Part shown: positions 1-64,000 of the stretch, piece by piece
How positions within the stretch are numbered: position 1 is the stretch's first letter
Layout of the letters: the number at the start of each line of letters is the position of its first letter
NCBI RefSeq assembly: GCF_000725625.1
Contig: NZ_JOHS01000019.1
Coordinates: 71,514-135,513 of the forward strand
Direction: 5' to 3'
DNA from: Streptomyces sp. NRRL F-6676
Lineage (GTDB): Bacteria; Actinomycetota; Actinomycetes; Streptomycetales; Streptomycetaceae
Length of the DNA stretch: 64,000 nt
Program-made: the position numbers and the translations under genes
Notes under the pieces: generated by a model
The model's input: the letters and a program-made list of their open reading frames with translations, nothing else
Database searches by the model: none
Told to the model about the DNA's origin: nothing

Positions 1-1073
1 ACCGCGCGGGCATCGGCGGCGACCAGGTGCAGTACGTGATCATGGGCCAGGTGCTCCAGGCCGGGGCGGGCCAGATCCCGGCGCGGCAGGCCGCGGTCAA
101 GGCGGGCATCCCGATGAGCGTCCCGGCGCTCACCGTCAACAAGGTGTGCCTGTCCGGCCTCGACGCCATCGCGCTCGCCGACCAGCTGATCCGCGCCGGC
201 GAGTTCGACATCGTCGTCGCCGGCGGCCAGGAGTCCATGACCAACGCCCCGCATCTGCTGCCGAAGTCCCGCGAGGGCTACAAGTACGGCGCCGTCCAGA
301 TGCTCGACGCCATGGCGTACGACGGCCTCACCGACTCCTTCGAGAACATCGCCATGGGCGAGTCCACCGAGAAGCACAACACCCGGCTCGGCATCGCCCG
401 CGAGGCGCAGGACGAGATCGCCGCCCTCTCCCACCAGCGGGCCGCCGCCGCCCAGAAGAACGGCCTGTTCGAGGCCGAGATCACCCCCGTGGAGATCCCG
501 CAGCGCAAGGGCGAGCCGGTCGTCTTCAGCGAGGACGAGGGCATTCGGCCCGAGACGACCGCCGAGTCGCTCGGCAAGCTGCGCCCCGCGTTCAGCAAGG
601 ACGGCACGATCACCGCGGGCTCGTCCTCGCAGATCTCCGACGGGGCCGCGGCCGTCGTCGTGATGAGCAGGGCCAAGGCGGAGGAGCTGGGCCTGGAGTG
701 GATCGCCGAGATCGGCGCCCATGGCAATGTGGCGGGGCCGGACAACTCCTTGCAGTCCCAGCCGTCGAACGCGATCCGCCACGCGCTCGGCAAGGAGGGC
801 CTGGAGGTCGGCGACCTCGACCTCATCGAGATCAACGAGGCCTTCGCGGCCGTCGCCGTCCAGTCAATGAAGGACCTGGGGATCTCCTCCGAAAAGGTGA
901 ATGTGAACGGTGGCGCGATCGCGCTCGGCCACCCCATCGGCATGTCCGGCGCACGGCTCGTTCTGCACCTGGCGCTGGAGCTGAAGCGGCGCGGCGGCGG
1001 GGTCGGCGCGGCGGCGCTGTGCGGCGGCGGCGGCCAGGGCGACGCGCTGATCCTGCGGGTGCGGGGCGCCTGA
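1..1073 (+). CDS. Acetyl-CoA C-acetyltransferase (thiolase), 5' end outside the window
   Basis: Thiolase condensing or cleaving acetoacetyl-CoA in acyl-CoA metabolism. The frame is open from base 3, so the start and roughly the first 45 residues lie upstream. The nucleophilic Cys is in [12 protein letters not shown] near the start; the C-terminal half has NEAFAAV, the catalytic-His motif [11 protein letters not shown] and the second-Cys loop [12 protein letters not shown]. All family motifs expected in the visible part are present. The stop is followed 65 bases later by meaB on the same strand, so the two may be co-transcribed. In S. coelicolor I recall this pair as SCO5399-SCO5400. Whether it favours acetoacetyl-CoA or longer substrates cannot be read from the sequence. 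Confidence 0.93.
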
Positions 1074-1138
1074 CACCTGTAGGTCTGTTCCTGTCCGGGC
1101 CCGCGGGGTCTGAGACGCATGTCTGAAACGGAGTCGTG

Positions 1139-2095
1139 ATGCAGGACGTCGCCACGCTGGTCGCCCAGGCGAGGGAGGGCCGGCCGCGTGCCGTGGCCCG
1201 GCTGATCTCCCTGGTGGAGGGGGCGTCCCCGCAGCTCAGGGAGGTCATGGCCGCGCTCGCCCCGCTGACCGGCGGGGCGTACGTGGTGGGGCTCACGGGG
1301 TCGCCGGGCGTCGGCAAGTCGACGTCCACGTCGGCGCTGGTCACCGCGTACCGCAGGGCCGGGAAGCGGGTCGGCGTGCTCGCCGTCGACCCGTCCTCGC
1401 CGTTCTCCGGGGGCGCGCTCCTCGGCGACCGGGTGCGCATGTCGGAGCATGCCTCCGACCCCGGCGTGTACATCCGTTCGATGGCGACCCGTGGGCACCT
1501 GGGCGGTCTCGCCTGGGCCGCGCCCCAGGCGATCCGGGTGCTGGACGCGGCGGGCTGCGAGGTGATCCTCGTCGAGACGGTGGGCGTCGGGCAGTCGGAG
1601 GTGGAGATCGCCTCGCAGGCCGACACGTCGGTGGTGCTGCTGGCGCCCGGGATGGGCGACGGCATCCAGGCCGCCAAGGCGGGCATCCTCGAGATCGGCG
1701 ACGTCTACGTCGTCAACAAGGCCGACCGCGACGGCGCCGACGCGACGGCCCGCGAGCTGAACCACATGCTGGGCCTCGGCGAGGCACGGGGCCCGGGCGA
1801 CTGGCGCCCCCCGATCGTCAAGACGGTCGCGGCCCGGGGCGAGGGCGTCGAGGAGGTCGTCGAGGCACTGGAGAAACACCGGGCCTGGATGGAGGAGCGC
1901 GGCGTCCTCGCCGACCGCCGCCGGGCCCGCGCGGCCCGCGAGGTCGAGACCATCGCGGTCACGGCGCTCCGGGAACGCATCGGCGACCTGCATGGTGACA
2001 GGCGCCTGAGCGCGCTGGCGGACAGGATCGTAGGGGGCGAGCTGGACCCCTACGGGGCGGCGGACGAACTGGTGGAGGGGCTGGTCGGGGGGTAG
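1139..2095 (+). CDS. meaB: MeaB/ArgK-type GTPase chaperone of B12-dependent acyl-CoA mutase
   Basis: G3E-family P-loop GTPase that gates cobalamin loading and protects methylmalonyl- or isobutyryl-CoA mutase. It has Walker A GSPGVGKST (about 54-62), the switch motif ETVGVGQSE (about 146-154) and base-specificity motif NKAD (about 193-196). Its length of 318 residues is normal for the family. GTG at 1136 and ATG at 1139 are both in frame; GGAG at 1130-1133 is only 2 bases from the GTG but 5 from the ATG, so ATG is preferred. The likely clients are the IcmA encoded 8.6 kb downstream and a methylmalonyl-CoA mutase elsewhere. Confidence 0.92.
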   Translation: MQDVATLVAQAREGRPRAVARLISLVEGASPQLREVMAALAPLTGGAYVVGLTGSPGVGKSTSTSALVTAYRRAGKRVGVLAVDPSSPFSGGALLGDRVRMSEHASDPGVYIRSMATRGHLGGLAWAAPQAIRVLDAAGCEVILVETVGVGQSEVEIASQADTSVVLLAPGMGDGIQAAKAGILEIGDVYVVNKADRDGADATARELNHMLGLGEARGPGDWRPPIVKTVAARGEGVEEVVEALEKHRAWMEERGVLADRRRARAAREVETIAVTALRERIGDLHGDRRLSALADRIVGGELDPYGAADELVEGLVGG

Positions 2096-2247
2096 GCGCG
2101 GGAGAGTTCGCGGGGTCGGTCGCAGGGCGGCCGCGGGCGGGTGCGTGGTCGTTCGCGCCCGGTGTGGCCACGTCGCGGATCGGCACGGTCCCGCGCCCTT
2201 GACGGGGCGCGGTACGTCCATCGGTACCGGCCCGTCGACGGCTGCCG

Positions 2248-2943
2248 TTACAGGCTCAGCAGCAGGTCCCGTACCGCTGCGGGTTCGGACAGGAACGGGT
2301 GGTGGCCGGTGTCGAGTTCGACGACCTTGCCGGCCCGGCGGGCGTACTCGCGTTGCAGGTGCGGCGGGGTGCCCCGGTCCTGGGCGCAGACCAGGTAGGT
2401 CGAGGGCACCTGCTGCCACGCCGCCGCCCCGACCGGCTGTCCGGTGACCCGCACGCTCTGCCGGGCGAGGTGGTCCGCCGCCCGCGCACGGACCTCGGCG
2501 TCGCAGTCGTGCAGGAAGGTGCCCACGAGCAGTTCGGGGCGGACCCCGAAGGTGCCGGCGCCGGGGTCGACGTCAAGGAACGGGGCGGGCCCGTCGGCCC
2601 CGAAGTCCGACAGGCGCTGCCCGACCTCGGGCAGGTAGCTGGAGACCAGCACCAGATGGCGTACCGACCCGACGCCCGCGGCGGCTTCCGCGGTGACGAT
2701 GCCGCCGTAGCTGTGGGCGACCACGACGGTCGGCTCGTCGCCGTCCAGCAGTACCTGCCGCACCGCCGCCACGTCCTCCGGCAGCCCCGGGCCGTCGGCG
2801 CCCGCGGGAAGCTCCGCCTCACCGCAGCTCGGCAGCGCCGGAGCCACACTCGGCACTCCTCGCTCCCGCAGCAGCCCGGCGGTGCGGTGCCACCACCAGG
2901 ACCCGTCCCGCACGCATGCGCCATGCACGAACACGACCCTCAT
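2248..2943 (-). CDS. Alpha/beta hydrolase, EstC-like
   Basis: Small serine hydrolase (231 residues) without a signal peptide, so cytoplasmic. The N-terminal VFVHGA supplies the oxyanion-hole strand, AHSYGG contains the nucleophile (about Ser78), CAQDRGTP fits the acid loop and DTGHHPF the catalytic His. This set resembles the EstC/salicylate-esterase-like group of short hydrolases. GTG at 2949 is also in frame, but the GGAGG motif has proper spacing only to the ATG at 2943. It is divergent from a TetR regulator across 112 bases, which is the likely local repressor. The substrate is unknown. Confidence 0.85.
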   Translation of the reverse strand: MRVVFVHGACVRDGSWWWHRTAGLLRERGVPSVAPALPSCGEAELPAGADGPGLPEDVAAVRQVLLDGDEPTVVVAHSYGGIVTAEAAAGVGSVRHLVLVSSYLPEVGQRLSDFGADGPAPFLDVDPGAGTFGVRPELLVGTFLHDCDAEVRARAADHLARQSVRVTGQPVGAAAWQQVPSTYLVCAQDRGTPPHLQREYARRAGKVVELDTGHHPFLSEPAAVRDLLLSL

Positions 2944-3055
2944 CGCCACCTCCGCGTCTGTCCCGGCTGCCGCCCCGTTCCGGCCGGCCCGGCTGTCCGG
3001 CCGTCTCGGCCGCCCTCTCGATCAACGGTAGACGTAGCCGTCGTTACGCGAAAAG

Positions 3056-3697
3056 ATGGACCGCATGGGCAGACGACCGCAGCCGCACATCAAGGACAGG
3101 CTCCTGGACGCCTGCGTCGATCACGCCCTCGCGCACGGTCTTCCCGACCGGCTCGAGCCGCTCGCCACCGCCACCGGCACCTCGGCCCGCATGCTGCTCT
3201 ACCACTTCGGCACCCGCGACGCCCTGTTGCGGGCCGTCCTCGGGCGTGCGCGGCAACGTCAGCTCGACACATGGGGCGACCTCCTGCGGGCGCGGTCCGA
3301 CGAGCCCTACACCGTCACCCTGGAGCGCGCCTGGGCCTCGATCACCGGCGCGGAGGGGCGACCGTACCTGCGGATGTTCGGCCGGCTGCGCGAGAGTACG
3401 GAGCAGCAGTTGTGGCCCGGCTTCCGGCGCACCGCCACGACCGACTGGCTGGGGCCGCTCGAGGACGGTCTGCGCGGCACCGGCCGGCCGGAGCTGGCCA
3501 CGCTCGTCCTCGCCGTCATCCGCGGTCTTCTCATGGACCTCGACGCCACCGCCGACACCGCCCGCGCGGACCGGGCCTTCCACGAGTTCCTCGCCTCGTT
3601 CGCGCACCTGGCCGACGGTGACCGCTCAACCGGCCACCGCCGCCGGCAAACCGTCGGCAGCGGCCCGGCCGCCACCGAGGCGGCGTCCGGCCCCTAG
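3056..3697 (+). CDS. TetR-family transcriptional regulator
   Basis: 213-residue TetR-type regulator. The N-terminal three-helix DNA-binding domain ends with the typical recognition-helix pattern TSARMLLYHFGTRDALL (about 45-62), followed by an all-helical ligand domain. ATG at 3056 and ATG at 3065 are both possible; neither has a strong ribosome site. It is divergent from the alpha/beta hydrolase at 2248-2943 and probably controls it and itself, though I found no clear palindrome in the 112-base gap. The Arg/Pro-rich C-terminal tail is low complexity. Confidence 0.85.
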   Translation: MDRMGRRPQPHIKDRLLDACVDHALAHGLPDRLEPLATATGTSARMLLYHFGTRDALLRAVLGRARQRQLDTWGDLLRARSDEPYTVTLERAWASITGAEGRPYLRMFGRLRESTEQQLWPGFRRTATTDWLGPLEDGLRGTGRPELATLVLAVIRGLLMDLDATADTARADRAFHEFLASFAHLADGDRSTGHRRRQTVGSGPAATEAASGP

Positions 3698-3776
3698 GGC
3701 CGGCGCCGGGGCGGCGTCCCGCCCATGGCCCCGCGTCGCCCGCCGGTGAGTCCGAGAGGCGCGCGACGCGGGACCG

Positions 3777-4253
3777 TCACGGCTTGCCGCGCTGCGTCCG
3801 CAGCTGCTCCGCGACCGGCCGCAGCGCCTTGTGCAGCTGCTCCAGGTCCTCCTGCGACAGCAGATCGATGAAGTGGCGTCGGACGGAGGCGACGTGGTGC
3901 GGCGCCACCTTCTGCATCATGTCCATGCCATGCTCGGTCAGCACCGCGAAGAGTCCGCGGCGGTCGGACTCGCAGTTCTCGCGCCGCACCAGGTCGGCGT
4001 TCTCCATGCGGGTGATCTGGTGCGAGAGCCGGCTCTTGGACTGGAGGGTGGCGGCCGCGAGGTCGCTCATCCGCATCCGTACGCCCTCCGACTCGGAGAG
4101 GTTCACCAGGATCTCGTAGTCGTTGATCGTCAGGCCGAACGGCTGTAGATCCTTCTCGAGCTGGTACGTCAACAGCCTGTTGACCTCCAGGTGGGTGCGC
4201 CAGGCGCACTGCTCCGCATCGGTCAGCCAGCGGGTGGCCGTCTCGGTCTCCAT
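3777..4253 (-). CDS. absC: MarR-family regulator, AbsC-like
   Basis: 158-residue MarR regulator with a dimerisation helix (RTHLEVNRLLTYQLEKDL), winged helix-turn-helix MRMSDLAAATLQSKSRLSHQ and the wing sequence RRENCESDRRG. The sequence and position (between meaB and icmA, next to three AIM24 genes) match what I remember of AbsC, SCO5405 of S. coelicolor, a zinc-responsive regulator needed for actinorhodin and prodiginine production under zinc limitation. The symbol rests on that recollection. A short inverted repeat lies 11 bases upstream of the start (4265-4275) and could be an autoregulatory site. Confidence 0.85.
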   Translation of the reverse strand: METETATRWLTDAEQCAWRTHLEVNRLLTYQLEKDLQPFGLTINDYEILVNLSESEGVRMRMSDLAAATLQSKSRLSHQITRMENADLVRRENCESDRRGLFAVLTEHGMDMMQKVAPHHVASVRRHFIDLLSQEDLEQLHKALRPVAEQLRTQRGKP

Positions 4254-4264
4254 GGATGAAGTCT

Positions 4265-4275
4265 ACCTAAAAGGT
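4265..4275. promoter_or_regulatory. Short inverted repeat upstream of absC
   Basis: ACCTAAAAGGT has 4-bp arms around a 3-base centre, 11 bases upstream of the MarR start codon in an otherwise AT-richer stretch. MarR proteins commonly autoregulate through such sites; no binding evidence is visible, and the arms are short. Confidence 0.35.
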
Positions 4276-4350
4276 TGAATGACGAACTAGTGAGGGGTGG
4301 TGACGTGCGTCAACGAGTACGCGCACCCGTTCGACGTCACCCTCCGCAGA

Positions 4351-5160
4351 CTACCGCTCACAGCCCGAAGCGACACGCTGGAGATCACCGAGCTGTCCGG
4401 GAAGGCGCGGTGATCCCGCCCCCTGCCCCTGACCCCCCGGCGCCCCGCCCCCGCCCGGCACGCCCGGCTCCGACGGCACCGCCCCCGTCGCCTGCTCCGC
4501 CATCAGCGCCTCGGAGGACTGCAACAGCACCGTGCCCGCCCCCACGAACTCGAACTGGTGCTCCTCCCCGGAGGCCCCGCCGATCCCCGTCATCGCACGT
4601 AGACCGCCCATCACCCCCGTCAGATAGCCGTGGTCGTAGTGGTGGCAGGGAGAGGGGCAGTCGGCCCAGCCGACCAGCGCCTGCGGGTCCACCCGGATCG
4701 GCGGCTCCATGAACACCACCGGACCGTTGGAGGCCGCCACGAACTTGCCCGTGCCGATGAGCGTCAGGAACCCCGGAACGATCGACTGCTTCAGCGCGAG
4801 AGTTGGCTGAAAAGCGAGAAGATTGCCCGAGCGAATGGTCAGATTGCCGTCCTCCAGGTCATACGAGTTGACGTCGAAGGCCCGGTCGGCCAGGAGCATC
4901 TTGCCCGAGCCCTCCGCCACCACCCAGTCGCTCGCGTGCAAAGGCGAATGGAACGACGTACGCACCAGACGGTCCAGCCGGCCGTGCCCGATGCCGTTGA
5001 AGTCGATCGACCCGTAGTAGGCGATCATCTTCCCCTTTTGCAGGAACCACTGACCGCCCTTGAGCTCCACGCAGAAGGTGTACGCGTTGACGTTGTCGTC
5101 CACCGGCAGCGTCATGGGGTCGTACACCACCGGCCCGCCGGGCATTCCGTAGCCGCTCAC
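4351..5160 (-). CDS. AIM24-family protein, third gene of a tandem trio
   Basis: 269-residue AIM24 (DUF124/TIGR00266) protein. These beta-rich proteins have repeated hydrophobic glycine-containing strands; bacterial function is unknown, and the yeast relative is a mitochondrial inner-membrane organiser. Recognisable segments are FCVELKGGQWFLQKGKMIAYYG, a central LFxGTGKFV-like strand and EFVGAGTVLLQSSE near the end, then a Gly/Pro-rich tail. The start is GTG, overlapping the previous gene's stop by 4 bases, so translation is coupled. It has no signal peptide or membrane segment. The C-terminal tail is close to absC and is the least conserved part. Confidence 0.85.
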   Translation of the reverse strand: MSGYGMPGGPVVYDPMTLPVDDNVNAYTFCVELKGGQWFLQKGKMIAYYGSIDFNGIGHGRLDRLVRTSFHSPLHASDWVVAEGSGKMLLADRAFDVNSYDLEDGNLTIRSGNLLAFQPTLALKQSIVPGFLTLIGTGKFVAASNGPVVFMEPPIRVDPQALVGWADCPSPCHHYDHGYLTGVMGGLRAMTGIGGASGEEHQFEFVGAGTVLLQSSEALMAEQATGAVPSEPGVPGGGGAPGGQGQGAGSPRLPGQLGDLQRVASGCER

Positions 5161-5807
5161 AGCTTCTCCTCCGAGGCCTGCACATACACCGAGCCACTGC
5201 CGCTCAGCTCCAACTGGAAGGCCTCGCCCGAGCCGCGGCCCACCATGTCCCGCCAGCCCAGCGCCGTCGACAGCTTGTTGCGCACGTCCCCGTGGTGGGC
5301 GACGTAGGCCTGCGGGTCCACATGGACCGGGCGCTGCGGGGTGATCGGCACCTCGAACACCCCGCCGTGCGCCATCACCGCCACCGCGCCGTGCCCCTTC
5401 AGACTCGTGGTGAACAGGCCCTGCCCGGTGACCTGCCCGCGCACCATGCCCATCACCCCGCCCTGCGAGCCCAGGAACACCGTGCCCTGCTGGAGCGCGC
5501 CGTCGAAGGCGAGCAGCCGGTCCGCCTCCACGTACAGCGTGTCCCCGGCGAGCTGGATCACCTGGACGTGATGGCCGCCGTGCCCGAACAGCACCGTGCC
5601 GCTGCCCTCCACCGTCATCAGCGGTGTCGCCTCGTTGGCCACCCGGCGGCCGATCATCGACATCAGCCCGCCCTGACCGCCCTGCACATTGGGCGTGAAG
5701 GACACCTCCCCCTTGTACGCGAGCATCGCGCCGCGCTGGCTGAACAGCCGTTGCCCCGGCGCCACCGTCGCCTCGACCATCTTCGAGTTGATCTCACGGA
5801 ACGGCAT
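5157..5807 (-). CDS. AIM24-family protein, middle gene of the trio
   Basis: 216-residue AIM24-family protein beginning MPFREINSKMVEATV. The ATG at 5807 is chosen because a GGGGG ribosome site (5817-5821) stands 9 bases upstream; the alternative ATG at 5816 would have no spacing. It lies 1 base after the stop of the upstream paralogue and overlaps the next by 4 bases, giving a tightly coupled three-gene operon. Similarity to its neighbours (GLFTTSLKGHGAV, HVDPQAYVAHHGDV, GSGSVYVQASE) shows they arose by tandem duplication. No catalytic motif is apparent. Confidence 0.87.
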   Translation of the reverse strand: MPFREINSKMVEATVAPGQRLFSQRGAMLAYKGEVSFTPNVQGGQGGLMSMIGRRVANEATPLMTVEGSGTVLFGHGGHHVQVIQLAGDTLYVEADRLLAFDGALQQGTVFLGSQGGVMGMVRGQVTGQGLFTTSLKGHGAVAVMAHGGVFEVPITPQRPVHVDPQAYVAHHGDVRNKLSTALGWRDMVGRGSGEAFQLELSGSGSVYVQASEEKL

Positions 5808-5808
5808 G

Positions 5809-6447
5809 TCACACATCCCCCGCGATCGTGTTCCGCTCGCTCGGCTGCACATACACCAGGCCGTCCCCCTCGAACCGGATCTGGAACGCCTCGCCGCCGC
5901 CCTCGCCCATGAACGTGCGGAACGTCACCCCCGACTGGAAGGACTGCCGGACGTTCCCCTGGTGCGCGATGTACGCCCCCGGGTCCACCGTCAGCGGATA
6001 CTGCGCGCTCACCCGCAGTACCACCGCCGGGCCGTCCGACAGCAGCGCCGCCTGCCCGTGCCCCTCCACCGTCGTGGTGAACAGCCCGTTGCCCTGCGAG
6101 GCGCCGCGCAGCCCCGTGAACGTCGTCCCCGTGCGCAGGCCGGCGTCCGTGACGAGCAGGTTGCTCGACTCGACGTACAGCGTGTCCCCCCGGAGGGAGA
6201 CGAGATTTATCTCGGAGGCGCGGTCCGCGAACCAGCAGGTGCCGTGCCCGCGTGCCTCCATCACCGTCATCTGCTCGCCGGTGAGCCGCCGGGTCACCAT
6301 CCCCCGCAGGCCCTCACCGCCGCCGCTGAGTTTCTTGAAGGCGATCTGCCCGTCGTACGCGACCATGGAGCCGTTCTTCGCCTTCACGGCGTCGCCGGTC
6401 ATGTCGACGGCCAGCACCTTGCTGCCTTGGAGTCGGAAGGTTGCCAC
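5809..6447 (-). CDS. AIM24-family protein, first gene of the trio
   Basis: 212-residue AIM24-family protein beginning at GTG ([16 protein letters not shown]). A longer open frame exists upstream, but the extra residues do not resemble the family. No ribosome site precedes the GTG, so the transcript may be leaderless or start nearby. Repeated strands [40 protein letters not shown] and [11 protein letters not shown] are shared with the next two genes. The trio reads toward absC. Confidence 0.85.
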
Positions 6448-6717
6448 GCTGCGAAGGTAGCCGTCCGACGGGTGGAGACAACACCACCCGTAGGTGGAGT
6501 CCGACCCTGAATCCACCCCTTAAGGGACGCCCGGCCCGCGCCGACGGGCCCGCCCGTCCGCCCGGCGAACGGTGCCCGGCACCCCCTGAAGAAGTGCCCG
6601 GACCCGGCAATGCCAGAATGGGGCAGCGCTTGTGCGCCCGTTCACAAGCCGTCCCGAGCCGTGGCGCCCCCGCGCCGCGCCCGCCCCCGTCATCCGACGT
6701 CTCCCACGAGGTGATCC

Positions 6718-7062
6718 GTGGACATCAAGACCGCCACCGCCCTGCGCCGGCTCCGACTGGTCTCCGCCCCCGAGGCCATCTCCTTCCTGCTCCTCCTCGT
6801 CTGCTCCGTGCTGAAGCGGACCACGGACTTCAACGCGGTACCCGTGATGGGCGCGATCCACGGACTCCTCTTCGTCCTCTACGTGCTCTTCTGGGCCGAC
6901 GCCTGGAACCGGGCCAAGTGGAGCCCGGGCACCGCCGCGCTCTACTTCGTCCTCTCCGTCCTGCCCACCGGCGGCTTCTTCGCCGAGCGCAAGCTGCGCC
7001 GCGAGGCCGAGGACGCGGTGATCGCCGCCCGCGCCCGCCGCGAAGGGGTGGTCGGCGCATGA
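6718..7062 (+). CDS. DUF3817 integral membrane protein
   Basis: 114-residue membrane protein with three hydrophobic segments (about 18-32, 41-58 and 70-86) and the DUF3817 signature region [15 protein letters not shown] plus [12 protein letters not shown]. The start is GTG with GAGGTG upstream. It overlaps the next gene by ATGA. Function of the family is unknown. A second DUF3817 gene is present at 10323-10664. Confidence 0.85.
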
Positions 7063-7373
7063 TCGTCGCCTTCTCCGTGACGCCCCTGGGCGTCGGCGAG
7101 GACGTGGGGGAGTACGTCGCCGACGCCGTCCGGGTCGTCCGCGCCTCCGGACTGCCGCACCGCACCGACGCCATGTTCACCTCCATCGAGGGCGAGTGGG
7201 ACGAGGTCATGGACGTCGTCAAGCGCGCCGTCGCCGCCGTCGAGAAGCGCGCCCCGCGCGTCTCCCTCGTGCTGAAGGCGGACATCCGCCCGGGTGTCAC
7301 CGACGGCCTCACCAGCAAGGTCGCAACGGTCGAGCGTCACCTCTCGGGGGACCCGGCACCTTCCGGGGACTGA
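7059..7373 (+). CDS. MTH1187-family thiamine-binding protein (DUF77)
   Basis: 104-residue protein of the MTH1187/YkoF-like thiamine-binding family, starting [20 protein letters not shown] and containing [22 protein letters not shown] and [10 protein letters not shown]. These are small ferredoxin-like-fold proteins that bind thiamine or hydroxymethylpyrimidine. It is translationally coupled to the DUF3817 gene. Its 3' end overlaps the convergent ArsR-type gene by 37 bases. No TPP riboswitch precedes the pair. Confidence 0.85.
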
Positions 7374-8359
7374 GCCCCGCCGCCCCCCGCCAGCAGCGCG
7401 ATCCCGAGCGGCGTCCGCTCGTACAGCACCTGGTGGCCGTAGCGCCGCGACAGCAGCAGCCCGGCCTCGCGCAGCGTCGCCAGATGCGCCGAGACCGACG
7501 AGGGCGCGAGCCGCAGCCGGTGGGCGAGCACGGTGGTGCCGGCCGGCTCGTCCAGCGCGGCGAGCACGGCCGCCCGGCCGCGCCCCAGCAGCCGTACCAG
7601 CGCGTCCGGCGTCCCCTCGGCCGGCTCCGCCCACAGCCCCCCGATGCCGCGCGCCGGATAGACGAGCGTCGGCTGCCACGGCGGCTCGAACGTACTGACG
7701 ACGTCCGGCCACACGAAGACGCTCGGCATCAGCACGAGCCCCCGCCCGTCGAGACGCCGCTCGTGCTCACCCCGGTACTCGACCGTCAGCGTCCCCGCGT
7801 GCCAGCCGAACCGCCGGTTGATCTCCGGCAGCAGCCCCCCGAGCCCCACCTCCGCCAGCCGCCGCGAATGGAACGCCACGTCGGCCTCCAGCAGCGCCCG
7901 CAGCCGGGGCCAGTCCGGGGCGACGACGGTGTACCAGACCTCCTCCATCGCGTCGGCCAGCTCCCGGACCATCCGCACCGGGTCCGCCAGCCAGGCCCGG
8001 CCGTACGCCGACTCCAGCGCCCCCGGTGTGTCCGCGAGCGAGCGCGCGGTGTCCTCCCACGCCGCCTCCGGATCGGCCGCCCGCACCGCCGCGATCTCCT
8101 CCTCGAACCGGGCCGAGGGCCCGATCGGCGGCGGCGACAGCCAGTCCGGGGTGTGCCCGAAGCGGGGCATCAGCAGCCACAGCGGCGTCAGGTCAAGACG
8201 CGCCACGGCCGGCGCGACCCGGCGCAGCCAGCGCGCGTGGTACCCGTGCCGCTCCGGCCGCTTCAGCGTCCGTACGACGTCCTGCGTCTCCCACAGGGGC
8301 GACACGGCGAACCGGCAGGACAGGAAGTCCTCCTCGGCGAAACGCAGCCGCGAGGGCAC
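7337..8359 (-). CDS. ArsR-type winged-helix regulator with N-terminal DUF5937-like domain
   Basis: 340-residue regulator. The N-terminal 240 residues ([20 protein letters not shown] onward) are of the DUF5937 type found only fused to ArsR helix-turn-helix domains. The C-terminal winged helix includes [39 protein letters not shown]. Two in-frame GTG codons exist; GGGAG at 8366-8370 is spaced 6 bases from the one at 8359. It is divergent from an MFS exporter, with an inverted repeat between them (8375-8390), so it probably represses both. No metal-binding Cys cluster is visible, so the signal is unlikely to be a classical ArsR metal. Confidence 0.82.
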
Positions 8360-8374
8360 GACCACCTCCCAGGA

Positions 8375-8390
8375 TTCGGCGACAGCCGAA
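8375..8390. promoter_or_regulatory. Inverted repeat between ArsR-type regulator and MFS gene
   Basis: TTCGGC-gaca-GCCGAA, perfect 6-bp arms, 15 bases upstream of the regulator start and 39 upstream of the MFS start. Its place between divergent genes suggests the regulator's operator. Confidence 0.5.
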
Positions 8391-8429
8391 ACTCTAGGCG
8401 GCCCGGCGGGTGACGATCACGCTGCCACC

Positions 8430-9713
8430 ATGCCCCACGACGAAGCCGCGCCCCCGGACGCTCCCGGCGGCTACACCCGCGTCCTGCGCGTACCCGAGTT
8501 CCGCGCGGTCTTCGCCGCGCACACCCTCTCCCTCCTCGGCGTCGTCGTCAGCGAGATCGCCCTCTCCGTCCTCGTCTACGACCTCACCGGCTCGCCCCTG
8601 CTCAGCGCGCTGACCTTCGCGCTCGGCTTCCTGCCGTACCTCGTCGGCGGCACCCTGTTCGCCGGGGTCGCCGACCGGTTCCCCGCCCGCCGCGTCCTGG
8701 TCGTCTGCGACCTCCTGTGCGCGGGCTGCGTGGCCGTCATGACGGTCCCCGGCACCCACATCGCCGTCCTGCTCGCCCTGCGCTGCGCGCTCGCGGTCGT
8801 CTCGCCCGTCTTCCAGGGCACCCGCATGGCGACCCTCGCCGACGTCCTCGGCGACGGCGACCTCTTCGTGCTCGGCCGCTCGCTGCTGCGGATCGTCTCC
8901 CAGAGCGCCCTCCTGGTCGGCTACGGCTGCGGCGGACTGCTGCTCACCGTGCTCACCCCGCGCCACGCCCTGGTGATCACCGTCGCCACCTTCCTCTCCT
9001 CCGCGCTGCTGCTGCGGCTCGGCACCCGGCGCCGCCCGGCGCGCGCGTCCGGCCGCGACGGCGCCCCGGTGGCCGGCCCGCTCTCCGGCGCCCGGCGCGT
9101 GCTCGCCGACCGGCGCACCCGCGTCCTGCTCCTGCTGTTCTGGGTGCCGCCGATGTTCTGCGTCGTCCCGGAGGCCCTGGCCGCCCCCTACGCGGACCGG
9201 ATCGGCGCCGGGTCGACCGGGCTCGGGCTGCTGATGTGCGCGCTGCCCGTCGGCACCATCGCCGGTGAGCTGTTCGCGGGGGCGCGGCTGCGCCCGGCCA
9301 CCCGGGAGCGCGTGACGCTGCCGCTGCTCTCCTTCATGCTGCTGCCCTACCTCGGCTACGCCCTCGCCCCCGGCCTCGGCTGGGCACTGTTCCTGCTGGC
9401 GCTCTCGGGCGCCGGGTCCGCGTACACGCTCGGCCTGGACCAGTGGTTCGTGGCCGCCTTGCCACAGGAGCTGCGGGGCCGCGCCATGACGCTGAACACG
9501 GCCGGGCTGATGACCGTGCAGGGCGTCGGCATGGCGCTCGCGGGCGTCGTCGCGCAGTTCGCCGGGGTGCCCGCCACGGTGGCCGGCGCCGGGGCGCTCG
9601 GCACGCTCGTCTGCGTCCTGCTGGCCCTCTCGGCCCGGCGCGGGGAGCGCGCGGCGGACGCGTACCGAAAGAATGAGCGACCGAACAGCGAGACGGGGCT
9701 GACCACCATGTGA
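8430..9713 (+). CDS. MFS transporter
   Basis: 427-residue major facilitator with about twelve hydrophobic helices. The loop 2-3 motif appears as GTLFAGVADRFPARRVLV and the N-terminal half shows SLLGVVVSEIALSVLVYDLTGS, as in drug/macrolide-type exporters (MefA-like subgroup). ATG at 8430 follows directly on the divergent regulator. The substrate is unknown; regulator pairing suggests an inducible exporter. Confidence 0.85.
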   Translation: MPHDEAAPPDAPGGYTRVLRVPEFRAVFAAHTLSLLGVVVSEIALSVLVYDLTGSPLLSALTFALGFLPYLVGGTLFAGVADRFPARRVLVVCDLLCAGCVAVMTVPGTHIAVLLALRCALAVVSPVFQGTRMATLADVLGDGDLFVLGRSLLRIVSQSALLVGYGCGGLLLTVLTPRHALVITVATFLSSALLLRLGTRRRPARASGRDGAPVAGPLSGARRVLADRRTRVLLLLFWVPPMFCVVPEALAAPYADRIGAGSTGLGLLMCALPVGTIAGELFAGARLRPATRERVTLPLLSFMLLPYLGYALAPGLGWALFLLALSGAGSAYTLGLDQWFVAALPQELRGRAMTLNTAGLMTVQGVGMALAGVVAQFAGVPATVAGAGALGTLVCVLLALSARRGERAADAYRKNERPNSETGLTTM

Positions 9714-9735
9714 CCGGCCGGTAAGGTCTGGTTCC

Positions 9736-10245
9736 GTGCCAAAGCCCCTCGGTCTCTCCTTCGACCCCATCGCGCGCGCCGACGAACACTGGAAGCAGCG
9801 GTGGGGCAGCGTGCCCTCCATGGCGGCGATCACCTCGATCATGCGGGCCCAGCAGATCCTGCTCGCCGAGGTCGACGCGGTCGTCAAACCGTACGGACTG
9901 ACGTTCGCGCGGTACGAGGCGCTGGTGCTGCTCACGTTCTCGAAGTCGGGTGAGCTGCCGATGTCCAAGATCGGCGAGCGGCTCATGGTGCATCCGACCT
10001 CCGTCACCAACACCGTCGACCGGCTCGTGACGTCCGGACTGGTCGCCAAGCGTCCCAACCCCAACGACGGCCGCGGCACCCTCGCCTCCATCACCGACAA
10101 GGGCCGCGAGGTGTGCGACGCCGCCACCCGCGAGCTGATGGCGATGGACTTCGGGCTGGGCGCGTACGACGCGGAGGAGTGCCAGGAGATCTTCGCGATG
10201 CTGCGGCCGCTGCGGGTGGCGGCTCACGACTTCGAGGACGAGTGA
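9736..10245 (+). CDS. MarR-family transcriptional regulator
   Basis: 169-residue MarR protein. Core winged helix: LPMSKIGERLMVHPTSVTNTVDRLVTSGLVAKRPNPNDGRG (about 75-115), with dimerisation helices on both sides. The start is GTG. It is followed by DUF3817 and icmA on the same strand, but a terminator-like hairpin separates these from icmA. The ligand is unknown. Confidence 0.87.
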   Translation: MPKPLGLSFDPIARADEHWKQRWGSVPSMAAITSIMRAQQILLAEVDAVVKPYGLTFARYEALVLLTFSKSGELPMSKIGERLMVHPTSVTNTVDRLVTSGLVAKRPNPNDGRGTLASITDKGREVCDAATRELMAMDFGLGAYDAEECQEIFAMLRPLRVAAHDFEDE

Positions 10246-10322
10246 CCGGACCCCTCCGGGGGTGTCGTACGCCACCGGGGGCGCCCGAAGATCGGGCCCC
10301 GCCGCTCGTTACGCTCGTACCC

Positions 10323-10664
10323 ATGAAGAAAAGCGTGCTGACCCGCTACCGCGTGATGGCGTACGTCACCGGTGTGCTCCTGGTCCTGCTGTGCCTCAGC
10401 ATGATCGCCAAGTACGGGTTCGACGTCGACGGTGCCGCGGACTTCACCCGGGTCGTCGCCATCGCACACGGCTGGCTCTACGTCGTGTACCTCGTGTTCG
10501 CCTTCGACCTGGGCGCCAAGGCGAAGTGGCCGGTGGCCAAGCAGCTCTGGGTGCTGCTGGCGGGCACCGTGCCGACCGCGGCCTTCTTCGTGGAGCGCAG
10601 GATCAGCCACGAGCTGGAGCCGAAGCTCGCGCAGGACGCGGCGCCGGCCGCGGCCAAGGCATAG
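10323..10664 (+). CDS. DUF3817 integral membrane protein (second copy)
   Basis: 113-residue membrane protein with three hydrophobic segments and the same family core as the gene at 6718 (AIAHGWLYVVYLVFAFDLG, TVPTAAFFVERRI). It ends in an Ala-rich cytoplasmic tail. A strong hairpin (10679-10704) follows the stop. The function is unknown. Confidence 0.85.
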   Translation: MKKSVLTRYRVMAYVTGVLLVLLCLSMIAKYGFDVDGAADFTRVVAIAHGWLYVVYLVFAFDLGAKAKWPVAKQLWVLLAGTVPTAAFFVERRISHELEPKLAQDAAPAAAKA

Positions 10665-10678
10665 CGGGGACCGCTCCA

Positions 10679-10704
10679 CCGCCGTACGGGCACACGTACG
10701 GCGG
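10679..10704 (+). terminator. Hairpin terminator after the DUF3817 gene
   Basis: Perfect 10-bp stem CCGCCGTACG/CGTACGGCGG with a 6-base loop, 14 bases after the DUF3817 stop. There is no U-run, which is usual in Streptomyces. It isolates icmA from the genes upstream. Confidence 0.6.
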
Positions 10705-10716
10705 TCCCCCATCGAC

Positions 10717-10740
10717 ATTTACTTGGACGTCCTAGTAAAT
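10717..10740. promoter_or_regulatory. Near-perfect 24-bp palindrome at the icmA promoter
   Basis: Eleven of twelve base pairs match around the centre GGACGTCC, with outer arms ATTTACT and AGTAAAT. It ends 8 bases before the icmA ATG and is AT-rich at its edges, unlike its surroundings. Size and symmetry fit a dimeric repressor site overlapping the promoter or start. The regulator is not identified. Confidence 0.7.
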
Positions 10741-10748
10741 TCGGGGGT

Positions 10749-12449
10749 ATGGACGCTGACGCCATCGAGGAGGGCCGCCGTCGCTGGCAGGCCCGCTACG
10801 ACGCCTCCCGCACCCGCGACGCCGATTTCAGCACGCTCTCCGGCGACCCCGTGGACCCGGTCTACGGGCCCCGGCCCGGCGACACCTACGACGGCTTCGA
10901 ACGGATCGGCTGGCCGGGGGAGTACCCCTTCACCCGCGGCCTGTACCCGACCGGCTACCGAGGACGGACGTGGACGATCCGGCAGTTCGCCGGGTTCGGC
11001 AACGCCGAGCAGACCAACGAGCGCTACAAGATGATCCTCGCCAACGGCGGCGGGGGACTGTCGGTCGCGTTCGACATGCCCACGCTCATGGGCCGCGACT
11101 CCGACGACCCGCGCTCGCTCGGCGAGGTCGGGCACTGCGGTGTGGCGATCGACTCGGCGGCCGACATGGAGGTCCTCTTCAAGGACATCCCGCTCGGCGA
11201 CGTGACGACCTCCATGACGATCAGCGGGCCCGCCGTGCCCGTCTTCTGCATGTACCTGGTCGCCGCCGAGCGGCAGGGCGTGGACCCGGGCGTCCTCAAC
11301 GGCACGCTCCAGACGGACATCTTCAAGGAGTACATCGCGCAGAAGGAGTGGCTCTTCCAGCCCGAGCCGCATCTGCGCCTCATCGGCGACCTGATGGAGC
11401 ACTGCGCATCCCGCATCCCCGCGTACAAGCCGCTGTCCGTCTCCGGCTACCACATCCGCGAGGCCGGCTCCACGGCCGCGCAGGAGCTCGCGTACACCCT
11501 CGCGGACGGGTTCGGGTACGTCGAGCTGGGCCTCTCGCGCGGTCTGGACGTGAACGTGTTCGCCCCGGGGCTGTCCTTCTTCTTCGACGCGCACGTCGAC
11601 TTCTTCGAGGAGATAGCCAAGTTCCGGGCCGCCCGGCGGATCTGGGCGCGCTGGATGCGCGACGTGTACGGGGCGACGTCGGAGAAGGCGCAGTGGCTGC
11701 GCTTCCACACGCAGACCGCCGGGGTCTCGCTGACCGCGCAGCAGCCGTACAACAACGTGGTGCGCACGGCGGTGGAGGCGCTGGCGGCGGTGCTCGGCGG
11801 CACGAACTCGCTGCACACCAACGCGCTCGACGAGACGCTGGCGCTGCCGTCCGAGCAGGCGGCGGAGATCGCGCTGCGCACGCAGCAGGTGCTGATGGAG
11901 GAGACCGGGGTCGGCAACGTGGCCGACCCGCTGGGCGGGTCCTGGTACGTCGAGCAGCTGACCGACCGGATCGAGGCGGACGCGGAGAAGATCTTCGAGC
12001 AGATCAGGGAGCGGGGGCTGCGGGCGCACCCCGACGGCCGGCACCCGATCGGTCCGATCACCTCCGGGATCCTGCGCGGGATCGAGGACGGGTGGTTCAC
12101 GGGGGAGATCGCGGAGTCGGCGTTCCAGTACCAGCGGGCGCTGGAGAAGGGTGACAAGCGGGTCGTGGGCGTCAACGCCCACACCGGGTCGGTCACCGGG
12201 GACCTGGAGATCCTGCGGGTCAGCCATGAGGTGGAGCGGGAGCAGGTGCGGGTGCTCGGCGAGCGGCGGGCCGCGCGCGACGAGGCGGCCGTGCGGGGCG
12301 CGCTGGACGCGATGCTCGCGGCGGCGCGGGACGGCTCGAACATGGTCGATCCCATGCTGGACGCGGTGCGGGCGGAGGCGACGCTGGGCGAGATCTGCGA
12401 CGCGCTCCGCGAGGAGTGGGGCGTCTACACGGAGCCCCCGGGCTTCTGA
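10749..12449 (+). CDS. icmA: Isobutyryl-CoA mutase large subunit (catalytic chain)
   Basis: 566-residue TIM-barrel subunit of the coenzyme-B12 mutase interconverting isobutyryl-CoA and n-butyryl-CoA. The sequence has [47 protein letters not shown] and [25 protein letters not shown]. The F in RQFAGF and the Q in the substrate region favour the isobutyryl-CoA type over the methylmalonyl-CoA type, and the length equals known IcmA. The C-terminal B12-binding domain is absent, so a separate IcmB must be encoded elsewhere. The product supplies butyryl-/ethylmalonyl-CoA units from valine breakdown for polyketides. ATG follows a GGGGG site and the palindrome at 10717-10740. Confidence 0.93.
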
Positions 12450-12450
12450 G

Positions 12451-12665
12451 GGCCCCGTAAGGGGCGCGGGGGCTGTGTCTCTGCGCGGCTCCGTCGCGGT
12501 GCGCGAGCGGCGTGCCCGCCCCCCGCGTAAGGGGCGCGGGGAACTGCGCGAGCAACCACGACGCACCCGCACCCGCCGTACATCCCCCGCCCCGAACTCT
12601 TGGGCGCTCGCGCCCCGGGGTCGAAGGGGCGGAGCCCCTGGGGGACGGGAAGGGTAGGGGCGGCG
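12451..12665 (-). repeat. Composite GC-rich intergenic repeat, copy 1 (reverse orientation)
   Basis: The gene-free stretch between icmA and a TetR gene. Reading the minus strand it has, in order, a pyrimidine-rich CCGCCGCCCCTACCCTTCCC block, GGGGCTCCGCCCCTTCGACC, AGAGTTCGGG, a GGGTGCG run, CGCGCAGTTCCCCGCGCCCC and a CCCCGCGCCCCTTACGGGGC-type palindrome. The same modules recur at 25300-25552, 33255-33370 and 37340-37440, and in part at 24385-24450. Confidence 0.7.
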
Positions 12666-12680
12666 GGGGCGAGACAACCG

Positions 12681-13310
12681 TCACACCCCCGCCAGCCCCT
12701 CCAGCAGCAGCCGCGTGAACGCCGCGGCCCACGCCGCGTCCGCCGGTTGTCCGCTCACCAGCGTGCGGTGCACCACCGCCCCCGCCACCACGTCGAAGAT
12801 GAGATCCGCCGCCCGCGCCGCCGCCCCCGCGTCCGGTTCCGCGGGGAGTTCGCCGCGGGCCGTCGCGCGGGCCCGCCCCTCCACCACCAGCCGCTTCTGC
12901 CGCTCCACGATCGACGTCCGGATCCGCTCCCGCAGCGGCGTGTCCCGCGTGGCCTCGGCGACCACCGCCATGAGCGCCGTCTTGGTCTCCGGCCGGTCCA
13001 GGATCGCGGCGAACTGCCGCACCACGCCCTCGACGTCCGCCGCCAGGCTGCCCCGGTCCGGCAGTTCCAGCTCGTCGAAGAGGACGGCGACCGCGTCCAC
13101 GACGAGCTCGTTCTTGCCCGCCCACCGCCGGTACAGCGTGGTCTTCGCCACGCCCGCCCGCGTCGCCACGTCGCCGAGGGTCAGCCGGGACCAGCCCAGG
13201 TCGACCAGTGCCGCCCGCGTCGCCTCGAGGATCGCGGCGTCCGCGGCGGCGCTGCGGGGGCGCCCGGCGGGACGGGACGCGGAGGGTTGTTCGGGCATGT
13301 CAGTGACCAT
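12681..13310 (-). CDS. TetR-family transcriptional regulator
   Basis: 209-residue TetR regulator. The DNA-binding domain includes TLGDVATRAGVAKTTLYRRWAGKNELV (about 43-69), and the C-terminal ligand domain is of the TetR_C (PF16859-like) type common in Streptomyces. ATG at 13310 has GAGGGG upstream; a second ATG at 13298 is possible. A 7-bp-arm palindrome at 13404-13420 lies in the gap to the divergent thioredoxin-TPR gene. It probably autoregulates. Confidence 0.86.
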   Translation of the reverse strand: MVTDMPEQPSASRPAGRPRSAAADAAILEATRAALVDLGWSRLTLGDVATRAGVAKTTLYRRWAGKNELVVDAVAVLFDELELPDRGSLAADVEGVVRQFAAILDRPETKTALMAVVAEATRDTPLRERIRTSIVERQKRLVVEGRARATARGELPAEPDAGAAARAADLIFDVVAGAVVHRTLVSGQPADAAWAAAFTRLLLEGLAGV

Positions 13311-13403
13311 ATCCGGCCCCTCGGCGGCCGGTATGCGTCAGTGTTGTGAAGTCGTGAGGGAGATCACCGGAAGAGGGTCCACGGCCGCCCCGCACCCCGG
13401 TTA

Positions 13404-13420
13404 CGCTACGAGCCGTAGCG
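13404..13420. promoter_or_regulatory. Palindromic operator upstream of TetR gene
   Basis: CGCTACG-agc-CGTAGCG, perfect 7-bp arms, 93 bases upstream of the tetR start. The form and size are typical of TetR operators. In the same gap are a duplicated GGTGGGGACCCGGCGCA (13445 and 13470 areas) and a CCCGGCGC/GCGCCGGG hairpin near 13450-13470. Confidence 0.6.
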
Positions 13421-13551
13421 AAAAGCGACGACCACGGCGCCAGGTGGGGACCCGGCGCATCGCGCCGGGTGGGGACCCGGCGCACTCGCGCACGATCCCC
13501 CGGATCGGACGCGTGGACCACGCGTGTGCGCGGAAGGGGGAGGATGTACTC

Positions 13552-14532
13552 ATGCAGCCACGGAACATGTCCATGAGCGGAGTCGTCGACCTCGCCGCGG
13601 TGAAGGCGGCCCAGGAGGCCAAGGCGAAGGCGGAGCAGGCGCGCGCCGAAGCCGCCCGGCGGGGCGACACGGGGGCGGTGTCCCCCGCGGACCTGGTGCT
13701 CGACGTCGACGAGGCCGGGTTCGAACGTGACGTACTCCAGCGCTCCACCGAGGTACCCGTCGTCATCGACTTCTGGGCCGAGTGGTGCGAGCCCTGCAAG
13801 CAGTTGAGCCCGGTCCTGGAGCGGCTGGCCGTCGAGTACAACGGCCGGTTCCTGCTCGCCAAGGTCGATGTCGACGCCAACCAGATGCTGATGCAGCAGT
13901 TCGGCATCCAGGGCATCCCGGCGGTCTTCGCCGTCGTCGCCGGCCAGGCGCTGCCCCTCTTCCAGGGCGCGGCGGGCGAGCAGCAGATCCGGGAGACGCT
14001 GGACCAGCTCGTCCAGGTCGCCGAGCAGCGGTTCGGGCTGACGGGGCTGACCGTCGACCCGGACGCCGTGCCCGGCGGGCGCCCGGCCGACGCCGACGCC
14101 GAGGCCCCGGCCGGCCCGTACGACGCCCTGCTGGAGGCCGCCGTCAGCGCCCTGGACTCGGGCGACCTGGCGGGCGCCGTGGCGGCGTACAAGAACGTGC
14201 TGAGCGACGATCCCGGCAACCCGGAGGCGAAGCTGGGCCTCGCGCAGGCCGAGCTGTTGCGGCGGGTGCAGGGTCTGGACCCGCAGAAGGTGCGTCAGGA
14301 GGCCGCCGAGAAGCCCGGTGACGTGGCCGCGCAGATCGCCGCCGCCGACCTGGATCTGGTGGGCGGTCATGTGGAGGACGCCTTCGGCCGGCTGACCGAC
14401 ACGGTGCGCCGTACGGCCGGTGACGACCGGGACGCGGTGCGGGTGCGGCTCCTCGAACTGTTCGAGGTCGTCGGGGCCGAGGACCCCCGGGTGACAGTGG
14501 CGCGCAGGGCGCTCGCCCGGGCCCTGTTCTGA
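13552..14532 (+). CDS. Thioredoxin-TPR protein, CnoX/YbbN-like co-chaperone
   Basis: 326-residue cytoplasmic protein. A coiled, Ala/Lys/Glu-rich leader (about 12-40) is followed by a thioredoxin fold with active site WCEPC (78-82), then a linker and a TPR-like helical region (about 190-326; DSGDLAGAVAAYKNVLSDDPGNPEAKLGLAQAELL). This is the architecture of chaperedoxin CnoX, which holds unfolding proteins and forms mixed disulfides; unlike E. coli CnoX, both active-site Cys are kept. ATG has GGGGGAGG 9 bases upstream. It matches SCO5419 by position, from memory. Confidence 0.87.
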   Translation: MQPRNMSMSGVVDLAAVKAAQEAKAKAEQARAEAARRGDTGAVSPADLVLDVDEAGFERDVLQRSTEVPVVIDFWAEWCEPCKQLSPVLERLAVEYNGRFLLAKVDVDANQMLMQQFGIQGIPAVFAVVAGQALPLFQGAAGEQQIRETLDQLVQVAEQRFGLTGLTVDPDAVPGGRPADADAEAPAGPYDALLEAAVSALDSGDLAGAVAAYKNVLSDDPGNPEAKLGLAQAELLRRVQGLDPQKVRQEAAEKPGDVAAQIAAADLDLVGGHVEDAFGRLTDTVRRTAGDDRDAVRVRLLELFEVVGAEDPRVTVARRALARALF

Positions 14533-14618
14533 CCGGTTTACGCGTCTTGCTGATGACCTGTCGCTAAACATCGGGTGCTGTGATGCCCCGGTGAAAATTC
14601 GCCGACCGAGTGGCGCAG

Positions 14619-14656
14619 GCGGCCGCGCTTTGCCAAAACTTGGCAATCGCGGCCGC
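14619..14656 (+). terminator. Two-part hairpin downstream of the CnoX-like gene
   Basis: Outer stem GCGGCCGCG/CGCGGCCGC and inner stem TTGCCAA/TTGGCAA with a 3-base loop and a small internal bulge, about 87 bases after the stop. It is the strongest terminator candidate for the thioredoxin-TPR transcript. Confidence 0.5.
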
Positions 14657-14658
14657 TG

Positions 14659-14671
14659 TTACTCCGAGTAA
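14659..14671. promoter_or_regulatory. Palindrome TTACTC-C-GAGTAA
   Basis: Perfect 6-bp arms around one base. A related site with the same TTACT/AGTAA core is at 14786-14803. Both could bind the same regulator upstream of the DUF6230 cluster. Confidence 0.4.
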
Positions 14672-14785
14672 ACCAGCCCTGTTGGTCTGTCGGTGTGTGT
14701 CCGTACTTCAACCAGTTCGTCGCCCCGTTCTGTGCCACCGAGCGTCGCCGTCCGGCGCCGTCGCGTCGTGGCGTGGTTATCGCGC

Positions 14786-14803
14786 CGTTACTAGCGAGTA
14801 ACG
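14786..14803. promoter_or_regulatory. Palindrome CGTTACT-AGCG-AGTAACG
   Basis: Perfect 7-bp arms around a 4-base centre, typical of a TetR-type operator. It lies about 380 bases upstream of the DUF6230 start codon and may mark its promoter. Confidence 0.45.
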
Positions 14804-15180
14804 AACCCCCTTGCGGGGGCGGCCGGAATGCACCACGATCGGCGACGCTCGGTCCAATGCCGTACCCCGCAGCCAGCCGGGTCGCGGAGCGTCTTGGGTC
14901 CCCACCGGGCAGGGGCCGGCGACAGTGACGCCGGTTCCTGGACAGGGGGGTCTCCGCCGTCCGGTGGAGCCTGTCCGGCAGGTTGTGCGTGATGCGTGTC
15001 AGGCGCGACCAGTGGTTGTCGCTCGGGGGTGATCGCCGGTGATCCGGGCGCGGTCCGTGCCCGGCGCAACGGGCGCTCTCCTTACCGAGGACGTAGCACT
15101 TCTCCCATCCCTGCCCGGGCTCGGCCGCCTACTCGGGGGCAGCCGGGGTCAGGAGATGTACGTCCGAGAAGGAGGAAATG

Positions 15181-15825
15181 ATGGAGTCCCAGGTGCGTGG
15201 CGGGACCAGATGGAAGCGGTTCGCTGTGGTCATGGTGCCCAGCGTGGCCGCTGCCGCAGCTATCGGTGTGAGTCTGGCCCAGGGCGCGCTGGCCGCGTCG
15301 TTCAGTGTGTCCGGCCAGGAGTTCAAGGTGCGGGCCGGCCACCTCGAGGGTCATGGCTTCGCGCAGTACGGCGGCGTCGACAGCGGTTACACGACGACCG
15401 AGGGCAAGGAAAAGACGGTGCACCCCGTCGCGATCTCGTCGTTCAAGAACGCCGAGATCACGAACATGTGCCAGTCGGTCAAGACGACGATCCCGCTCAT
15501 CGGGAAGACGTTCTACCTCCGTCTCGAAGCCGGGCCCGACGCGAACCACAAGGTGGAGGCCAAGAACCTCTACATCGACGTGGCCCAGCTCGACGCCGAT
15601 GCGACGTTCAAGAACATCGACATCGGCGTGGCCGTCAAGGACCAGACCAAGGGTCCTGCCGTCAAGAGCGGTGAGAACGCGCTGCCGGGCGGCTTCGCCC
15701 AGCAGGCGGACTCGGCCGACCTGACGGACGTCAAGCAGACGGCCTGGGCGACCACGGCCGGCACCTTCAAGCTCAGCGGCCTGAAGATGCGGCTCGGCAC
15801 GGACGCCGACATGGAGTGCTTCTGA
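15181..15825 (+). CDS. DUF6230 family exported/membrane-anchored protein
   Basis: 214-residue protein. A basic N-terminus (VRGGTRWKRF) and hydrophobic segment (about 16-37, ending LAASFS) act as signal peptide or anchor, followed by a beta-rich extracellular domain with two Cys (in NMCQSV and the C-terminal MECF) that could form a disulfide. Streptomyces relatives are often mislabelled cholesterol esterase; no catalytic motif supports that. ATG at 15181 is 5 bases from AAGGAGG; the preceding ATG is only 2 bases away. The next two genes form a conserved cluster with it. Confidence 0.85.
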   Translation: MESQVRGGTRWKRFAVVMVPSVAAAAAIGVSLAQGALAASFSVSGQEFKVRAGHLEGHGFAQYGGVDSGYTTTEGKEKTVHPVAISSFKNAEITNMCQSVKTTIPLIGKTFYLRLEAGPDANHKVEAKNLYIDVAQLDADATFKNIDIGVAVKDQTKGPAVKSGENALPGGFAQQADSADLTDVKQTAWATTAGTFKLSGLKMRLGTDADMECF

Positions 15826-15870
15826 CGGCTCCCGCGGCACGGGTGCCTCCGGGCAACTGAGGCATCGAGT

Positions 15871-15898
15871 GGGTGGGGAGGCCCCGGCTTCCCCACCC
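15871..15898 (+). terminator. Hairpin after DUF6230 gene
   Basis: GGGTGGGGA pairs with TCCCCACCC and the stem continues inward with GC pairs, 45 bases after the stop. It probably limits read-through into the DUF6114 gene. Confidence 0.55.
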
Positions 15899-16011
15899 CG
15901 GTTCCCGGCCGGCGCCGCGCGCCGGGCATCCTTGCACCCTTCGACTTCCGGCTTACCGTCCCCATGGCCGAGCCGGTACGTACCTCCACCGGACCCAGGG
16001 AGCTGTTTTCC

Positions 16012-16638
16012 ATGAGTGCCGAGACCCCGGTCCGACGCGTCGGGACCTTCACCCGGTTGCGTCTGGGCTTCCGCGCCTGGCGGGGCAGCCGGCCTTTCTG
16101 GGCGGGCCTTCTCACCGCGCTCGGCGGAGTGCCGATCGCCTACTTCCCGTATGCCACGCTCAAGCTGGGCACCATGTCGGTCACCATGTCGACGACCGCG
16201 GGCTCCGCCTCACTGATCATCGGCGTGCTGCTGGTCACGCTGGGGCTGACGATGTGGTTCCAGCAGGCCACCCGGGTCTTCGCCGGAGTCGCGGCGATCA
16301 TCCTTGGCCTGGTGTCCCTGGTGGTGTCCAACATCGGCGGGTTCGTGGTCGGCTTCCTGCTGGCGATGCTCGGCGGCGCCATGGCCATCTCCTGGGTGCC
16401 CAGCAAGGCCAAGCCCGAGCGGGCCACGTCCGAGCCGGACGCCGGGAAGCAGGACCCGGACGGCGAGGGCGCCACCCCGCCCGCCGTACCCGCCGCCGAG
16501 GAGCCGGGGACGCCGCACGCCCCCGCCGACGGCCCGGCGGCGCCGTACACCCCGCAGCCGCCGCACCCTTCCGCCGGCGAGGGCGCCCCGGACGCCCACG
16601 GCTTCGAGGACCAGGACGGGGGGTACCGTGTCCGCTGA
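16012..16638 (+). CDS. DUF6114 integral membrane protein
   Basis: 208-residue membrane protein. A short basic N-terminus (FRAWRGSRPFW) leads into about four hydrophobic helices between residues 30 and 120, then a Pro/Ala/Glu-rich cytoplasmic or external tail. ATG at 16012 has AGGGAG upstream; an in-frame ATG at 15964 lacks a ribosome site. Its stop overlaps the following gene by 11 bases. DUF6114 genes normally sit beside DUF6230 genes in Streptomyces; function unknown. Confidence 0.85.
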   Translation: MSAETPVRRVGTFTRLRLGFRAWRGSRPFWAGLLTALGGVPIAYFPYATLKLGTMSVTMSTTAGSASLIIGVLLVTLGLTMWFQQATRVFAGVAAIILGLVSLVVSNIGGFVVGFLLAMLGGAMAISWVPSKAKPERATSEPDAGKQDPDGEGATPPAVPAAEEPGTPHAPADGPAAPYTPQPPHPSAGEGAPDAHGFEDQDGGYRVR

Positions 16639-18034
16639 CGAGGCGCGCGACATCGCCGCGCCCCCGAGAACCGGGCCGCGCCACGCGGCCCCGAGGAAGC
16701 CGCTGTTCACCCGCTTCCACGTGCCGGCCGGCAAGGCGATAGCGCTGGCGGCGATGCCGACGGCGGTCCTCATGGGGATGGGGCTCACGCCGACGCTCGC
16801 CACCGCCGACGACCACGCGTCGTCCTCCAAGACCCTGTCGGCCGAGGAGTACCAGGACTGCGTGGACGCGCTGGCCTCCGCGTCGGCCTCGCCGTCCGCG
16901 TCGGAATCGTCCAAGGACAAGTCCAAGGACAAGGACGACGAGGACACTGACACCGAGTCGGGGAAGGCGGACGAGAAGACGGGCTCGTCGTCCTCCGACG
17001 ACTCGAAGGGTTCCTCCGGTTCCTCCGACGCGTCCGACGGCAAGGACTCGACGGGTACGTCGGGTTCCGGTTCCTCCTCGTCGACATCGAAATCCGGCTC
17101 GGATTCGTCCTCCTCGTCCTCTTCCTCGGATTCAGGTTCCGAGGACAAGGGCGCGGGCGACGACAAGAGCGAGCCGTCCGCCTCTCCCTCCGCCTCCGCG
17201 AGCGGCGGTGGCGGGCTGCTTCAGGGCATCGGCGACGCCCTGAAGGACATCCTCACCCCGGGCGACGACACCAAGGACTCCGGCGACACCTCGTCGGCCA
17301 CTCCGGCCCCCTCGGCGTCCAAGACGGCCGACGACGCCGCCGCCAAGGCCAAGGAGACCACCAAGAAGGTCACCGACACGGCCGGGGACGCCGCCAAGGA
17401 CGTCACCGACACGGCGACCGGGGCGGCGGGGGACGCGGCGCGGAAGGCCACCGAGAAGGCGAAGGATGCGGCCGAGGAGGCCACGTCCTCGCCGTCCCCC
17501 TCCAGCTCGGCCGACCCGAGCCCGTCGGCCTCCGCGAGCGACGGCACCGACCCGGACGACTGCCCGGCGGCCACCGACGCCGAGGGCGGCGTCGACAACC
17601 AGGTGCTCCTGCCCGACGACCCCTGGCACCTCCAGGCCAGCTCGCTGACGCTGAAGGGCGCCGACTACAAGGGCATCGTCGAGGTCAGGACCGCCGACGG
17701 CACCACCAAGAAGGTGCTCAAGTACGTCATCTCCGCCGGCACCGACATCGGTGACCTGCACCAGACGGTCGTCGACAAGAGGACCGGCACGACGCACCAC
17801 GTCCAGGCCGCGAAGGGCTCGACGTCGACCATCACCGACGGCGACACCGTCATGTACACCGAGAGCATCTCCGGCAACCTGCTCGGCCTCATCCCGATCA
17901 CGTTCGACCCGGAGCACCCGCCGCCGCTGAACATCCCGCTGATCTATTTCACCCACGTCGAGGTCGTCCAGGCCGGCCAGTTCGGCGGCACCCTGCACAT
18001 CCCCGGGCTGCACCAGTACACGACCGACAGCTGA
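16628..18034 (+). CDS. Ser/Asp-rich secreted protein of the DUF6230-DUF6114 cluster
   Basis: 468-residue protein starting at GTG with GGGGGG upstream. A basic N-terminus and hydrophobic segment KAIALAAMPTAVLMGMGLTPTLATA (about 40-64) form a signal peptide. Then comes a long Ser/Asp/Lys low-complexity region (about 80-260), an Ala/Lys/Thr amphipathic repeat (DTAGDAAKDVTDTATGAAGD and similar), and a folded C-terminal domain (about 315-468) beginning LLPDDPWHLQASSLTLKG with a single exposed-looking region VQAGQFGGTLHIPGLHQY. The middle resembles a cell-wall-spanning stalk. It is not a recognised enzyme. Translation is coupled to the membrane partner DUF6114. Confidence 0.82.
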   Translation: MSADEARDIAAPPRTGPRHAAPRKPLFTRFHVPAGKAIALAAMPTAVLMGMGLTPTLATADDHASSSKTLSAEEYQDCVDALASASASPSASESSKDKSKDKDDEDTDTESGKADEKTGSSSSDDSKGSSGSSDASDGKDSTGTSGSGSSSSTSKSGSDSSSSSSSSDSGSEDKGAGDDKSEPSASPSASASGGGGLLQGIGDALKDILTPGDDTKDSGDTSSATPAPSASKTADDAAAKAKETTKKVTDTAGDAAKDVTDTATGAAGDAARKATEKAKDAAEEATSSPSPSSSADPSPSASASDGTDPDDCPAATDAEGGVDNQVLLPDDPWHLQASSLTLKGADYKGIVEVRTADGTTKKVLKYVISAGTDIGDLHQTVVDKRTGTTHHVQAAKGSTSTITDGDTVMYTESISGNLLGLIPITFDPEHPPPLNIPLIYFTHVEVVQAGQFGGTLHIPGLHQYTTDS

Positions 18035-18064
18035 CCCACCGCCCCCCCCGGGAGCCGCAACGGA

Positions 18065-18108
18065 CTGTGGCCCGGTATCCGCCCCCGAAGGCGGGTACCG
18101 GGCCACAG
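18065..18108. terminator. Bidirectional terminator between the Ser-rich gene and pyk
   Basis: A 19-bp stem with one G-U pair and a 6-base loop (arms begin CTGTGGCCCGG and end CCGGGCCACAG), between two convergent stops. It is one of the strongest hairpins in the window. Confidence 0.8.
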
Positions 18109-18145
18109 CCCTGCTGTCCTGTGCGCGCCCCCCGGCGCGGTGCGG

Positions 18146-19576
18146 CTAGCCGCGGTCCCCCTCGCCCAGGTGGAGCACGCGCACCATGTTGGTGGTGCCG
18201 GAGACGCCGGGCGGGGAGCCGGCGGTGACGACCACGATGTCACCGGCGTTGAACCGCTTGAGCCGGATCATCTCCTGGTCGACCAGGTCGACCATCTCGT
18301 CCGTGGTGTTCACGAACGGCACCACGTGCGACTCCACGCCCCAGCTCAGCGCGAGCTGGTTGCGCGTCGACTCGTCGGTGGTGAAGGCCAGGATCGGCTG
18401 GGCCGCGCGGTAGCGGGAGAGCCGGCGGGCGGTGTCGCCGGACTGGGTGAAGGCCACCAGCCCCTTGCCGCCCAGGAAGTCGGCGATCTCGGCGGCCGCA
18501 CGGGCCACCGAACCGCCCTGCGTGCGCGGCTTCTTGCCCGGCACCAGCGGCTGGAGCCCCTTGGAGAGCAGCTCCTCCTCGGCCGCGGCGACGATCTTCG
18601 ACATCGTCTTGACCGTCTCGATCGGGTACGCGCCCACGCTCGACTCGGCCGACAGCATCACCGCGTCCGCGCCGTCCAGGATCGCGTTGGCCACGTCGGA
18701 CGCCTCGGCGCGGGTGGGCCGGGAGTTGGTGATCATCGACTCCATCATCTGGGTCGCCACGATCACCGGCTTGGCGTTGCGGCGGCACAGCTCGATGAGC
18801 CGCTTCTGCACCATCGGGACCTTCTCCAGCGGGTACTCCACGGCCAGGTCGCCGCGGGCCACCATCACGCCGTCGAAGGCCATCACGACGGCCTCCATGT
18901 TCGCCACCGCCTGCGGCTTCTCCACCTTGGCGATGACCGGGACCCGGCGGCCCTCCTCGTCCATGACGCGGTGCACGTCCTTGACGTCACCGGCGTCGCG
19001 CACGAAGGAGAGCGCCACCAGGTCGCAGCCCATGCGCAGCGCGAACCGCAGGTCCTCGATGTCCTTCTCGGACAGCGCCGGGACGTTCACCGCCGCGCCG
19101 GGCAGGTTGATGCCCTTGTGGTCGGAGATGACACCGCCCTCGATGACGATGCTGCGCACCCGGGGGCCCTCGACGTCCAGGACCTTCAGCTCGACGTTGC
19201 CGTCGTTGATCAGGATCTGGTCGCCCTTGGAGACGTCACCGGGCAGACCCTTGTACGTCGTGCCGCAGATCGACTTGTCGCCCGGCACGTCCTCGGTGGT
19301 GATGGTGAACTCGTCGCCGCGCACCAGCTCGACCGGGCCCTCGGCGAAGGTCTCCAGGCGGATCTTCGGACCCTGGAGGTCGGCGAGGACACCGATGGCC
19401 CGGCCCGTCTCCTGGGAGGCGGCGCGGACGCGGTCGTAACGCCCCTGGTGCTCGGCGTGCGAGCCGTGGCTGAAGTTGAAGCGGGCCACGTTCATGCCGG
19501 CCTCGATCAGCGCGACGAGCTGCTCGTGGGAGTCGACCGCGGGGCCGAGAGTACAGACGATTTTCGAACGGCGCAT
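18146..19576 (-). CDS. pyk: Pyruvate kinase
   Basis: 476-residue cytoplasmic enzyme converting phosphoenolpyruvate and ADP to pyruvate and ATP. Motifs in order: MNVARFNFSHG, DLQGPKIRLE, the catalytic Lys in VIAKVEKPQA, and the metal/phosphate signature VMVARGDLAVE, with a complete C-terminal allosteric domain. The length is normal. ATG at 19576. A 14-bp perfect palindrome (19604-19617) lies 28 bases upstream. By position it corresponds to pyk2 of S. coelicolor. It lies next to ackA and pta on the same strand, linking PEP to acetate. Confidence 0.95.
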   Translation of the reverse strand: MRRSKIVCTLGPAVDSHEQLVALIEAGMNVARFNFSHGSHAEHQGRYDRVRAASQETGRAIGVLADLQGPKIRLETFAEGPVELVRGDEFTITTEDVPGDKSICGTTYKGLPGDVSKGDQILINDGNVELKVLDVEGPRVRSIVIEGGVISDHKGINLPGAAVNVPALSEKDIEDLRFALRMGCDLVALSFVRDAGDVKDVHRVMDEEGRRVPVIAKVEKPQAVANMEAVVMAFDGVMVARGDLAVEYPLEKVPMVQKRLIELCRRNAKPVIVATQMMESMITNSRPTRAEASDVANAILDGADAVMLSAESSVGAYPIETVKTMSKIVAAAEEELLSKGLQPLVPGKKPRTQGGSVARAAAEIADFLGGKGLVAFTQSGDTARRLSRYRAAQPILAFTTDESTRNQLALSWGVESHVVPFVNTTDEMVDLVDQEMIRLKRFNAGDIVVVTAGSPPGVSGTTNMVRVLHLGEGDRG

Positions 19577-19603
19577 GGGGCGATCCTATCGGTTTGTTTC
19601 GCT

Positions 19604-19617
19604 ACGGAATATTCCGT
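19604..19617. promoter_or_regulatory. 14-bp palindrome upstream of pyk
   Basis: ACGGAATATTCCGT, perfect and AT-rich in the middle, 28 bases upstream of the pyk ATG in a 73-base gap. A TAGGAT hexamer closer to the ATG could be a -10. It could be an operator or part of the core promoter. Confidence 0.45.
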
Positions 19618-19649
19618 CGGGCGGAAGCTACAAATGCGCGGGTTGCCGC

Positions 19650-20906
19650 TCAGGTGTGGTCCTCCAGGGCGGTCCCGTCCGCGACCAATGCGTAGGTCTG
19701 GGTGGCGATTTCCATCTCCTCGTCGGTGGGTACGACGGCGACGGCGACCCGCGCGGAGTCCGGCGAGATCAGCCGCGCCGCGCCGGAGCGCACCGCGTTG
19801 CGCTCCTCGTCGACCGCCAGGCCGAAGACGTCCAGGCGCTCGATCGCGGCCCGCCGCACCGCCGCCGCGTTCTCTCCGACGCCCGCGGTGAAGGCCACCG
19901 CGTCCACCCGCCCGAGTACCGCGCAGTACGCGCCGATGTACTTCCGCAGCCGGTGGATGTAGACGTCGAAGGCGAGCCGCGCCTGCGCGTCGCCCGCGTC
20001 GATCCGCCGCTGGATCTCCCGCATGTCGTTGTCGCCGCAGAGACCGAACAGTCCGCTCCGCTTGTTCAGGAGCGTGTCGATCTCGTCCATGGACATCCCG
20101 CCGACCCGCCGCAGATGGAAGATGACCGCGGGGTCCATGTCGCCCGAGCGGGTACCCATCACCAGCCCCTCCAAAGGCGTCAGCCCCATGGAGGTGTCCA
20201 CGCACACCCCGCCCCGCACGGCCGAGGCGGACGCCCCGTTGCCCAGGTGCAGCACGATCACGTTGACGTCCTCGGGCGCCTTGCCCAGCAGCTTCGCGGT
20301 GGCCCGGGAGACATAGGCGTGCGAGGTGCCGTGGAAGCCGTAGCGGCGGACCCGGAACCGGTCGGCGATCTTGGTGTCGATCGCGTAGCGGGCGGCGTGC
20401 TCCGGCATCGTCGTGTGGAACGCGGTGTCGAACACGGCGACCTGCGGCAGGTCCGGGCGCAGCCCCAGGGCGGTGCGGATCCCGGTGAGGTTGGCCGGGT
20501 TGTGCAGCGGCGCCACCGGGATCAGCCGTTCGATCTCGGTGAGCACGGCGTCGTCGACGACGGTGGGCTCGGTGAAGAACATCCCGCCGTGCACCACGCG
20601 GTGCCCGATCGCGGCCAGATCGGGGGAGTCCAGGCCGAGACCGTCGGCGGCGAGTTCCTCGGCGACGGCGGCGAGCGCGGCCTCGTGGTCGGCGATCGGC
20701 CCGCTGCGCTCACGGGTGGCGTCCGCGTCGCCGTCCTCGCCGAGACGGGTGTGCGTGAGGTGGGAGGTCTGCTCGCCGATGCGCTCCACCAGGCCGACGG
20801 CGAGCCGGCTGCGGTCACGCATGTCCAGGAGCTGGTACTTCACCGACGAGGAGCCGGAGTTGAGGACGAGGACGCGGGTCGCGTTCGCGGAGGCTGTCGC
20901 GGTCAC
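19650..20906 (-). CDS. ackA: Acetate kinase
   Basis: 418-residue ASKHA-fold kinase making ATP and acetate from acetyl phosphate, or the reverse. Signatures: VLVLNSGSSSVKYQL at the N-terminus, GHRVVHGG, the catalytic Asp in VFDTAFHTTMP, YGFHGTSH and GNGASASAV, with AFTAGVGEN in the C-terminal part. The start is GTG. It lies downstream of pta (111-base gap) and upstream of pyk on the same strand. Complete. Confidence 0.95.
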   Translation of the reverse strand: MTATASANATRVLVLNSGSSSVKYQLLDMRDRSRLAVGLVERIGEQTSHLTHTRLGEDGDADATRERSGPIADHEAALAAVAEELAADGLGLDSPDLAAIGHRVVHGGMFFTEPTVVDDAVLTEIERLIPVAPLHNPANLTGIRTALGLRPDLPQVAVFDTAFHTTMPEHAARYAIDTKIADRFRVRRYGFHGTSHAYVSRATAKLLGKAPEDVNVIVLHLGNGASASAVRGGVCVDTSMGLTPLEGLVMGTRSGDMDPAVIFHLRRVGGMSMDEIDTLLNKRSGLFGLCGDNDMREIQRRIDAGDAQARLAFDVYIHRLRKYIGAYCAVLGRVDAVAFTAGVGENAAAVRRAAIERLDVFGLAVDEERNAVRSGAARLISPDSARVAVAVVPTDEEMEIATQTYALVADGTALEDHT

Positions 20907-21017
20907 GGGGGCTGATGCTCTCTGTCGAAGGTGGCGGGGGAGTGGCGGTGAGGTGGCGAACGGCGGCCGGCGTGTGCCGGGTACCGGGGGCCGCCCGGGT
21001 CCGCCGGGCCGTCGGGC

Positions 21018-23093
21018 TCAGTTCGCCGGGGTCTGCGCCTGGATCGCGGTGATGGCGACGGTGTTCACGATGTCGCCGACCAACGCGCCGCGGGACAGGT
21101 CGTTGACCGGCTTGCGCAGCCCCTGGAGGACCGGTCCGACGGCGATCGCGCCGGCCGAGCGCTGCACGGCCTTGTAGGTGTTGTTGCCGGTGTTCAGGTC
21201 CGGGAAGATCAGCACCGTCGCCTGCCCGGCCACCTCGGAGCCGGGCAGCTTGGTCGCCGCGACCGAGGGCTCCACCGCGGCGTCGTACTGGATCGGCCCC
21301 TCGATCCGCAGATCGGGCCGGCGCGCGCGGACCAGCTCGGTCGCCGCGCGCACCTTGTCCACGTCCGCGCCGGACCCCGAGCTGCCGGTGGAGTACGACA
21401 GCATCGCGATCCGCGGCTCCACGCCGAACCGCGCGGCCGTGGCCGCCGACTGCGTGGCGATGTCGGCGAGCTGCTCGGCGTCCGGATCCGGGTTGACCGC
21501 GCAGTCGCCGTAGACCAGCACCTTGTCGGCCAGGCACATGAAGAACACCGACGAGACGATCGAGGCGTCCGGCTGGGTCTTGATGATCTCGAACGCGGGC
21601 CGGATCGTCGCCGCCGTGGAGTGCACGGAGCCCGACACCATCCCGTCGGCCAGCCCCTCCTGCACCATCAGGGTGCCGAAGTAGTTGACGTCCGAGACGA
21701 CGTCGTACGCCAGCTCCACCGTGACCCCCTTGTGGGCGCGTACGGCGGCGTAGCGCTGGGCGAAGGACTCCCGCAGCTCTGAGCCCGCCGGGTCGATCAG
21801 CAGCGCGTCGCCGAGGTCGACGCCGAGGTCGGCGGCCTTCTTGCGGATCGCGTCCACCGGCCCCAGCAGCGTCAGATCGCACACGCCCCGGCGCAGCAAC
21901 ACCTCGGCGGCGTGCAGCACGCGCGCCTCGGTGCCCTCCGGGAGGACGACCCGGCGCTTGTCGGAGCGGGCCTGCTCCAGCAGCTCGTGTTCGAACATCA
22001 TCGGCGTGACCCGGCCGCTGCTGGGCGCCGAGACCCGGCTGAGCAGGTCGGCGGTGTCGACATGGCGTTCGAACAGGCCGAGCGCGGTCTCCGCCTTGCG
22101 CGGGGTGGCCGCGTTCAGCTTGCCCTCCAGGGAGAACAGCTCGGCGGCGGTGGGGAAACTGCTGTGGGGCACGGAGAGCACCGGGGTGCCGGGCGCGAGG
22201 CGGGCGGCCAGGGTGAGGATCTCCGGGCTCGGCACCTCGTTCAGGGTGAGCAGGACGCCCGCTATCGGCGGGGTGCCGGCGCTGTGCGCGGCGAGCGCCC
22301 CGACGACCAGGTCCGCGCGGTCCCCGGGGGTGACGACCAGGCAGCCGGGGGTCAGCGCGGGCAGCAGGTTCGGCAGCATGGCGCCGCCGAAGACGAAGTC
22401 GAGGGCGTCCCGGGCGAGCCCCGAGTCGTCGCCCAGCACCACCTTGGCGTCGAGCGCCTGCGCGATCTGCGCGACGGTCGGCGCGGAGAGCGCGGGCTCG
22501 TCGGGCAGCACGTAGCCGGGCACCGGGAGCAGCGGGCCGAGCCGCTCCGCGATGAGGTCGCGCGCGGCCCGGTCCACCCGGTTGGCCACCATGGCGAGCA
22601 CGTCGCAGCCCAGGCCCTGGTAGGCGCGGTGGGCGTTGCGGGTCTCGGCGAGCACGGACTCGGCGGACTGCCCCCGGCCGCCGACCACGGGTATCACCGG
22701 CGCGCCGAACTCGTTGGCGAGCCGGGCGTTGAGCGCCAGCTCGTCCGGGAGCTGGGTGGCGGCGAAGTCGGTGCCGAGGACGAGGACGACGTCGTAGTCC
22801 CGGGCGACCCGGTGGAACCGGTCGACGAGCGTGGAGACCAGCTCGTCCGTGCCGCGCTCGGCCTGGAGCGCGGACGCCTCGTGGTAGTCCATGCCGTAGA
22901 CGGTCGCCGCGTCCTGGGAGAGGCGGTAGCGGGAGCGCAGCAGCTCGAACATGCGGTCGGGGCCGTCGTGGACGAGTGGCCGGAACACGCCCACCCGGTC
23001 GACCCGGCGGGTCAGCAGCTCCATGACCCCCAGCTCGACGACCTGGCGGCCGTCGCCGCGGTCGATCCCGGTCACGTACACGCTGCGCGTCAC
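21018..23093 (-). CDS. pta: Phosphate acetyltransferase
   Basis: 691-residue long-form Pta, converting acetyl-CoA and phosphate to acetyl phosphate. Domains: N-terminal AAA-type P-loop-like region (about 1-230), central DRTGG domain (about 220-330) and C-terminal PTA_PTB catalytic domain (about 370-690) with RVVLPEGTEARVL, GLADGMVSGSVHSTAATIRPA, SYSTGSSGSG and FPDLNTGNNTYKA. GTG start with AAGGAG upstream. Probably co-transcribed with ackA. The N-terminal region departs from the enterobacterial P-loop, as in other actinobacteria. Confidence 0.95.
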   Translation of the reverse strand: MTRSVYVTGIDRGDGRQVVELGVMELLTRRVDRVGVFRPLVHDGPDRMFELLRSRYRLSQDAATVYGMDYHEASALQAERGTDELVSTLVDRFHRVARDYDVVLVLGTDFAATQLPDELALNARLANEFGAPVIPVVGGRGQSAESVLAETRNAHRAYQGLGCDVLAMVANRVDRAARDLIAERLGPLLPVPGYVLPDEPALSAPTVAQIAQALDAKVVLGDDSGLARDALDFVFGGAMLPNLLPALTPGCLVVTPGDRADLVVGALAAHSAGTPPIAGVLLTLNEVPSPEILTLAARLAPGTPVLSVPHSSFPTAAELFSLEGKLNAATPRKAETALGLFERHVDTADLLSRVSAPSSGRVTPMMFEHELLEQARSDKRRVVLPEGTEARVLHAAEVLLRRGVCDLTLLGPVDAIRKKAADLGVDLGDALLIDPAGSELRESFAQRYAAVRAHKGVTVELAYDVVSDVNYFGTLMVQEGLADGMVSGSVHSTAATIRPAFEIIKTQPDASIVSSVFFMCLADKVLVYGDCAVNPDPDAEQLADIATQSAATAARFGVEPRIAMLSYSTGSSGSGADVDKVRAATELVRARRPDLRIEGPIQYDAAVEPSVAATKLPGSEVAGQATVLIFPDLNTGNNTYKAVQRSAGAIAVGPVLQGLRKPVNDLSRGALVGDIVNTVAITAIQAQTPAN

Positions 23094-23177
23094 GCGTGCG
23101 CTCCTTCTCGGTTGCGTCTTCTGCGTCGGTCAGTGGGGGTCGGTCTCTGGCTGTCCGCCGGTGTGCGGAGAAGCCTC

Positions 23178-23206
23178 TTGACAGTACCCCCGGGGCTGGA
23201 TAAGGC
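23178..23206 (+). promoter_or_regulatory. Likely sigma-HrdB-type promoter for pfkA
   Basis: Perfect -35 TTGACA (23178-23183), a 17-base spacer, and -10 TAAGGC (23201-23206), 126 bases upstream of the pfkA ATG in the pta/pfkA gap. The -10 is suboptimal. Confidence 0.5.
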
Positions 23207-23331
23207 GCCCGTCAGTACGGGTGACGGGGCTGCGCGCATCGGGTGAACCGGAGGCGCGCCGCAGCGTGTCGTGGGGCGTGAAACAATCGGAGTGGCTCAC
23301 AGGTACCGAAGCGAGCAGGAGACACAGCACG

Positions 23332-24357
23332 ATGCGCATCGGAGTTCTCACCGCCGGCGGCGACTGTCCGGGGCTGAACGCAGTGATCCGGTCGGTCGTG
23401 CACCGGGCGGTCGCACAGTACGACGACGAGGTGATCGGCTTCGAGGACGGCTACGCCGGCCTGCTGGACGGCCACTACCGCACCCTCGACCTCAACGCCG
23501 TCAGCGGCATCCTGGCCCGCGGCGGCACGATCCTCGGCTCCTCCCGCCTGGAGCGCGACCGGCTGCGCGAGGCCTGCGAGAACGCCTCCGACATGATCCA
23601 CGAGTTCGGCATCGACGCGCTCATCCCGATCGGCGGCGAGGGCACGCTGACGGCCGCCCGGATGCTGTCCGACGCCGGCCTGCCGGTCGTGGGCGTGCCG
23701 AAGACGATCGACAACGACATCTCCTCGACCGACCGCACCTTCGGCTTCGACACGGCCGTCGGCGTCGCCACGGAGGCGATGGACCGGTTGAAGACCACCG
23801 CCGAGTCCCACCAGCGGGTCATGGTCGTCGAGGTCATGGGCCGGCACGCGGGCTGGATCGCCCTGGAGTCCGGCATGGCCGCCGGCGCCCACGGCATCTG
23901 CCTGCCCGAGCGCGCCTTCGACCCGGCCGACCTGGTCAAGATGGTCGAGGAGCGGTTCGCGCGCGGCAAGAAGTTCGCGGTGATCTGCGTCGCCGAGGGC
24001 GCGCACCCCGTGGACGGCGCGATGGACTACGGCCACGGCGAGATCGACAAGTTCGGCCACGAGCGGTTCCAGGGCATCGGGACGGCACTGGCGTACGAGC
24101 TGGAGCGCCGGCTCGGCAAGGAGGCCAAGCCGGTCATCCTCGGTCACGTCCAGCGCGGCGGCGTGCCGACGGCGTACGACCGCGTCCTCGCGACACGCTT
24201 CGGCTGGCACGCGGTGGAGGCGGCCCACCGGGGCGAGTTCGGCCGCATGACGTCCCTGCGCGGCACGGACATCGTCATGGTCCCCCTGGCCCAGGCGGTA
24301 ACGGAACTGAAGACGGTCCCGAAGGACCGGATGGAAGAGGCGGAGTCGGTGTTCTAG
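23332..24357 (+). CDS. pfkA: ATP-dependent 6-phosphofructokinase
   Basis: 341-residue group-A PFK phosphorylating fructose 6-phosphate. Motifs: TAGGDCPGLNAVIR, the phosphoryl-donor loop IGGEGTLTAA with Gly where PPi-dependent enzymes have Asp, catalytic PKTIDNDI, and MGRHAGWIA. The Gly plus Lys combination (GGEGT, PKT) is the actinobacterial ATP-using type. ATG at 23332 has AGGAG about 10 bases upstream; the open frame continues upstream but without family similarity. Divergent from pta. Confidence 0.94.
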   Translation: MRIGVLTAGGDCPGLNAVIRSVVHRAVAQYDDEVIGFEDGYAGLLDGHYRTLDLNAVSGILARGGTILGSSRLERDRLREACENASDMIHEFGIDALIPIGGEGTLTAARMLSDAGLPVVGVPKTIDNDISSTDRTFGFDTAVGVATEAMDRLKTTAESHQRVMVVEVMGRHAGWIALESGMAAGAHGICLPERAFDPADLVKMVEERFARGKKFAVICVAEGAHPVDGAMDYGHGEIDKFGHERFQGIGTALAYELERRLGKEAKPVILGHVQRGGVPTAYDRVLATRFGWHAVEAAHRGEFGRMTSLRGTDIVMVPLAQAVTELKTVPKDRMEEAESVF

Positions 24358-24384
24358 GGGGCGGTGCCTTGTGAGGGCGCGAGC

Positions 24385-24450
24385 GGTCACCGTGCCCCGT
24401 CAGGGGCGCGGGGCTGTGTCTTTCGCGCGGCTGCGCCGCGGGGGCGTGAG
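24385..24450. repeat. Composite GC-rich intergenic repeat, partial copy
   Basis: GTGCCCCGTCAGGGGCGCGG followed by GGCTGTGTC and a GCGCGGCTGCGCCGCG palindrome, between pfkA and the convergent HTH gene. The same module opens the copy at 12451 and closes the one at 25552. Confidence 0.6.
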
Positions 24451-24482
24451 CAGCCGCCGAAAAAACTCGACGGCCCCCCTCG

Positions 24483-25202
24483 TCACCCCCGCCCCACCAT
24501 CTCCCAGAACACCCCCACCACCCGCTCGAGAAACTCCCGCCCCGCGTCCCCCGACGCCGTCGCCGCCACCCCCGCGAAACCCCCAGCCACCGGCGTCGGC
24601 ACCAGCTCCCCCTGGTACGACGCATGCATCTCCGCCAGCACCTCCTCGATCACCCGCCGATGCAGCGGCACCACCTTCCCCACCTGCCGCACATACCCCT
24701 GCCACCGCGTGGTGACGGCCCCCCGCAACAGCTCCGCGAGCCGCGCGTCCCGCCCCGTCACGGTGACGAAATCCGGTAGCGACAGCTCCAGCACATCGGC
24801 CAGCGCCGCCGACTGCCGGTCGGTGCCGCGCCACTCACCCGCCTCCTCCATCCGTACGTACGCGAGCGGTTCGACCCCGACCGCACGCGCGAGGTCCTCC
24901 GGCGCGAGCCCCCGCGCCACGCGGTGCTCGCGCAACGTACGCGGCGCGCCGACGAGTTCGCCGGGCGCGCACCACAGGACGCCGGCGAGGGCGACGAGTT
25001 CGGGGGAGGTGGGGGCGGCGTCCCCGTGCTCCCAGGCGATCACGAGATCGGGGGTGACGTACGGCAGGCCGAACGAGGCGCGCATGCCGTAGGCGACGTG
25101 TTCGGGGGCCATGCCGAGGGCTGCGCGGAGGCGGCGCGCGGCGAGGGCGTCGAAAGGGGGAGTGGGAGGCGGGGGCTGCGGGACGTGTGGTCGGTGCGGC
25201 AC
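24483..25202 (-). CDS. Helix-turn-helix (XRE-like) DNA-binding protein
   Basis: 239-residue cytoplasmic protein from a GTG start. It has two HTH-like regions: FDALAARRLRAALGMAPEHVAYGMR to LVIAWEHGDAAPTSPELVALAGVL (about 17-76), and RTLREHRVARGLAPEDLARAVGVEPLAYVRMEEAGEWRGT (about 87-127). The C-terminal part (about 140-239) is unassigned. Repeated XRE-type domains of this kind are common in Streptomyces. No partner gene is adjacent in the same direction. Confidence 0.78.
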   Translation of the reverse strand: MPHRPHVPQPPPPTPPFDALAARRLRAALGMAPEHVAYGMRASFGLPYVTPDLVIAWEHGDAAPTSPELVALAGVLWCAPGELVGAPRTLREHRVARGLAPEDLARAVGVEPLAYVRMEEAGEWRGTDRQSAALADVLELSLPDFVTVTGRDARLAELLRGAVTTRWQGYVRQVGKVVPLHRRVIEEVLAEMHASYQGELVPTPVAGGFAGVAATASGDAGREFLERVVGVFWEMVGRG

Positions 25203-25548
25203 GGGGCCAACGTAGGGGGTTCGGGGCTGCGGTGACTACGTTCTGTCCGGCCACACTCACGGATTGTAGGAAGCTACGGTTCTGGGGGCGCCGTGACGTT
25301 CTTCCGCCCCCGCCGCCCTTACCCTTCCCATCCTCAAGGGGCTCCGCCCCTTCGACCCCGGGAGAGCTCGGGTGGGTGGGGTTGAGTGGGGAGTGCGGGT
25401 GCGTGGGGACTTCTCGCGCAGTTCCCCGCGCCCCTTGCAGGGGCGCGGTGGCTGCTCGCGCCCCTGCGGCGGAGCCGCGCAGAAGACGCGGCCCCGCCCC
25501 TGACGCGGCGCAGCCCCAGCCCCGTCGGGGGCGCGGGGCTGCGCCCCG
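25203..25548 (+). repeat. Gene-free stretch holding composite repeat, copy 2
   Basis: From about 25300 the plus strand carries CCGCCGCCCTTACCCTTCCC, AAGGGGCTCCGCCCCTTCGA, AGAGCTCGGGTGG, GGGTGCG, CGCGCAGTTCCCCGCGCCCC and several GGGGCGCGG palindromes, the fullest copy of the family in the window. The first 100 bases hold the HTH gene's leader and nothing I recognise. Confidence 0.7.
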
Positions 25549-28407
25549 TCAGGCGGTCAGCAGTGCCTCCAGTGCCCGGCCCGTCGCCGGATGGCGGGTC
25601 GTCAGAGTCGTCGCGCCGGAGGGTGAGGACACTTCCGTCCGTGGCCAGTTCTGCTCGCAGCCCAGCAGTCGCGCCACCGCGTCCGTGGTGGCCCGGTGGG
25701 TGCGCAGCAGCACGCCCCCGGCGGCCGCGGGGACCGCGGACACCGGCGCCGGCGCGGCCGGTGCCGTCCGCCACGGCGGTATCCACGCGTCCAGTTCCGC
25801 CAGCCGCCCCGGGAAGATCCGCCCGGCCTCGCGGATCAGCAGCGGGGCCGGCCCGGCCCCGCCCGCCCGCAGTGACGTGATCAGCGTCGGCAGCCACGGC
25901 AGCAGCACCGCGTCCGGCAGCCGCCCGAACGCGTGGGACACCGACTCCACCACGAAGCCCGCGAGCTGCGGCACCGGCTCCAGCGCGTGCAGGAACCCGC
26001 TCAGATAGCGCGGGTAGGACGGCACCACCAGCGGGTTGCCCAGCAACTCGTCGCACCGCCGCCGCAGTTCCGCCCGCGACAGCCGGCCCAGATGCACCTG
26101 CGCCGCCCACAGCAGCGCCACCTTCGCCGGCTCCTCCGGATGCGACTGCGCGACCGCCAGCTCCAGCTGCGTCCGGTCGCAGCCCAGCGACAGCGCGAGC
26201 CCCTCCATGCCGAACAGGAAGCCCAGCGTCGCCGCGACCTGCTCCACCGTCGCTTCCTCGTCGGTGAACGCCGTCGGCAGCAGCGTGCAGTAGTGCGCGT
26301 AACCGGTCCGGACGAAGGACTCTACCCACCCCGGCAGCTCCGGCACGCTGATCCGGTAGTACGCGAGCAGCCGCCGCACCCGGCGCAGCACCTCCGGCGC
26401 GCCGTCGACGCCGCGCTCGGTGGCCAGGACCTCCAGCGCCCGTGTGCCCAGCTCGTCGGCGAGACGGCGGCTGCCCAGGTACAGCACCGCGTCCTCGACC
26501 GCCCCCAGCACCGTCGCCGTCGTCGCCCGCGGCGCGTACGCCGTGCGCCGCAGCCGCTGCTCCAGCACCTGTTCGATGCTGACGCCCTCGTAGCCGAGTT
26601 CGATCAGGGACCGCTGGTGGGTGCCGAGCGCCAGGTCCCACGACTCCTGGAGCGAGCGTCCGCCCAGTGTCCGCTCGCCCATGATCGGGCGGGCGGTGCC
26701 CTGCGGCATCAGATACCGCAGCATCCACAGCACGTCGGAGCAGCGCTCCAGCTCGGGCCTGCCGGCGATGTCCAGCAACGCCCGCTGCACGCCCCGCTGT
26801 TGCAGCTTCATGCCGAGCGGCGCGAGCCGGTCGTGCACATCGCGGGCGAGCGGCGGCAGGGCGTCGTAGCCGACCTGTCCGATCCGGTCGCCGCCCATCA
26901 TGATCTCGACGAGCCGCCGCACGTCGCGCCGCCCCGGCACCCGGTCCTTCTCGATGCAGGTGACGGCCGCGTCCTGGAAGTCGTACGGCGTGGGCTTGGC
27001 CCGGTCCCGCATCCCGGCCAGCAGGATCGACGTCTCGAACACCGCGATGGCGTCCGCCGTGGAGGCGAGATAGCCGGCCCGGCGCGCGGCCCGCACGATC
27101 TCCACCGACCAGCCGAGCAGCTCCGCCTCGTCCACACCGTCGAGCACGGGCGGTCGTCGAAGGAAGCCGGAGAGCCGGTCCGGCGCCGTGTCCCCCGCCG
27201 TGGCCCGGGGAGCCGCCGGCGTCCGCTTCGCGGCCGCCTTCTTCCTCGTGCCCGCCTGCCCGGCCAGCCGGTACGGCTTCACCCTGGTGCGCCTGACGTT
27301 CTTCGCCCACTCCGTCGCCGCGATCGACACCGAACCGGCCGCGAGCCCGAACTGCGCCTCGATCGCCGCATGGCTGGACGGGATCAGCCCGTGCTGCCAG
27401 GTGCTGCCGCTCGGCGGGGTGATCCGGTACGTGTCGGCGCCCCCGACCCCGAACTCCGCCACCCTGCTCGCCGCGTGGAACGCCCCGCACACGTAGAGGC
27501 AGTCCGCCGGGTCCGTACCGGTCGCGGACAGATGCTCCCGCATCCGGGTCCACATGTACCGCTCGCGCTCCTCGTCCACCCGCACCCGCCCGGCGTCCCC
27601 GGGCGCCAGCCGCCGGAACAGGCTGCCGATGAGCAGCATCACCTGGCGGTAGGTGTCGTGGTCGGCGGCGGCGTCGCCGAGCGGCACCTCGACGTACTGG
27701 TGCCACCACTCCGACCAGTGCCGCACCCGCCCGTGCCGCAGCAGATGCTCCTCCAGCTCCGCGAACCGGGGCCGCAGATCGCCGATCTCCACGCCGACCG
27801 CGTCGCCGTGCAGCGCGGCCTCCTCCTCGGCCGGCGGCGCGTCCGGGTCCATGGGCTCCGCGCCCTCGCCGTCCGGGGTCTCGCGCGCCTGCCACTGGAA
27901 GACGTGGTCCGAGGAGCGGTCGACGAGGACCAGTTCGACGCCCGGTGTGTCCAGCGCGTACGCGATCGCCTGGTACTCCGCCGACGCCTCGGTGATCGGC
28001 GCGACCACCGACAGCGGCGCCCACTCGACGGGCAGCCCCGCCACCTCGCCGGCGAACGCCTGCACCGCCACCGGCAGGCGGCAGTTGCGCAGCTCGGTCA
28101 GCAGCGGCGCCATGTCCTCGCACAGCTCCAGGTACACCACCTTCGGCTGCTTCTCGCGGAGCCGTCGCGCCATCGCCAGCGCCGAGGCGGGCGAGTGGTG
28201 GCAGACGGGGAAGATCTCCAGCGGCTCGCGCACCGCCCGGTCCACGTCGTCGACGATGCCGAGCAGGATGCCCTCCAGCGCGCCCGGTCCGTCGGCGAAC
28301 TCCGTGGCCGCCTCGTGGAGTTGCGCACGCAGCGCCTCGAACGGGCCCCTCGCCGCCGTCGCCGCCGTCGCCGTTCCTGCGGCGGGCAGGTTCTGTGTCG
28401 CGCTCAC
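25549..28407 (-). CDS. DUF5682 family protein of the SWIM-vWA-MoxR operon
   Basis: 952-residue soluble protein. The N-terminal region has IFPVCHHSPASALAMARRL (about 65-83) followed by PKVVYLELCEDM (88-99). This spacing of a His motif and a strand ending in Glu resembles the TraB/ChaN/EreA superfamily, whose conserved His and Glu residues form the active site; that link is my inference. A Lys/Ala-rich insert (about 370-390) separates it from a long helical C-terminal region. Start overlaps the MoxR stop by 4 bases. Last gene of a four-gene operon; function unknown. Confidence 0.85.
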   Translation of the reverse strand: MSATQNLPAAGTATAATAARGPFEALRAQLHEAATEFADGPGALEGILLGIVDDVDRAVREPLEIFPVCHHSPASALAMARRLREKQPKVVYLELCEDMAPLLTELRNCRLPVAVQAFAGEVAGLPVEWAPLSVVAPITEASAEYQAIAYALDTPGVELVLVDRSSDHVFQWQARETPDGEGAEPMDPDAPPAEEEAALHGDAVGVEIGDLRPRFAELEEHLLRHGRVRHWSEWWHQYVEVPLGDAAADHDTYRQVMLLIGSLFRRLAPGDAGRVRVDEERERYMWTRMREHLSATGTDPADCLYVCGAFHAASRVAEFGVGGADTYRITPPSGSTWQHGLIPSSHAAIEAQFGLAAGSVSIAATEWAKNVRRTRVKPYRLAGQAGTRKKAAAKRTPAAPRATAGDTAPDRLSGFLRRPPVLDGVDEAELLGWSVEIVRAARRAGYLASTADAIAVFETSILLAGMRDRAKPTPYDFQDAAVTCIEKDRVPGRRDVRRLVEIMMGGDRIGQVGYDALPPLARDVHDRLAPLGMKLQQRGVQRALLDIAGRPELERCSDVLWMLRYLMPQGTARPIMGERTLGGRSLQESWDLALGTHQRSLIELGYEGVSIEQVLEQRLRRTAYAPRATTATVLGAVEDAVLYLGSRRLADELGTRALEVLATERGVDGAPEVLRRVRRLLAYYRISVPELPGWVESFVRTGYAHYCTLLPTAFTDEEATVEQVAATLGFLFGMEGLALSLGCDRTQLELAVAQSHPEEPAKVALLWAAQVHLGRLSRAELRRRCDELLGNPLVVPSYPRYLSGFLHALEPVPQLAGFVVESVSHAFGRLPDAVLLPWLPTLITSLRAGGAGPAPLLIREAGRIFPGRLAELDAWIPPWRTAPAAPAPVSAVPAAAGGVLLRTHRATTDAVARLLGCEQNWPRTEVSSPSGATTLTTRHPATGRALEALLTA

Positions 28408-29528
28408 GAGAGGGTCGCGATCGCGTCGCGGCCGCCCTTGAGGAACTCCGGCCAGGAGCCGCCCTCCTGCGTGCTGCGCGGCTCGACCACGCCGTGCAGG
28501 TACTTGTTGAGGATGGCCAGGTCCTCCGGCGCGCGCCGGGCCAGCGACCCGACCAGCGAGGAGGCGAGCGTACGGGCGCTCAGCGCGCTCTCGCCGAAGA
28601 AGTTGCTGTGCAGGATCGCGTCCTCCAGCACACCGATCTGCTCGGCGGTGGACAGCGCCGACTCCAGCTTCTCGTCGTCGCTGCCGGCCGCGGCGGCGGA
28701 GGCGCGCAGATCGGCGAAGCTGCGCAGCAGCACGTCGAGCAGGGTCGGCGGCACGTCCAGCTCTATCTCGTGGCGCCGCAGCAGCTCCTCGGTGCGGAAG
28801 CGGACGATCTCCGCCTCGCTCTTCTTGTTGGTCACCACCGGGATGCGGACGAAGTTGAAGCGGCGCTTGAGCGCGGACGACAGGTCGTTGACGCCCCGGT
28901 CGCGGCTGTTGGCGGTGGCGATGACCGAGAAGCCGGGCCTGGCGAAGACGATGTTGTCGCTGTCCTGGTCACTGCCCAGCTCGGGGACCGAGATGTACTT
29001 CTCGGACAGGATCGAGATGAGCGCGTCCTGTACGTCACTGGTCGAGCGCGTGAGCTCCTCGAAGCGGCCGATCGCGCCGGTCTCCATCGCCGTCATGATC
29101 GGGGAGGGGATCATCGACTCCCGGGACTGCCCCTTGGCGATCACCATGGAGACGTTCCACGAGTACTTGATGTGGTCCTCCGTGGTGCCGGCCGTGCCCT
29201 GCACCACCAGCGTGGAGTTGCGGGAGATCGCCGCGGACAGCAGCTCGGCCAGCCAGCTCTTGCCGGTGCCGGGGTCGCCGATCAGCAGTAGCCCGCGGTC
29301 CGAGGCGAGCGTCACGATGGACCGCTCGACGAAGCTGCGGTCGCCGAACCACTTCTGCGTCACCTCCCGGTCCAGGCCGTCGGCGCGTTCGGAGCCGAGG
29401 ATGAACAGGCGCACCATCTTGGGCGACAGCCGCCAGGAGAACGGCTTGGGGCCGTCGTCGACCGACTCCAGCCAGTCCAGCTCCTCGGCGTACTTGATCT
29501 CGGCGGGGGCGCGCAACAGGTCGGACAT
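28404..29528 (-). CDS. MoxR-type AAA+ ATPase
   Basis: 374-residue AAA+ ATPase with Walker A GDPGTGKS (about 84-91), a sensor-1-like IATANSRDRGVNDLSSALKRRFNF and a C-terminal lid. MoxR proteins act as chaperones with von Willebrand A partners, as RavA does with ViaA. Here a vWA gene lies immediately upstream and DUF5682 downstream (4-base overlap), so the three are translationally linked. In these systems the ATPase probably loads metal or remodels the vWA partner. Confidence 0.9.
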   Translation of the reverse strand: MSDLLRAPAEIKYAEELDWLESVDDGPKPFSWRLSPKMVRLFILGSERADGLDREVTQKWFGDRSFVERSIVTLASDRGLLLIGDPGTGKSWLAELLSAAISRNSTLVVQGTAGTTEDHIKYSWNVSMVIAKGQSRESMIPSPIMTAMETGAIGRFEELTRSTSDVQDALISILSEKYISVPELGSDQDSDNIVFARPGFSVIATANSRDRGVNDLSSALKRRFNFVRIPVVTNKKSEAEIVRFRTEELLRRHEIELDVPPTLLDVLLRSFADLRASAAAAGSDDEKLESALSTAEQIGVLEDAILHSNFFGESALSARTLASSLVGSLARRAPEDLAILNKYLHGVVEPRSTQEGGSWPEFLKGGRDAIATLS

Positions 29529-29604
29529 GATGAGCCTTTCGGAAGAAGCGACGAGTACGTGTACGTGTGGGCAGGCGGGTGCGGGAGGGAGAAGCGTGGG
29601 GCGC

Positions 29605-31188
29605 TCAGGTCAGGAACGTCTTCAGCTCGTGCACGAGCTTGCGGATGTGGCCGGAGAGCACCGGCGTACCCAGGTCCTTGAACCGCTCCCGGAACCACGG
29701 GTTGACGCTGCCGCGCCCCGAGCTGGTCACCGAGCCGACCGGGATGAACTTGGCCCCGGAGCGGTGGATCGCGGCCATCGACTCGAACAGCGGCTCGGTC
29801 TGCCACTCGTAGAAGTCGGATATCCAGACGACGACGGTGTTGCGCGGCTCCGCGATCTTCGGCTGGGCCAGCGCCATCGCGACCGTGCCGTCCGTCCCGC
29901 CGCCCAGGTTGGTGCGCAGCAGGGTCTCGAAGGGGTCGTGCACCCAGGGGGTGAGGTCGAGCGCCTGGGTGTCGTACGCGATCAGATGGACGTCGACCTT
30001 GGGCAGTCCGGCGAAGATCGACGCCAGGATGGTGCAGTTGACCATGGAGTCGACCATCGAGCCCGACTGGTCCACCACCACGATCAGCCGCTGCGGCGTC
30101 GTCTTGCGGGCGGTGTGCCGGTAGTAGAGGCGGTCGACGTAGAGCCGCTCCTCCTCCGGGTCCCAGTTGGTGAGGTTCTTCCAGATCGTGCGGTCCAGAT
30201 CCAGGTTGCGGTAGACCCGCTTCGGCGGGACCGACCGGTCCAGGGCGCCGACCGTGGCCTTCTCCACCTGGGTGCGCAGTACCTCGGCGACCTCGTCGAC
30301 GAAGCGGCGGATCAGCGCCTTGGCGTTGGCCAGGGCGACGCCGGACAGGTTGTCCTTGTCCCGCAGGAGCTGCTCCATCAGCGACATGCTGGGCGTCAAC
30401 TGCGAGGCCAGCTTGGGGTCGGCGAGCACCTCGCGCAGCCGCATCCGCTTGACGAGGTCGGCCTCGATGGCACCCAGCTCCGGGCCGATGGCCGGGATGA
30501 GCGTGCTCAGACCGGGCGTCGGGGCGCCGAAGCCGGTGCCGGTCGGGCTCACTCCGCCCGGGCTCGACCCGCCCGGGCTCGACCCACCCCCGGGGCGTCC
30601 GCCGCCCCGCAGCCCGCCGGGCTCGCAGCCCAGCGCGCGCTCCAGCCAGCCCGCGTCGGACTGCCAGCGCGCCAGCTGCCCGGCGGTGACCGTCCCGGAG
30701 CCGGCGGAGAAGACGTTGAGCAGCACCTTCGACACCAGCGCCGCGCGCCGCACCTCGGCCGCCCGGTCCCGCCCCCCGCCGCCCTCGGCGGCGTCGTCGT
30801 GGTCGGACTCGGGCACCATCAACCGGTCGAACTCGTCGGCCAGTTCGGGGTGACGCTGCACGACCGAGTCGACGGACGCCTTCGGATCGAGCAGCGCGGG
30901 CGGCAGCCCGATGTCCTTGACGACGGCGAGGCTCGACGACTCCAGCGCGGGCTGCTCCTCGGGGTCGAACAGCCGGGCGAGCAGCCGCCAGTAGAGCACC
31001 TGACGGCGGGTCTCGTGCGGGTTCGCCTCCGGGGTCTCCGGAGTCACCGGAGCTTCTGGGGCCTCCGTAGCTTTCGTAGTTTCCGGGGCTTCCGGGGCGG
31101 ACCTCCCGGCAGCGGCTTCGGTCGTGCCGGTGGTTGCGGTCGTGGCGGTGGCGTGGGCCATCTCGGTGTTCTCGTCCGGCTCGGTCAT
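29605..31188 (-). CDS. von Willebrand factor A domain protein (MoxR partner)
   Basis: 527-residue protein. The N-terminal 60 residues are Thr/Ala/Glu/Pro-rich, a middle helical region carries a Gly/Ser linker of repeated GGSSP units (about 200-215), and the C-terminal vWA domain has the metal-site motif DQSGS (373-377), a GGGTDGT loop and the later Asp in WISDFYEW, so the MIDAS is complete. ATG overlaps the SWIM gene's stop as ATGA; an internal ATG at residue 10 is possible. It sits 76 bases before the MoxR gene. Confidence 0.9.
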   Translation of the reverse strand: MTEPDENTEMAHATATTATTGTTEAAAGRSAPEAPETTKATEAPEAPVTPETPEANPHETRRQVLYWRLLARLFDPEEQPALESSSLAVVKDIGLPPALLDPKASVDSVVQRHPELADEFDRLMVPESDHDDAAEGGGGRDRAAEVRRAALVSKVLLNVFSAGSGTVTAGQLARWQSDAGWLERALGCEPGGLRGGGRPGGGSSPGGSSPGGVSPTGTGFGAPTPGLSTLIPAIGPELGAIEADLVKRMRLREVLADPKLASQLTPSMSLMEQLLRDKDNLSGVALANAKALIRRFVDEVAEVLRTQVEKATVGALDRSVPPKRVYRNLDLDRTIWKNLTNWDPEEERLYVDRLYYRHTARKTTPQRLIVVVDQSGSMVDSMVNCTILASIFAGLPKVDVHLIAYDTQALDLTPWVHDPFETLLRTNLGGGTDGTVAMALAQPKIAEPRNTVVVWISDFYEWQTEPLFESMAAIHRSGAKFIPVGSVTSSGRGSVNPWFRERFKDLGTPVLSGHIRKLVHELKTFLT

Positions 31189-33125
31189 TTGCGCAGCAGC
31201 CTTCCGGCGCGCTCGCGCAGGACTGTCACCGCGTCCGTCGCCGCCTTCTCCGCCTTGATCCCGGCCTTGTCGGTGGTGCCGCCCGCCCACGCCCCCGCGT
31301 GCACGGTGACGGGCTTCTTCCGCACGGTCGTCTCGACGGCCAGCGGTTGCAGCCGGAACCGTCCGGCGTCCCAGCGCAGCAACCCGATGCACGCGTGCGA
31401 CGCCGCCACGGCCTCCGGGGTGAGCGGCCCGGCGGTCGGCACCCGGTCGGTGTCGACGACGAGACGGTGACCGGCGACGGTGAACGTCAGGGTCCCGCTG
31501 TCGTCGTCCCGTTGGCTTTCGTAGCCCTCCAGGAACACCGGTTCCGCGAGCCGCGCGGGGTGCCGGTCCAGCGGCGCCGTCGGCGCCGCGCCCGCGGTGG
31601 GCAGGGCGACGCGGGCGGTGGCGAAGGCGTCGGCCGGCTCGCCCCGGCGGGCGTGCTCCTCGCTCCACACCAGGTCGCCCTCGTCGGTGACCGGCATGTC
31701 GGTGACGTCCATCGCACGCCCCTCGCCGACCGCCGCCAGCAGCGACAGATGCGGGCGCAGCAACTGCCAGACGCCGGCCCCGACGACCGTGTCGGGCTTC
31801 GGCACCGAGACCCCGGCCCGCACCAGGCGGGGCGGGGAGCCGTCGGCGGGCTCCAGCACCGCGTGCACCTGGGCCTGTGCGGCCGTGGCGTGTTCGTGCA
31901 GGTCGGTGCCGAGCGGCAGCAGCCGTCCGGTGACCGTGCCGGTCGGGGCCGCGCCCGCGGCGCCGGGCACGGTCAGCAGCATCGCCCGCGACCACAGGTC
32001 GCCCCAGCGGCGCTCGGGCACCCGCTCCAGGGCGGCGCCCGGGCAGGAGGCGGCCAGTTCGAAGGCCAGACCGTCCAGCAGCGTCGCCAGGCGGCGCAGC
32101 GACGGCTCCGGGAGCATCGCGGAGACGACGGGGGCGGCGCCGGCGACCACGTCGTGGTCGAGGTTGCGCCAGCCCGTGCGGGCCAGGTCGCAGAGCCAGG
32201 AGCGGGCGGCGACCAGCAGGTTCGCCGGCTGCGGCGCGGCGGGCGACGGCTCCGGGTCCGCGTCGTGCGTACGGCCGGTCAGCTCCTCGCCGCGGGCCGC
32301 CAGCGCGTCGTGGACGGAGCCGAGGAGTGCCGTGCGGGCGGCGGCGAGGGCGGTGAAGTGGTCCTCGCCGGCGGCACCGGCCGCGGCCTTCTCGGCCGCC
32401 TCGGCGGTCCGGGCGGCCAGCGGCGAGGCCGCCAGGGCGGCGGCGAAGACCTGAAGGTCGGCGGCCTGGGTGGGCGCCGGGCGCAGCAGGCCGCCCACGA
32501 GGGCGCGGTCCAGGGCGGCGACGGCTTCCAGGGCGTCGTCGAAGCCGGGGACCGGCGCGCCGAGAAGTGCTGTCTCCGTGCCGTCGTCCTCGTTCCCGGG
32601 GCCGGCGTCGGCGGTGGGTGCCGTTCCCCTGGTGGGCGGGAACCAGTGCATCTCCGGGGACGGGGTGGTGCTGGGCGGGAGTTCCAGGTAGGCGAGGTGG
32701 CGCAGGAAGCGGCTGAAGACGGAGGCGGCGGCCTTGTCGGCGGCCGGCTGGGGGCGGGTAGCGCTCATGTCGGCGGTGATGCTCGCCGCCGTCGGCTCCT
32801 CGCCGCCGTCGGTGGCGTCCAGGCGGAGGTAGCGGGCGACGCGGGTGGGGCCGTACTGGAGTACGGCCTCCTTGATCAGGGCCAGGATGTGGTTGCAGAA
32901 GCCGCCGCGGGCGCCGCCGCAGGGGCGGTTGTTGTTGGTGCTGCAAGCGTATGCGTAGGTGCCGGTGGCGACCGACGAGACGTAGACCCGTTCGATGTCC
33001 GAGCCGCTGGAGACGACGCCCTGGAGGCGGCCGTCGGCCAGTTCGACGAACGGGACCTTGGCGAGTTTGCGTGGCCGGGCGGGCGGGGTCACCCGGGCCG
33101 TGCTTGCCGTTTCCCACTCCGACAA
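31185..33125 (-). CDS. SWIM zinc-finger family protein
   Basis: 646-residue protein, first gene of the operon. Near the N-terminus is a SWIM-like zinc-binding set Cys61, Cys69, Cys77, His79 (ACSTNN, RPCGG, FCNHI), with CxH preserved and a wider first spacing than the textbook CxC form. The remainder is Ala/Glu/Leu-rich helical sequence. The start is TTG with strong AAAGGAGAT upstream. SWIM domains bind DNA or proteins. Its constant companionship with vWA-MoxR-DUF5682 in Streptomyces suggests a common complex; activity is unknown. Confidence 0.85.
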   Translation of the reverse strand: MSEWETASTARVTPPARPRKLAKVPFVELADGRLQGVVSSGSDIERVYVSSVATGTYAYACSTNNNRPCGGARGGFCNHILALIKEAVLQYGPTRVARYLRLDATDGGEEPTAASITADMSATRPQPAADKAAASVFSRFLRHLAYLELPPSTTPSPEMHWFPPTRGTAPTADAGPGNEDDGTETALLGAPVPGFDDALEAVAALDRALVGGLLRPAPTQAADLQVFAAALAASPLAARTAEAAEKAAAGAAGEDHFTALAAARTALLGSVHDALAARGEELTGRTHDADPEPSPAAPQPANLLVAARSWLCDLARTGWRNLDHDVVAGAAPVVSAMLPEPSLRRLATLLDGLAFELAASCPGAALERVPERRWGDLWSRAMLLTVPGAAGAAPTGTVTGRLLPLGTDLHEHATAAQAQVHAVLEPADGSPPRLVRAGVSVPKPDTVVGAGVWQLLRPHLSLLAAVGEGRAMDVTDMPVTDEGDLVWSEEHARRGEPADAFATARVALPTAGAAPTAPLDRHPARLAEPVFLEGYESQRDDDSGTLTFTVAGHRLVVDTDRVPTAGPLTPEAVAASHACIGLLRWDAGRFRLQPLAVETTVRKKPVTVHAGAWAGGTTDKAGIKAEKAATDAVTVLRERAGRLLRK

Positions 33126-33254
33126 CGCGTCATCTCCTTTTCGGTGCGCGGGGGTTGCTGCCGGGGGGTGTGCGCGGGCATGCCTCGGTGACCCCCCTCG
33201 CGGCAGAACCGCGGTAGGGGAATGAAGCTAGCGGGGGGCACTGACAACGGGGTT

Positions 33255-33370
33255 CGGTGCGGGGGGACGGGGGTCGGGGGACGGGCGCGGAAGAGCTCGG
33301 GTGGCGTGGGCCGCCGAGCGGGTGCGGATGCGCCGTGGCTGGTCGCGCAGTTCCCCGCGCCCCTGGGTAC
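33255..33370 (+). repeat. Composite GC-rich intergenic repeat, copy 3 (partial)
   Basis: Contains AGAGCTCGGGTGG, GGGTGCGGATGCG and CGCGCAGTTCCCCGCGCCCC, matching the central and right part of the copy at 25203-25548. It runs directly into the poly-G tract at 33411. Confidence 0.65.
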
Positions 33371-33395
33371 GACGTGGTGATCGCCGGTTTCTCGG

Positions 33396-34103
33396 CTACG
33401 GGTAGATCGTGGCGGGGGGGGGGGGGGGGCGCGGGGGGGGGGCGGGGGGGGGGGGCCGGGGAGCGGCAGCGACCAGGTGTTCCAGGTACCGCCGCGCCGT
33501 GATCCGCGAAATCCCCACTGTCTCCGCGAGCCCCGCCGCGGTCACCCCCTCCGGCGCCGCCTCCCGCAACGTCTTCGTGACGCGTTCCAGCGTCGGACCG
33601 CTCAACCCCTTCGGCAGCGCCGCCGGCCCCGGCGCACGCAGCGCGGCCAGCGCGCGGTCCACCTCGTCCTGCCCGCTCGCCTCGCCCACCGTCGCGTGGA
33701 ACTCCGCGTACCGCACCAACCGGTCCCGCAGCGTCGCGAAGGTGAACGGTTTCAGCACGTACTGCACCACCCCCAGCGACACCCCCTCCCGCACCACCGC
33801 CAGGTCCCGCGCGGAGGTCACCGCGATGACGTCCGCGTGGTGCCCCGCCGCCCGCAGCGAGCGGGCGAGCTGCAATCCGTGCACGTCCGGCAGATGCAGG
33901 TCGAGCAGGAGCAGGTCCACCGGCATCCGGTCCAGCGCGCGCCGCGCCTCCGCGCCGGTGTGCGCCTTCCCGACCGCGGCGAACCCCGGCACCCGTCCGA
34001 CGTACATCACATGCGCGTCCGCCGCGACGGGATCGTCCTCCACGACCAGCACACGGATCACCTCGGCCCCGCCGACCCCGCCCGCCCCAGCCGTATCCGT
34101 CAC
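33396..34103 (-). CDS. Response regulator (DcuR/CitB-like) with altered C-terminus
   Basis: 235-residue regulator. Receiver domain: acidic pair VVEDD, phospho-acceptor Asp68 in LLLLDLHLPD, switch Thr in AVTSA and Lys in YVLKPF. The C-terminal DNA-binding part ends with the recognition helix GISRITARRYLEHLVAA. After that, family members continue with a wing (typically an RTPRYG-like sequence), but here a C/G homopolymer tract encodes a run of Pro and Ala, so the last 24 residues look wrong. GTG start overlaps the kinase stop by 4 bases. Partner of the kinase; likely controls dctA. Confidence 0.83.
   Translation of the reverse strand: MTDTAGAGGVGGAEVIRVLVVEDDPVAADAHVMYVGRVPGFAAVGKAHTGAEARRALDRMPVDLLLLDLHLPDVHGLQLARSLRAAGHHADVIAVTSARDLAVVREGVSLGVVQYVLKPFTFATLRDRLVRYAEFHATVGEASGQDEVDRALAALRAPGPAALPKGLSGPTLERVTKTLREAAPEGVTAAGLAETVGISRITARRYLEHLVAAAPRPPPPAPPPRPPPPPATIYP
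33411..33460. repeat. Poly-G tract inside the 3' end of the response regulator gene
   Basis: Runs of 16, 10 and 12 G separated by one to three other bases (33414-33429, 33433-33442, 33444-33455), unlike anything else in the window. It could be a sequencing or assembly artefact, or a slippage-prone tract. Confidence 0.8.
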
Positions 34104-35785
34104 GCGCCCTCACCTCCCGCCGAAGCCGCACCGCCCGGCGCTCCCGCGGCCGCCCTCACCGTAGGCAACGGCAGCCGCGCCTCGAACTCCGCCCCGCCCC
34201 CGTCCGCCCGCGCCACCGACAGCCGCCCCGCGTGCCGCTGCACGGTCTGACGCACCAGGGCGAGCCCCAGGCCGCGTCCGCCGGGACCGGCCGGCTTGGT
34301 CGACCAGCCGCGCCGGAACACCGCCTCCGCGTGCTCCGGATCCACCCCGGCCCCCGTGTCCGCGACCCGCAGCACCAGCGCGGGACCGTCCGTGTCGTCG
34401 GTGTGTGCCGTCACGGTCACCCGCGCGCCCACCGAGCCCTGCGCCGCGTCGACCGCGTTGTCGATCAGGTTGCCGAGGATCGTCACCAGGTCGCGGGGCG
34501 GCAGGGACGGCGGCAGGAGCCCGTCGTCGATGCCGCTGTCCTCGCTGACCACCAGCTCCACGCCCCGCTCGTTGGCCAGCGCCGCCTTGCCGAGCAGCAG
34601 CGCGGCCAGCACCGGCTCGCTGACGGCGGCGACGACCTGGTCGGTGAGTTCCTGGGCCAGCTCCAGCTCGGCGGTGGCGAAGTCGACGGCCTCCTCCGCG
34701 CGGCCCAGCTCGATCAGCGAGACCACCGTGTGCAGCCGGTTGGCCGCCTCGTGCGCCTGCGAGCGCAGCGCCAGCGTGAAGCCGCGCTCCGAGTCCAGCT
34801 CGCCCATCAGGGACTGCAACTCGGTGACGTCCCGCAGGGTCACCACCGTGCCCCGGCGCTCCCCGCCGGAGACGGGGGAGGTGTTCACCGCCAGTACCCG
34901 GTCGGCCGTCAGATGGATCTCGTCCACCCGCGGCTGCGACGACAGCAGCGCCCCCGTCAGCGGCGCCGGCAGCCCCAGCTCGGCCACCGACCGCCCGACC
35001 ACCTCGCCGCGCACCCCGAGCAGCTCCCGCCCGCCGTCGTTGATGAGCGCCACCCGGTACTGCCCGTCCAGCATCAGCAGCCCCTCGCGCACCGCGTGCA
35101 GCGCCGCCTCGTGGTAGTCGTGCATCCGGCTCAGCTCGGCGGCGTTCATCCCGTGGGTGGAGCGCCGCAGCCGCGCGTTGATCACGTAGGTGCCGACGGC
35201 ACCCAGTGCCAGCGCCCCGCCGGCCGCCCCGGCGAGCGTGGTGACCTGGTCGTGGATGCGCCGGGAGATCGCCTCCACCCGTATCCCGGCGCTGACCAGG
35301 CCGACGATCTCGCCGTGGTCCCGGATCGGGGTGACGGCGCGTACGGACAGCCCCAGCGTGCCCTTGTACGTCTCGGTGAAGGTGTGCCCCGCGAGCGCCG
35401 GGGCGGTGTTGCCGACGAACTTCCTCCCGATCAGGTCCGGGGTGGGGTGGGTCCAGCGGATGGCCCGCGGGTCCATGATCGTCACGAAGTCCACGCCGGT
35501 GTGCCGCTGGACGCGCAGCGCGTACGGCTGGAGCGTCCTCGACGGGTCCGGGGTGCGGATCGCCGCCCGTACGGAGGGGGAGTCGGCCACCGAGCGGGTC
35601 ACGGCGAGCGCCTGCCGGGTCGCCGCCTCCGTGGCCTGATCCCGATCACTGAGGTAGGTGAACAGCGCGTAGCCGCCGACCAGCACCGCGACCAGTACCG
35701 CCTGCATGGCGAAGAGCTGCCCGGCCAGGCTGCGGGGCCTGGGGAGGCGGGCGAGCACGCCGCTGAGAGTGGCTGGAAGGGGCAT
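34100..35785 (-). CDS. Sensor histidine kinase, DcuS/CitA type
   Basis: 561-residue membrane kinase. Two transmembrane segments (about 28-46 and 183-203) enclose an extracellular sCache/PDC-type sensor domain (YALRVQRHTGVDFVTIMD, PIRDHGEIVGLVSAGIRV). A PAS domain follows (about 220-320), then an H-box with His345 (SQAHEAANRLHTVVSLIEL) of the citrate/C4-dicarboxylate kinase group, and an HATPase domain with NLIDNAVDAA and GGRGLGLALV. The response regulator overlaps its stop by 4 bases. It is divergent from a dicarboxylate symporter, the expected target. Confidence 0.9.
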   Translation of the reverse strand: MPLPATLSGVLARLPRPRSLAGQLFAMQAVLVAVLVGGYALFTYLSDRDQATEAATRQALAVTRSVADSPSVRAAIRTPDPSRTLQPYALRVQRHTGVDFVTIMDPRAIRWTHPTPDLIGRKFVGNTAPALAGHTFTETYKGTLGLSVRAVTPIRDHGEIVGLVSAGIRVEAISRRIHDQVTTLAGAAGGALALGAVGTYVINARLRRSTHGMNAAELSRMHDYHEAALHAVREGLLMLDGQYRVALINDGGRELLGVRGEVVGRSVAELGLPAPLTGALLSSQPRVDEIHLTADRVLAVNTSPVSGGERRGTVVTLRDVTELQSLMGELDSERGFTLALRSQAHEAANRLHTVVSLIELGRAEEAVDFATAELELAQELTDQVVAAVSEPVLAALLLGKAALANERGVELVVSEDSGIDDGLLPPSLPPRDLVTILGNLIDNAVDAAQGSVGARVTVTAHTDDTDGPALVLRVADTGAGVDPEHAEAVFRRGWSTKPAGPGGRGLGLALVRQTVQRHAGRLSVARADGGGAEFEARLPLPTVRAAAGAPGGAASAGGEGA

Positions 35786-35929
35786 GCCGCCAGTGTGCCT
35801 CTCGGTGTAAGCGTGAACTAAATGAACGGAAGCGTGACCGCCCTCACAGCGCCGGGAGATAGTCGCCGCATCCCCCGGACGTGAGCCGCACGCCGGTGAT
35901 GCCGACGACGTCGTCAAAGGAGGGCAGCA

Positions 35930-37315
35930 GTGTCCAGCACCCCCGACACGGCACCTGCCGCACCCGCCAGCAAGCGGGACCGCACCCACTACCTCTACCT
36001 CGCGGTGATCGCCGCGGTGGTGCTCGGCGTCGCCGTCGGGTTCCTCGCACCGGACTTCGCCAAGGAGCTGAAGCCGATCGGGACCGGCTTCGTCAACCTG
36101 ATCAAGATGATGATCTCGCCGATCATCTTCTGCACGATCGTGCTCGGCGTCGGCTCGGTCCGCAAGGCGGCGAAGGTCGGCAAGGTCGGCGGGCTCGCGC
36201 TCGGCTACTTCATCGTGATGTCGTTCGTCGCGCTGGCGATCGGCCTCGTGGTCGGCAACCTCGTCCACCCCGGCAGCGGCATGCACCTGACCGAGGCGGT
36301 CAAGGGCGTCGGCCACGACCAGGCGGCGGCCGCGGCCGAGGGACCCGTAGACTTCGTCCTCGGCATCATCCCGACCAGCCTGGTCTCCGCGTTCACCGAG
36401 GGCCAGGTGCTCCAGACGCTGCTGGTCGCGCTCCTCGTCGGCTTCGCGCTCCAGGCCCTGGGCAACGCCGGGCAGCCGGTGCTGCGCGGCATCGAGCACA
36501 TCCAGCGGCTGGTCTTCCGCGTCCTGTCCATGATCATGTGGGCGGCGCCGGTCGGCGCGTTCGGGGCGATGGCGGCCGTCGTCGGCGAGACCGGCGTGGA
36601 CGCGCTGAAGGCGCTCGCGACGATCATGCTCGGCTTCTACGCGACCTGTGTGCTGTTCGTCTTCGTCGTGCTCGGCGCGATGGTGCGGGTGGTCGCCGGG
36701 GTGAACATCTTCCAGCTCTTCAAGTACCTGGGCCGGGAGTTCCTGCTGATCCTGTCCACCTCGTCGTCGGAGTCCGCGCTGCCGCGGCTCATCGCGAAGA
36801 TGGAGCACCTGGGCGTGAGCCGGCCGGTCGTCGGCATCACCGTGCCGACCGGCTACTCCTTCAACCTCGACGGCACGATGATCTACCTGACGATGGCGTC
36901 GCTGTTCATCGCCGACGCGATGGACCAGCCGCTGGCCATCGGGCAGCAGATCACCCTGCTGCTGTTCATGATGGTCGCGTCCAAGGGCGCGGCGGGTGTC
37001 ACCGGGGCGGGGCTCGCCACGCTGGCGGGCGCCCTTCAGTCCCACAAGCCGGCGCTCGTCGACGGCGTCGGCCTCATCGTCGGCATCGACCGCTTCATGA
37101 GCGAGGCGCGGGCGCTGACGAACTTCGCGGGGAACGCGGTGGCGACGCTGCTGATCGGGACGTGGACGGGGGAGGTCGACAAGGAGCGGGTCGACCGGGT
37201 GCTGGCCGGCGACCTCCCCTTCGACGAGCGGCTGCTCGTCGACAGCGGGGATTCCGCGCCGGCGGGCGCGGCGGAGCCGCGGGAGGACGGCGAGAAGGAG
37301 CTGGCCAAGGCGTGA
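35930..37315 (+). CDS. dctA: Cation:dicarboxylate symporter (DctA type)
   Basis: 461-residue DAACS transporter importing C4-dicarboxylates such as succinate, malate or fumarate with protons or sodium. About eight membrane helices, two re-entrant loops and the family signatures STSSSESALPRLI (serine-rich hairpin 1) and GYSFNLDGTMIYL, with KGAAGVTGAG and NFAGNAVATLLI. GTG start with AAAGGAGGG 5 bases upstream. The divergent DcuS/DcuR-like pair shares a 144-base gap with it, suggesting substrate-induced uptake. Confidence 0.92.
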   Translation: MSSTPDTAPAAPASKRDRTHYLYLAVIAAVVLGVAVGFLAPDFAKELKPIGTGFVNLIKMMISPIIFCTIVLGVGSVRKAAKVGKVGGLALGYFIVMSFVALAIGLVVGNLVHPGSGMHLTEAVKGVGHDQAAAAAEGPVDFVLGIIPTSLVSAFTEGQVLQTLLVALLVGFALQALGNAGQPVLRGIEHIQRLVFRVLSMIMWAAPVGAFGAMAAVVGETGVDALKALATIMLGFYATCVLFVFVVLGAMVRVVAGVNIFQLFKYLGREFLLILSTSSSESALPRLIAKMEHLGVSRPVVGITVPTGYSFNLDGTMIYLTMASLFIADAMDQPLAIGQQITLLLFMMVASKGAAGVTGAGLATLAGALQSHKPALVDGVGLIVGIDRFMSEARALTNFAGNAVATLLIGTWTGEVDKERVDRVLAGDLPFDERLLVDSGDSAPAGAAEPREDGEKELAKA

Positions 37316-37339
37316 GGGATGGGCGGCGGCCCGGGGTGG

Positions 37340-37440
37340 GTTTTCGCCCCCGCCGCCCCTACCCTCCCCCAAGCTCTCAACTTCGTTCGAGCAGGGGGGA
37401 CCCCCATCGTCCCTTCAAGGGGCTCCGCCCCTTGGAGTCA
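37340..37440 (+). repeat. Composite GC-rich intergenic repeat, copy 4 (left part)
   Basis: CCGCCGCCCCTACCCTCCCC and TTCAAGGGGCTCCGCCCCTT, separated by an extra segment of about 40 bases (AAGCTCTCAACTTCGTTCGA region) not found in the other copies. It ends just before the merR start. Confidence 0.65.
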
Positions 37441-37445
37441 TTCCC

Positions 37446-37874
37446 ATGCGAATCGGCGAACTGGCGGCACGCACCGGCACGACCACCCGCACCCTCCGCT
37501 ACTACGAATCCCGCGGCCTGCTCCCCGCCCGCCGCGGCGACAACGGCTACCGCACCTACGACGAGGCCGACCTCACCCTCCTCCGTCAGATCAGGACCCT
37601 CCAGGACTTCGGGTTCGACCTCGAGGAGACCCGTCCCTTCGTGGAGTGCCTGCGCGCCGGCCACCCGTCCGGCGACGCCTGCCCCGCCTCGCTCGCCGTC
37701 TACCGCCGCAAACTCGCCGAGCTCGACACCCTCATCGACGAGCTCGGCGCCGTACGCCGAAAGGTCGCCGGCGAGCTGGAACGGGCCGAACGGACCCGCG
37801 ACCGGCTGTCGGTCGAAGCGGACGTTCCGGGCGGCCCGGAACCCGTGTGCGAACTGGGAGGACAGACATCGTGA
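37446..37874 (+). CDS. MerR-family transcriptional regulator
   Basis: 142-residue regulator. The N-terminal winged helix starts MRIGELAARTGTTTRTLRYYESRGLLPARRG, followed by a dimerisation coiled coil (about 80-125). Single Cys residues occur at about 68 (FVECLR), 79 (DACPAS) and near the C-terminus (VCELGG), so redox or thiol sensing is conceivable. Coupled by GTGA to the thioredoxin gene. Orthologues in Streptomyces share this pairing. Confidence 0.88.
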   Translation: MRIGELAARTGTTTRTLRYYESRGLLPARRGDNGYRTYDEADLTLLRQIRTLQDFGFDLEETRPFVECLRAGHPSGDACPASLAVYRRKLAELDTLIDELGAVRRKVAGELERAERTRDRLSVEADVPGGPEPVCELGGQTS

Positions 37875-38209
37875 TCAAGGCAGCCGGCGTCACAGAGGTG
37901 ACGGACGCGGACTTCACGGAACAGGTCATCGAGGCGGAACTGCCGGTACTCGTGGAGTTCACCGCCGACTGGTGCCCCCCGTGCCGCCAGATGGGCCCGG
38001 TGCTCAGCGCACTCGCCGACGAGGAGAGCGGCCGGCTCAAGGTCGTGCAGCTCGACGTGGACACCAACCCGGAGACCACCCACGCCTACCGGGTGCTGTC
38101 CATGCCGACCTTCATGGTCTTCCGCGACGGCGAGCCGGTGCGCTCCATGGTGGGGGCGAGGCCGGGGCGCCGACTGCGCGAGGAACTCGCGGACGCGGAC
38201 GTGCTGTGA
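37871..38209 (+). CDS. Thioredoxin
   Basis: 112-residue thioredoxin fold with active site WCPPC (34-38) rather than the usual WCGPC, the cis-Pro in SMPTF and a complete C-terminal helix. The Pro in the third active-site position is seen in some actinobacterial paralogues and alters redox potential. GTG start overlapping merR by 4 bases. A very strong terminator follows. It corresponds by context to S. coelicolor TrxC (SCO5438), from memory. Confidence 0.9.
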   Translation: MIKAAGVTEVTDADFTEQVIEAELPVLVEFTADWCPPCRQMGPVLSALADEESGRLKVVQLDVDTNPETTHAYRVLSMPTFMVFRDGEPVRSMVGARPGRRLREELADADVL

Positions 38210-38252
38210 GGTGACGTAGAGGCGGGTGACGTACCGGCGTACAGGCAGCACA

Positions 38253-38288
38253 AGAAATCCCCCGGGCGATTGCGCCCGGGGGATTTCT
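38253..38288. terminator. Strong terminator between thioredoxin and helR
   Basis: Perfect 16-bp stem (left arm 38253-38268, right arm 38273-38288; core CCCCCGGGCG) and a 4-base loop, flanked by A and T residues so that both strands end in a T-rich run. Confidence 0.85.
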
Positions 38289-38373
38289 CTGCGTATATTC
38301 AATGGTTCGCGACTTTACGAGGCGAAGGTCGCGGAAGTATTGATGACGCCATCCTATCCGGCCGGGAGCGGAA

Positions 38374-40671
38374 TTGTCAAACACGGGATCGCAAACAGGA
38401 TCGCGCACGGGAGCGCACGCGGATTTCACCGACCAGGAAATGCGCCGTGAGCAGGAATTCATGGACGACCTGTACGCGCGCGTGGACCGGCTGCGGGGGA
38501 GCACCGAGACCGCCGTCGACGACGCCCTCGCCCAGGGCCACACCCCCATGCAGGCCCGCCTGGAGCGGGACATCCTCGTCGCCGAACGCTCCGGGCTGCT
38601 GGCCGCGCTCAACGCCGTCGACGGCTCGCTCTGCTTCGGCCGCATCGACCTCACCTCGGGGGAGGCGCACCACATCGGCCGCCTGGGGCTGCGCGCCGAC
38701 GACGCCGAGCGCACGCCCGTCCTCATCGACTGGCGGGCGCCCGTCGCCCGCCCCTTCTACCTGGCCACCGGCCACACCCCGATGGGGCTGCGCCGCCGCC
38801 GGCACATCGGCACCGACGGCCGCCGCGTCACCGAGCTGCACGACGAGATCCTCGACCTCGCCGACACCGAACGCACCGGCCACGAGGACCCCACGGGCGA
38901 CGCCGTACTGCTCGCCGCCCTCAACTCCGCCCGCACCGGGCGGATGGGCGACATCGTGCGGACCATCCAGGCCGACCAGGACCGCATCATCCGCGCCCCG
39001 CACCAGGGCGTCCTCGTCGTGGAGGGCGGCCCCGGCACCGGCAAGACCGCCGTCGCCCTGCACCGGGCCGCCTATCTGCTCTACGAGCACCGGGAGCTGC
39101 TCGCCCGCCGGGCCGTCCTCATCGTCGGCCCCAACCCGGCCTTCCTCGGCTACATCGGCGAGGTGCTGCCCGCGCTCGGCGAGACCGGCGTACTGCTCGC
39201 CACGGTCGGGGAGCTGTTCCCCGGCGTGCGGGCCACGGCCGTCGACACGCCCCGCGCCGCCGCCGTCAAGGGCGGCCTCGCGATGGCGGACGCGCTCGCC
39301 CGGGCCGTCGCCGACCGGCAGGCGCTGCCCGACCCCGTCGTCACCATCGAGCACGACCGGGACGTGCTCCTGCTCGACGCCGGGCTCGTCCAGGTCGCCC
39401 GCGACCGCACCCGCGCGGCGAAGCTGCCGCACAACGCGGCCCGCGAGCACTTCGAGGGCCACATCCTCAACACGCTCACCGACATGGTCGCCGAGCGCAT
39501 CGGCACCGACCCCTACGACGGCACCAACCTCCTCGACCCCAGCGACATCACCCAGATCCGCGACGAGCTGGCCGAGAACCCCGAGGTGTGGTCCGCCATC
39601 GACCAGCTGTGGCCGGTACTGACCCCGCAGCGCCTGGTCGCCGACTTCCTCGCCGCCCCCGAGGACCAGCTCCCCGCCGAGGACGCCGACGCCGTACGCC
39701 GCCCCGTCACCCGCGCCTGGACCCCCGCCGACGTTCCCCTGCTCGACGAGGCCGCCGAACTGCTGGGCGAGGACGACCGGGTGGTCCGCGCCCGCGCCGA
39801 GCGCGAGCGCGCGGCGCAGGTGTCGTACGCGCAGGGCGTGCTCGACATGTCGTACGCCTCCCGCACCTACGAGTTCGAGGACAAGGAGGAGGACGACCCC
39901 GAGAGCTCCGAGGTGCTCTCCGCGCACGACATCATCGACGCCGAACGCTTCGCCGAGCGCCAGGAGGAGGACGACCACCGCAGCGCCGCCGAGCGCGCCG
40001 CCGCCGACCGGACGTGGGCGTTCGGCCACATCGTCGTCGACGAGGCGCAGGAACTGTCGCCGATGGCCTGGCGGTTGCTGATGCGGCGCAGCCCGACCCG
40101 TGCGATGACGCTGGTCGGGGACCCCGCCCAGACGGCGGAGGAGGCGGGGGTGGGCAACTGGTCCGACATCCTCGCGCCGTACGTCGGCGACCGCTGGGAG
40201 CACACCCGGCTGGACGTCAACTACCGCACGCCCGCCGAGATCATGGACCTCGCGGCGGCGGTCGTCCGGGCGGCCGACCCGTCCTTCGAGCCGCCGAGGT
40301 CGGTACGGGCCACGGGGGCGAAGCCGTGGATCCGGCAGGTGGACGCCGGTGACCTGGCCGAAGCGGTGGGCAAGGCGGCAGCCGAACTGACCCCCGAGGA
40401 GGGCCGCCTCGCGGTGATCGCCCCGCGCTCCCTGCACCGAAGGCTGGCCGCCCACCTCCCCGACGTCACGGCGGCCACCGAACCGGACCTCACCCACGCG
40501 GTCGTCCTCCTGGACCCCCGCGGCTCCAAGGGCCTGGAATTCGACGCGGTCCTGGTCGTCGAACCGTCCCACTACAGCACGAGCGACCTGTACGTCGCCC
40601 TGACCCGGGCGACACAGAACCTGGGCATCCTGCACACGGGCCGACTGCCGGCGGGCCTGGCGAACGTCTGA
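38374..40671 (+). CDS. helR: HelD/HelR-type UvrD-like RNA polymerase-associated helicase
   Basis: 765-residue SF1-type ATPase. N-terminal coiled-coil arm (about 20-75, EFMDDLYARVDRL), Walker A GGPGTGKT (218-225), Walker B VVDEAQELSP, DVNYRTP and the C-terminal VALTRATQN. HelD proteins insert into RNA polymerase and release it from DNA; the actinobacterial HelR group also displaces rifamycin. The start is TTG (GGGAG just upstream; no better start). The upstream gap shows no 19-bp rifamycin-associated inverted repeat, so induction by rifamycin is not supported by what I see. helR rather than helD is chosen by similarity in length and N-terminus. Confidence 0.88.
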   Translation: MSNTGSQTGSRTGAHADFTDQEMRREQEFMDDLYARVDRLRGSTETAVDDALAQGHTPMQARLERDILVAERSGLLAALNAVDGSLCFGRIDLTSGEAHHIGRLGLRADDAERTPVLIDWRAPVARPFYLATGHTPMGLRRRRHIGTDGRRVTELHDEILDLADTERTGHEDPTGDAVLLAALNSARTGRMGDIVRTIQADQDRIIRAPHQGVLVVEGGPGTGKTAVALHRAAYLLYEHRELLARRAVLIVGPNPAFLGYIGEVLPALGETGVLLATVGELFPGVRATAVDTPRAAAVKGGLAMADALARAVADRQALPDPVVTIEHDRDVLLLDAGLVQVARDRTRAAKLPHNAAREHFEGHILNTLTDMVAERIGTDPYDGTNLLDPSDITQIRDELAENPEVWSAIDQLWPVLTPQRLVADFLAAPEDQLPAEDADAVRRPVTRAWTPADVPLLDEAAELLGEDDRVVRARAERERAAQVSYAQGVLDMSYASRTYEFEDKEEDDPESSEVLSAHDIIDAERFAERQEEDDHRSAAERAAADRTWAFGHIVVDEAQELSPMAWRLLMRRSPTRAMTLVGDPAQTAEEAGVGNWSDILAPYVGDRWEHTRLDVNYRTPAEIMDLAAAVVRAADPSFEPPRSVRATGAKPWIRQVDAGDLAEAVGKAAAELTPEEGRLAVIAPRSLHRRLAAHLPDVTAATEPDLTHAVVLLDPRGSKGLEFDAVLVVEPSHYSTSDLYVALTRATQNLGILHTGRLPAGLANV

Positions 40672-40679
40672 CACACACC

Positions 40680-40717
40680 GCTCCCCGTCTGCCCGCCGCG
40701 GCGCGCGGGCGGGGAGC
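40680..40717. terminator. Bidirectional terminator between helR and FUSC gene
   Basis: GCTCCCC and inner GCCCGC pair with GCGGGC and GGGGAGC across a GC loop, between convergent stops. Confidence 0.65.
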
Positions 40718-40749
40718 CGTCCCGGCTCCGTCCCGGGCCGGCGGACCGT

Positions 40750-42525
40750 TCACCGGGGGGAGCGGGCCGCTGCCGGCCGACAGCTGTCGGGTGCGGTCTC
40801 GGCGGCGAGGCCGCGCACCTGCAAGGAGACGGCTTCCACGTGTGCGAGGACACGGCGGACCCGGGCGCGCTCGGCGCGGTGGGGATTGAGCGGATGCACC
40901 AGGGGACGGCAGGCCGTGCGGAAGGCCTCCAACGCCCGGTCGAGAGCGTGCGCGTCCAGTGCGGGCTCCGGGACACCGGTCCGCGGCGCGCAGCGCACGA
41001 GCGGGCGAAGAAGGGAGAGCAGCTCTCCCAGACGCGTGTAGGCGACCGCGCGGACAGCCACGGGAGCGACCAGCGAGGCCGCCAGTATCCCGCACCCGGC
41101 CCCCAGAACGGTCTCCTGGACGCGCAGTGCGAGCAGGTGCGGGGAGAGCGTGCGCAGGGCGGCGAGCACCATGCTGAGCGAGCCGGTGATGAAGAAGGTC
41201 ACGGCCCAGTAGCTGCCGGAGGGGGTGTAGAACATCCCGAAGACGCAGGCGAGGAGAAAGACCAGGGCCAGGGCGAGGTGCCCGTCGGCCAGAGCGGCGA
41301 GGCCGTAGCCGAACAGCACCCCGGCGACGGTGCCGACCAGCCGCCGCCCGCTCTGCAACAGGACGTCCCCGGTGTGCTCGGCGTTGATGAAGACGACCCA
41401 TGCCGTGGCCACGGCCCAGTACCACAGGTGGGGGGAGAGAAGATGCCCGCCGAGTACGGCCAGCGCGGCCGCGGCGGTCACCTGGAACGCCTGCCGCGTC
41501 GTGTACCGCCGGGGGCCCGCGTGCCGTGCCGCCCCCGGACGCAGCGCCGTACGGTCGCGCTCCGCCCGGTCGATCAGCTCCGCGGTGTCCACCTCCCCCG
41601 CCGCGCCGGCGGAGGACTTCGCCGAGCCCTCCGCCGAACGGATGGCGAGTACGCCGAGGCGTTGCGCGGCCGCGTCCGCACGTGCCGTCCGCTCCCGCTC
41701 CGCCGTCGTGTCGTGGAGCAGCCCGGCAGGGGCCTCGTACAGGAATTCCTGGAGCAGCAGCGCACACGAGTGCAGCCGGTCGAGACGCCGTGCGACTCCG
41801 CGGACGCCGGCTCCGCCGTCCGCGAGCAGGTCCGACGTGGCCTGCCGCGCCGCACGGAGACGGCTGTCGAAGGCCGCCCTCAGACGTCTCAGGATCCCGC
41901 GGGACGTCCTGGGCACCAGACAGGCACGGGTGACCGCGGCCGCCGCGAAGGCCAGGGCCACCGCCTCGGTCAAGCCCGGGAGTTGAGCGGGACGGATGTC
42001 GGCGAACCGGGACAGGAAGTAGGCCATGAAGGCGAAGACCCCGAGGTCCATGCCGAGCCGCCCGAAGCGACGCGCGTAGACCGCGACGAAGATCAGCACC
42101 AGGAAGGCCAGGTGGGACGCGACGACATACGGCGCCAGCAGGCTCCCGGCCGACAGGGCGGCAAAGGTGACGGGAACCCCGGCGAGCAGGGTGCGGAACT
42201 GGTTGCGGGGGTGCGGGTCGCTGCTCGCCAACGAGGTGACCACCGCGGTGAAGCCGCCGGCCAGGAGCGCGACGGAGGACTGCTGCCGTACCGCCAGCGC
42301 GGCCAGGGTGAGGGCGAGGCCGAGGACGGCACGCAGCCCGGCGGTCAGCCGCAGCAGCCCCGGGTCGGCCGTGGCGACCCGCTCCCATAGCGACGCTGTC
42401 CTCGCTGTCACCGTGGCTTCCCGTTCGCTCGTCGTGCCGGCCGTCCCCGTCCCGGTACGAGGAGGGGGCTCGCTTCGCCCCGGCAGCCAGTCTGGCCCGG
42501 CGCGACGGCGCACGGTATGCGTCAT
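40750..42525 (-). CDS. FUSC family (fusaric-acid-resistance-like) membrane transporter
   Basis: 591-residue inner-membrane protein with two blocks of about six hydrophobic helices (residues 50-175 and 330-470) flanking a charged helical cytoplasmic region, the arrangement of FUSC/aromatic-acid exporters (AaeB-like). Segments LLAGGFTAVVTSLASSDPHPRNQ and WYWAVATAWVVFINAEHTGD are typical. ATG at 42525 is used; a GTG at 42411 is an alternative. Its gene is 44 bases downstream of a large LuxR-type regulator on the same strand, so the two may form an operon. Confidence 0.85.
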   Translation of the reverse strand: MTHTVRRRAGPDWLPGRSEPPPRTGTGTAGTTSEREATVTARTASLWERVATADPGLLRLTAGLRAVLGLALTLAALAVRQQSSVALLAGGFTAVVTSLASSDPHPRNQFRTLLAGVPVTFAALSAGSLLAPYVVASHLAFLVLIFVAVYARRFGRLGMDLGVFAFMAYFLSRFADIRPAQLPGLTEAVALAFAAAAVTRACLVPRTSRGILRRLRAAFDSRLRAARQATSDLLADGGAGVRGVARRLDRLHSCALLLQEFLYEAPAGLLHDTTAERERTARADAAAQRLGVLAIRSAEGSAKSSAGAAGEVDTAELIDRAERDRTALRPGAARHAGPRRYTTRQAFQVTAAAALAVLGGHLLSPHLWYWAVATAWVVFINAEHTGDVLLQSGRRLVGTVAGVLFGYGLAALADGHLALALVFLLACVFGMFYTPSGSYWAVTFFITGSLSMVLAALRTLSPHLLALRVQETVLGAGCGILAASLVAPVAVRAVAYTRLGELLSLLRPLVRCAPRTGVPEPALDAHALDRALEAFRTACRPLVHPLNPHRAERARVRRVLAHVEAVSLQVRGLAAETAPDSCRPAAARSPR

Positions 42526-42569
42526 GTGACTGCTTCCGCGGCCGGGCGGCCCGCTCCTGGCGGCCGCCG

Positions 42570-45359
42570 TCAGCCCTGGTGGGCCGCCGTCGCGGGGGCC
42601 TCCTCGATGAGGCCGCGCAGCTGGGAACGGGCGGTGATGCCCAGCTTGGGGAAGCTGCGGTAGAGGTGCGAGCCGACCGTGCGCGGGGAGAGGAAGAGCT
42701 TCTCGCCGATCTCGCGGTTGGTCAGGCCGCGCGCGGCGAGCCGGACGATCTGCTGCTGTTGCGGGGAGAGCTCGGCGAGCGCGTCCGGGGCGGCTTCCGT
42801 GACGTCGAGGCCGGCGGCCCGTGATTCGGCCCGGGCCCGCTCGATCCACGGGCGGGCGCCCAGGCGACGGAAGGTCTCCAGGGCCTCGGTGAGCGGACCG
42901 CGCGCCTCCGCGATGCGCCGGCGGCGCCGCAGCCACTCGGCGAGGTCGAGCAGGGTCTGCGCGCGTTCGAAGGGCCAGTACTCCAGCACCGGATCCGCCA
43001 GGGCCGCCCGGAAGTGCGCTTCGGCGTCCTCGGGGCCCGCCAGAAGGCCACGGGCCCGGCCGATCAGCGCGCGCAGACGGGGTGAGGCGTCGTCCGCCAG
43101 CGCCGAGGCCGAACGCTCCACGATCAGGGCGGCCTCCGCGTGGTGGCCGCAGCGCACAGCGGCGGCCGCCAGATCCGCGAGGGCCGGGTAGGAGGCGTGG
43201 TAGTGCACCGGAGCGCCGTCCGCCGTGAAGACCGCGCGGAGGTGGCCGTACGCGCTCTCGTAGGCGCCTTCCGCGGCTGCCGCGGCACCGAGCGCGCGAT
43301 GGGCGTAGACGGCGACCGACCGGCTCTCCAGCGGATCGACCAGGGCGAGCGCCTCCTCGGCCCGGGTACGCGCCGAGGACGCGTCGCCCTGGAAGGCCGA
43401 CAGGGTGGCGTCCACGGTGGCCGCGCAGGCGACGGCGTGGTCGAGACCGGCCGCCCGGCCGACCGCGGTGATACGGGCGCAGGCCTCACGGGCCTGTCCC
43501 CACCGTCCGCGTTCCACATAGGCCCAGGCGACCGCGCCGCCCAGCCCCTCGGGCAGCGCTCCCCGCGCCTCCCAGCGGTCGAAGGCCTCGTCGAAGGCGC
43601 GGACGGCCTGCGCGGTCTCGTCCAGGATCCACGCCATGATCCCGACGGCGGTGAGCAGCTCCGGCCGGCCCTCCGCCCCGGCAGCCACCTCTGGCAGCAG
43701 GGAGACGAGCCGGGCCCGGTCGTCGTAGGGGTCCGACACCGCCCGCACCCAGGCGCGCACGCCCGCGTACGAGGCGTCCTCCGGAAGGCGCCGCAGGATG
43801 TCCCGGATGCGGTGGAGTTGGGCGTCCTCCCCGGCGTAGAAGCGGACCACGGCGGCCTGGGCCACGAACTCCAGCCCGGCCGCGGGCTGGGAGAGGGCCC
43901 ACTTCGTGGCCGCGTCGGCCAGCCGGGCGAAGACCACGGTGTGCCGCGCGGTCAGGACCGCCAGCCGTCCGGCCTGCACGGCGGCGGAGGCCAGCAGGGC
44001 CGCCTCGTCCGTGCGCGTGCGTGCCGCGGCGGTCAGTTCCTCGACCCAGGCGATGTCTCCGGTGAACACGGCCGCCGCGGCGGCCTCGACCAGCAGCCTG
44101 GCACTGTCCTCGCGCCGCGGTGCGAGCTCCGCGGCGCGTTGCAGGGCCCGGGCCGCCGCCGCATGGCCGCCGCGGCCGAGGGCCCGGCCGGCGGTCCGCT
44201 CCAGCTCCGCCGACACCGCCGCGTCCGGATGCGGGCAGGCGGCGGCGAGGTGCCAGGCACGCCGGTCCGGTTCGTCCCCCAGCATCCCGGCGAGCGCGAG
44301 GTGGGCCTCGCGCCGGGCATCCGGGGACGCGGCGTGATACACGGCGGACCGGACCAGCGGGTGGCGGAACCGGACCCGCCGGCCCGTCCGCCGGACCAGC
44401 CCGGCCCGCTCGGCCGGCGGCCAGGCCGGGTCCTCGGCGCGGGGCAGGCCCGCCGGGACGGCGGTCGCGGAGTCGGCGCCGTCCATCGCGGCCAGGAGCA
44501 ACAGGGCCCGCGTGGTGGCGGCGGGGAGGCCGTGCAGGCGTGCGGCGAAGATCCGCTCCAGGTGACCGGTGAGCGGAAGCGGACCCGCGGACGACAGCCC
44601 CGCGGCCGTCTCCTCCGCCGAGGCCGTCCTGGCCAGTTCCACCAGCGCCAGCGGATTGCCGCCCGCCTGGTCGAGGATGCGCGACCTGGTGTGCCCGGTG
44701 GGGCTCTTCGGTTGCAGGTCCAGCAGCCGGTTGGCCGCGGCCTCGTCGAGCGGTCCCAGGGTGAGCATCGGCACATGACGGTCGAATCCCGGCAGGTCGT
44801 CCCCGTCACGCACCCCGATCAGCATCGTGACCGGTTCGCCCTCCAGCCGTCTGGCGGCGAAGGCCAGCGCGTTCAGGGAGGCGTGATCGAGCCCCTGCGC
44901 ATCGTCCAGCACCACGAGTACCGGACGGCGGTCGCCCAGGCCCGACAACAGGCTCAGGACGGCGACCCCGACCAGCATGAGATCGGGTCCCGTCGTGGCC
45001 GGCCCCTCGCCGAGGGCGTCCCGCAGCGCGGCGCGCTGCCTTGCCGGCAGTCCGTCCACCTCGGCCGGCACCGGCCGCAGCAACTGGTGCAGTCCGGAGA
45101 ACGCCAGGCTGGACTCCGACTCGCTTCCCTCGGCCCGCAGCACCCGGGCCCCGCCGGCCTCGGCCCGGCGTACCGCGTGCTCCAGCAGTGCGCTCTTCCC
45201 CGTGCCCACCTCACCGGCGAGCATCAGCACCCTGTCGCCCGACGCCGAGTCCACCGCACGGAAGAGGCGTGCCAGTTCCCGGTCCCGGCCGACGACCGGC
45301 TCCCCCGGGTCCGGCTCCGGTCCCATGACCGCGCCGCGGTCGCCTGTGTGCTCGTCCAC
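42570..45359 (-). CDS. LuxR-family ATP-binding regulator (LAL type)
   Basis: 929-residue large ATP-binding LuxR regulator. N-terminal Walker A GEVGTGKS (49-56), Walker B VLVVLDDAQ (about 144-152), a long TPR-like helical middle and a C-terminal LuxR helix-turn-helix (LSPQQQQIVRLAARGLTNRE followed by IGEKLFLSPRTVGSHLYR). Such proteins usually activate neighbouring catabolic or antibiotic genes upon ligand binding. GTG start. Divergent from the MBL-esterase-RidA operon across 219 bases, which makes that operon its likely target. Confidence 0.9.
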   Translation of the reverse strand: MDEHTGDRGAVMGPEPDPGEPVVGRDRELARLFRAVDSASGDRVLMLAGEVGTGKSALLEHAVRRAEAGGARVLRAEGSESESSLAFSGLHQLLRPVPAEVDGLPARQRAALRDALGEGPATTGPDLMLVGVAVLSLLSGLGDRRPVLVVLDDAQGLDHASLNALAFAARRLEGEPVTMLIGVRDGDDLPGFDRHVPMLTLGPLDEAAANRLLDLQPKSPTGHTRSRILDQAGGNPLALVELARTASAEETAAGLSSAGPLPLTGHLERIFAARLHGLPAATTRALLLLAAMDGADSATAVPAGLPRAEDPAWPPAERAGLVRRTGRRVRFRHPLVRSAVYHAASPDARREAHLALAGMLGDEPDRRAWHLAAACPHPDAAVSAELERTAGRALGRGGHAAAARALQRAAELAPRREDSARLLVEAAAAAVFTGDIAWVEELTAAARTRTDEAALLASAAVQAGRLAVLTARHTVVFARLADAATKWALSQPAAGLEFVAQAAVVRFYAGEDAQLHRIRDILRRLPEDASYAGVRAWVRAVSDPYDDRARLVSLLPEVAAGAEGRPELLTAVGIMAWILDETAQAVRAFDEAFDRWEARGALPEGLGGAVAWAYVERGRWGQAREACARITAVGRAAGLDHAVACAATVDATLSAFQGDASSARTRAEEALALVDPLESRSVAVYAHRALGAAAAAEGAYESAYGHLRAVFTADGAPVHYHASYPALADLAAAAVRCGHHAEAALIVERSASALADDASPRLRALIGRARGLLAGPEDAEAHFRAALADPVLEYWPFERAQTLLDLAEWLRRRRRIAEARGPLTEALETFRRLGARPWIERARAESRAAGLDVTEAAPDALAELSPQQQQIVRLAARGLTNREIGEKLFLSPRTVGSHLYRSFPKLGITARSQLRGLIEEAPATAAHQG

Positions 45360-45488
45360 GGAGTCTCCCGGTATCGCGGCCCTCGGTCGAAGGCCGCCCT
45401 GTTTCGGCCCGTTCAGGCTACAAGCGGCCGGACCGGGTGCCCGGCCGTGGGCGGGCGCGGTCGTGTGAGCGGCCCGGGCGCAGGTGCA

Positions 45489-45498
45489 GTCACGTGAC
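45489..45498. promoter_or_regulatory. GTCACGTGAC palindrome in the LAL/MBL gap
   Basis: Perfect 10-bp palindrome 80 bases upstream of the MBL gene start, followed by CCCGG/CCGGG-rich sequence. Possible operator for the LuxR-type regulator. Confidence 0.35.
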
Positions 45499-45544
45499 GG
45501 ATACCGGGCGCCCCGGGGCCGCTCCTACGGTCGAGAGGAACCTT

Positions 45545-45570
45545 CCACCTCCCCAAGCCACCTCCCCAAG
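45545..45570 (+). repeat. Two tandem copies of CCACCTCCCCAAG before the MBL gene
   Basis: Two identical 13-base units back to back, ending 8 bases before the start codon, in the leader where the ribosome site would be. The second ends AAGGA, which serves as the ribosome site. Confidence 0.6.
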
Positions 45571-45578
45571 GATGCCCC

Positions 45579-46493
45579 ATGGAACAGATCACGCTCGGAA
45601 ACGTCTCCGTCACACGGGTGTGGGAGTACTTCGGTGCCGTCGACATGACGCCCCACACCTTCTTCCCCGAGAGCACGAAGGAAGTGTGGAACGACGGCAC
45701 TCCCTGGCTGGCACCGCATTTCCTCGATTCCGAGACCAATATCGTCAATACCGCGATCCAGACCTGGCTGCTGCGCAGCGGAGGCAAGACGATCCTGGTC
45801 GACACCGGCGTGGGCAATCACAAGGACCGCCCGTACGCGCCGGTCTGGAACCGGCTCGAGACGGGCTTCCTGGCCAATCTCGCGCGCGCCGGCGTGGCGC
45901 CCGAGGACGTGGACATCGTGATCAACACGCATCTCCACATCGATCACGTCGGCTGGAACACGTATCTGGACGGCCGGCAGTGGGTTCCCACTTTCCCCAA
46001 CGCCACCTATCTGATGCCGAAGGCCGACTTCGACTTCTGGAATCCCGAGAACGGCCACGAGCCCATGCTCGGCCGCGGCAACCAGAACGTCTTCGAGGAC
46101 AGCGTCGCCCCGGTGCATCAGGCCGGCCAGACGCTGCTGTGGGAGGACAGCCACGAGATCGACGCCGACCTCCGCCTCGGCTCGGCCCCCGGACACACCC
46201 CGGGCTCCTCCGTACTGACCCTCACCTCCGGGACGGACCGCGCGGTGTTCGTCGGCGACATGCTGCACAGCCCCGTGCAGATCCTCGAGCCCGACGCCAA
46301 CAGCTGCTTCTGCGAGGACCCCGCCCAGGCCCGCGCCACCCGCCGCGAGGTGCTGGGCTGGGCGGCCGACAACAACGCCCTCGTGATCCCCGCGCATCTG
46401 GGCGGCCACGGCGCCGCGGAGGTGGCACGCCAGGGGAACACGTTCGCCATCAAGGGCTGGGCCCCCTTCGCCCCGTACACCGAGCAGGTCTGA
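45579..46493 (+). CDS. MBL-fold metallo-hydrolase
   Basis: 304-residue metallo-beta-lactamase-fold hydrolase with the metal motif HLHIDHVGW (about 110-118), APGHTPGSS (third His), the bridging Asp in VFVGDMLHSP and C-terminal AHLGGHG. It is of the lactonase/phosphotriesterase-like cytosolic branch; no signal peptide. It begins a three-gene operon with a carboxylesterase and RidA, spaced 22 and 32 bases. A shared role in opening a lactone or ester substrate and clearing a reactive imine is plausible but unproven. Confidence 0.87.
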   Translation: MEQITLGNVSVTRVWEYFGAVDMTPHTFFPESTKEVWNDGTPWLAPHFLDSETNIVNTAIQTWLLRSGGKTILVDTGVGNHKDRPYAPVWNRLETGFLANLARAGVAPEDVDIVINTHLHIDHVGWNTYLDGRQWVPTFPNATYLMPKADFDFWNPENGHEPMLGRGNQNVFEDSVAPVHQAGQTLLWEDSHEIDADLRLGSAPGHTPGSSVLTLTSGTDRAVFVGDMLHSPVQILEPDANSCFCEDPAQARATRREVLGWAADNNALVIPAHLGGHGAAEVARQGNTFAIKGWAPFAPYTEQV

Positions 46494-46515
46494 GACCCGC
46501 GGAAAGACACGAGAC

Positions 46516-48006
46516 ATGAGTCATCACCCCGAGCCCGTCGTGACCACCGCGCAGGGAGCCGTCCGCGGCCTGCGCCAGGGCGGCACCGCCGTCTTCCTCA
46601 ACATTCCCTACGCCGCCCCGCCCCGCGGCGCCGGCCGGTTCGCGCCGCCCCTGCCGCACGAGCCGTGGGACGGCGTCCGGGACGCCACCGTGCCCGGACC
46701 CAACGCGCCGCAGTCCGAGCGCAAGCTCGGCAGCGTCGACATGTCCCCCTACTTCGGCGCCGGATGGAGCCGCGGCGAGGACTACCTCACCGTCAACGTC
46801 CACGCGCCCGCCGGTGCGAACGGCGCCCTGCCCGTCATGGTCTTCGTCCACGGCGGCGGCTTCGTCGCCGGATCGACGAGGTCGGCCCTGTACGACGGCT
46901 CCGCCTTCGCCCGCGACGGCGTCGTCCTGGTCACCCTCAACTACCGGCTCGGCATCGCCGGGTTCCTCGACATCCCCGGCGCGCCCGCCAACCGCGGCCT
47001 GCTCGACGTGGTCGCCGCGCTGCGCTGGGTGCGGGAGAACATCGCCGCCTTCGGCGGTGACCCGCACAACGTGACCCTCTTCGGCCAGTCGGCCGGGGCG
47101 ACCATCGTCGGCGGCGTCCTCGCCACCCCGGAGGCCGACGGCCTCTTCCACCGGGCGATCGTCCAGAGCGGCAGCGGCCTGGGCGCGTTCACCACCGAGC
47201 AGGCCGCGCGCGTCACCCGGGCGGCGGCCGAGGCCCTGGGCGTCGAGCCGCACATCGACGCCTTCGCGGAGCTTTCGGACGAGAGCCTGGTCGAGGCCGC
47301 CTCCCGGCTCGTGGGCCTGGACCTGCGGACCGAGACGCACCACGACCCGCTGGTCGGACTCAGCCCCTTCAGCCTGGTCCTCGACACACAGCCCGCCGAA
47401 TCCGCGGCCGCGGGCCTGGGCGCCGGCGTCGACCTGCTCATCGGGACCAACGCCGAAGAGGGACACCTCTACCTGGTCCCGGTGGGCACGTACGCCACCT
47501 CCACCAGCGGTGACGTCGACGACACGGCGGCGCGCTCGCACCCGGAACCGGCGCGACTGGTCGAGACGTACCGTACGACGCGCCCCGGGGCGTCCTTCGG
47601 CGAGCTGCGCTCCGCCATCCTGGGTGACGCGCTGTTCGGCGCGGGGAGCTGGGCCCTGGCCGACGCGCATGCCGCCCAACCCGGATCCGCCACCTACGCC
47701 TACGAGTTCGCCTGGCGCTCCCACGCCCTGGACGGACAGCTGGGCGCCACCCACGCGGTCGAGCTGCCGTTCGTCTTCGACGTCGCCGGTCTTCCCCAGC
47801 TGCACGGCCCCGCCGCCCTGCTCGGCCCCGACGAGCCCCCCGCGGATCTCGCCTCCCGGATGCACGAGGCATGGATCCGGTTCGCCAGGACCGGCGACCC
47901 CGGCTGGGACCCGTACGACGCAGAACACCGCGTCACCATGCGCATCGACGCCGAGTGGACCCAGGCCGACGACCCGCGCGGCCAGGAACGACAGGCCTGG
48001 CGCTGA
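46516..48006 (+). CDS. Type-B carboxylesterase/lipase
   Basis: 496-residue serine esterase. Oxyanion motif VFVHGGGFVAGS, nucleophile GQSAGA (about Ser194), acid in GTNAEEGHLY and His in ATHAVELPFVF: a complete triad. No signal peptide, so cytoplasmic. The family hydrolyses carboxylic esters, p-nitrobenzyl esters and sometimes antibiotics' side chains. Second gene of the MBL-esterase-RidA operon. Confidence 0.9.
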   Translation: MSHHPEPVVTTAQGAVRGLRQGGTAVFLNIPYAAPPRGAGRFAPPLPHEPWDGVRDATVPGPNAPQSERKLGSVDMSPYFGAGWSRGEDYLTVNVHAPAGANGALPVMVFVHGGGFVAGSTRSALYDGSAFARDGVVLVTLNYRLGIAGFLDIPGAPANRGLLDVVAALRWVRENIAAFGGDPHNVTLFGQSAGATIVGGVLATPEADGLFHRAIVQSGSGLGAFTTEQAARVTRAAAEALGVEPHIDAFAELSDESLVEAASRLVGLDLRTETHHDPLVGLSPFSLVLDTQPAESAAAGLGAGVDLLIGTNAEEGHLYLVPVGTYATSTSGDVDDTAARSHPEPARLVETYRTTRPGASFGELRSAILGDALFGAGSWALADAHAAQPGSATYAYEFAWRSHALDGQLGATHAVELPFVFDVAGLPQLHGPAALLGPDEPPADLASRMHEAWIRFARTGDPGWDPYDAEHRVTMRIDAEWTQADDPRGQERQAWR

Positions 48007-48038
48007 CCGCGCGGCCACCCTCTCCAAGGACACACACC

Positions 48039-48422
48039 ATGACCAGAACCGTCATCGCCACCGAGAACGCGCCCGCCCTCGCGGCCCCGCTGTCCCAGGG
48101 CATCCGCAAAGGCCCCGTCCTCCAGGTCTCCGGACAGCTCCCGCTCGACCCGGACACCGGCGAGGTCGTCGGGACCACGGTCGCCGAGCAGACCGCGCAG
48201 ACCCTGCGCAACGTCACCGCCGTGCTCGAGGCAGGGGGCGCGGGCCTGGAGGACGTCGTGATGCTCCGCGTCTACCTCACCGATCCCGCCCACCTGGCCG
48301 AGATGAACGAGGCGTACGCGGCGGCCGTCGGCGAGCCCTTCCCCGCCCGTACCACCGTCTACATGCAGCTTCCGCCGGGACTGCTCGTGGAGGTCGACGC
48401 CCTGGCGGTACTGGGCGACTGA
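48039..48422 (+). CDS. RidA-family protein
   Basis: 127-residue trimeric RidA/YjgF protein, usually a 2-imino-acid deaminase. It contains the conserved SGQLPLDPDTG, the Arg in VVMLRVYLTD and ARTTVYMQLPPGLLVEVDALAV. The catalytic Arg position is preserved. ATG at 48039. Last gene of the operon. It may remove an enamine/imine product of the pathway or act more generally. Confidence 0.88.
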   Translation: MTRTVIATENAPALAAPLSQGIRKGPVLQVSGQLPLDPDTGEVVGTTVAEQTAQTLRNVTAVLEAGGAGLEDVVMLRVYLTDPAHLAEMNEAYAAAVGEPFPARTTVYMQLPPGLLVEVDALAVLGD

Positions 48423-48505
48423 CGCCGCCCGGTGCGACCCGGCCCGCGGCACCGACCTCACCCGGAACGACCTGCCGAACGGCCGCGATCAGACGTGACG
48501 CCGTC

Positions 48506-49114
48506 TCAGATGGTCGGGGTGTCGTCGACGACCGGCCGGTGGATCTCGACGACCGGCTTCCACCCCGCGGAGAACTCGATGAAGTCCGCGCGGGTGGGGT
48601 AGGTGTCGATCGCGCGGCGGTCGCGCTTGGGGCTGTCGGTCCCCTTGCGGCCCCGGGGGATCTGCTCCTCGAAGATGTCGACCTTCACGTCGGGGACCTC
48701 CTTGAGGCCCTGGCGCCAGATCTGCACGATGTCGGCGCCGAACGCCTGCCGGGCCGCGGCGTAGAGGGCCGTGAGGGAACCCTTGTCCCCACCGGGGACG
48801 AAAAGCGCCAGGTCCAGCACGACACCGGCGGACTGGAGGACCTCGATGGTCACCGGGCCGTTCTCGTCGGCCACGTAGACGCCGGCTTCGTTCTCGTCGT
48901 CGGGAAGGCAGGAGACCTCTTCCTGGAAGACGGTCCGCGCCGTGATCGAGCCGCCCTCGAAATCCCCGCCGGGCTTGGTCAGAAAAGCAGGGACATAGCA
49001 GTCGGGAAGCTTGAGTTCTGCCGTGTCGGCGGAAACGAAAAACCTGTCCTGCGCGCCGAGCTTCGTCACCTCTTCCAGCGAGAGGCGGCGAGCGGCGATC
49101 TTCTCCGTGTTCAC
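48506..49114 (-). CDS. Uncharacterised protein
   Basis: 202-residue soluble acidic protein I do not recognise. It starts MNTEKIAARRLSLEEVTKLGAQDRFFVSADTAELKLPDCYVP and contains a possible beta-rich core, with IVQIWRQGLKEVPDVKVDIFEEQ toward the end. It has one Cys pair far apart, and no signal peptide or membrane segment. Codon use and GC are slightly lower than in its neighbours. A 9-bp-arm palindrome (49179-49200) sits 65 bases upstream of the start. It is the last gene of the apparent accessory block. Confidence 0.7.
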   Translation of the reverse strand: MNTEKIAARRLSLEEVTKLGAQDRFFVSADTAELKLPDCYVPAFLTKPGGDFEGGSITARTVFQEEVSCLPDDENEAGVYVADENGPVTIEVLQSAGVVLDLALFVPGGDKGSLTALYAAARQAFGADIVQIWRQGLKEVPDVKVDIFEEQIPRGRKGTDSPKRDRRAIDTYPTRADFIEFSAGWKPVVEIHRPVVDDTPTI

Positions 49115-49178
49115 GCTTTCCCTTTCAGGTTGCAGTGTCCCTCAGAGGGAGGACGCTACCACGAAACGCCGAGGTCAA

Positions 49179-49200
49179 CTGCCCAGTAATCACTGGGCAG
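49179..49200. promoter_or_regulatory. Inverted repeat upstream of the orphan gene
   Basis: CTGCCCAGT-aatc-ACTGGGCAG, perfect 9-bp arms, 65 bases upstream of the start at 49114. On the minus strand it is followed by a possible -10 TAGCGT. It fits an operator of a dimeric repressor. Confidence 0.55.
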
Positions 49201-49436
49201 GTGGCCTCCGGCGGCCTGTGCGGGAGGCTCGTGGAGCGGGTGCCGGCCGGCCGGGAACACGCATGCGCCGGGCAGTGCCCCTCGCCGCTGTGCGGGAGAT
49301 CGGTTGACGGTGGCAATTCGGTGCGTTGGGCAACACGGAGGCACTAAGGAGAGTTTATGGTAAATATCGCCCATATTCCCTTCGGGGGAATGGCGGCAAG
49401 GTGAGGTGGTCCACGAGTCGCGTCCATGCATGCTCG

Positions 49437-49490
49437 GCGCGTCGATTTGAGACTAGCGGCAGGAGTTCGGGGTTCGATTCCCCTCGCGCC
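49437..49490 (+). ncRNA. tRNA-like 3' fragment (T-arm plus acceptor strand), not a full tRNA
   Basis: GGGGTTCGATTCCCC has the 4-bp T-stem and TTCGATT loop of a tRNA, followed by CGCGCCC. An upstream GGCGCG could pair with CGCGCC, but only about 40 bases lie between them, too few for a tRNA, and no D-arm or anticodon arm is recognisable. It may be a remnant left by integration of an element at a tRNA 3' end, or a tRNA with a piece missing. Confidence 0.35.
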
Positions 49491-49497
49491 CTTCCTC

Positions 49498-49528
49498 GGC
49501 CTTGATGCCGGCGCCCGGCATCAAGGCC
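49498..49528. terminator. Hairpin between the tRNA-like fragment and glgB
   Basis: Perfect 14-bp stem GGCCTTGATGCCGG / CCGGCATCAAGGCC with a 3-base loop. It can end transcripts from both sides: the tRNA-like fragment on the plus strand and glgB on the minus strand. Confidence 0.75.
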
Positions 49529-49575
49529 CTCTCCGTACCCGAGGCGATCGCAGCCCGGGAAGCCGAATCGATGTC

Positions 49576-52291
49576 TCAGGCCGGCCGCAGCCACACCGTC
49601 GACAGTGGTGGCAGGGTCAGGGTGAGGCTGGCGGGGCGGCCGTGCCAGGGGTGGGGGGCCGGTTTCGCCGGGTGGGGGTTGTGGACGCCCGAGCCGCCGT
49701 ACGGGGTCGCGTCCGTGTTGAGGACCTCGTGCCAGGCCGGGATGTCCTCCGGGACGCCCAGGCGGTAGTTCTCCCGGGTCACGGGGGAGAAGTGGGAGAC
49801 CACAAGGAGGGGGGTGCCCTCCGCGTCGTAGCGGAGGAAGGCGAAGACGTTGTCCTCCGCCGCGTCCCCCGTCACCCAGGAGAAGCCGTCGGGGGAGGCG
49901 TCCCGTTCCCACAGGGCCGGGGTGTCGCGGTAGACCGTGTTGAGGTCGCGTACCAGGTCGCGTACGCCGCGGTGGTCCGGTTCCGCGCCGTAGGCCGGGT
50001 CGAGCAGCCACCAGTCGGGGCCGTGTGCCTCCGACCATTCGGCGCCCTGGGCGAACTCCTGGCCCATGAACAACAGTTGCTTGCCGGGGTGGGCCCACAT
50101 GAAACCGAGGTACGCCCGCTCGTTGGCCCGCTGCTGCCACCAGTCGCCCGGCATCTTGCTCACCAGCGAGCCCTTGCCGTGCACCACCTCGTCGTGCGAG
50201 ATGGGGAGCACGTAGTTCTCGCTGTACGCGTACACCATCGAGAACGTCATCTCGTTGTGGTGGTACTTGCGGTGGATCGGATCGTGGCTCATGTAGTCCA
50301 GCGAGTCGTGCATCCAGCCCATGTTCCACTTCAGCCCGAACCCGAGCCCGCCGAAGCCGCCCGGGCCCTGGTGGTGGGTGGCCCGGGTGACGCCGTCCCA
50401 CGCCGTGGACTCCTCGGCGACGGTCACGACGCCGGGGCAGCGGCGGTACACCGTCGCGTTCATCTCCTGGAGGAACGCCACCGCGTCCAGGTTCTCCCGG
50501 CCGCCGTGCTCGTTCGGCGTCCACTGGCCCGGCTCCCGCGAGTAGTCCAGGTAGAGCATGGAGGCGACGGCGTCCACGCGCAGGCCGTCGATGTGGAACT
50601 CCTCGCACCAGTACACGGCGTTGGCGACGAGGAAGTTGCGCACCTCGTTGCGCGAACTCCGCCAGCGCCCACGCGTCGCGCGGGAAGTGCGCCGGCACCC
50701 AGTCCATCAGGACGCCTATCCCGGCCCGGTGCAGCGCGTCTATCAGGTACTTGAAGTCGTCGGGCGTGCCCAGGCGCGCGGTGGGGGCGTAGAAGCCGGT
50801 GACCTGGTAGCCCCAGGAGCCGCCGAAGGGGTGCTCCGCCACCGGCAGCAGTTCCACGTGCGTGAAGCCGAGTTCCGCGACATAGGCGGGGAGCTGGTCG
50901 GCCAGCTGCCGGTACGTGAGGCCCGGACGCCAGGACGGCAGGTGCACCTCGTAGACCGAGAACGGGGCCTCGTGCGCCGGGCGTCCGCCGCGCCGCGCCA
51001 GCCACTCCGCGTCGTCCCACTCGTGGTGCGAGGCCATGACGACCGACGAGGTGGCGGGCGGCACCTCGGTGCGGCGGGCCAGCGGGTCGGCGCGCAGCGT
51101 CTTCGAGCCGTCCGGGCGCGTGATCTCGAACTTGTACAGCTCGCCCTCGCCGATCCCCGGCACGAACAGCTCCCACACCCCGGAGGAGCCGAGCGAGCGC
51201 ATCGGGAACGCGGTGGCGTCCCAGAAGTTGAAGGTTCCCGCCACGCGTACGCCCCGCGCGTTCGGCGCCCACACGCTGAACCTGGTGCCCGGCACGCCCT
51301 GGTGCGTCATCGGCTCGGCGCCCAGCACCCGCCACAGCTCCTCGTGCCGGCCCTCGCCGATCAGGTGCAGGTCGAACTCGCCGAGCGTGGGCAGGAAGCG
51401 GTAGGCGTCCTCCGTCTCCAGCGTCGTCTCCTCGTACGCGACGACCAGCCGGTACTCCGGCACCTCGCGCAGCGGCAGCACACCGGTGAAGAACCCGTCG
51501 CCGTCGTCGTGCAGCTCGGCCCGCAGTTCGCCGGTGACCACGGTCACCGCCCGCGCGTACGGGCGCAGCGCGCGGAACACCACCCCGCCGGAGACGGGGT
51601 GCGCCCCGAGCACGGAGTGCGGGGCGTGGTGCGTGCCGTCCAGCAGCCGCGCGCGGTCCTCCGCGTGCACGGCGGGGGAGACGGCAACCTCGCCGTGCAC
51701 GGGGGAGGGGGTGGTTGCGGGTGCGGGGGTGGTGGACTGCGGCTTCGGTGCGGACGGCTGCTTCGCCGGTACGGATTTCTTCACCGGTACCGGCTTCTTC
51801 GCCGGGGGCTTGGCGACGGCAGTCTTCTTCTCTACTGCTGCCTTCTTCGGGGCGGCCGTCTTCGGCGCGGCCTTCTTCGCGACGGTCTTCTTCGCCGCCG
51901 TCGTCTTGGCTACGGCGGCCTTCTTCGCGACGGCCGTCGTCTTGGCGACGGCACCCTTCTTCGCGACAGCCGCCTTCTTGCCGACGGCCGTCTTCTTCGC
52001 GACGGCCGCCTTCTTGCCGACGGCCGCTTTCTTCGCGGCGGTCTCCTTCTTCTTGCTCGTCGTCTCCTTGCCCGCCGCCTTCTTCCCGGCGGCAGCCTTC
52101 TTGCCGCCGCCTGCCGGGCTTCCGGTGGCGCCGTTCTGGGGGGTGCTGTCGTCGGAGGTAGAGCGGGGGGTCACGGGCGGGGCCTCCTCGGCGGGTACGG
52201 CGGCGGTTGCGTCGGCGTTTGCGTCGGCGGGAAGAACGGCGGCGTCAGGGCGGCGACACGGCGGCGTCAGATCGGCGTCACGACGACGCAT
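49576..52291 (-). pseudogene. glgB: 1,4-alpha-glucan branching enzyme, interrupted by an internal deletion and frameshift
   Basis: GlgB makes alpha-1,6 branches in glucan. From ATG 52291 the product has a 150-residue N-terminal tail of Lys/Ala/Val repeats, the CBM48 domains ([20 protein letters not shown]) and the start of the GH13 barrel up to DAWALAEF at about 50654. There the frame changes, and the rest ([15 protein letters not shown] onward) continues in another frame to 49576, with catalytic [20 protein letters not shown] and [10 protein letters not shown]. Family comparison suggests loss of about 26 residues (around DGRPLYEH to WGTLEFDFG). As written neither half is an enzyme. Its start overlaps mak by 14 bases. 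Real lesion or assembly gap; see findings. Confidence 0.82.
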
Positions 52292-53744
52292 CGGCGGCCA
52301 GCCTGCGCACCGCCGCCATCGGCACGGGCAGCCAGTCCGGTCGGTGCCGGGCCTCGTACAGGACCTCGTAGACCGCCTTGTCGGTCTCGTAGGCCCGCAG
52401 CAGCACCGGCTCGGTGCGCGGGTCGACGCCCGCGACCTCCCCGTACCCGGTGCAGTACGCCGCCCGGCACGCGTCCGCCCAGTCGGCGGCGCGCGGTGCG
52501 GCCGACGGGTCGGTGGACGGCACGGAGTGGGCGGCGTAGTCGAAGGAGCGCAGCATCCCGGCGATGTCGCGGGCCACCGGCTGCGGCAGCCGCCGTTCGG
52601 CGAGCGGCTTGGACGGCTCGCCCTCGAAGTCGATCAGCGACCATGATCCGGACGCCGACCGCAGGCACTGTCCCAGGTGCAGATCGCCGTGGATGCGCTG
52701 CGCGGTCCAGGTGCGCCCCTCGGCGGCGAGGGCGCCCAGCGCGTCGAAGGCGGAGCGCAGCGCGGGGGCGTACGGCCGGAGCGCGGGTACGGCCTGCGCG
52801 GTCGACGCCAGCCGCTCGGTCATGCCGTCCACCAGCGGCCGTATCTGTGGATGCCCCAGCGTGACGGTGGGCAGCGCGCGGGCCAGCGCGGTGTGCACCT
52901 CGGCGGTGGCCCGGCCCAGCGCCCGCGCCTCGGCGGCGAAGTCCTCGCCCTTGGCCAGCTCGCGCAGCGCCAGCTCCCAGCCGTCGGAGGCGCCCTGCAC
53001 GAAGGGTTGCAGCACACCGAGGACGTACGGCTCCTCGGCGGGGTCGGCCCCGGAGGCGAAGCCGGACCGCTCCGCCGGCACCCCGTCGGCCAGGTCCGCC
53101 AGCAGCCATCCCGTCGGCGCCGGCACCCGCGGGCAGTGCTCCCGGGCCAGCGCGAGCGGCAGTTCGAGGTCGGGGTTGATGCCCGGCACGATGCGCCGGA
53201 GCAGCTTCAGGATGAACGTATCTCCATAGATGATCGAGGAGTTCGACTGCTCCGCGGTCGCCACCCGCGGCACCAGCTCCTCGCGTATCTCCTGGCGCGC
53301 GTCCCGCTCGAAGCGGAGCGCGCCGATGCGGGCCCGGGTGCGTATCGCCTCCAGGAGCAGTTCCGCGCAGCGGGCGTCGTAGAGCGCCTCGTAGACGGTC
53401 CGTCCGGCGAGCGGGCCCCGCTCCGCGTGGCCGATCAGCGCGGGTGCCAGCCGGGGCGGCAGCACCTCGCGCACGCCTATGAGGAGCTGGTAGCAGTCGC
53501 CGGGGTGGGCCGGGGAGCCCTGGGCGGCGGGCTGGTGGGCGCGGACCATGAGGTGGAGCAGGCCGAGCCGGGAGCCGACGGGCAGCAGCTCGGTGGCGGC
53601 GACCAGCGAGAACCCGGTGACGGGGCGGCCCTTGCCCGCGAACCACCGCTGCCGCGGCAGCCACTCGCGCAGCAGCGGGTCGAGGGACGCGAGGAGGCCG
53701 GGGCTGGTCGTGACGGTGGTGGCACGGGTGACGGCTTCCGACAT
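52278..53744 (-). CDS. mak: Maltokinase
   Basis: 488-residue kinase making maltose 1-phosphate from maltose and ATP, the GlgE substrate (called pep2 in Streptomyces). N-terminal cap domain ([22 protein letters not shown]), then a kinase fold like aminoglycoside phosphotransferases with Brenner motif [13 protein letters not shown] and the metal motif [24 protein letters not shown] precedes the ATG. Unlike its neighbours it is complete, with no frameshift or missing block. Confidence 0.92.
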
Positions 53745-53906
53745 GGCGTGCGTCCTTTCCCCGGGATGGTCGGGGTGTCTCTACTGCGTGCCCCGGGCAG
53801 GGCGAGGGAAACGCCCCGCCGGGGCCTGCCACGTGCGTGTACCGGTTCGGTGGGCCCGCGTGCGAGCCCGCGTGGGGCGTGTGTACGGGCCCTTCGCCCG
53901 CTCCCC

Positions 53907-53966
53907 GCACGCCCCCGGGGCACGCCGTACGCCCCCGGGGCACCCTGTACGCCCCGGCCCGACGCT
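53907..53966. repeat. 20-bp tandem repeat between treS and mak
   Basis: About 2.6 copies of a 20-base unit of the form GTACGCCCCCGGGGCACCCT, ending in the treS stop codon. The core CCCCCGGGG is itself palindromic. Confidence 0.6.
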
Positions 53967-55179
53967 CAGCCGGCGTCCCTCCGCAACCGGAACCAATAGA
54001 ACCCGTGCCCCGCCAGCGTCAACAAATACGGCAGCTGCCCGATGGCCGGAAAACGCACCCCGCCGATGAGTTCGACGGGGTGGCGTCCCTGGAAGGCCTG
54101 GAGGTCGAGTTCGGTGGGCTGGGCGAAGCGGGAGAAGTTGTGTACGCACAGGACGAGGTCGTCGCCGTGTTCGCGCAGGAAGGCCAGGTCGCCGTAGTAC
54201 AGGATCGGCGAACCGGGCAGGGAGAGCAGCAGCGCGGTGAACAGTTCGATCTGGTTGCGGTCGTTGTCCAGGAGGGGCGCGAGGCGGCGGCGGATGCCGA
54301 TGTTGGCGCGCATGCGGGGGTCCTTGGCGTACTCGGCCCACATGTAGTCGCGTTCCTCGTCGGTGACCATCTCCAGGGTCAGCTCGTCGTGGTTGCGCAG
54401 GAAGATCCCCCACTGGATTCGTCGCCGCCGGTGCTGTAGTCGCCGAAGTAGTCGACCACGTCCTCCGGCCACTGGTTCGCCTCCGCCAGCACCACGGTGT
54501 CCGGATAGTGGGTGTCGATCTCCTTGCGCACCCGCTTGAGGAACTCGTGCGTGGCCGGGAGGTTCTCGCAGTTGGTGCCCTCCTCCTGGTAGAGGTACGG
54601 CACCGCGTCGAGCCGGAAGCCGTCGATCCCCAGGTCCAGCCAGAACCGCAGCGCGGAGATCATCTCCTCCTGCACGGCCGGGTTCTCGTAGTTCAGGTCG
54701 GGCTGGTGGGAGAAGAACCGGTGCCAGTAGTACTGCTTGCGGACCGGGTCGAAGGTCCAGTTGGAGGCCTCGGTGTCGACGAAGATGATCCGCGCGTCCT
54801 GGTACTGCTTGTCGTCGTCGGCCCAGACGTAGTAGTCGCCGTAGGGGCCGTCGGGGTCCTTGCGGGACTCCTGGAACCACGGGTGCTGATCGCTGGTGTG
54901 GTTCATGACGTGGGCCGCGTCCACGAACTCCACGAAGTCCGCCAGGTCCCCGAACTCGGGCAGCACCGCCGTGTAGTCGGAGACGTCGTAACCGCCGTCG
55001 CGCAGCGGGGACTTGAAGAAGGGCGGCAGCCACAGGCAGTCGATGCCGAGCCACTGGAGGTAGTCGAGTTTGGCGGTGATCCCCTTGAGGTCGCCGATGC
55101 CGTCGCCGTTGCTGTCCTGGAAGGAGCGGACCAGGACCTCGTAGAAGACGGCGCGTTTGAACCAGTCCGGGTCCCGGTC
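53966..55179 (-). pseudogene. treS: Trehalose synthase (maltose alpha-D-glucosyltransferase), N-terminus lost and internally deleted
   Basis: TreS interconverts trehalose and maltose. The readable part starts [20 protein letters not shown], fused in frame to the end of glgE at about 55180, without its own start. Three further gaps: FVDAAH joined directly to VMNHTSD at about 54909 (about 10 residues missing, including the region-I Asp), STGGDE joined out of frame to [11 protein letters not shown] at about 54419, and LYYGD joined to [10 protein letters not shown] at about 54188 (roughly 95 residues missing). Nucleophile motif [11 protein letters not shown], acid LAEANQ and RNHDE remain. The C-terminus WFRLRRDAG is normal. 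Confidence 0.82.
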
Positions 55180-57053
55180 CGGTCGCAGGACGGTCAGCAC
55201 GTGTGCCGGCCTGTCGCCCGGCTCCAGTCGCACATAGTTGGCCCTGCCCCAGGAGTAGGTGTCACCGGTGAGCTCGTCGCGCACCGGCATCACCTCGTGC
55301 CAGTCGAGGCCGAGGTGCGGCATGTCCAACGACACCGTCGCCTCCTGGGTGTGGTACGGGTCCAGGTTCACGACCACCAGAACCGTGTTCGATCCCCGCT
55401 GTTTCGAATAGACGATGACCTCTTCCTTGTCGGCGTGATGGAAGTGCAGGTCGCGCAGTTGCCGGAGCGCCGGACTGCGCCTGCGTATCGCGTTCAGCTC
55501 GGTGATCAGCCCGGCGATGCTGCGCCCCTCGCGCTCGGCGGCGGCCCAGTCGCGGGGCCGCAGTTGGTACTTCTCGCTGTCGAGGTACTCCTCCAGGAAG
55601 ATGACGTCCGGGTCGCGGCCGTTGATCTCGCCGATCACCCGCTCCCAGAACACCACCGGCTTGGTGTGCGGGTTGTCCACCCGGAAGATCCGAACCCCGT
55701 GCGCCATCCAGTGCCGCAGCACCCGCACCGTCTCGGTGACGATGCCGTCCATGTCCGCGTCGAACGCGATCGGGTAGATGTCCTGGTACTTCTTCGGCGG
55801 GTTCTCCGCGTACGCGATCGAGCCGTCGCTGCGGTGGTGGAACCACTCCGGATGCTTCTCCACCCACGGATGGTCCGGGGAGCACTGCAACGCGAAGTCC
55901 AGGGCGATCTCCAGGCCCAGTTCCCCGGCCCGGGCGACGAACGCGTCGAAGTCCTCCAGGGTGCCGAGCGCCGGGTTGACGGCGTCGTGACCGCCCTCGG
56001 GCGAGCCGATCGCCCACGGCACGCCCACGTCGTCCGGGCCGGCCGACAGGGTGTTGTTGGGACCCTTGCGGAAGGTGGTGCCGATGGGGTCCGGAACGTG
56101 CCGTGCGCCGACGGGTCCAGCCCCCCGTTCTCGCTGCGCGGGAAGAACTCGTACCAGGAGCCGTACAGCGCCCGCTCCCGCTCCACCTGGAGGGGCAGCT
56201 CCTCCGAGGCGCTGACGGGGTCCCGCAGCGGGTGGCGGGCCAGTACCCGGTCCACCTCGGGGGTGAGCGCCGCCGCGAGCCGAGAGGCGGGCGGGCGGCC
56301 GGTGTCGCGCAGGGCCGCCACGGCGGCGCGCAGCACCGCCCCGGCCTGCGCTGATCCCACCGGCAGGCCCTCGGCGGCCCGCTCGTACAGCAGGGCGCCC
56401 TCCTCCAGGACCAGCGCGGTGTCCTGCCCTGCGGGCACCTTGATCCCGGCGTTGTGCCGCCAGGTGGAGACGGGGTCGCCCCAGGCCTCCACCCGGTACG
56501 TCCAGCGCCCCTCGGCCGGGACCGCGACCCGGGCGCCCCAGCGGTCGGTGCCGGGGGCGAGCTCGCGCATCGGGGTCCAGGGACCCGGGCGGCCCTCCGG
56601 GTCCGTCAGGACGACGTTGGCGGCGACGGCGTCGTGGCCCTCGCGGAAGACGGTGGCCGAGATCTCGAACTCCTCGCCCACCACCGCCTTGGCCGGCCGC
56701 CGGCCGCGCAGGACGGCCGGCGCCACGTCCAGGACGGGGATGCGCCCGACGACGGGGGCGGCCGGGGCGGGGGCCGACGGGGAGGAGGCCGTCGGTGAGT
56801 CGGCCGACGGGGCCGAGGCCGGGGCCGGGGCCGAGGTCGCGGCCGAACCGAGTGCCGAACCGGGACTCGAACCGGGCGTTGACCCGGGCGTCGAACTGGA
56901 TATCGAACTGGTGTGCGCGGGGGCCGCCCCGGGCGTGGCGCCCGGCGCGGATGTCCCCGGGCCCGGTGGACCGGCGCTGGTGGTGCCGGCGGGGCCGGTG
57001 GTGCCGGGGGAGCCGGTGGTCGGGGTTGCCGACGTGTGGTGCGTGGCGGGCAT
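55180..57053 (-). pseudogene. glgE: Alpha-1,4-glucan:maltose-1-phosphate maltosyltransferase, internally deleted and frameshifted
   Basis: GlgE extends glucan from maltose 1-phosphate. ATG 57053 has AGGAG 7 bases upstream. About 100 N-terminal residues are a Ser/Thr/Pro/Ala tail, then the usual start ([38 protein letters not shown]). At about 56088 HGTFR is followed out of frame by [10 protein letters not shown], skipping around 20 residues including DVVYLPPIH. At about 55594 DPDVIFL is joined to [10 protein letters not shown], removing about 100 residues with the general-acid AEAFTRP and the later catalytic Asp. The nucleophile region [10 protein letters not shown] is kept. No stop: the frame runs into treS. 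The deleted product cannot be active. Confidence 0.82.
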
Positions 57054-57176
57054 GACCGCTCCTGTCCGCTGCGAACGTGAGTGGGCGGCTGGCGGGTGTG
57101 GTGTGTGGTGCGGGGCCTGCGGGACGTACCGGAGGAGCCTTCCCACCCTGTTCGGGTGAGCAATCCGGCACTTTGT

Positions 57177-57205
57177 TAACTACTCACGCGTATGTCTACG
57201 TTCAA
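57177..57205 (-). promoter_or_regulatory. Likely promoter for glgE
   Basis: On the minus strand, -35 TTGAAC (57205-57200), a 17-base spacer and -10 TAGTTA (57182-57177), in the AT-richest part of the glgE/glgP gap, about 125 bases upstream of the glgE ATG. Confidence 0.5.
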
Positions 57206-57260
57206 ACCCGGTCGAGTCGGCCATGTTCGAGAAGCGGCCGAATTTTGCCGCAGCGGAGGG

Positions 57261-57320
57261 GCGCGGACGGGCGCGGACGGGCGTGAACGGGCGTGGAAGC
57301 GCATGGAAGCGCGTGGAAGG
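57261..57320. repeat. Six tandem 10-bp repeats in the glgE/glgP gap
   Basis: Units GCGCGGACGG, GCGCGGACGG, GCGTGAACGG, GCGTGGAAGC, GCATGGAAGC and GCGTGGAAGG follow one another without spacing. A 10-base period matches one helical turn, so it could array protein sites on one DNA face, upstream of both glgE and glgP. Confidence 0.7.
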
Positions 57321-57526
57321 ACCCGGCCAGGCGCGGGCGGGGGCGGAAGAGGGGGATGGGGGCGGAGTATCCGGTGTGTTTTCTTCGCCCCGTGCGCGGT
57401 ACTGACGCAACGCGCCGCCCCGCGCCGTGGTTGCCCGGCCGTCGGCGCCGTTACCGTCGTGAGTGACGAGGGACGCACGCACAGTGCGCCCCGAAGCCGC
57501 GTACGCCCCTGGTGAAGGTGGGACTC

Positions 57527-60157
57527 TTGAAGGCCATCCGCAGGTTCACCGTCCGTCCCGTACTCCCCGACGCCCTCAAGCCGCTGAGCGACCTCGCCCG
57601 TAATCTGCGCTGGTCGTGGCAGGCCGAGACCCGTGATCTCTTCCGGTCCGTGGACCCCGAACGGTGGGCCGCCGTGGGCGGCGACCCCGTGCGGCTCCTG
57701 GGCAGCGTCCCGTCCGCGCGCCTGGCCGAGCTGGCCGGGGACCGCCGGTTCCTGCGCCGGCTGACCGCCGCCGCCGACGACCTCGCCGACTACACGAGCG
57801 GCGACCGCTGGTACCAGAGCCAGGCACAGTCGGCCGAGCTGCCGGCCGCGATCGCCTACTTCTCGCCGGAATTCGGCATCACGGCCGCGCTGCCGCAGTA
57901 CTCCGGCGGCCTCGGCATCCTGGCCGGCGACCACCTCAAGGCCGCCAGCGACCTGGGCGTCCCGCTGATCGGCGTCGGCCTGCTCTACCGGCACGGCTAC
58001 TTCCGCCAGTCCCTCTCCCGCGACGGCTGGCAGCAGGAGCACTATCCGGTGCTCGACCCGCACGAGCTGGCCCTCGCCCCGCTCACCGAGGAGGACGGCA
58101 CGCCGTGCCACGTCACCCTCGCGCTGCCCGGCGGGCGCCGGCTGACCGCCCGGATCTGGCTGGCCCGGGTCGGCAGAATTCCGTTGCTCCTGCTCGACTC
58201 CGACGTCGAGGAGAACGACCTCGGCGAGCGCGACGTCACCGACCGGCTCTACGGCGGCGGCAGCGAGCACCGGCTGCTCCAGGAGATGCTGCTCGGCATA
58301 GGGGGTGTCCGCGCGGTGCGCACGTACTGCCGGCTCACCGGCCACCCCGCACCGGAGGTCTTCCACACCAACGAGGGGCACGCCGGGTTCCTCGGCCTGG
58401 AGCGGATCGCCGAGCTGTCCGACGCCGGGCTCGACTTCGACGCCGCCCTGGAGGCCGTCCGCGCCGGCACGGTGTTCACCACGCACACCCCCGTCCCGGC
58501 CGGCATCGACCGCTTCGACCGCGAGCTGGTCGCCCGGCACTTCGGCCCCGGCGCCGAACTGCCCGGCATCGACGTCCACCGCATCCTCCACCTGGGGATG
58601 GAGAGCTACGCCGGGGGCGAGCCCAACCTGTTCAACATGGCCGTGATGGGGCTCAGGCTCGGGCAGCGGGCCAACGGGGTCTCGCTGCTGCACGGCCAGG
58701 TCAGCCGGGAGATGTTCTCCGGACTGTGGCCGGGATTCGACGCCGAGGAGGTGCCGATCACCTCCGTCACCAACGGGGTGCACGCGCCGACCTGGGTGGC
58801 GCCCGAGGTGGTCCGGCTCGGCGCCCGGCAGATCGGGGCGCAGCGCGCCGAGGACGCCATGACCGTGGGCGGCTCCGACCGCTGGGACTCGGTCGCGGAC
58901 ATCGCCGACCAGGACATCTGGGAGCTGCGCCGGGTGCTGCGCGAGAAGCTGGTGCTGGAGGTGCGGACGCGGCTGCACGCCTCCTGGCGGCAGCGCGGCG
59001 CCGGCACGGCCGAGCTCGGCTGGATCGACGACGTCCTCGACCCGGACGTGCTGACCATCGGCTTCGCCCGCCGCGTCCCCTCGTACAAGCGGCTCACGCT
59101 GATGCTGCGCGACCGGGACCGGCTGATGGAGCTGCTGCTCCATCCGGAGCGGCCGGTGCAGATCGTCGTCGCGGGCAAGGCGCACCCCGCGGACGACGGC
59201 GGCAAGCGGCTGATCCAGGAGCTGGTCCGGTTCGCCGACGACCCCCGGGTGCGGCACCGCATCGTCTTCCTGCCCGACTACGGCATGGCGATGGCGCAGA
59301 AGCTCTACCCCGGCTGCGACGTGTGGCTGAACAACCCGCTGCGGCCGCTGGAGGCGTGCGGCACCAGCGGGATGAAGGCGGCGCTCAACGGCTGCCTCAA
59401 CCTGTCGGTGCGGGACGGCTGGTGGGACGAGTGGTACCAGCCCGACTTCGGCTGGGCCATACCCACGGCGGACGGCGCCGCCACCGACGACGACCGGCGC
59501 GACGAGCTGGAGGCGGCGGCGCTGTACGACCTGCTGGAGCACCGGGTCGCGCCCCGCTTCTACGAGCGGGGCCGGGACGGGCTGCCCGACCGCTGGATCC
59601 AGATGGTCCGCCAGACCCTCACCCACCTCGGTCCGAAGGTGCTGGCCGGGCGGATGGTCCGGGAGTACGTGGAGCGGCTGTACGCCCCCGCCGCCCGGGC
59701 CCACCGGGCGCTCACCCCGGAGGCGGCGCGTGAGCTGGCCGCCTGGAAGGGGCGGGTGCGGGGCGCCTGGTCGCGGGTCACGGTCGAGCACGTCGAGACG
59801 TCCTCGGCGGCCGACCGGGCGGACCGGGCCGAGCTGGGCGCGTCCCTGGGGGTACGGGTCCGGGTGGGCCTCGGCGAGCTGGCGCCGGACGACGTCGAGG
59901 TACAGGTCGTCTCGGGTCGCGTCGACGCGGAGGACCGCATCACGGACGCGTCGGTGGTCCCGCTGAAACCGGCGGGCGGCGGCGAGGAGGGCCGCTGGGT
60001 GTACGAGGGCCCGCTCTCCCTGGACCGCGCGGGCCCCTTCGGCTACACGGTCCGCATCCTCCCCTCCCACCCGCTCCTGGCCTCGCCCACCGAGCTCGGA
60101 CTGCTCGCGGTGCCGTCGGAGGACGTGGGGGAGGGGGCCGGGGTGCTGATGCGCTGA
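57527..60157 (+). CDS. glgP: Alpha-glucan phosphorylase
   Basis: About 876-residue PLP-dependent phosphorylase releasing glucose 1-phosphate from glucan. N-terminal DUF3417 domain (RPVLPDALKPLSDLARNLRWSW), then the phosphorylase core with YSGGLGILAGDHLKAASDLG, FHTNEGHAGFL, ARRVPSYKRLTL and the PLP-Lys motif EACGTSGMKAALNG. The TTG at 57527 is chosen because AGGTGG is 5 bases upstream; GTG at 57512 or 57518 is possible. Intact, in contrast to its divergent neighbour glgE. Its end overlaps the convergent sigma-factor frame by 115 bases. Confidence 0.92.
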   Translation: MKAIRRFTVRPVLPDALKPLSDLARNLRWSWQAETRDLFRSVDPERWAAVGGDPVRLLGSVPSARLAELAGDRRFLRRLTAAADDLADYTSGDRWYQSQAQSAELPAAIAYFSPEFGITAALPQYSGGLGILAGDHLKAASDLGVPLIGVGLLYRHGYFRQSLSRDGWQQEHYPVLDPHELALAPLTEEDGTPCHVTLALPGGRRLTARIWLARVGRIPLLLLDSDVEENDLGERDVTDRLYGGGSEHRLLQEMLLGIGGVRAVRTYCRLTGHPAPEVFHTNEGHAGFLGLERIAELSDAGLDFDAALEAVRAGTVFTTHTPVPAGIDRFDRELVARHFGPGAELPGIDVHRILHLGMESYAGGEPNLFNMAVMGLRLGQRANGVSLLHGQVSREMFSGLWPGFDAEEVPITSVTNGVHAPTWVAPEVVRLGARQIGAQRAEDAMTVGGSDRWDSVADIADQDIWELRRVLREKLVLEVRTRLHASWRQRGAGTAELGWIDDVLDPDVLTIGFARRVPSYKRLTLMLRDRDRLMELLLHPERPVQIVVAGKAHPADDGGKRLIQELVRFADDPRVRHRIVFLPDYGMAMAQKLYPGCDVWLNNPLRPLEACGTSGMKAALNGCLNLSVRDGWWDEWYQPDFGWAIPTADGAATDDDRRDELEAAALYDLLEHRVAPRFYERGRDGLPDRWIQMVRQTLTHLGPKVLAGRMVREYVERLYAPAARAHRALTPEAARELAAWKGRVRGAWSRVTVEHVETSSAADRADRAELGASLGVRVRVGLGELAPDDVEVQVVSGRVDAEDRITDASVVPLKPAGGGEEGRWVYEGPLSLDRAGPFGYTVRILPSHPLLASPTELGLLAVPSEDVGEGAGVLMR

Positions 60158-61161
60158 GGTGTGAGTTCGGCCGGGAGGCCGAACAGCGGGAACAGGTCCG
60201 GCTGGAGATGGGTGTCGAGGGCGGCGATCCGGTCGCCCTCGACGGTGAGGAGCTGGAGGGCGAAGGGGCGCAAGGTCCCGTCGCGGGGGTCGGGGCGGTA
60301 GAGCGCGAGGGCCGGTGAGCCGTTGGCGCCGACCGGCACGGCCCGCGCGCCCCGGCACGGGCCCGGGTCGCGCAGGAACCACCGGGCGATCTCGGCGCGG
60401 CCCGCCAGCCAGAGCGCGTACGGCGGCATGGACAGGGTCGCGTCCTCGTGCAGCAGTGCGGTGAGCGCGGGGACGTCGTGCCGTTCGAAGGCATCGGTGA
60501 AGCGGGCGAGGAGCGTGCGCTGCTCGTCGGTCAGCTCCGCCGCGGGGATCCCGGCGGCGGGCCTGTCCGCGAGACGGCGGCGGGCGCGGCGCAGCAGTCC
60601 GTTGGCGGACGGTACGGTGATGTCGAGCAGGCCGGCGGTCTCCTCCGCCGTGAGCCGGAGGACGTCCCGCAGGATGAGCGCGGCGCGCTGCATGGGCGTC
60701 AGCGTGTGCAGCGCGGCGACGAAGGCGAGCCGGACGGAGTCGCGCAGGACGGCGGTGGTGGCGGGGTCGTCGCCCGCCGGGAGCAGCCAGCGGTCGGGCG
60801 CGGGCTGGACCCAGCGGCTCTCGTCCGCCTCGCCGAGCGGCGAGCCCGCGTCCCCCGCCCCGGTGACGTCGACGGGCCGCTCCCGCCGGGGCCGCTGCCG
60901 GAGCATGTCCAGGCACACATGTGTGGCGATCCGGAACAGCCACACCCGCAGCGAGGACTTCCCGGCGAACGTGCCCTGCCCGCGCCAGGCACGCAACATC
61001 GTCTCCTGCACGGCCTCCTCCGCGTCGAACGGCGAACCGAGCATCCGGTAGCAGTGCCCGAGCAGCTCCCGCCGGTGCCGCGCGTCGATGGCGCGCCAGT
61101 CGGCACCGATGGCGGAGGCGGAGGGGGCGGAGGCGGGTGCGGGCGACGTCACGGCGCCCAC
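60043..61161 (-). CDS. ECF sigma factor with C-terminal SnoaL-like domain
   Basis: 372-residue sigma-70 family protein of the SigJ/TIGR02960-like group. Region 2 (ELLGHCYRMLGSPFDAEEAVQETMLRAWRG, about 30-60), region 4 (LHTLTPMQRAALILRDVLRLTAEETAGLLDITVPSANGLLRRARRRL, about 150-195) and a SnoaL-type domain (about 215-330) that regulates activity in place of an anti-sigma factor. The last 38 residues run antisense through glgP and are Ser/Pro-rich; family members normally end near FGLPAEL, so the true end may have been altered. GTG start without a good ribosome site. Divergent from an NmrA-type reductase, its probable target. Confidence 0.83.
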   Translation of the reverse strand: MGAVTSPAPASAPSASAIGADWRAIDARHRRELLGHCYRMLGSPFDAEEAVQETMLRAWRGQGTFAGKSSLRVWLFRIATHVCLDMLRQRPRRERPVDVTGAGDAGSPLGEADESRWVQPAPDRWLLPAGDDPATTAVLRDSVRLAFVAALHTLTPMQRAALILRDVLRLTAEETAGLLDITVPSANGLLRRARRRLADRPAAGIPAAELTDEQRTLLARFTDAFERHDVPALTALLHEDATLSMPPYALWLAGRAEIARWFLRDPGPCRGARAVPVGANGSPALALYRPDPRDGTLRPFALQLLTVEGDRIAALDTHLQPDLFPLFGLPAELTPQRISTPAPSPTSSDGTASSPSSVGEARSGWEGRMRTV

Positions 61162-61311
61162 AACACCGGGCCGCGCGCCCGGATTCCCGGGGGCGCGGTC
61201 AGTTTCGCGGGTGCGCCTCGTCAGTACGGGCGAGGGGCCGCAGCGGCGGTCCCCGTGTGACCGAGGGGGGCGCCGTGACGGGCCCCCGCGACGAGGACGA
61301 AGGAGTCACCG

Positions 61312-62238
61312 ATGATTCTCATCACCGGAGCGACCGGGCTGACCGGATCGGCCGTGGTGCGGGCTTTCGCCCGCCGGGGGGTGGGCGTGCGGGCGCTGGT
61401 CCGCGACCCGTTCAGGCCGCGGGCCTGGGGGGACGCGCGCGAGGTCGAGGTGGTGGAGGGGGATCTGCTCGTGCCGGGCACCCTGCCCGCCGCGCTGGAC
61501 GGCGTCGGCACGGTCGTCCTGATCTCCGGCGCCGACGACCGGATGGCCGAGGCGCAGATCAACCTGGTCGACGCGGCCGTCGCCGCCGGAGTCCGCCGGG
61601 TCGTCAAGGTGTCCGGGATGGGGGCGGACCCGGCCTCGCCGTTCCGCTTCCTGCGCCTGCACGCGGAGATCGAGGGGCATCTGCGCACGTCCGGCCTGGG
61701 CTGGACGCTGCTCCGCCCCAGCCAGTTCATGCAGGTCTACTACCGCGAGGTGCCGACCATGCTGGCCGACGGGACGCTCGCCCAGCCGCTCGGCACCGCC
61801 CGGCTCGCGCCGGTCGACGTCGAGGACGTCGCCGAGGCCGTCCACGCGATCGTGACCGGCGAGGGGCACGAGGGCGAGGTCCACGACCTCACCGGGCCGG
61901 AGGCGCTGACCATGGACGAGGTGTGCGAGGTGCTGACCTCGGTGGTCGGCAGGCCGATCCGGTACGTCGACATCGACCCGGAGGTGAAGCGCCGCCGGCT
62001 CGTCGACGGGGGCATCCCGCCGCGCTTCGCCGACGACCTCGGCGACCTGTTCCGCCTCCGCCGGGAGGGCGGCCCGGAGTCCCGGGTCCAGGTCGAGGCG
62101 TTCGCACGGCTCGGCATCCGGCCCACCCCGTTCGCCGCGTTCGCGCGGCGCTCGGCGGCGGTCCTGCGGGGCGAGACGGCCCCCGGCCGGCTGTGGGCGT
62201 CGGGCTGGCACGGGGCGGACGCCGGCGCGGTCGGCTGA
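61312..62238 (+). CDS. NmrA-type NAD(P)-binding protein (atypical SDR)
   Basis: 308-residue Rossmann-fold protein starting MILITGATGLTGSAVVRAFARRG, an NmrA/quinone-reductase-like (QOR2) form lacking the classical YxxxK catalytic pair; KVSGMGADP replaces it. C-terminal helices cover substrate. ATG is preceded by AAGGAG. The neighbouring divergent ECF sigma factor probably controls it, an arrangement common in Streptomyces. Confidence 0.85.
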   Translation: MILITGATGLTGSAVVRAFARRGVGVRALVRDPFRPRAWGDAREVEVVEGDLLVPGTLPAALDGVGTVVLISGADDRMAEAQINLVDAAVAAGVRRVVKVSGMGADPASPFRFLRLHAEIEGHLRTSGLGWTLLRPSQFMQVYYREVPTMLADGTLAQPLGTARLAPVDVEDVAEAVHAIVTGEGHEGEVHDLTGPEALTMDEVCEVLTSVVGRPIRYVDIDPEVKRRRLVDGGIPPRFADDLGDLFRLRREGGPESRVQVEAFARLGIRPTPFAAFARRSAAVLRGETAPGRLWASGWHGADAGAVG

Positions 62239-62289
62239 CCCGCGGCCGCGGCGGGACCCGGCGGGCCGTGCCCGGAGTCACGGGGCGTC

Positions 62290-63168
62290 TCAGAGTGGGA
62301 ACGAGACACCGGTGAGGTGTGCCGAGACGTCCCAGAGCCGGGCCGCGAGAGCCGGGTCCTGCGCGGTGGCCGAGCGGGGGATGAGCCGGGGCGCGCCGCG
62401 CATGTGGGCCAGGTGGGAGGGCCCGGTGAAGCTGTTGCCGGGAAGATCGGCGACGGCGGCGTGGAGCAGGGGGAGCGCGCCCTGGTCGCGGCTCTGGGCG
62501 AGCAGCCGGAGCGTGAGGGCCAGCATCAGGTCGGACGGGCGACGCCCCCCGCTGGGGTAGATGCCGGTCGCGACCAGGCCGGGGTGGGCCGCGTGCGCCA
62601 GCACCCCGGAGCCGGCGGCGGTCAGCCGGCGCTGGAGCTCCGCCGTGAAGAGCAGGTTGGCGAGCTTGGAGTCGTTGTAGGCGCGGGAGGCCCTGAACGG
62701 CCGCCGCTCCCACTGGAGGTCGTCGAGATCGAGCCGGGCCATCCGCTCGGCCTGCGAGGCGACCGTCACCACCCGGCCGGTGAGGTGCGGCAGCAGCAGA
62801 TTGGTCAGCGCGAAGTGGCCGAGATGATGGACGCCGAACATCAGCTCGAAGCCGTCGGCGGTGCGGGTCAGCGACCGCGCCGAGGTGCCGGCGTTGTTGA
62901 GCAGCAGGTCGACGGGGCCGTCCCAGCCCGCGGCGAACGCGTGCACCGAGGACAGGTCGGCGAGGTCGAGGACCCGGACCTCCGTCGTGCCGGGCATGCC
63001 CGCGGCGGCCTCCTTGCCCCGCTCGGCGCTGCGCACCGCGAGGACCACCCGGGCCCCGGCCGCCGCCAGCGCGTGGGCGGCGGACCGCCCGATGCCGTTG
63101 CTCGCGCCCGTGACGAGCGCGGTGGTGCCGGTCAGGTCGGGAATGTCCCGGACAGTGAATGTAGTCAT
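62290..63168 (-). CDS. Short-chain dehydrogenase/reductase
   Basis: 292-residue classical-type SDR: TGASNGIGRSAA cofactor loop, NNAG motif (LLLNNAGTSA), catalytic Tyr/Lys in YNDSKLANLLF and HPGLVATGIYP; resembles the retinol-dehydrogenase/oxidoreductase branch. ATG at 63168 (MTTFTVRDIP) fits; an in-frame GTG at 63192 is possible. Divergent from the TetR gene at 63270, with paired repeats between them. Confidence 0.88.
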   Translation of the reverse strand: MTTFTVRDIPDLTGTTALVTGASNGIGRSAAHALAAAGARVVLAVRSAERGKEAAAGMPGTTEVRVLDLADLSSVHAFAAGWDGPVDLLLNNAGTSARSLTRTADGFELMFGVHHLGHFALTNLLLPHLTGRVVTVASQAERMARLDLDDLQWERRPFRASRAYNDSKLANLLFTAELQRRLTAAGSGVLAHAAHPGLVATGIYPSGGRRPSDLMLALTLRLLAQSRDQGALPLLHAAVADLPGNSFTGPSHLAHMRGAPRLIPRSATAQDPALAARLWDVSAHLTGVSFPL

Positions 63169-63178
63169 GGCAAACAAT

Positions 63179-63248
63179 GTAGGCGGAGCCAACTTATGTA
63201 GTCAATGGAAACAATGGGGCGGGGGAAGGAAAAGTAGGCGGTGCAAAC
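63179..63248. promoter_or_regulatory. Paired direct repeats in the SDR/TetR gap
   Basis: GTAGGCGGAGCCAAC (63179-63193) and GTAGGCGGTGCAAAC (63234-63248) match at 13 of 15 positions and lie 55 bases apart, one near each start. They are likely TetR binding sites covering both divergent promoters. Confidence 0.5.
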
Positions 63249-63269
63249 ACGGTGGTTACACTGCGGACC

Positions 63270-63860
63270 ATGACGACCCGCCCTTACCACCACGGCCATC
63301 TGCGGACCACGCTGCTCGCGGAGGCCGAGCGCACCCTGCGCGAAGACGGTGCCGAGGGGCTGTCGCTGCGGGAGCTCGCGCGGCGGGCGGGCGTGAGCCA
63401 CGCCGCGCCGCGCCGGCACTTCGCCGACCGGCAGGCGCTCCTCGACGCCCTCGCGGAGGCGGGGTTCGTGCGGCTCGGCGACGAGATGCTCGGCGCCGTC
63501 GCGGACGCCGGACCGGACCGCGAGGCGCGGCTGCGGGCGATGGCCCTCGCCTACGTGCGGTTCGCGGTGCACGACAGCGCCCTGCTGGACGTCATGTTCG
63601 AGAAGAAGAAGGGCGGGGAGCCGGTGGAGATGGGGGAGGGGGCCCTGCGGCTGTTCGCCGCCGTGGGCGAGGTGATCCGCGAGGCGCAGTCGGCCGGGGT
63701 GCTCCCGGCGGGCGACCCCGAGCGGCTCCGCCTGCTCCTTGTCGCCATGCTCCAGGGCATCGCCGTACTGGTGACCTCCGGCAGGGCACCCGTCGGCCTG
63801 GCGGACTCCCTCGCCGCCGACGCGGTCGCCCTCTTCACGGGCGCCGCGGAGCGGCTCTAG
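63270..63860 (+). CDS. TetR/AcrR-family transcriptional regulator
   Basis: 196-residue regulator. DNA-binding domain with LSLRELARRAGVSHAAPRRHFADRQALLDALAEAGF (about 33-67), of the branch with HAAPRRHF in the recognition helix. The C-terminal ligand domain carries the motif FEKKKGGEPVEMGEG. ATG at 63270; an in-frame upstream GTG is less likely. It probably represses the divergent SDR. Its TAG stop forms the left end of the inverted repeat at 63857. Confidence 0.87.
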   Translation: MTTRPYHHGHLRTTLLAEAERTLREDGAEGLSLRELARRAGVSHAAPRRHFADRQALLDALAEAGFVRLGDEMLGAVADAGPDREARLRAMALAYVRFAVHDSALLDVMFEKKKGGEPVEMGEGALRLFAAVGEVIREAQSAGVLPAGDPERLRLLLVAMLQGIAVLVTSGRAPVGLADSLAADAVALFTGAAERL

Positions 63861-63916
63861 GGTCTGTCGTTCGGATCAGGTCGCAGACGCGGGGTGATCC
63901 GAACGACAGGCCCTAG
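63857..63916. terminator. Large inverted repeat between TetR gene and a partial gene
   Basis: 22-bp arms (63857-63878 and 63895-63916) match at 21 positions; outermost CTAG on both sides, inner core GTCGTTCGGATCA / TGATCCGAACGAC, and a 16-base loop. It forms a strong bidirectional hairpin. The left CTAG contains the TetR stop and the right one the stop of a minus-strand frame. The CTAG ends and inverted arms also resemble a small non-autonomous insertion element. Confidence 0.75.
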
Positions 63917-64000
63917 TAGTGCTTCGTCAGGTTCTGGGCTGTCTGCGGCTTCTCCGAGGGCGGGGCAGGGGTCGTCCGCAGGTGGTGCAGGTACCGGTCC
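63913..64000 (-). CDS. 3' end of an unidentified gene leaving the window
   Basis: An open minus-strand frame enters from the right edge and ends DRYLHHLRT ... AQNLTKHY before TAG at 63915-63913. Only about 28 residues are visible and the composition is ordinary for Streptomyces coding DNA. The stop coincides with the right CTAG of the inverted repeat, mirroring the TetR gene on the left. I do not recognise the product. Confidence 0.4.
   Translation of the reverse strand, partial: DRYLHHLRTTPAPPSEKPQTAQNLTKHY

Follow-up and report, generated by a model that had tools for sequence, protein, structure and literature searches.

Duplicated GlgE operons and their closest parallels

In Streptomyces coelicolor the four-gene cluster of the GlgE pathway is present in two copies, those of phase I and phase II, and S. 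venezuelae carries one copy, as set out in the main text of PMC5042117, which cites Bruton 1995 and Schneider 2000 as the original papers on the S. coelicolor clusters. The locus described here resembles the S. coelicolor arrangement in having two copies of a four-gene cluster. Unlike the reading offered below, the main text of PMC5042117 contains no occurrence of 'gene conversion'. Long-lasting concerted evolution of prokaryotic duplicates has been described for pairs such as tufA/tufB (Wang and Chen 2018, PMC6053082), where, as with glgE, distant paralogues are closer to each other than to their orthologues, synonymous sites included, in many species. The terms 'Streptomyces', 'glgE' and 'trehalose' do not occur in the main text of PMC6053082. 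Unlike tufA/tufB, the homogenised tract of glgE amounts to one domain together with parts of treS, and it excludes the N/S and C domains, mak and most of glgB. A literature search found no report of domain-bounded concerted evolution of glgE.

Short-read assemblies break their contigs or lose sequence where copies are identical beyond the k-mer or read length, as happens with rRNA operons. The present assembly resembles such repeat collapse in that 16S rRNA was likewise not found (0 matches); five to six 16S copies are found in each of the five one-contig (complete) relatives, and among five other drafts four gave 0 matches and the fifth gave fragments. Unlike the usual repeat collapse, the flanks at the glgE locus are joined directly, with 0 N in the window, so that the result looks like clustered deletions inside genes.

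The glgE operon of the window

The window is the whole 64,000-nucleotide stretch of Streptomyces sp. NRRL F-6676 that was analysed. It contains the order glgE-treS-mak-glgB on one strand, with the Pfam domains in sequence, and a divergent phosphorylase gene:

55180..57146, minus strand: glgE (maltosyltransferase); Pfam GlgE_dom_N_S and GLGE_C; cut at about 56089, at 55593/4 and at the 3' end (55180)
53966..55180, minus strand: treS (trehalose synthase); Pfam Alpha-amylase and Malt_amylase_C; cut at the 5' end (55180), 54910, 54416/7 and 54187/8
52278..53744, minus strand: mak, also pep2 (maltokinase); Pfam Mak_N_cap; open throughout; mak class 1
49576..52291, minus strand: glgB (branching enzyme); Pfam GlgB_N, CBM_48, Alpha-amylase and Alpha-amylase_C; cut at 50653
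57512..60157, plus strand: glgP (phosphorylase); Pfam DUF3417 and Phosphorylase; divergent from the glgE operon

The preliminary description had reported seven discontinuities in glgE, treS and glgB, three of them frameshifts, and all of these are present when the window is set against intact Streptomyces operons. The missing lengths given below come from that comparison, and the choice of relative shifts them by a few bases:

56088..56130, minus strand: lesion 1, in glgE, frameshift; about 65 bp absent near 56089
55593..55594, minus strand: lesion 2, in glgE; about 315 bp absent at 55593/4
55172..55180, minus strand: lesion 3, glgE end and treS start; about 83 bp absent at 55180
54909..54911, minus strand: lesion 4, in treS; 30 bp absent at 54910
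54416..54419, minus strand: lesion 5, in treS, frameshift; about 115 bp absent at 54416/7
54187..54188, minus strand: lesion 6, in treS; about 291 bp absent at 54187/8
50652..50654, minus strand: lesion 7, in glgB, frameshift; about 80 bp absent at 50653

The sequence absent at these sites is present in all eight reference loci (L051-L058). The open reading frames are consistent with three frameshifts: the GlgE N/S domain lies within 55635-57146, the GlgE C domain and the N-terminal part of TreS share the frame 54379-57171, the TreS C-terminus falls within 53966-55054, and GlgB is split between 49355-52291, which holds its N-terminal part, and 49576-50643, which holds its C-terminal part. The N-terminal stretch of GlgB is rich in Lys and Ala. 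A frame check found zero internal stops in mak and glgP, which agrees with the earlier statement that both are intact.

A second operon lesioned at the same places

The assembly consists of 166 contigs. A second glgE-treS-mak-glgB operon, whose existence had been raised as a possibility in the preliminary description, was found divided between two of them: the glgE part of copy 2 reaches the end of contig C44, and treS-mak-glgB begins at the start of contig C36. Each of the seven window lesions is matched in copy 2 by a lesion or a contig break 0-81 bp away. Of 20,000 random lesion placements, 2 pair equally well; the 81-bp distance in this test was chosen once the data were known, and the position of one copy-2 gap end is estimated.

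The correspondence extends to the flanks. Upstream of lesion 1, the 99 bp at 56089-56187 are identical to C44:63876-63974, where C44 is lesioned too, and the upstream flank of lesion 2 (55594-55692) is identical to the terminal 99 bp of C44. At lesion 3 contig C36 is also lesioned. Lesion 4 is bordered by exact runs common to both copies, 90 and 85 bp long, with its C36 partner 81 bp further on, and lesion 5 by such runs of 88 and 70 bp, with a partner lesion in C36 accompanied by a 38-bp insertion. The C36 lesion overlaps lesion 6, and at lesion 7 an exact shared run of 79 bp (50575-50653) is paired with a C36 lesion 80 bp further on. Altogether 11 exact runs of at least 70 bp are shared by the copies, nine of which abut a lesion or lie no more than 8 bp from one. 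The longest measures 99 bp, a ceiling that refers only to the window and the copy-2 stretches compared (including C44:58000-64418); the exact runs common to both copies of complete two-copy genomes reach 912, 809 and 311 bp.

Between 38 and 120 bp are absent from both copies at four lesions, and about 64 bp at the first lesion. No other place for this sequence was found in the same genome among the 40 of 898 candidates that were scored.

The spared genes had earlier been described as the less conserved between the two operons. Two corrections apply. The reason for mak is that it is not gene-converted, its two copies in this genome being 67% identical, and glgP escaped for want of a second copy, none having been found next to the other operon, rather than through lower conservation.

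Broken glgE frames in draft and complete genomes

Genomes were surveyed by their PF11896 matches, with a draft defined as 20 contigs or more and a glgE frame taken as broken below 640 aa, a limit chosen by the analyst. By this rule the frame is broken in 43 of 62 drafts with two or more matches (leaving 19 without a broken frame), in 5 of 72 one-match drafts and in 4 of the 46 near-complete genomes that have at least two matches, the other 42 being unbroken; the surveyed species are related, and Fisher values on these draft-survey counts overstate independence. The survey drew on 62 of about 84 drafts having at least two matches and, for single-match drafts, on 72 of about 90. G135 is counted as broken though it holds a single copy split into two matches, and G117 passes the limit although its glgE is readable over only 58%. 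The frames of glgE, treS, mak and glgB are all broken in the second copy of G009, a one-contig genome.

Apparent concerted evolution of the GlgE catalytic domain

Near-complete Streptomyces genomes were used to compare the two copies. Of the 46 with at least two PF11896 matches, eight do not enter the comparison of pairs. In G009, G043, G117, G223 and G288 one copy has a glgE or treS that is not readable across 85% of the reference, and in G052, G195 and G226 the second copy is a homologue that is distant or lies in a different place. A third copy in G084 was likewise set aside, G156 is absent for mak (partial) and G084 for glgB. A GlgE scan of genome contigs gave 80 loci that carry no pair information and stand outside this analysis.

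The mak copies fall into two classes in 37 of 37 genomes, with one mak of each class in every genome, and in the tree of the GlgE N/S domains the same ancient division separates the copies in 38 of 38; the duplication therefore predates the species under comparison. When whole glgE, treS and glgB were each split into two clusters, the mak classes did not emerge, and the regions were therefore examined apart. Under a strict definition (at least 90% in each class) no class-diagnostic residues were found in glgE or treS. A looser overlap measure, made after the strict test, gave 19 class-separating positions in glgE, 11 of them at 856-1291 and eight at 2482-2770 of the reference locus L052, with none between. 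The tract of complete genomes, the GlgE catalytic domain at about 1327-2471 of L052, corresponds in the window to the following feature, whose edges were transferred by hand from the blast mapping:

55487..56260, minus strand: part of glgE matching the gene-conversion tract

The borders of the regions were chosen after seeing the profile of 22 pairs, which are contained in the wider set of 38. Within the core, the own paralogue is the closest relative for 71 of 76 glgE copies. Three marks of concerted evolution are found together here, namely paralogues closer than orthologues, a duplication older than the species, and identity at synonymous sites.

Since enzymes of this kind are most strongly conserved in their catalytic domain, near identity of the core might be put down to plain conservation or to selection on the DNA itself (synonymous constraint) rather than to gene conversion. 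The third codon positions of the catalytic domain stand against this and led to its rejection: across the 22 pairs they are 96-99% identical within a genome but 66-81% between genomes, alike for same-class and other-class copies. The chance that conservation accounts for the pattern is accordingly slight in the extreme. A recent independent duplication of the operon in each species, or an imported second copy, has in its favour that the paralogues are sisters in the catalytic-domain tree in 36 of 38 genomes. A whole-operon event would, however, render all genes sisters, and the division of mak and the GlgE N/S domain into old classes, with one mak of each class per genome, led to the rejection of this reading too, which is just as hard to credit. 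Concerted evolution bounded by the GlgE domain looks real from these comparisons, which point to recurrent gene conversion in many Streptomyces, mostly confined to the GlgE catalytic domain and parts of treS. Such conversion leaves long identical tracts, and draft assemblies lose them.

Origin of the lesions

In favour of genuine decay of the window operon are its seven gaps, three of them shifting the frame, spread over three genes, and the frame-broken second copy of G009 indicates that real loss of a copy, or sequencing error, occurs elsewhere. The preliminary description had offered decay as its alternative, with function kept by the other copy, but no intact second operon was found: copy 2 is itself cut at the same seven places in the assembly, and decay was rejected on this ground. 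It would need two copies decaying in step with staggered, partly complementary gaps. In addition, the gap ends coincide with exact shared runs, mak stays open between lesioned genes, and most near-complete two-match genomes have no broken glgE frame under the 640-aa rule. Decay is thus very improbable, if marginally less so than conservation or recent duplication as accounts of the core.

The lesions are instead best read as an assembly artefact caused by a second operon with gene-converted, near-identical enzyme cores, to which we give a probability of about 0.96 on the strength of the sequence comparisons. The first explanation of the preliminary description, that identical segments had dropped out of a short-read assembly and their flanks been joined, is supported by the second operon, the one-to-one pairing of lesions and the broken glgE of other two-copy drafts. 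In the proposed sequence of events, the GlgE catalytic domain and parts of treS would be copied between the operons by gene conversion over evolutionary time, possibly by RecA-type homologous recombination, and the copies would thereby come to have exact tracts in common, hundreds of bases long. In the present draft assembly these would have resisted placement, and pieces would have been omitted; the flanks would then be joined, as in the window and C36, or the contig ended, as in C44, mimicking deletions and frameshifts. The joins would have been made by the assembler and not by the cell, and a read or k-mer length near 100 may set the 99-bp ceiling. The real glgE, treS and glgB genes are probably whole.

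Some observations count against the artefact. Among the 22 complete pairs the glgB lesion site lies inside an exact tract of at least 80 bp in none (0.00), and the site at the glgE/treS junction seldom does so (0.17). Taking all lesion sites together the fraction is 0.52 versus 0.23 for random placement, and 33 of 2000 placements reach 0.52, so that the enrichment of lesions in exact tracts of complete pairs is only moderate. Moreover, three treS pieces of the window gave scores on both sides, and of these one is closest to its own second copy and two are closest to another genome, although survival itself selects for the less identical pieces. The 19 two-match drafts without a broken glgE frame also count against the artefact.

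Implications for Streptomyces genomes and the GlgE isoforms

With a broken glgE frame in 43 of the two-match drafts surveyed, a 'pseudogene' or missing glgE, treS or glgB in a Streptomyces draft is not to be trusted. It also appears likely, with good though not complete confidence, that in most two-copy Streptomyces glgE operons at least 1.7 Mb apart repeatedly exchange a block with fairly stable edges, which matches the GlgE catalytic domain and includes parts of TreS, and that outside this block the N/S and C domains of GlgE, the maltokinase and the greater part of the branching enzyme have diverged into two classes of isoform. One catalytic engine would then be shared by two specialised isoforms, with the edges fixed at the domain borders by selection or by mismatch in the flanks.

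If the tract holds up, GlgE would be a case of one enzyme domain evolving in concert between distant loci while the rest of the gene does not, and with the glgE pair one could examine whether sequence mismatch or isoform selection determines where gene conversion stops in a bacterial chromosome. The isoform differences of the two developmental glycogen phases would then lie outside the GlgE catalytic domain, and would have to sit in the N/S and C domains, the maltokinase, the branching enzyme and a small part of TreS.

The glgE operon of the window and its lesions

Sequence missing from the window operon was located by alignment to the operons of other Streptomyces genomes, with eight reference loci in one comparison and four references in another, giving seven sites in all.

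Genes and lesions, with the amount missing relative to other genomes
Between 49576 and 57171, reverse strand: glgE, treS, mak and glgB
57512 to 60157, forward strand: glgP, divergent from the glgE operon
Near 56089, reverse strand: lesion 1, about 65 bp
55593/4, reverse strand: lesion 2, about 315 bp
55180, reverse strand: lesion 3, about 83 bp, at the glgE/treS junction
54910, reverse strand: lesion 4, about 30 bp
54416/7, reverse strand: lesion 5, about 115 bp
54187/8, reverse strand: lesion 6, about 291 bp
50653, reverse strand: lesion 7, about 80 bp, in glgB

The preliminary description had placed these lesions correctly to within a few bases; three of the seven shift the frame, as it claimed, and mak and glgP, which it called intact, contain no internal stops. 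The GlgB N-terminus (51700–52130, reverse strand) is a long Lys/Ala-rich, histone-H1-like stretch with a weak Pfam HC2 match below the cut-off, and at least 16 Lys per 80 residues upstream of GlgB_N are found in 20/40 class-1 versus 0/37 class-2 operons, these being two old classes defined by mak. Past glgB, at 46516–49114, are forward-strand ORFs which, by their motifs, we take to resemble a type B carboxylesterase (46516–48006) and a RidA-like protein (within 47871–48422). At its right end (64000) the window reaches the end of contig C17, which has 135513 bases and of which the window covers 71514–135513.

A second operon with paired lesions

The second glgE-treS-mak-glgB set that the preliminary description envisaged is present in the same assembly (8.12 Mb, 166 contigs), on contigs C44 and C36. 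PF11896, the GlgE N/S domain family, has two matches in this assembly, one in the window and the other at C44:63322-63885; C44 stops soon afterwards, at 64418, and from its first bases onwards C36 carries TreS, mak and GlgB of this other copy. In mak, the nearest class is class 1 for the window copy and class 2 for C36.

In the coordinates of a reference operon (G009a) there are seven gaps in the window and seven in the second copy, including the C44/C36 break and with one end of the sixth being an estimate; five of the gap pairs overlap, and the members of the remaining two pairs are separated by 80 and 81 bp. When positions of the second-copy gaps were randomized, every one of the seven window gaps found a partner within 81 bp, a distance set post hoc on data already seen, in 2 of 20,000 trials (mean 2.2). 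Sequence absent from both copies comprises parts of about 82, 46, 38 and 120 bp, plus about 64 bp at lesion 1, and a search of the genome with a relative's whole operon, which scored 40 of 898 candidates and may overlook very short pieces, found no other site for them. Near lesion 5, C36 carries a 38-bp insertion that matches the window twice; the 38-bp stretch stands there in tandem duplicate (locus L049, 1486–1622), as if overlapping contig ends had been joined without merging.

The window and the second copy have in common 11 exact runs of at least 70 bp, nine of which abut a lesion or sit within 8 bp of one. The two longest are 99 bp each: one terminates exactly at lesion 1, the other exactly at lesion 2, and the one at lesion 2 also forms the end of C44. 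No exact run between the window and the second copy exceeds 99 bp; the longest runs between copies in three complete two-copy genomes are 912, 809 and 311 bp, and the ceiling of about 100 bp suggests a k-mer or read length. The lesion sites fall within exact tracts of complete pairs with a score of 0.52 versus 0.23 at random (33/2000 random placements reach 0.52), with the glgB lesion scoring 0.00 and the glgE/treS junction 0.17.

Amongst the surviving pieces, the one at 56088–55594, from the glgE core that encodes the catalytic domain, shows 93.8% identity to C44 across 88% of its length, against 88.7% for the best other genome in the set. The corresponding values are 67.1% against 81.4% for mak and 79.7% against 81.9% for the N/S region. 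The treS pieces, compared alike, are mixed: the second copy is closer at 55172–54911 (95.8 vs 93.1), and another genome is closer at 54909–54417 (94.9 vs 82.8, counting the C36 gap) and at 54416–54188 (95.6 vs 92.1).

Loss of sequence in draft assemblies

A 16S rRNA search that detected only 9 of 14 control genomes gave no match in this assembly, 5 or 6 in each of five one-contig relatives, none in four other drafts and fragments in a fifth. In the genus, a glgE frame below 640 aa is seen in 43/62 drafts with at least two matches, in 4/46 genomes of three contigs or fewer with at least two matches, and in 5/72 drafts with one match. The 37 broken minus-strand glgE matches besides the window in one of these surveys lie close to a contig end, and 28 of these ends fall at 1290–1600 of the coordinate operon L052, slightly inward of the left edge of the conversion tract described below; in several genomes (e.g. 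G122, G147, G077, G198, G216 and G022) both glgE copies end at equal distance. In a one-contig genome, the second operon (L058, G009:C1:157500-168500) has broken frames in glgE, treS, mak and glgB; this reflects either a truly decaying copy or sequencing error.

The preliminary description had set genuine decay of the window copy beside the dropping out of segments identical in both copies during assembly. Given that this assembly holds another such operon, that the lesions are paired and that the joins end at shared exact runs, the assembly explanation is supported, and we consider the lesions to be artefacts with a probability of about 96%.

Probable gene conversion between the operons

Gene conversion between the operons, bounded by a domain, would account for the identity of the copies, and sequence comparison supports this cause well for most of the two-copy Streptomyces examined. 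Both operons of each pair came from near-complete genomes (22 pairs in a first set, 38 readable of 46 in a wider one), where a distance of about 1.7 Mb or more separates them. Over L052 1360–2440 of glgE, third codon positions are 0.96–0.99 identical within a genome versus 0.66–0.81 between genomes, whichever the class; within-genome values for mak are 0.47–0.66 (22 pairs, a last bin of three bases excluded).

Nearest relatives and FastTree results in the wider set (region; copies with own paralogue nearest; genomes with paralogues as sisters; genomes whose copies are parted by one split, with support, where given)
glgE N/S; 0/76; 0/38; 38/38 (0.989)
glgE core; 71/76; 36/38 (33 with support of at least 0.9); –
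glgE C; 4/76; 4/38; 32/38 (0.753)
treS; 58/76, 10/76, 45/76 and 17/76 in four successive parts; 33/38 and 23/38 in two parts; –
mak; 0/74; 0/37; 37/37 (0.997)
glgB; 9/74; 4/37; 33/37 (0.345)

The trees agree with the nearest-relative counts, which argues that the duplication is old and that the core has been copied repeatedly. Some genomes hold a further, distant GlgE homologue (50–66% identical over GlgE; L154, L158, L136 and L163), and in the stretches fetched the GlgB match is absent, or the TreS and mak matches are absent, or only weak matches occur.

The tract, taken as the longest stretch in which every 60-column window is at least 93% identical, starts at a median L052 position of 1327 (quartiles 1306–1384) and ends at 2471 (2308–2480), and it spans at least 949 bp in 27 of 38 pairs and less in 11. 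Since the PF11896 match covers about 841–1404 of L052, the tract begins on the left close to where the N/S domains end and, with the C domain starting near 2515 (a position carried over by hand), the tract thus corresponds to the catalytic domain. PMC5076824 describes domain A of GlgE as catalytic and domain B as a lid; a large share of the dimer interface is formed by domain N, and in the M. tuberculosis enzyme malto-oligosaccharide is bound by domain C. Class-distinguishing residues (overlap of at most 0.3) occupy 19 of 782 columns, 11 at L052 856–1291 and 8 at 2482–2770, with none in between; a stricter rule finds none at all.

The available parts of two papers report two copies of the four-gene GlgE cluster in S. 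coelicolor and one in S. venezuelae (PMC5042117) and lasting concerted evolution of 26 prokaryotic genes (Wang and Chen 2018, PMC6053082); none of the words Streptomyces, glgE and trehalose occurs in the main text of the latter. A full-text literature search, judged by titles and the starts of abstracts, found no report of gene conversion in glgE operons, though Bruton 1995 and Schneider 2000 may remark on their similarity, and the accessible portions of PMC11046441 and PMC1769515 do not treat it. The part of this analysis that is worth keeping is the domain-bounded gene conversion.
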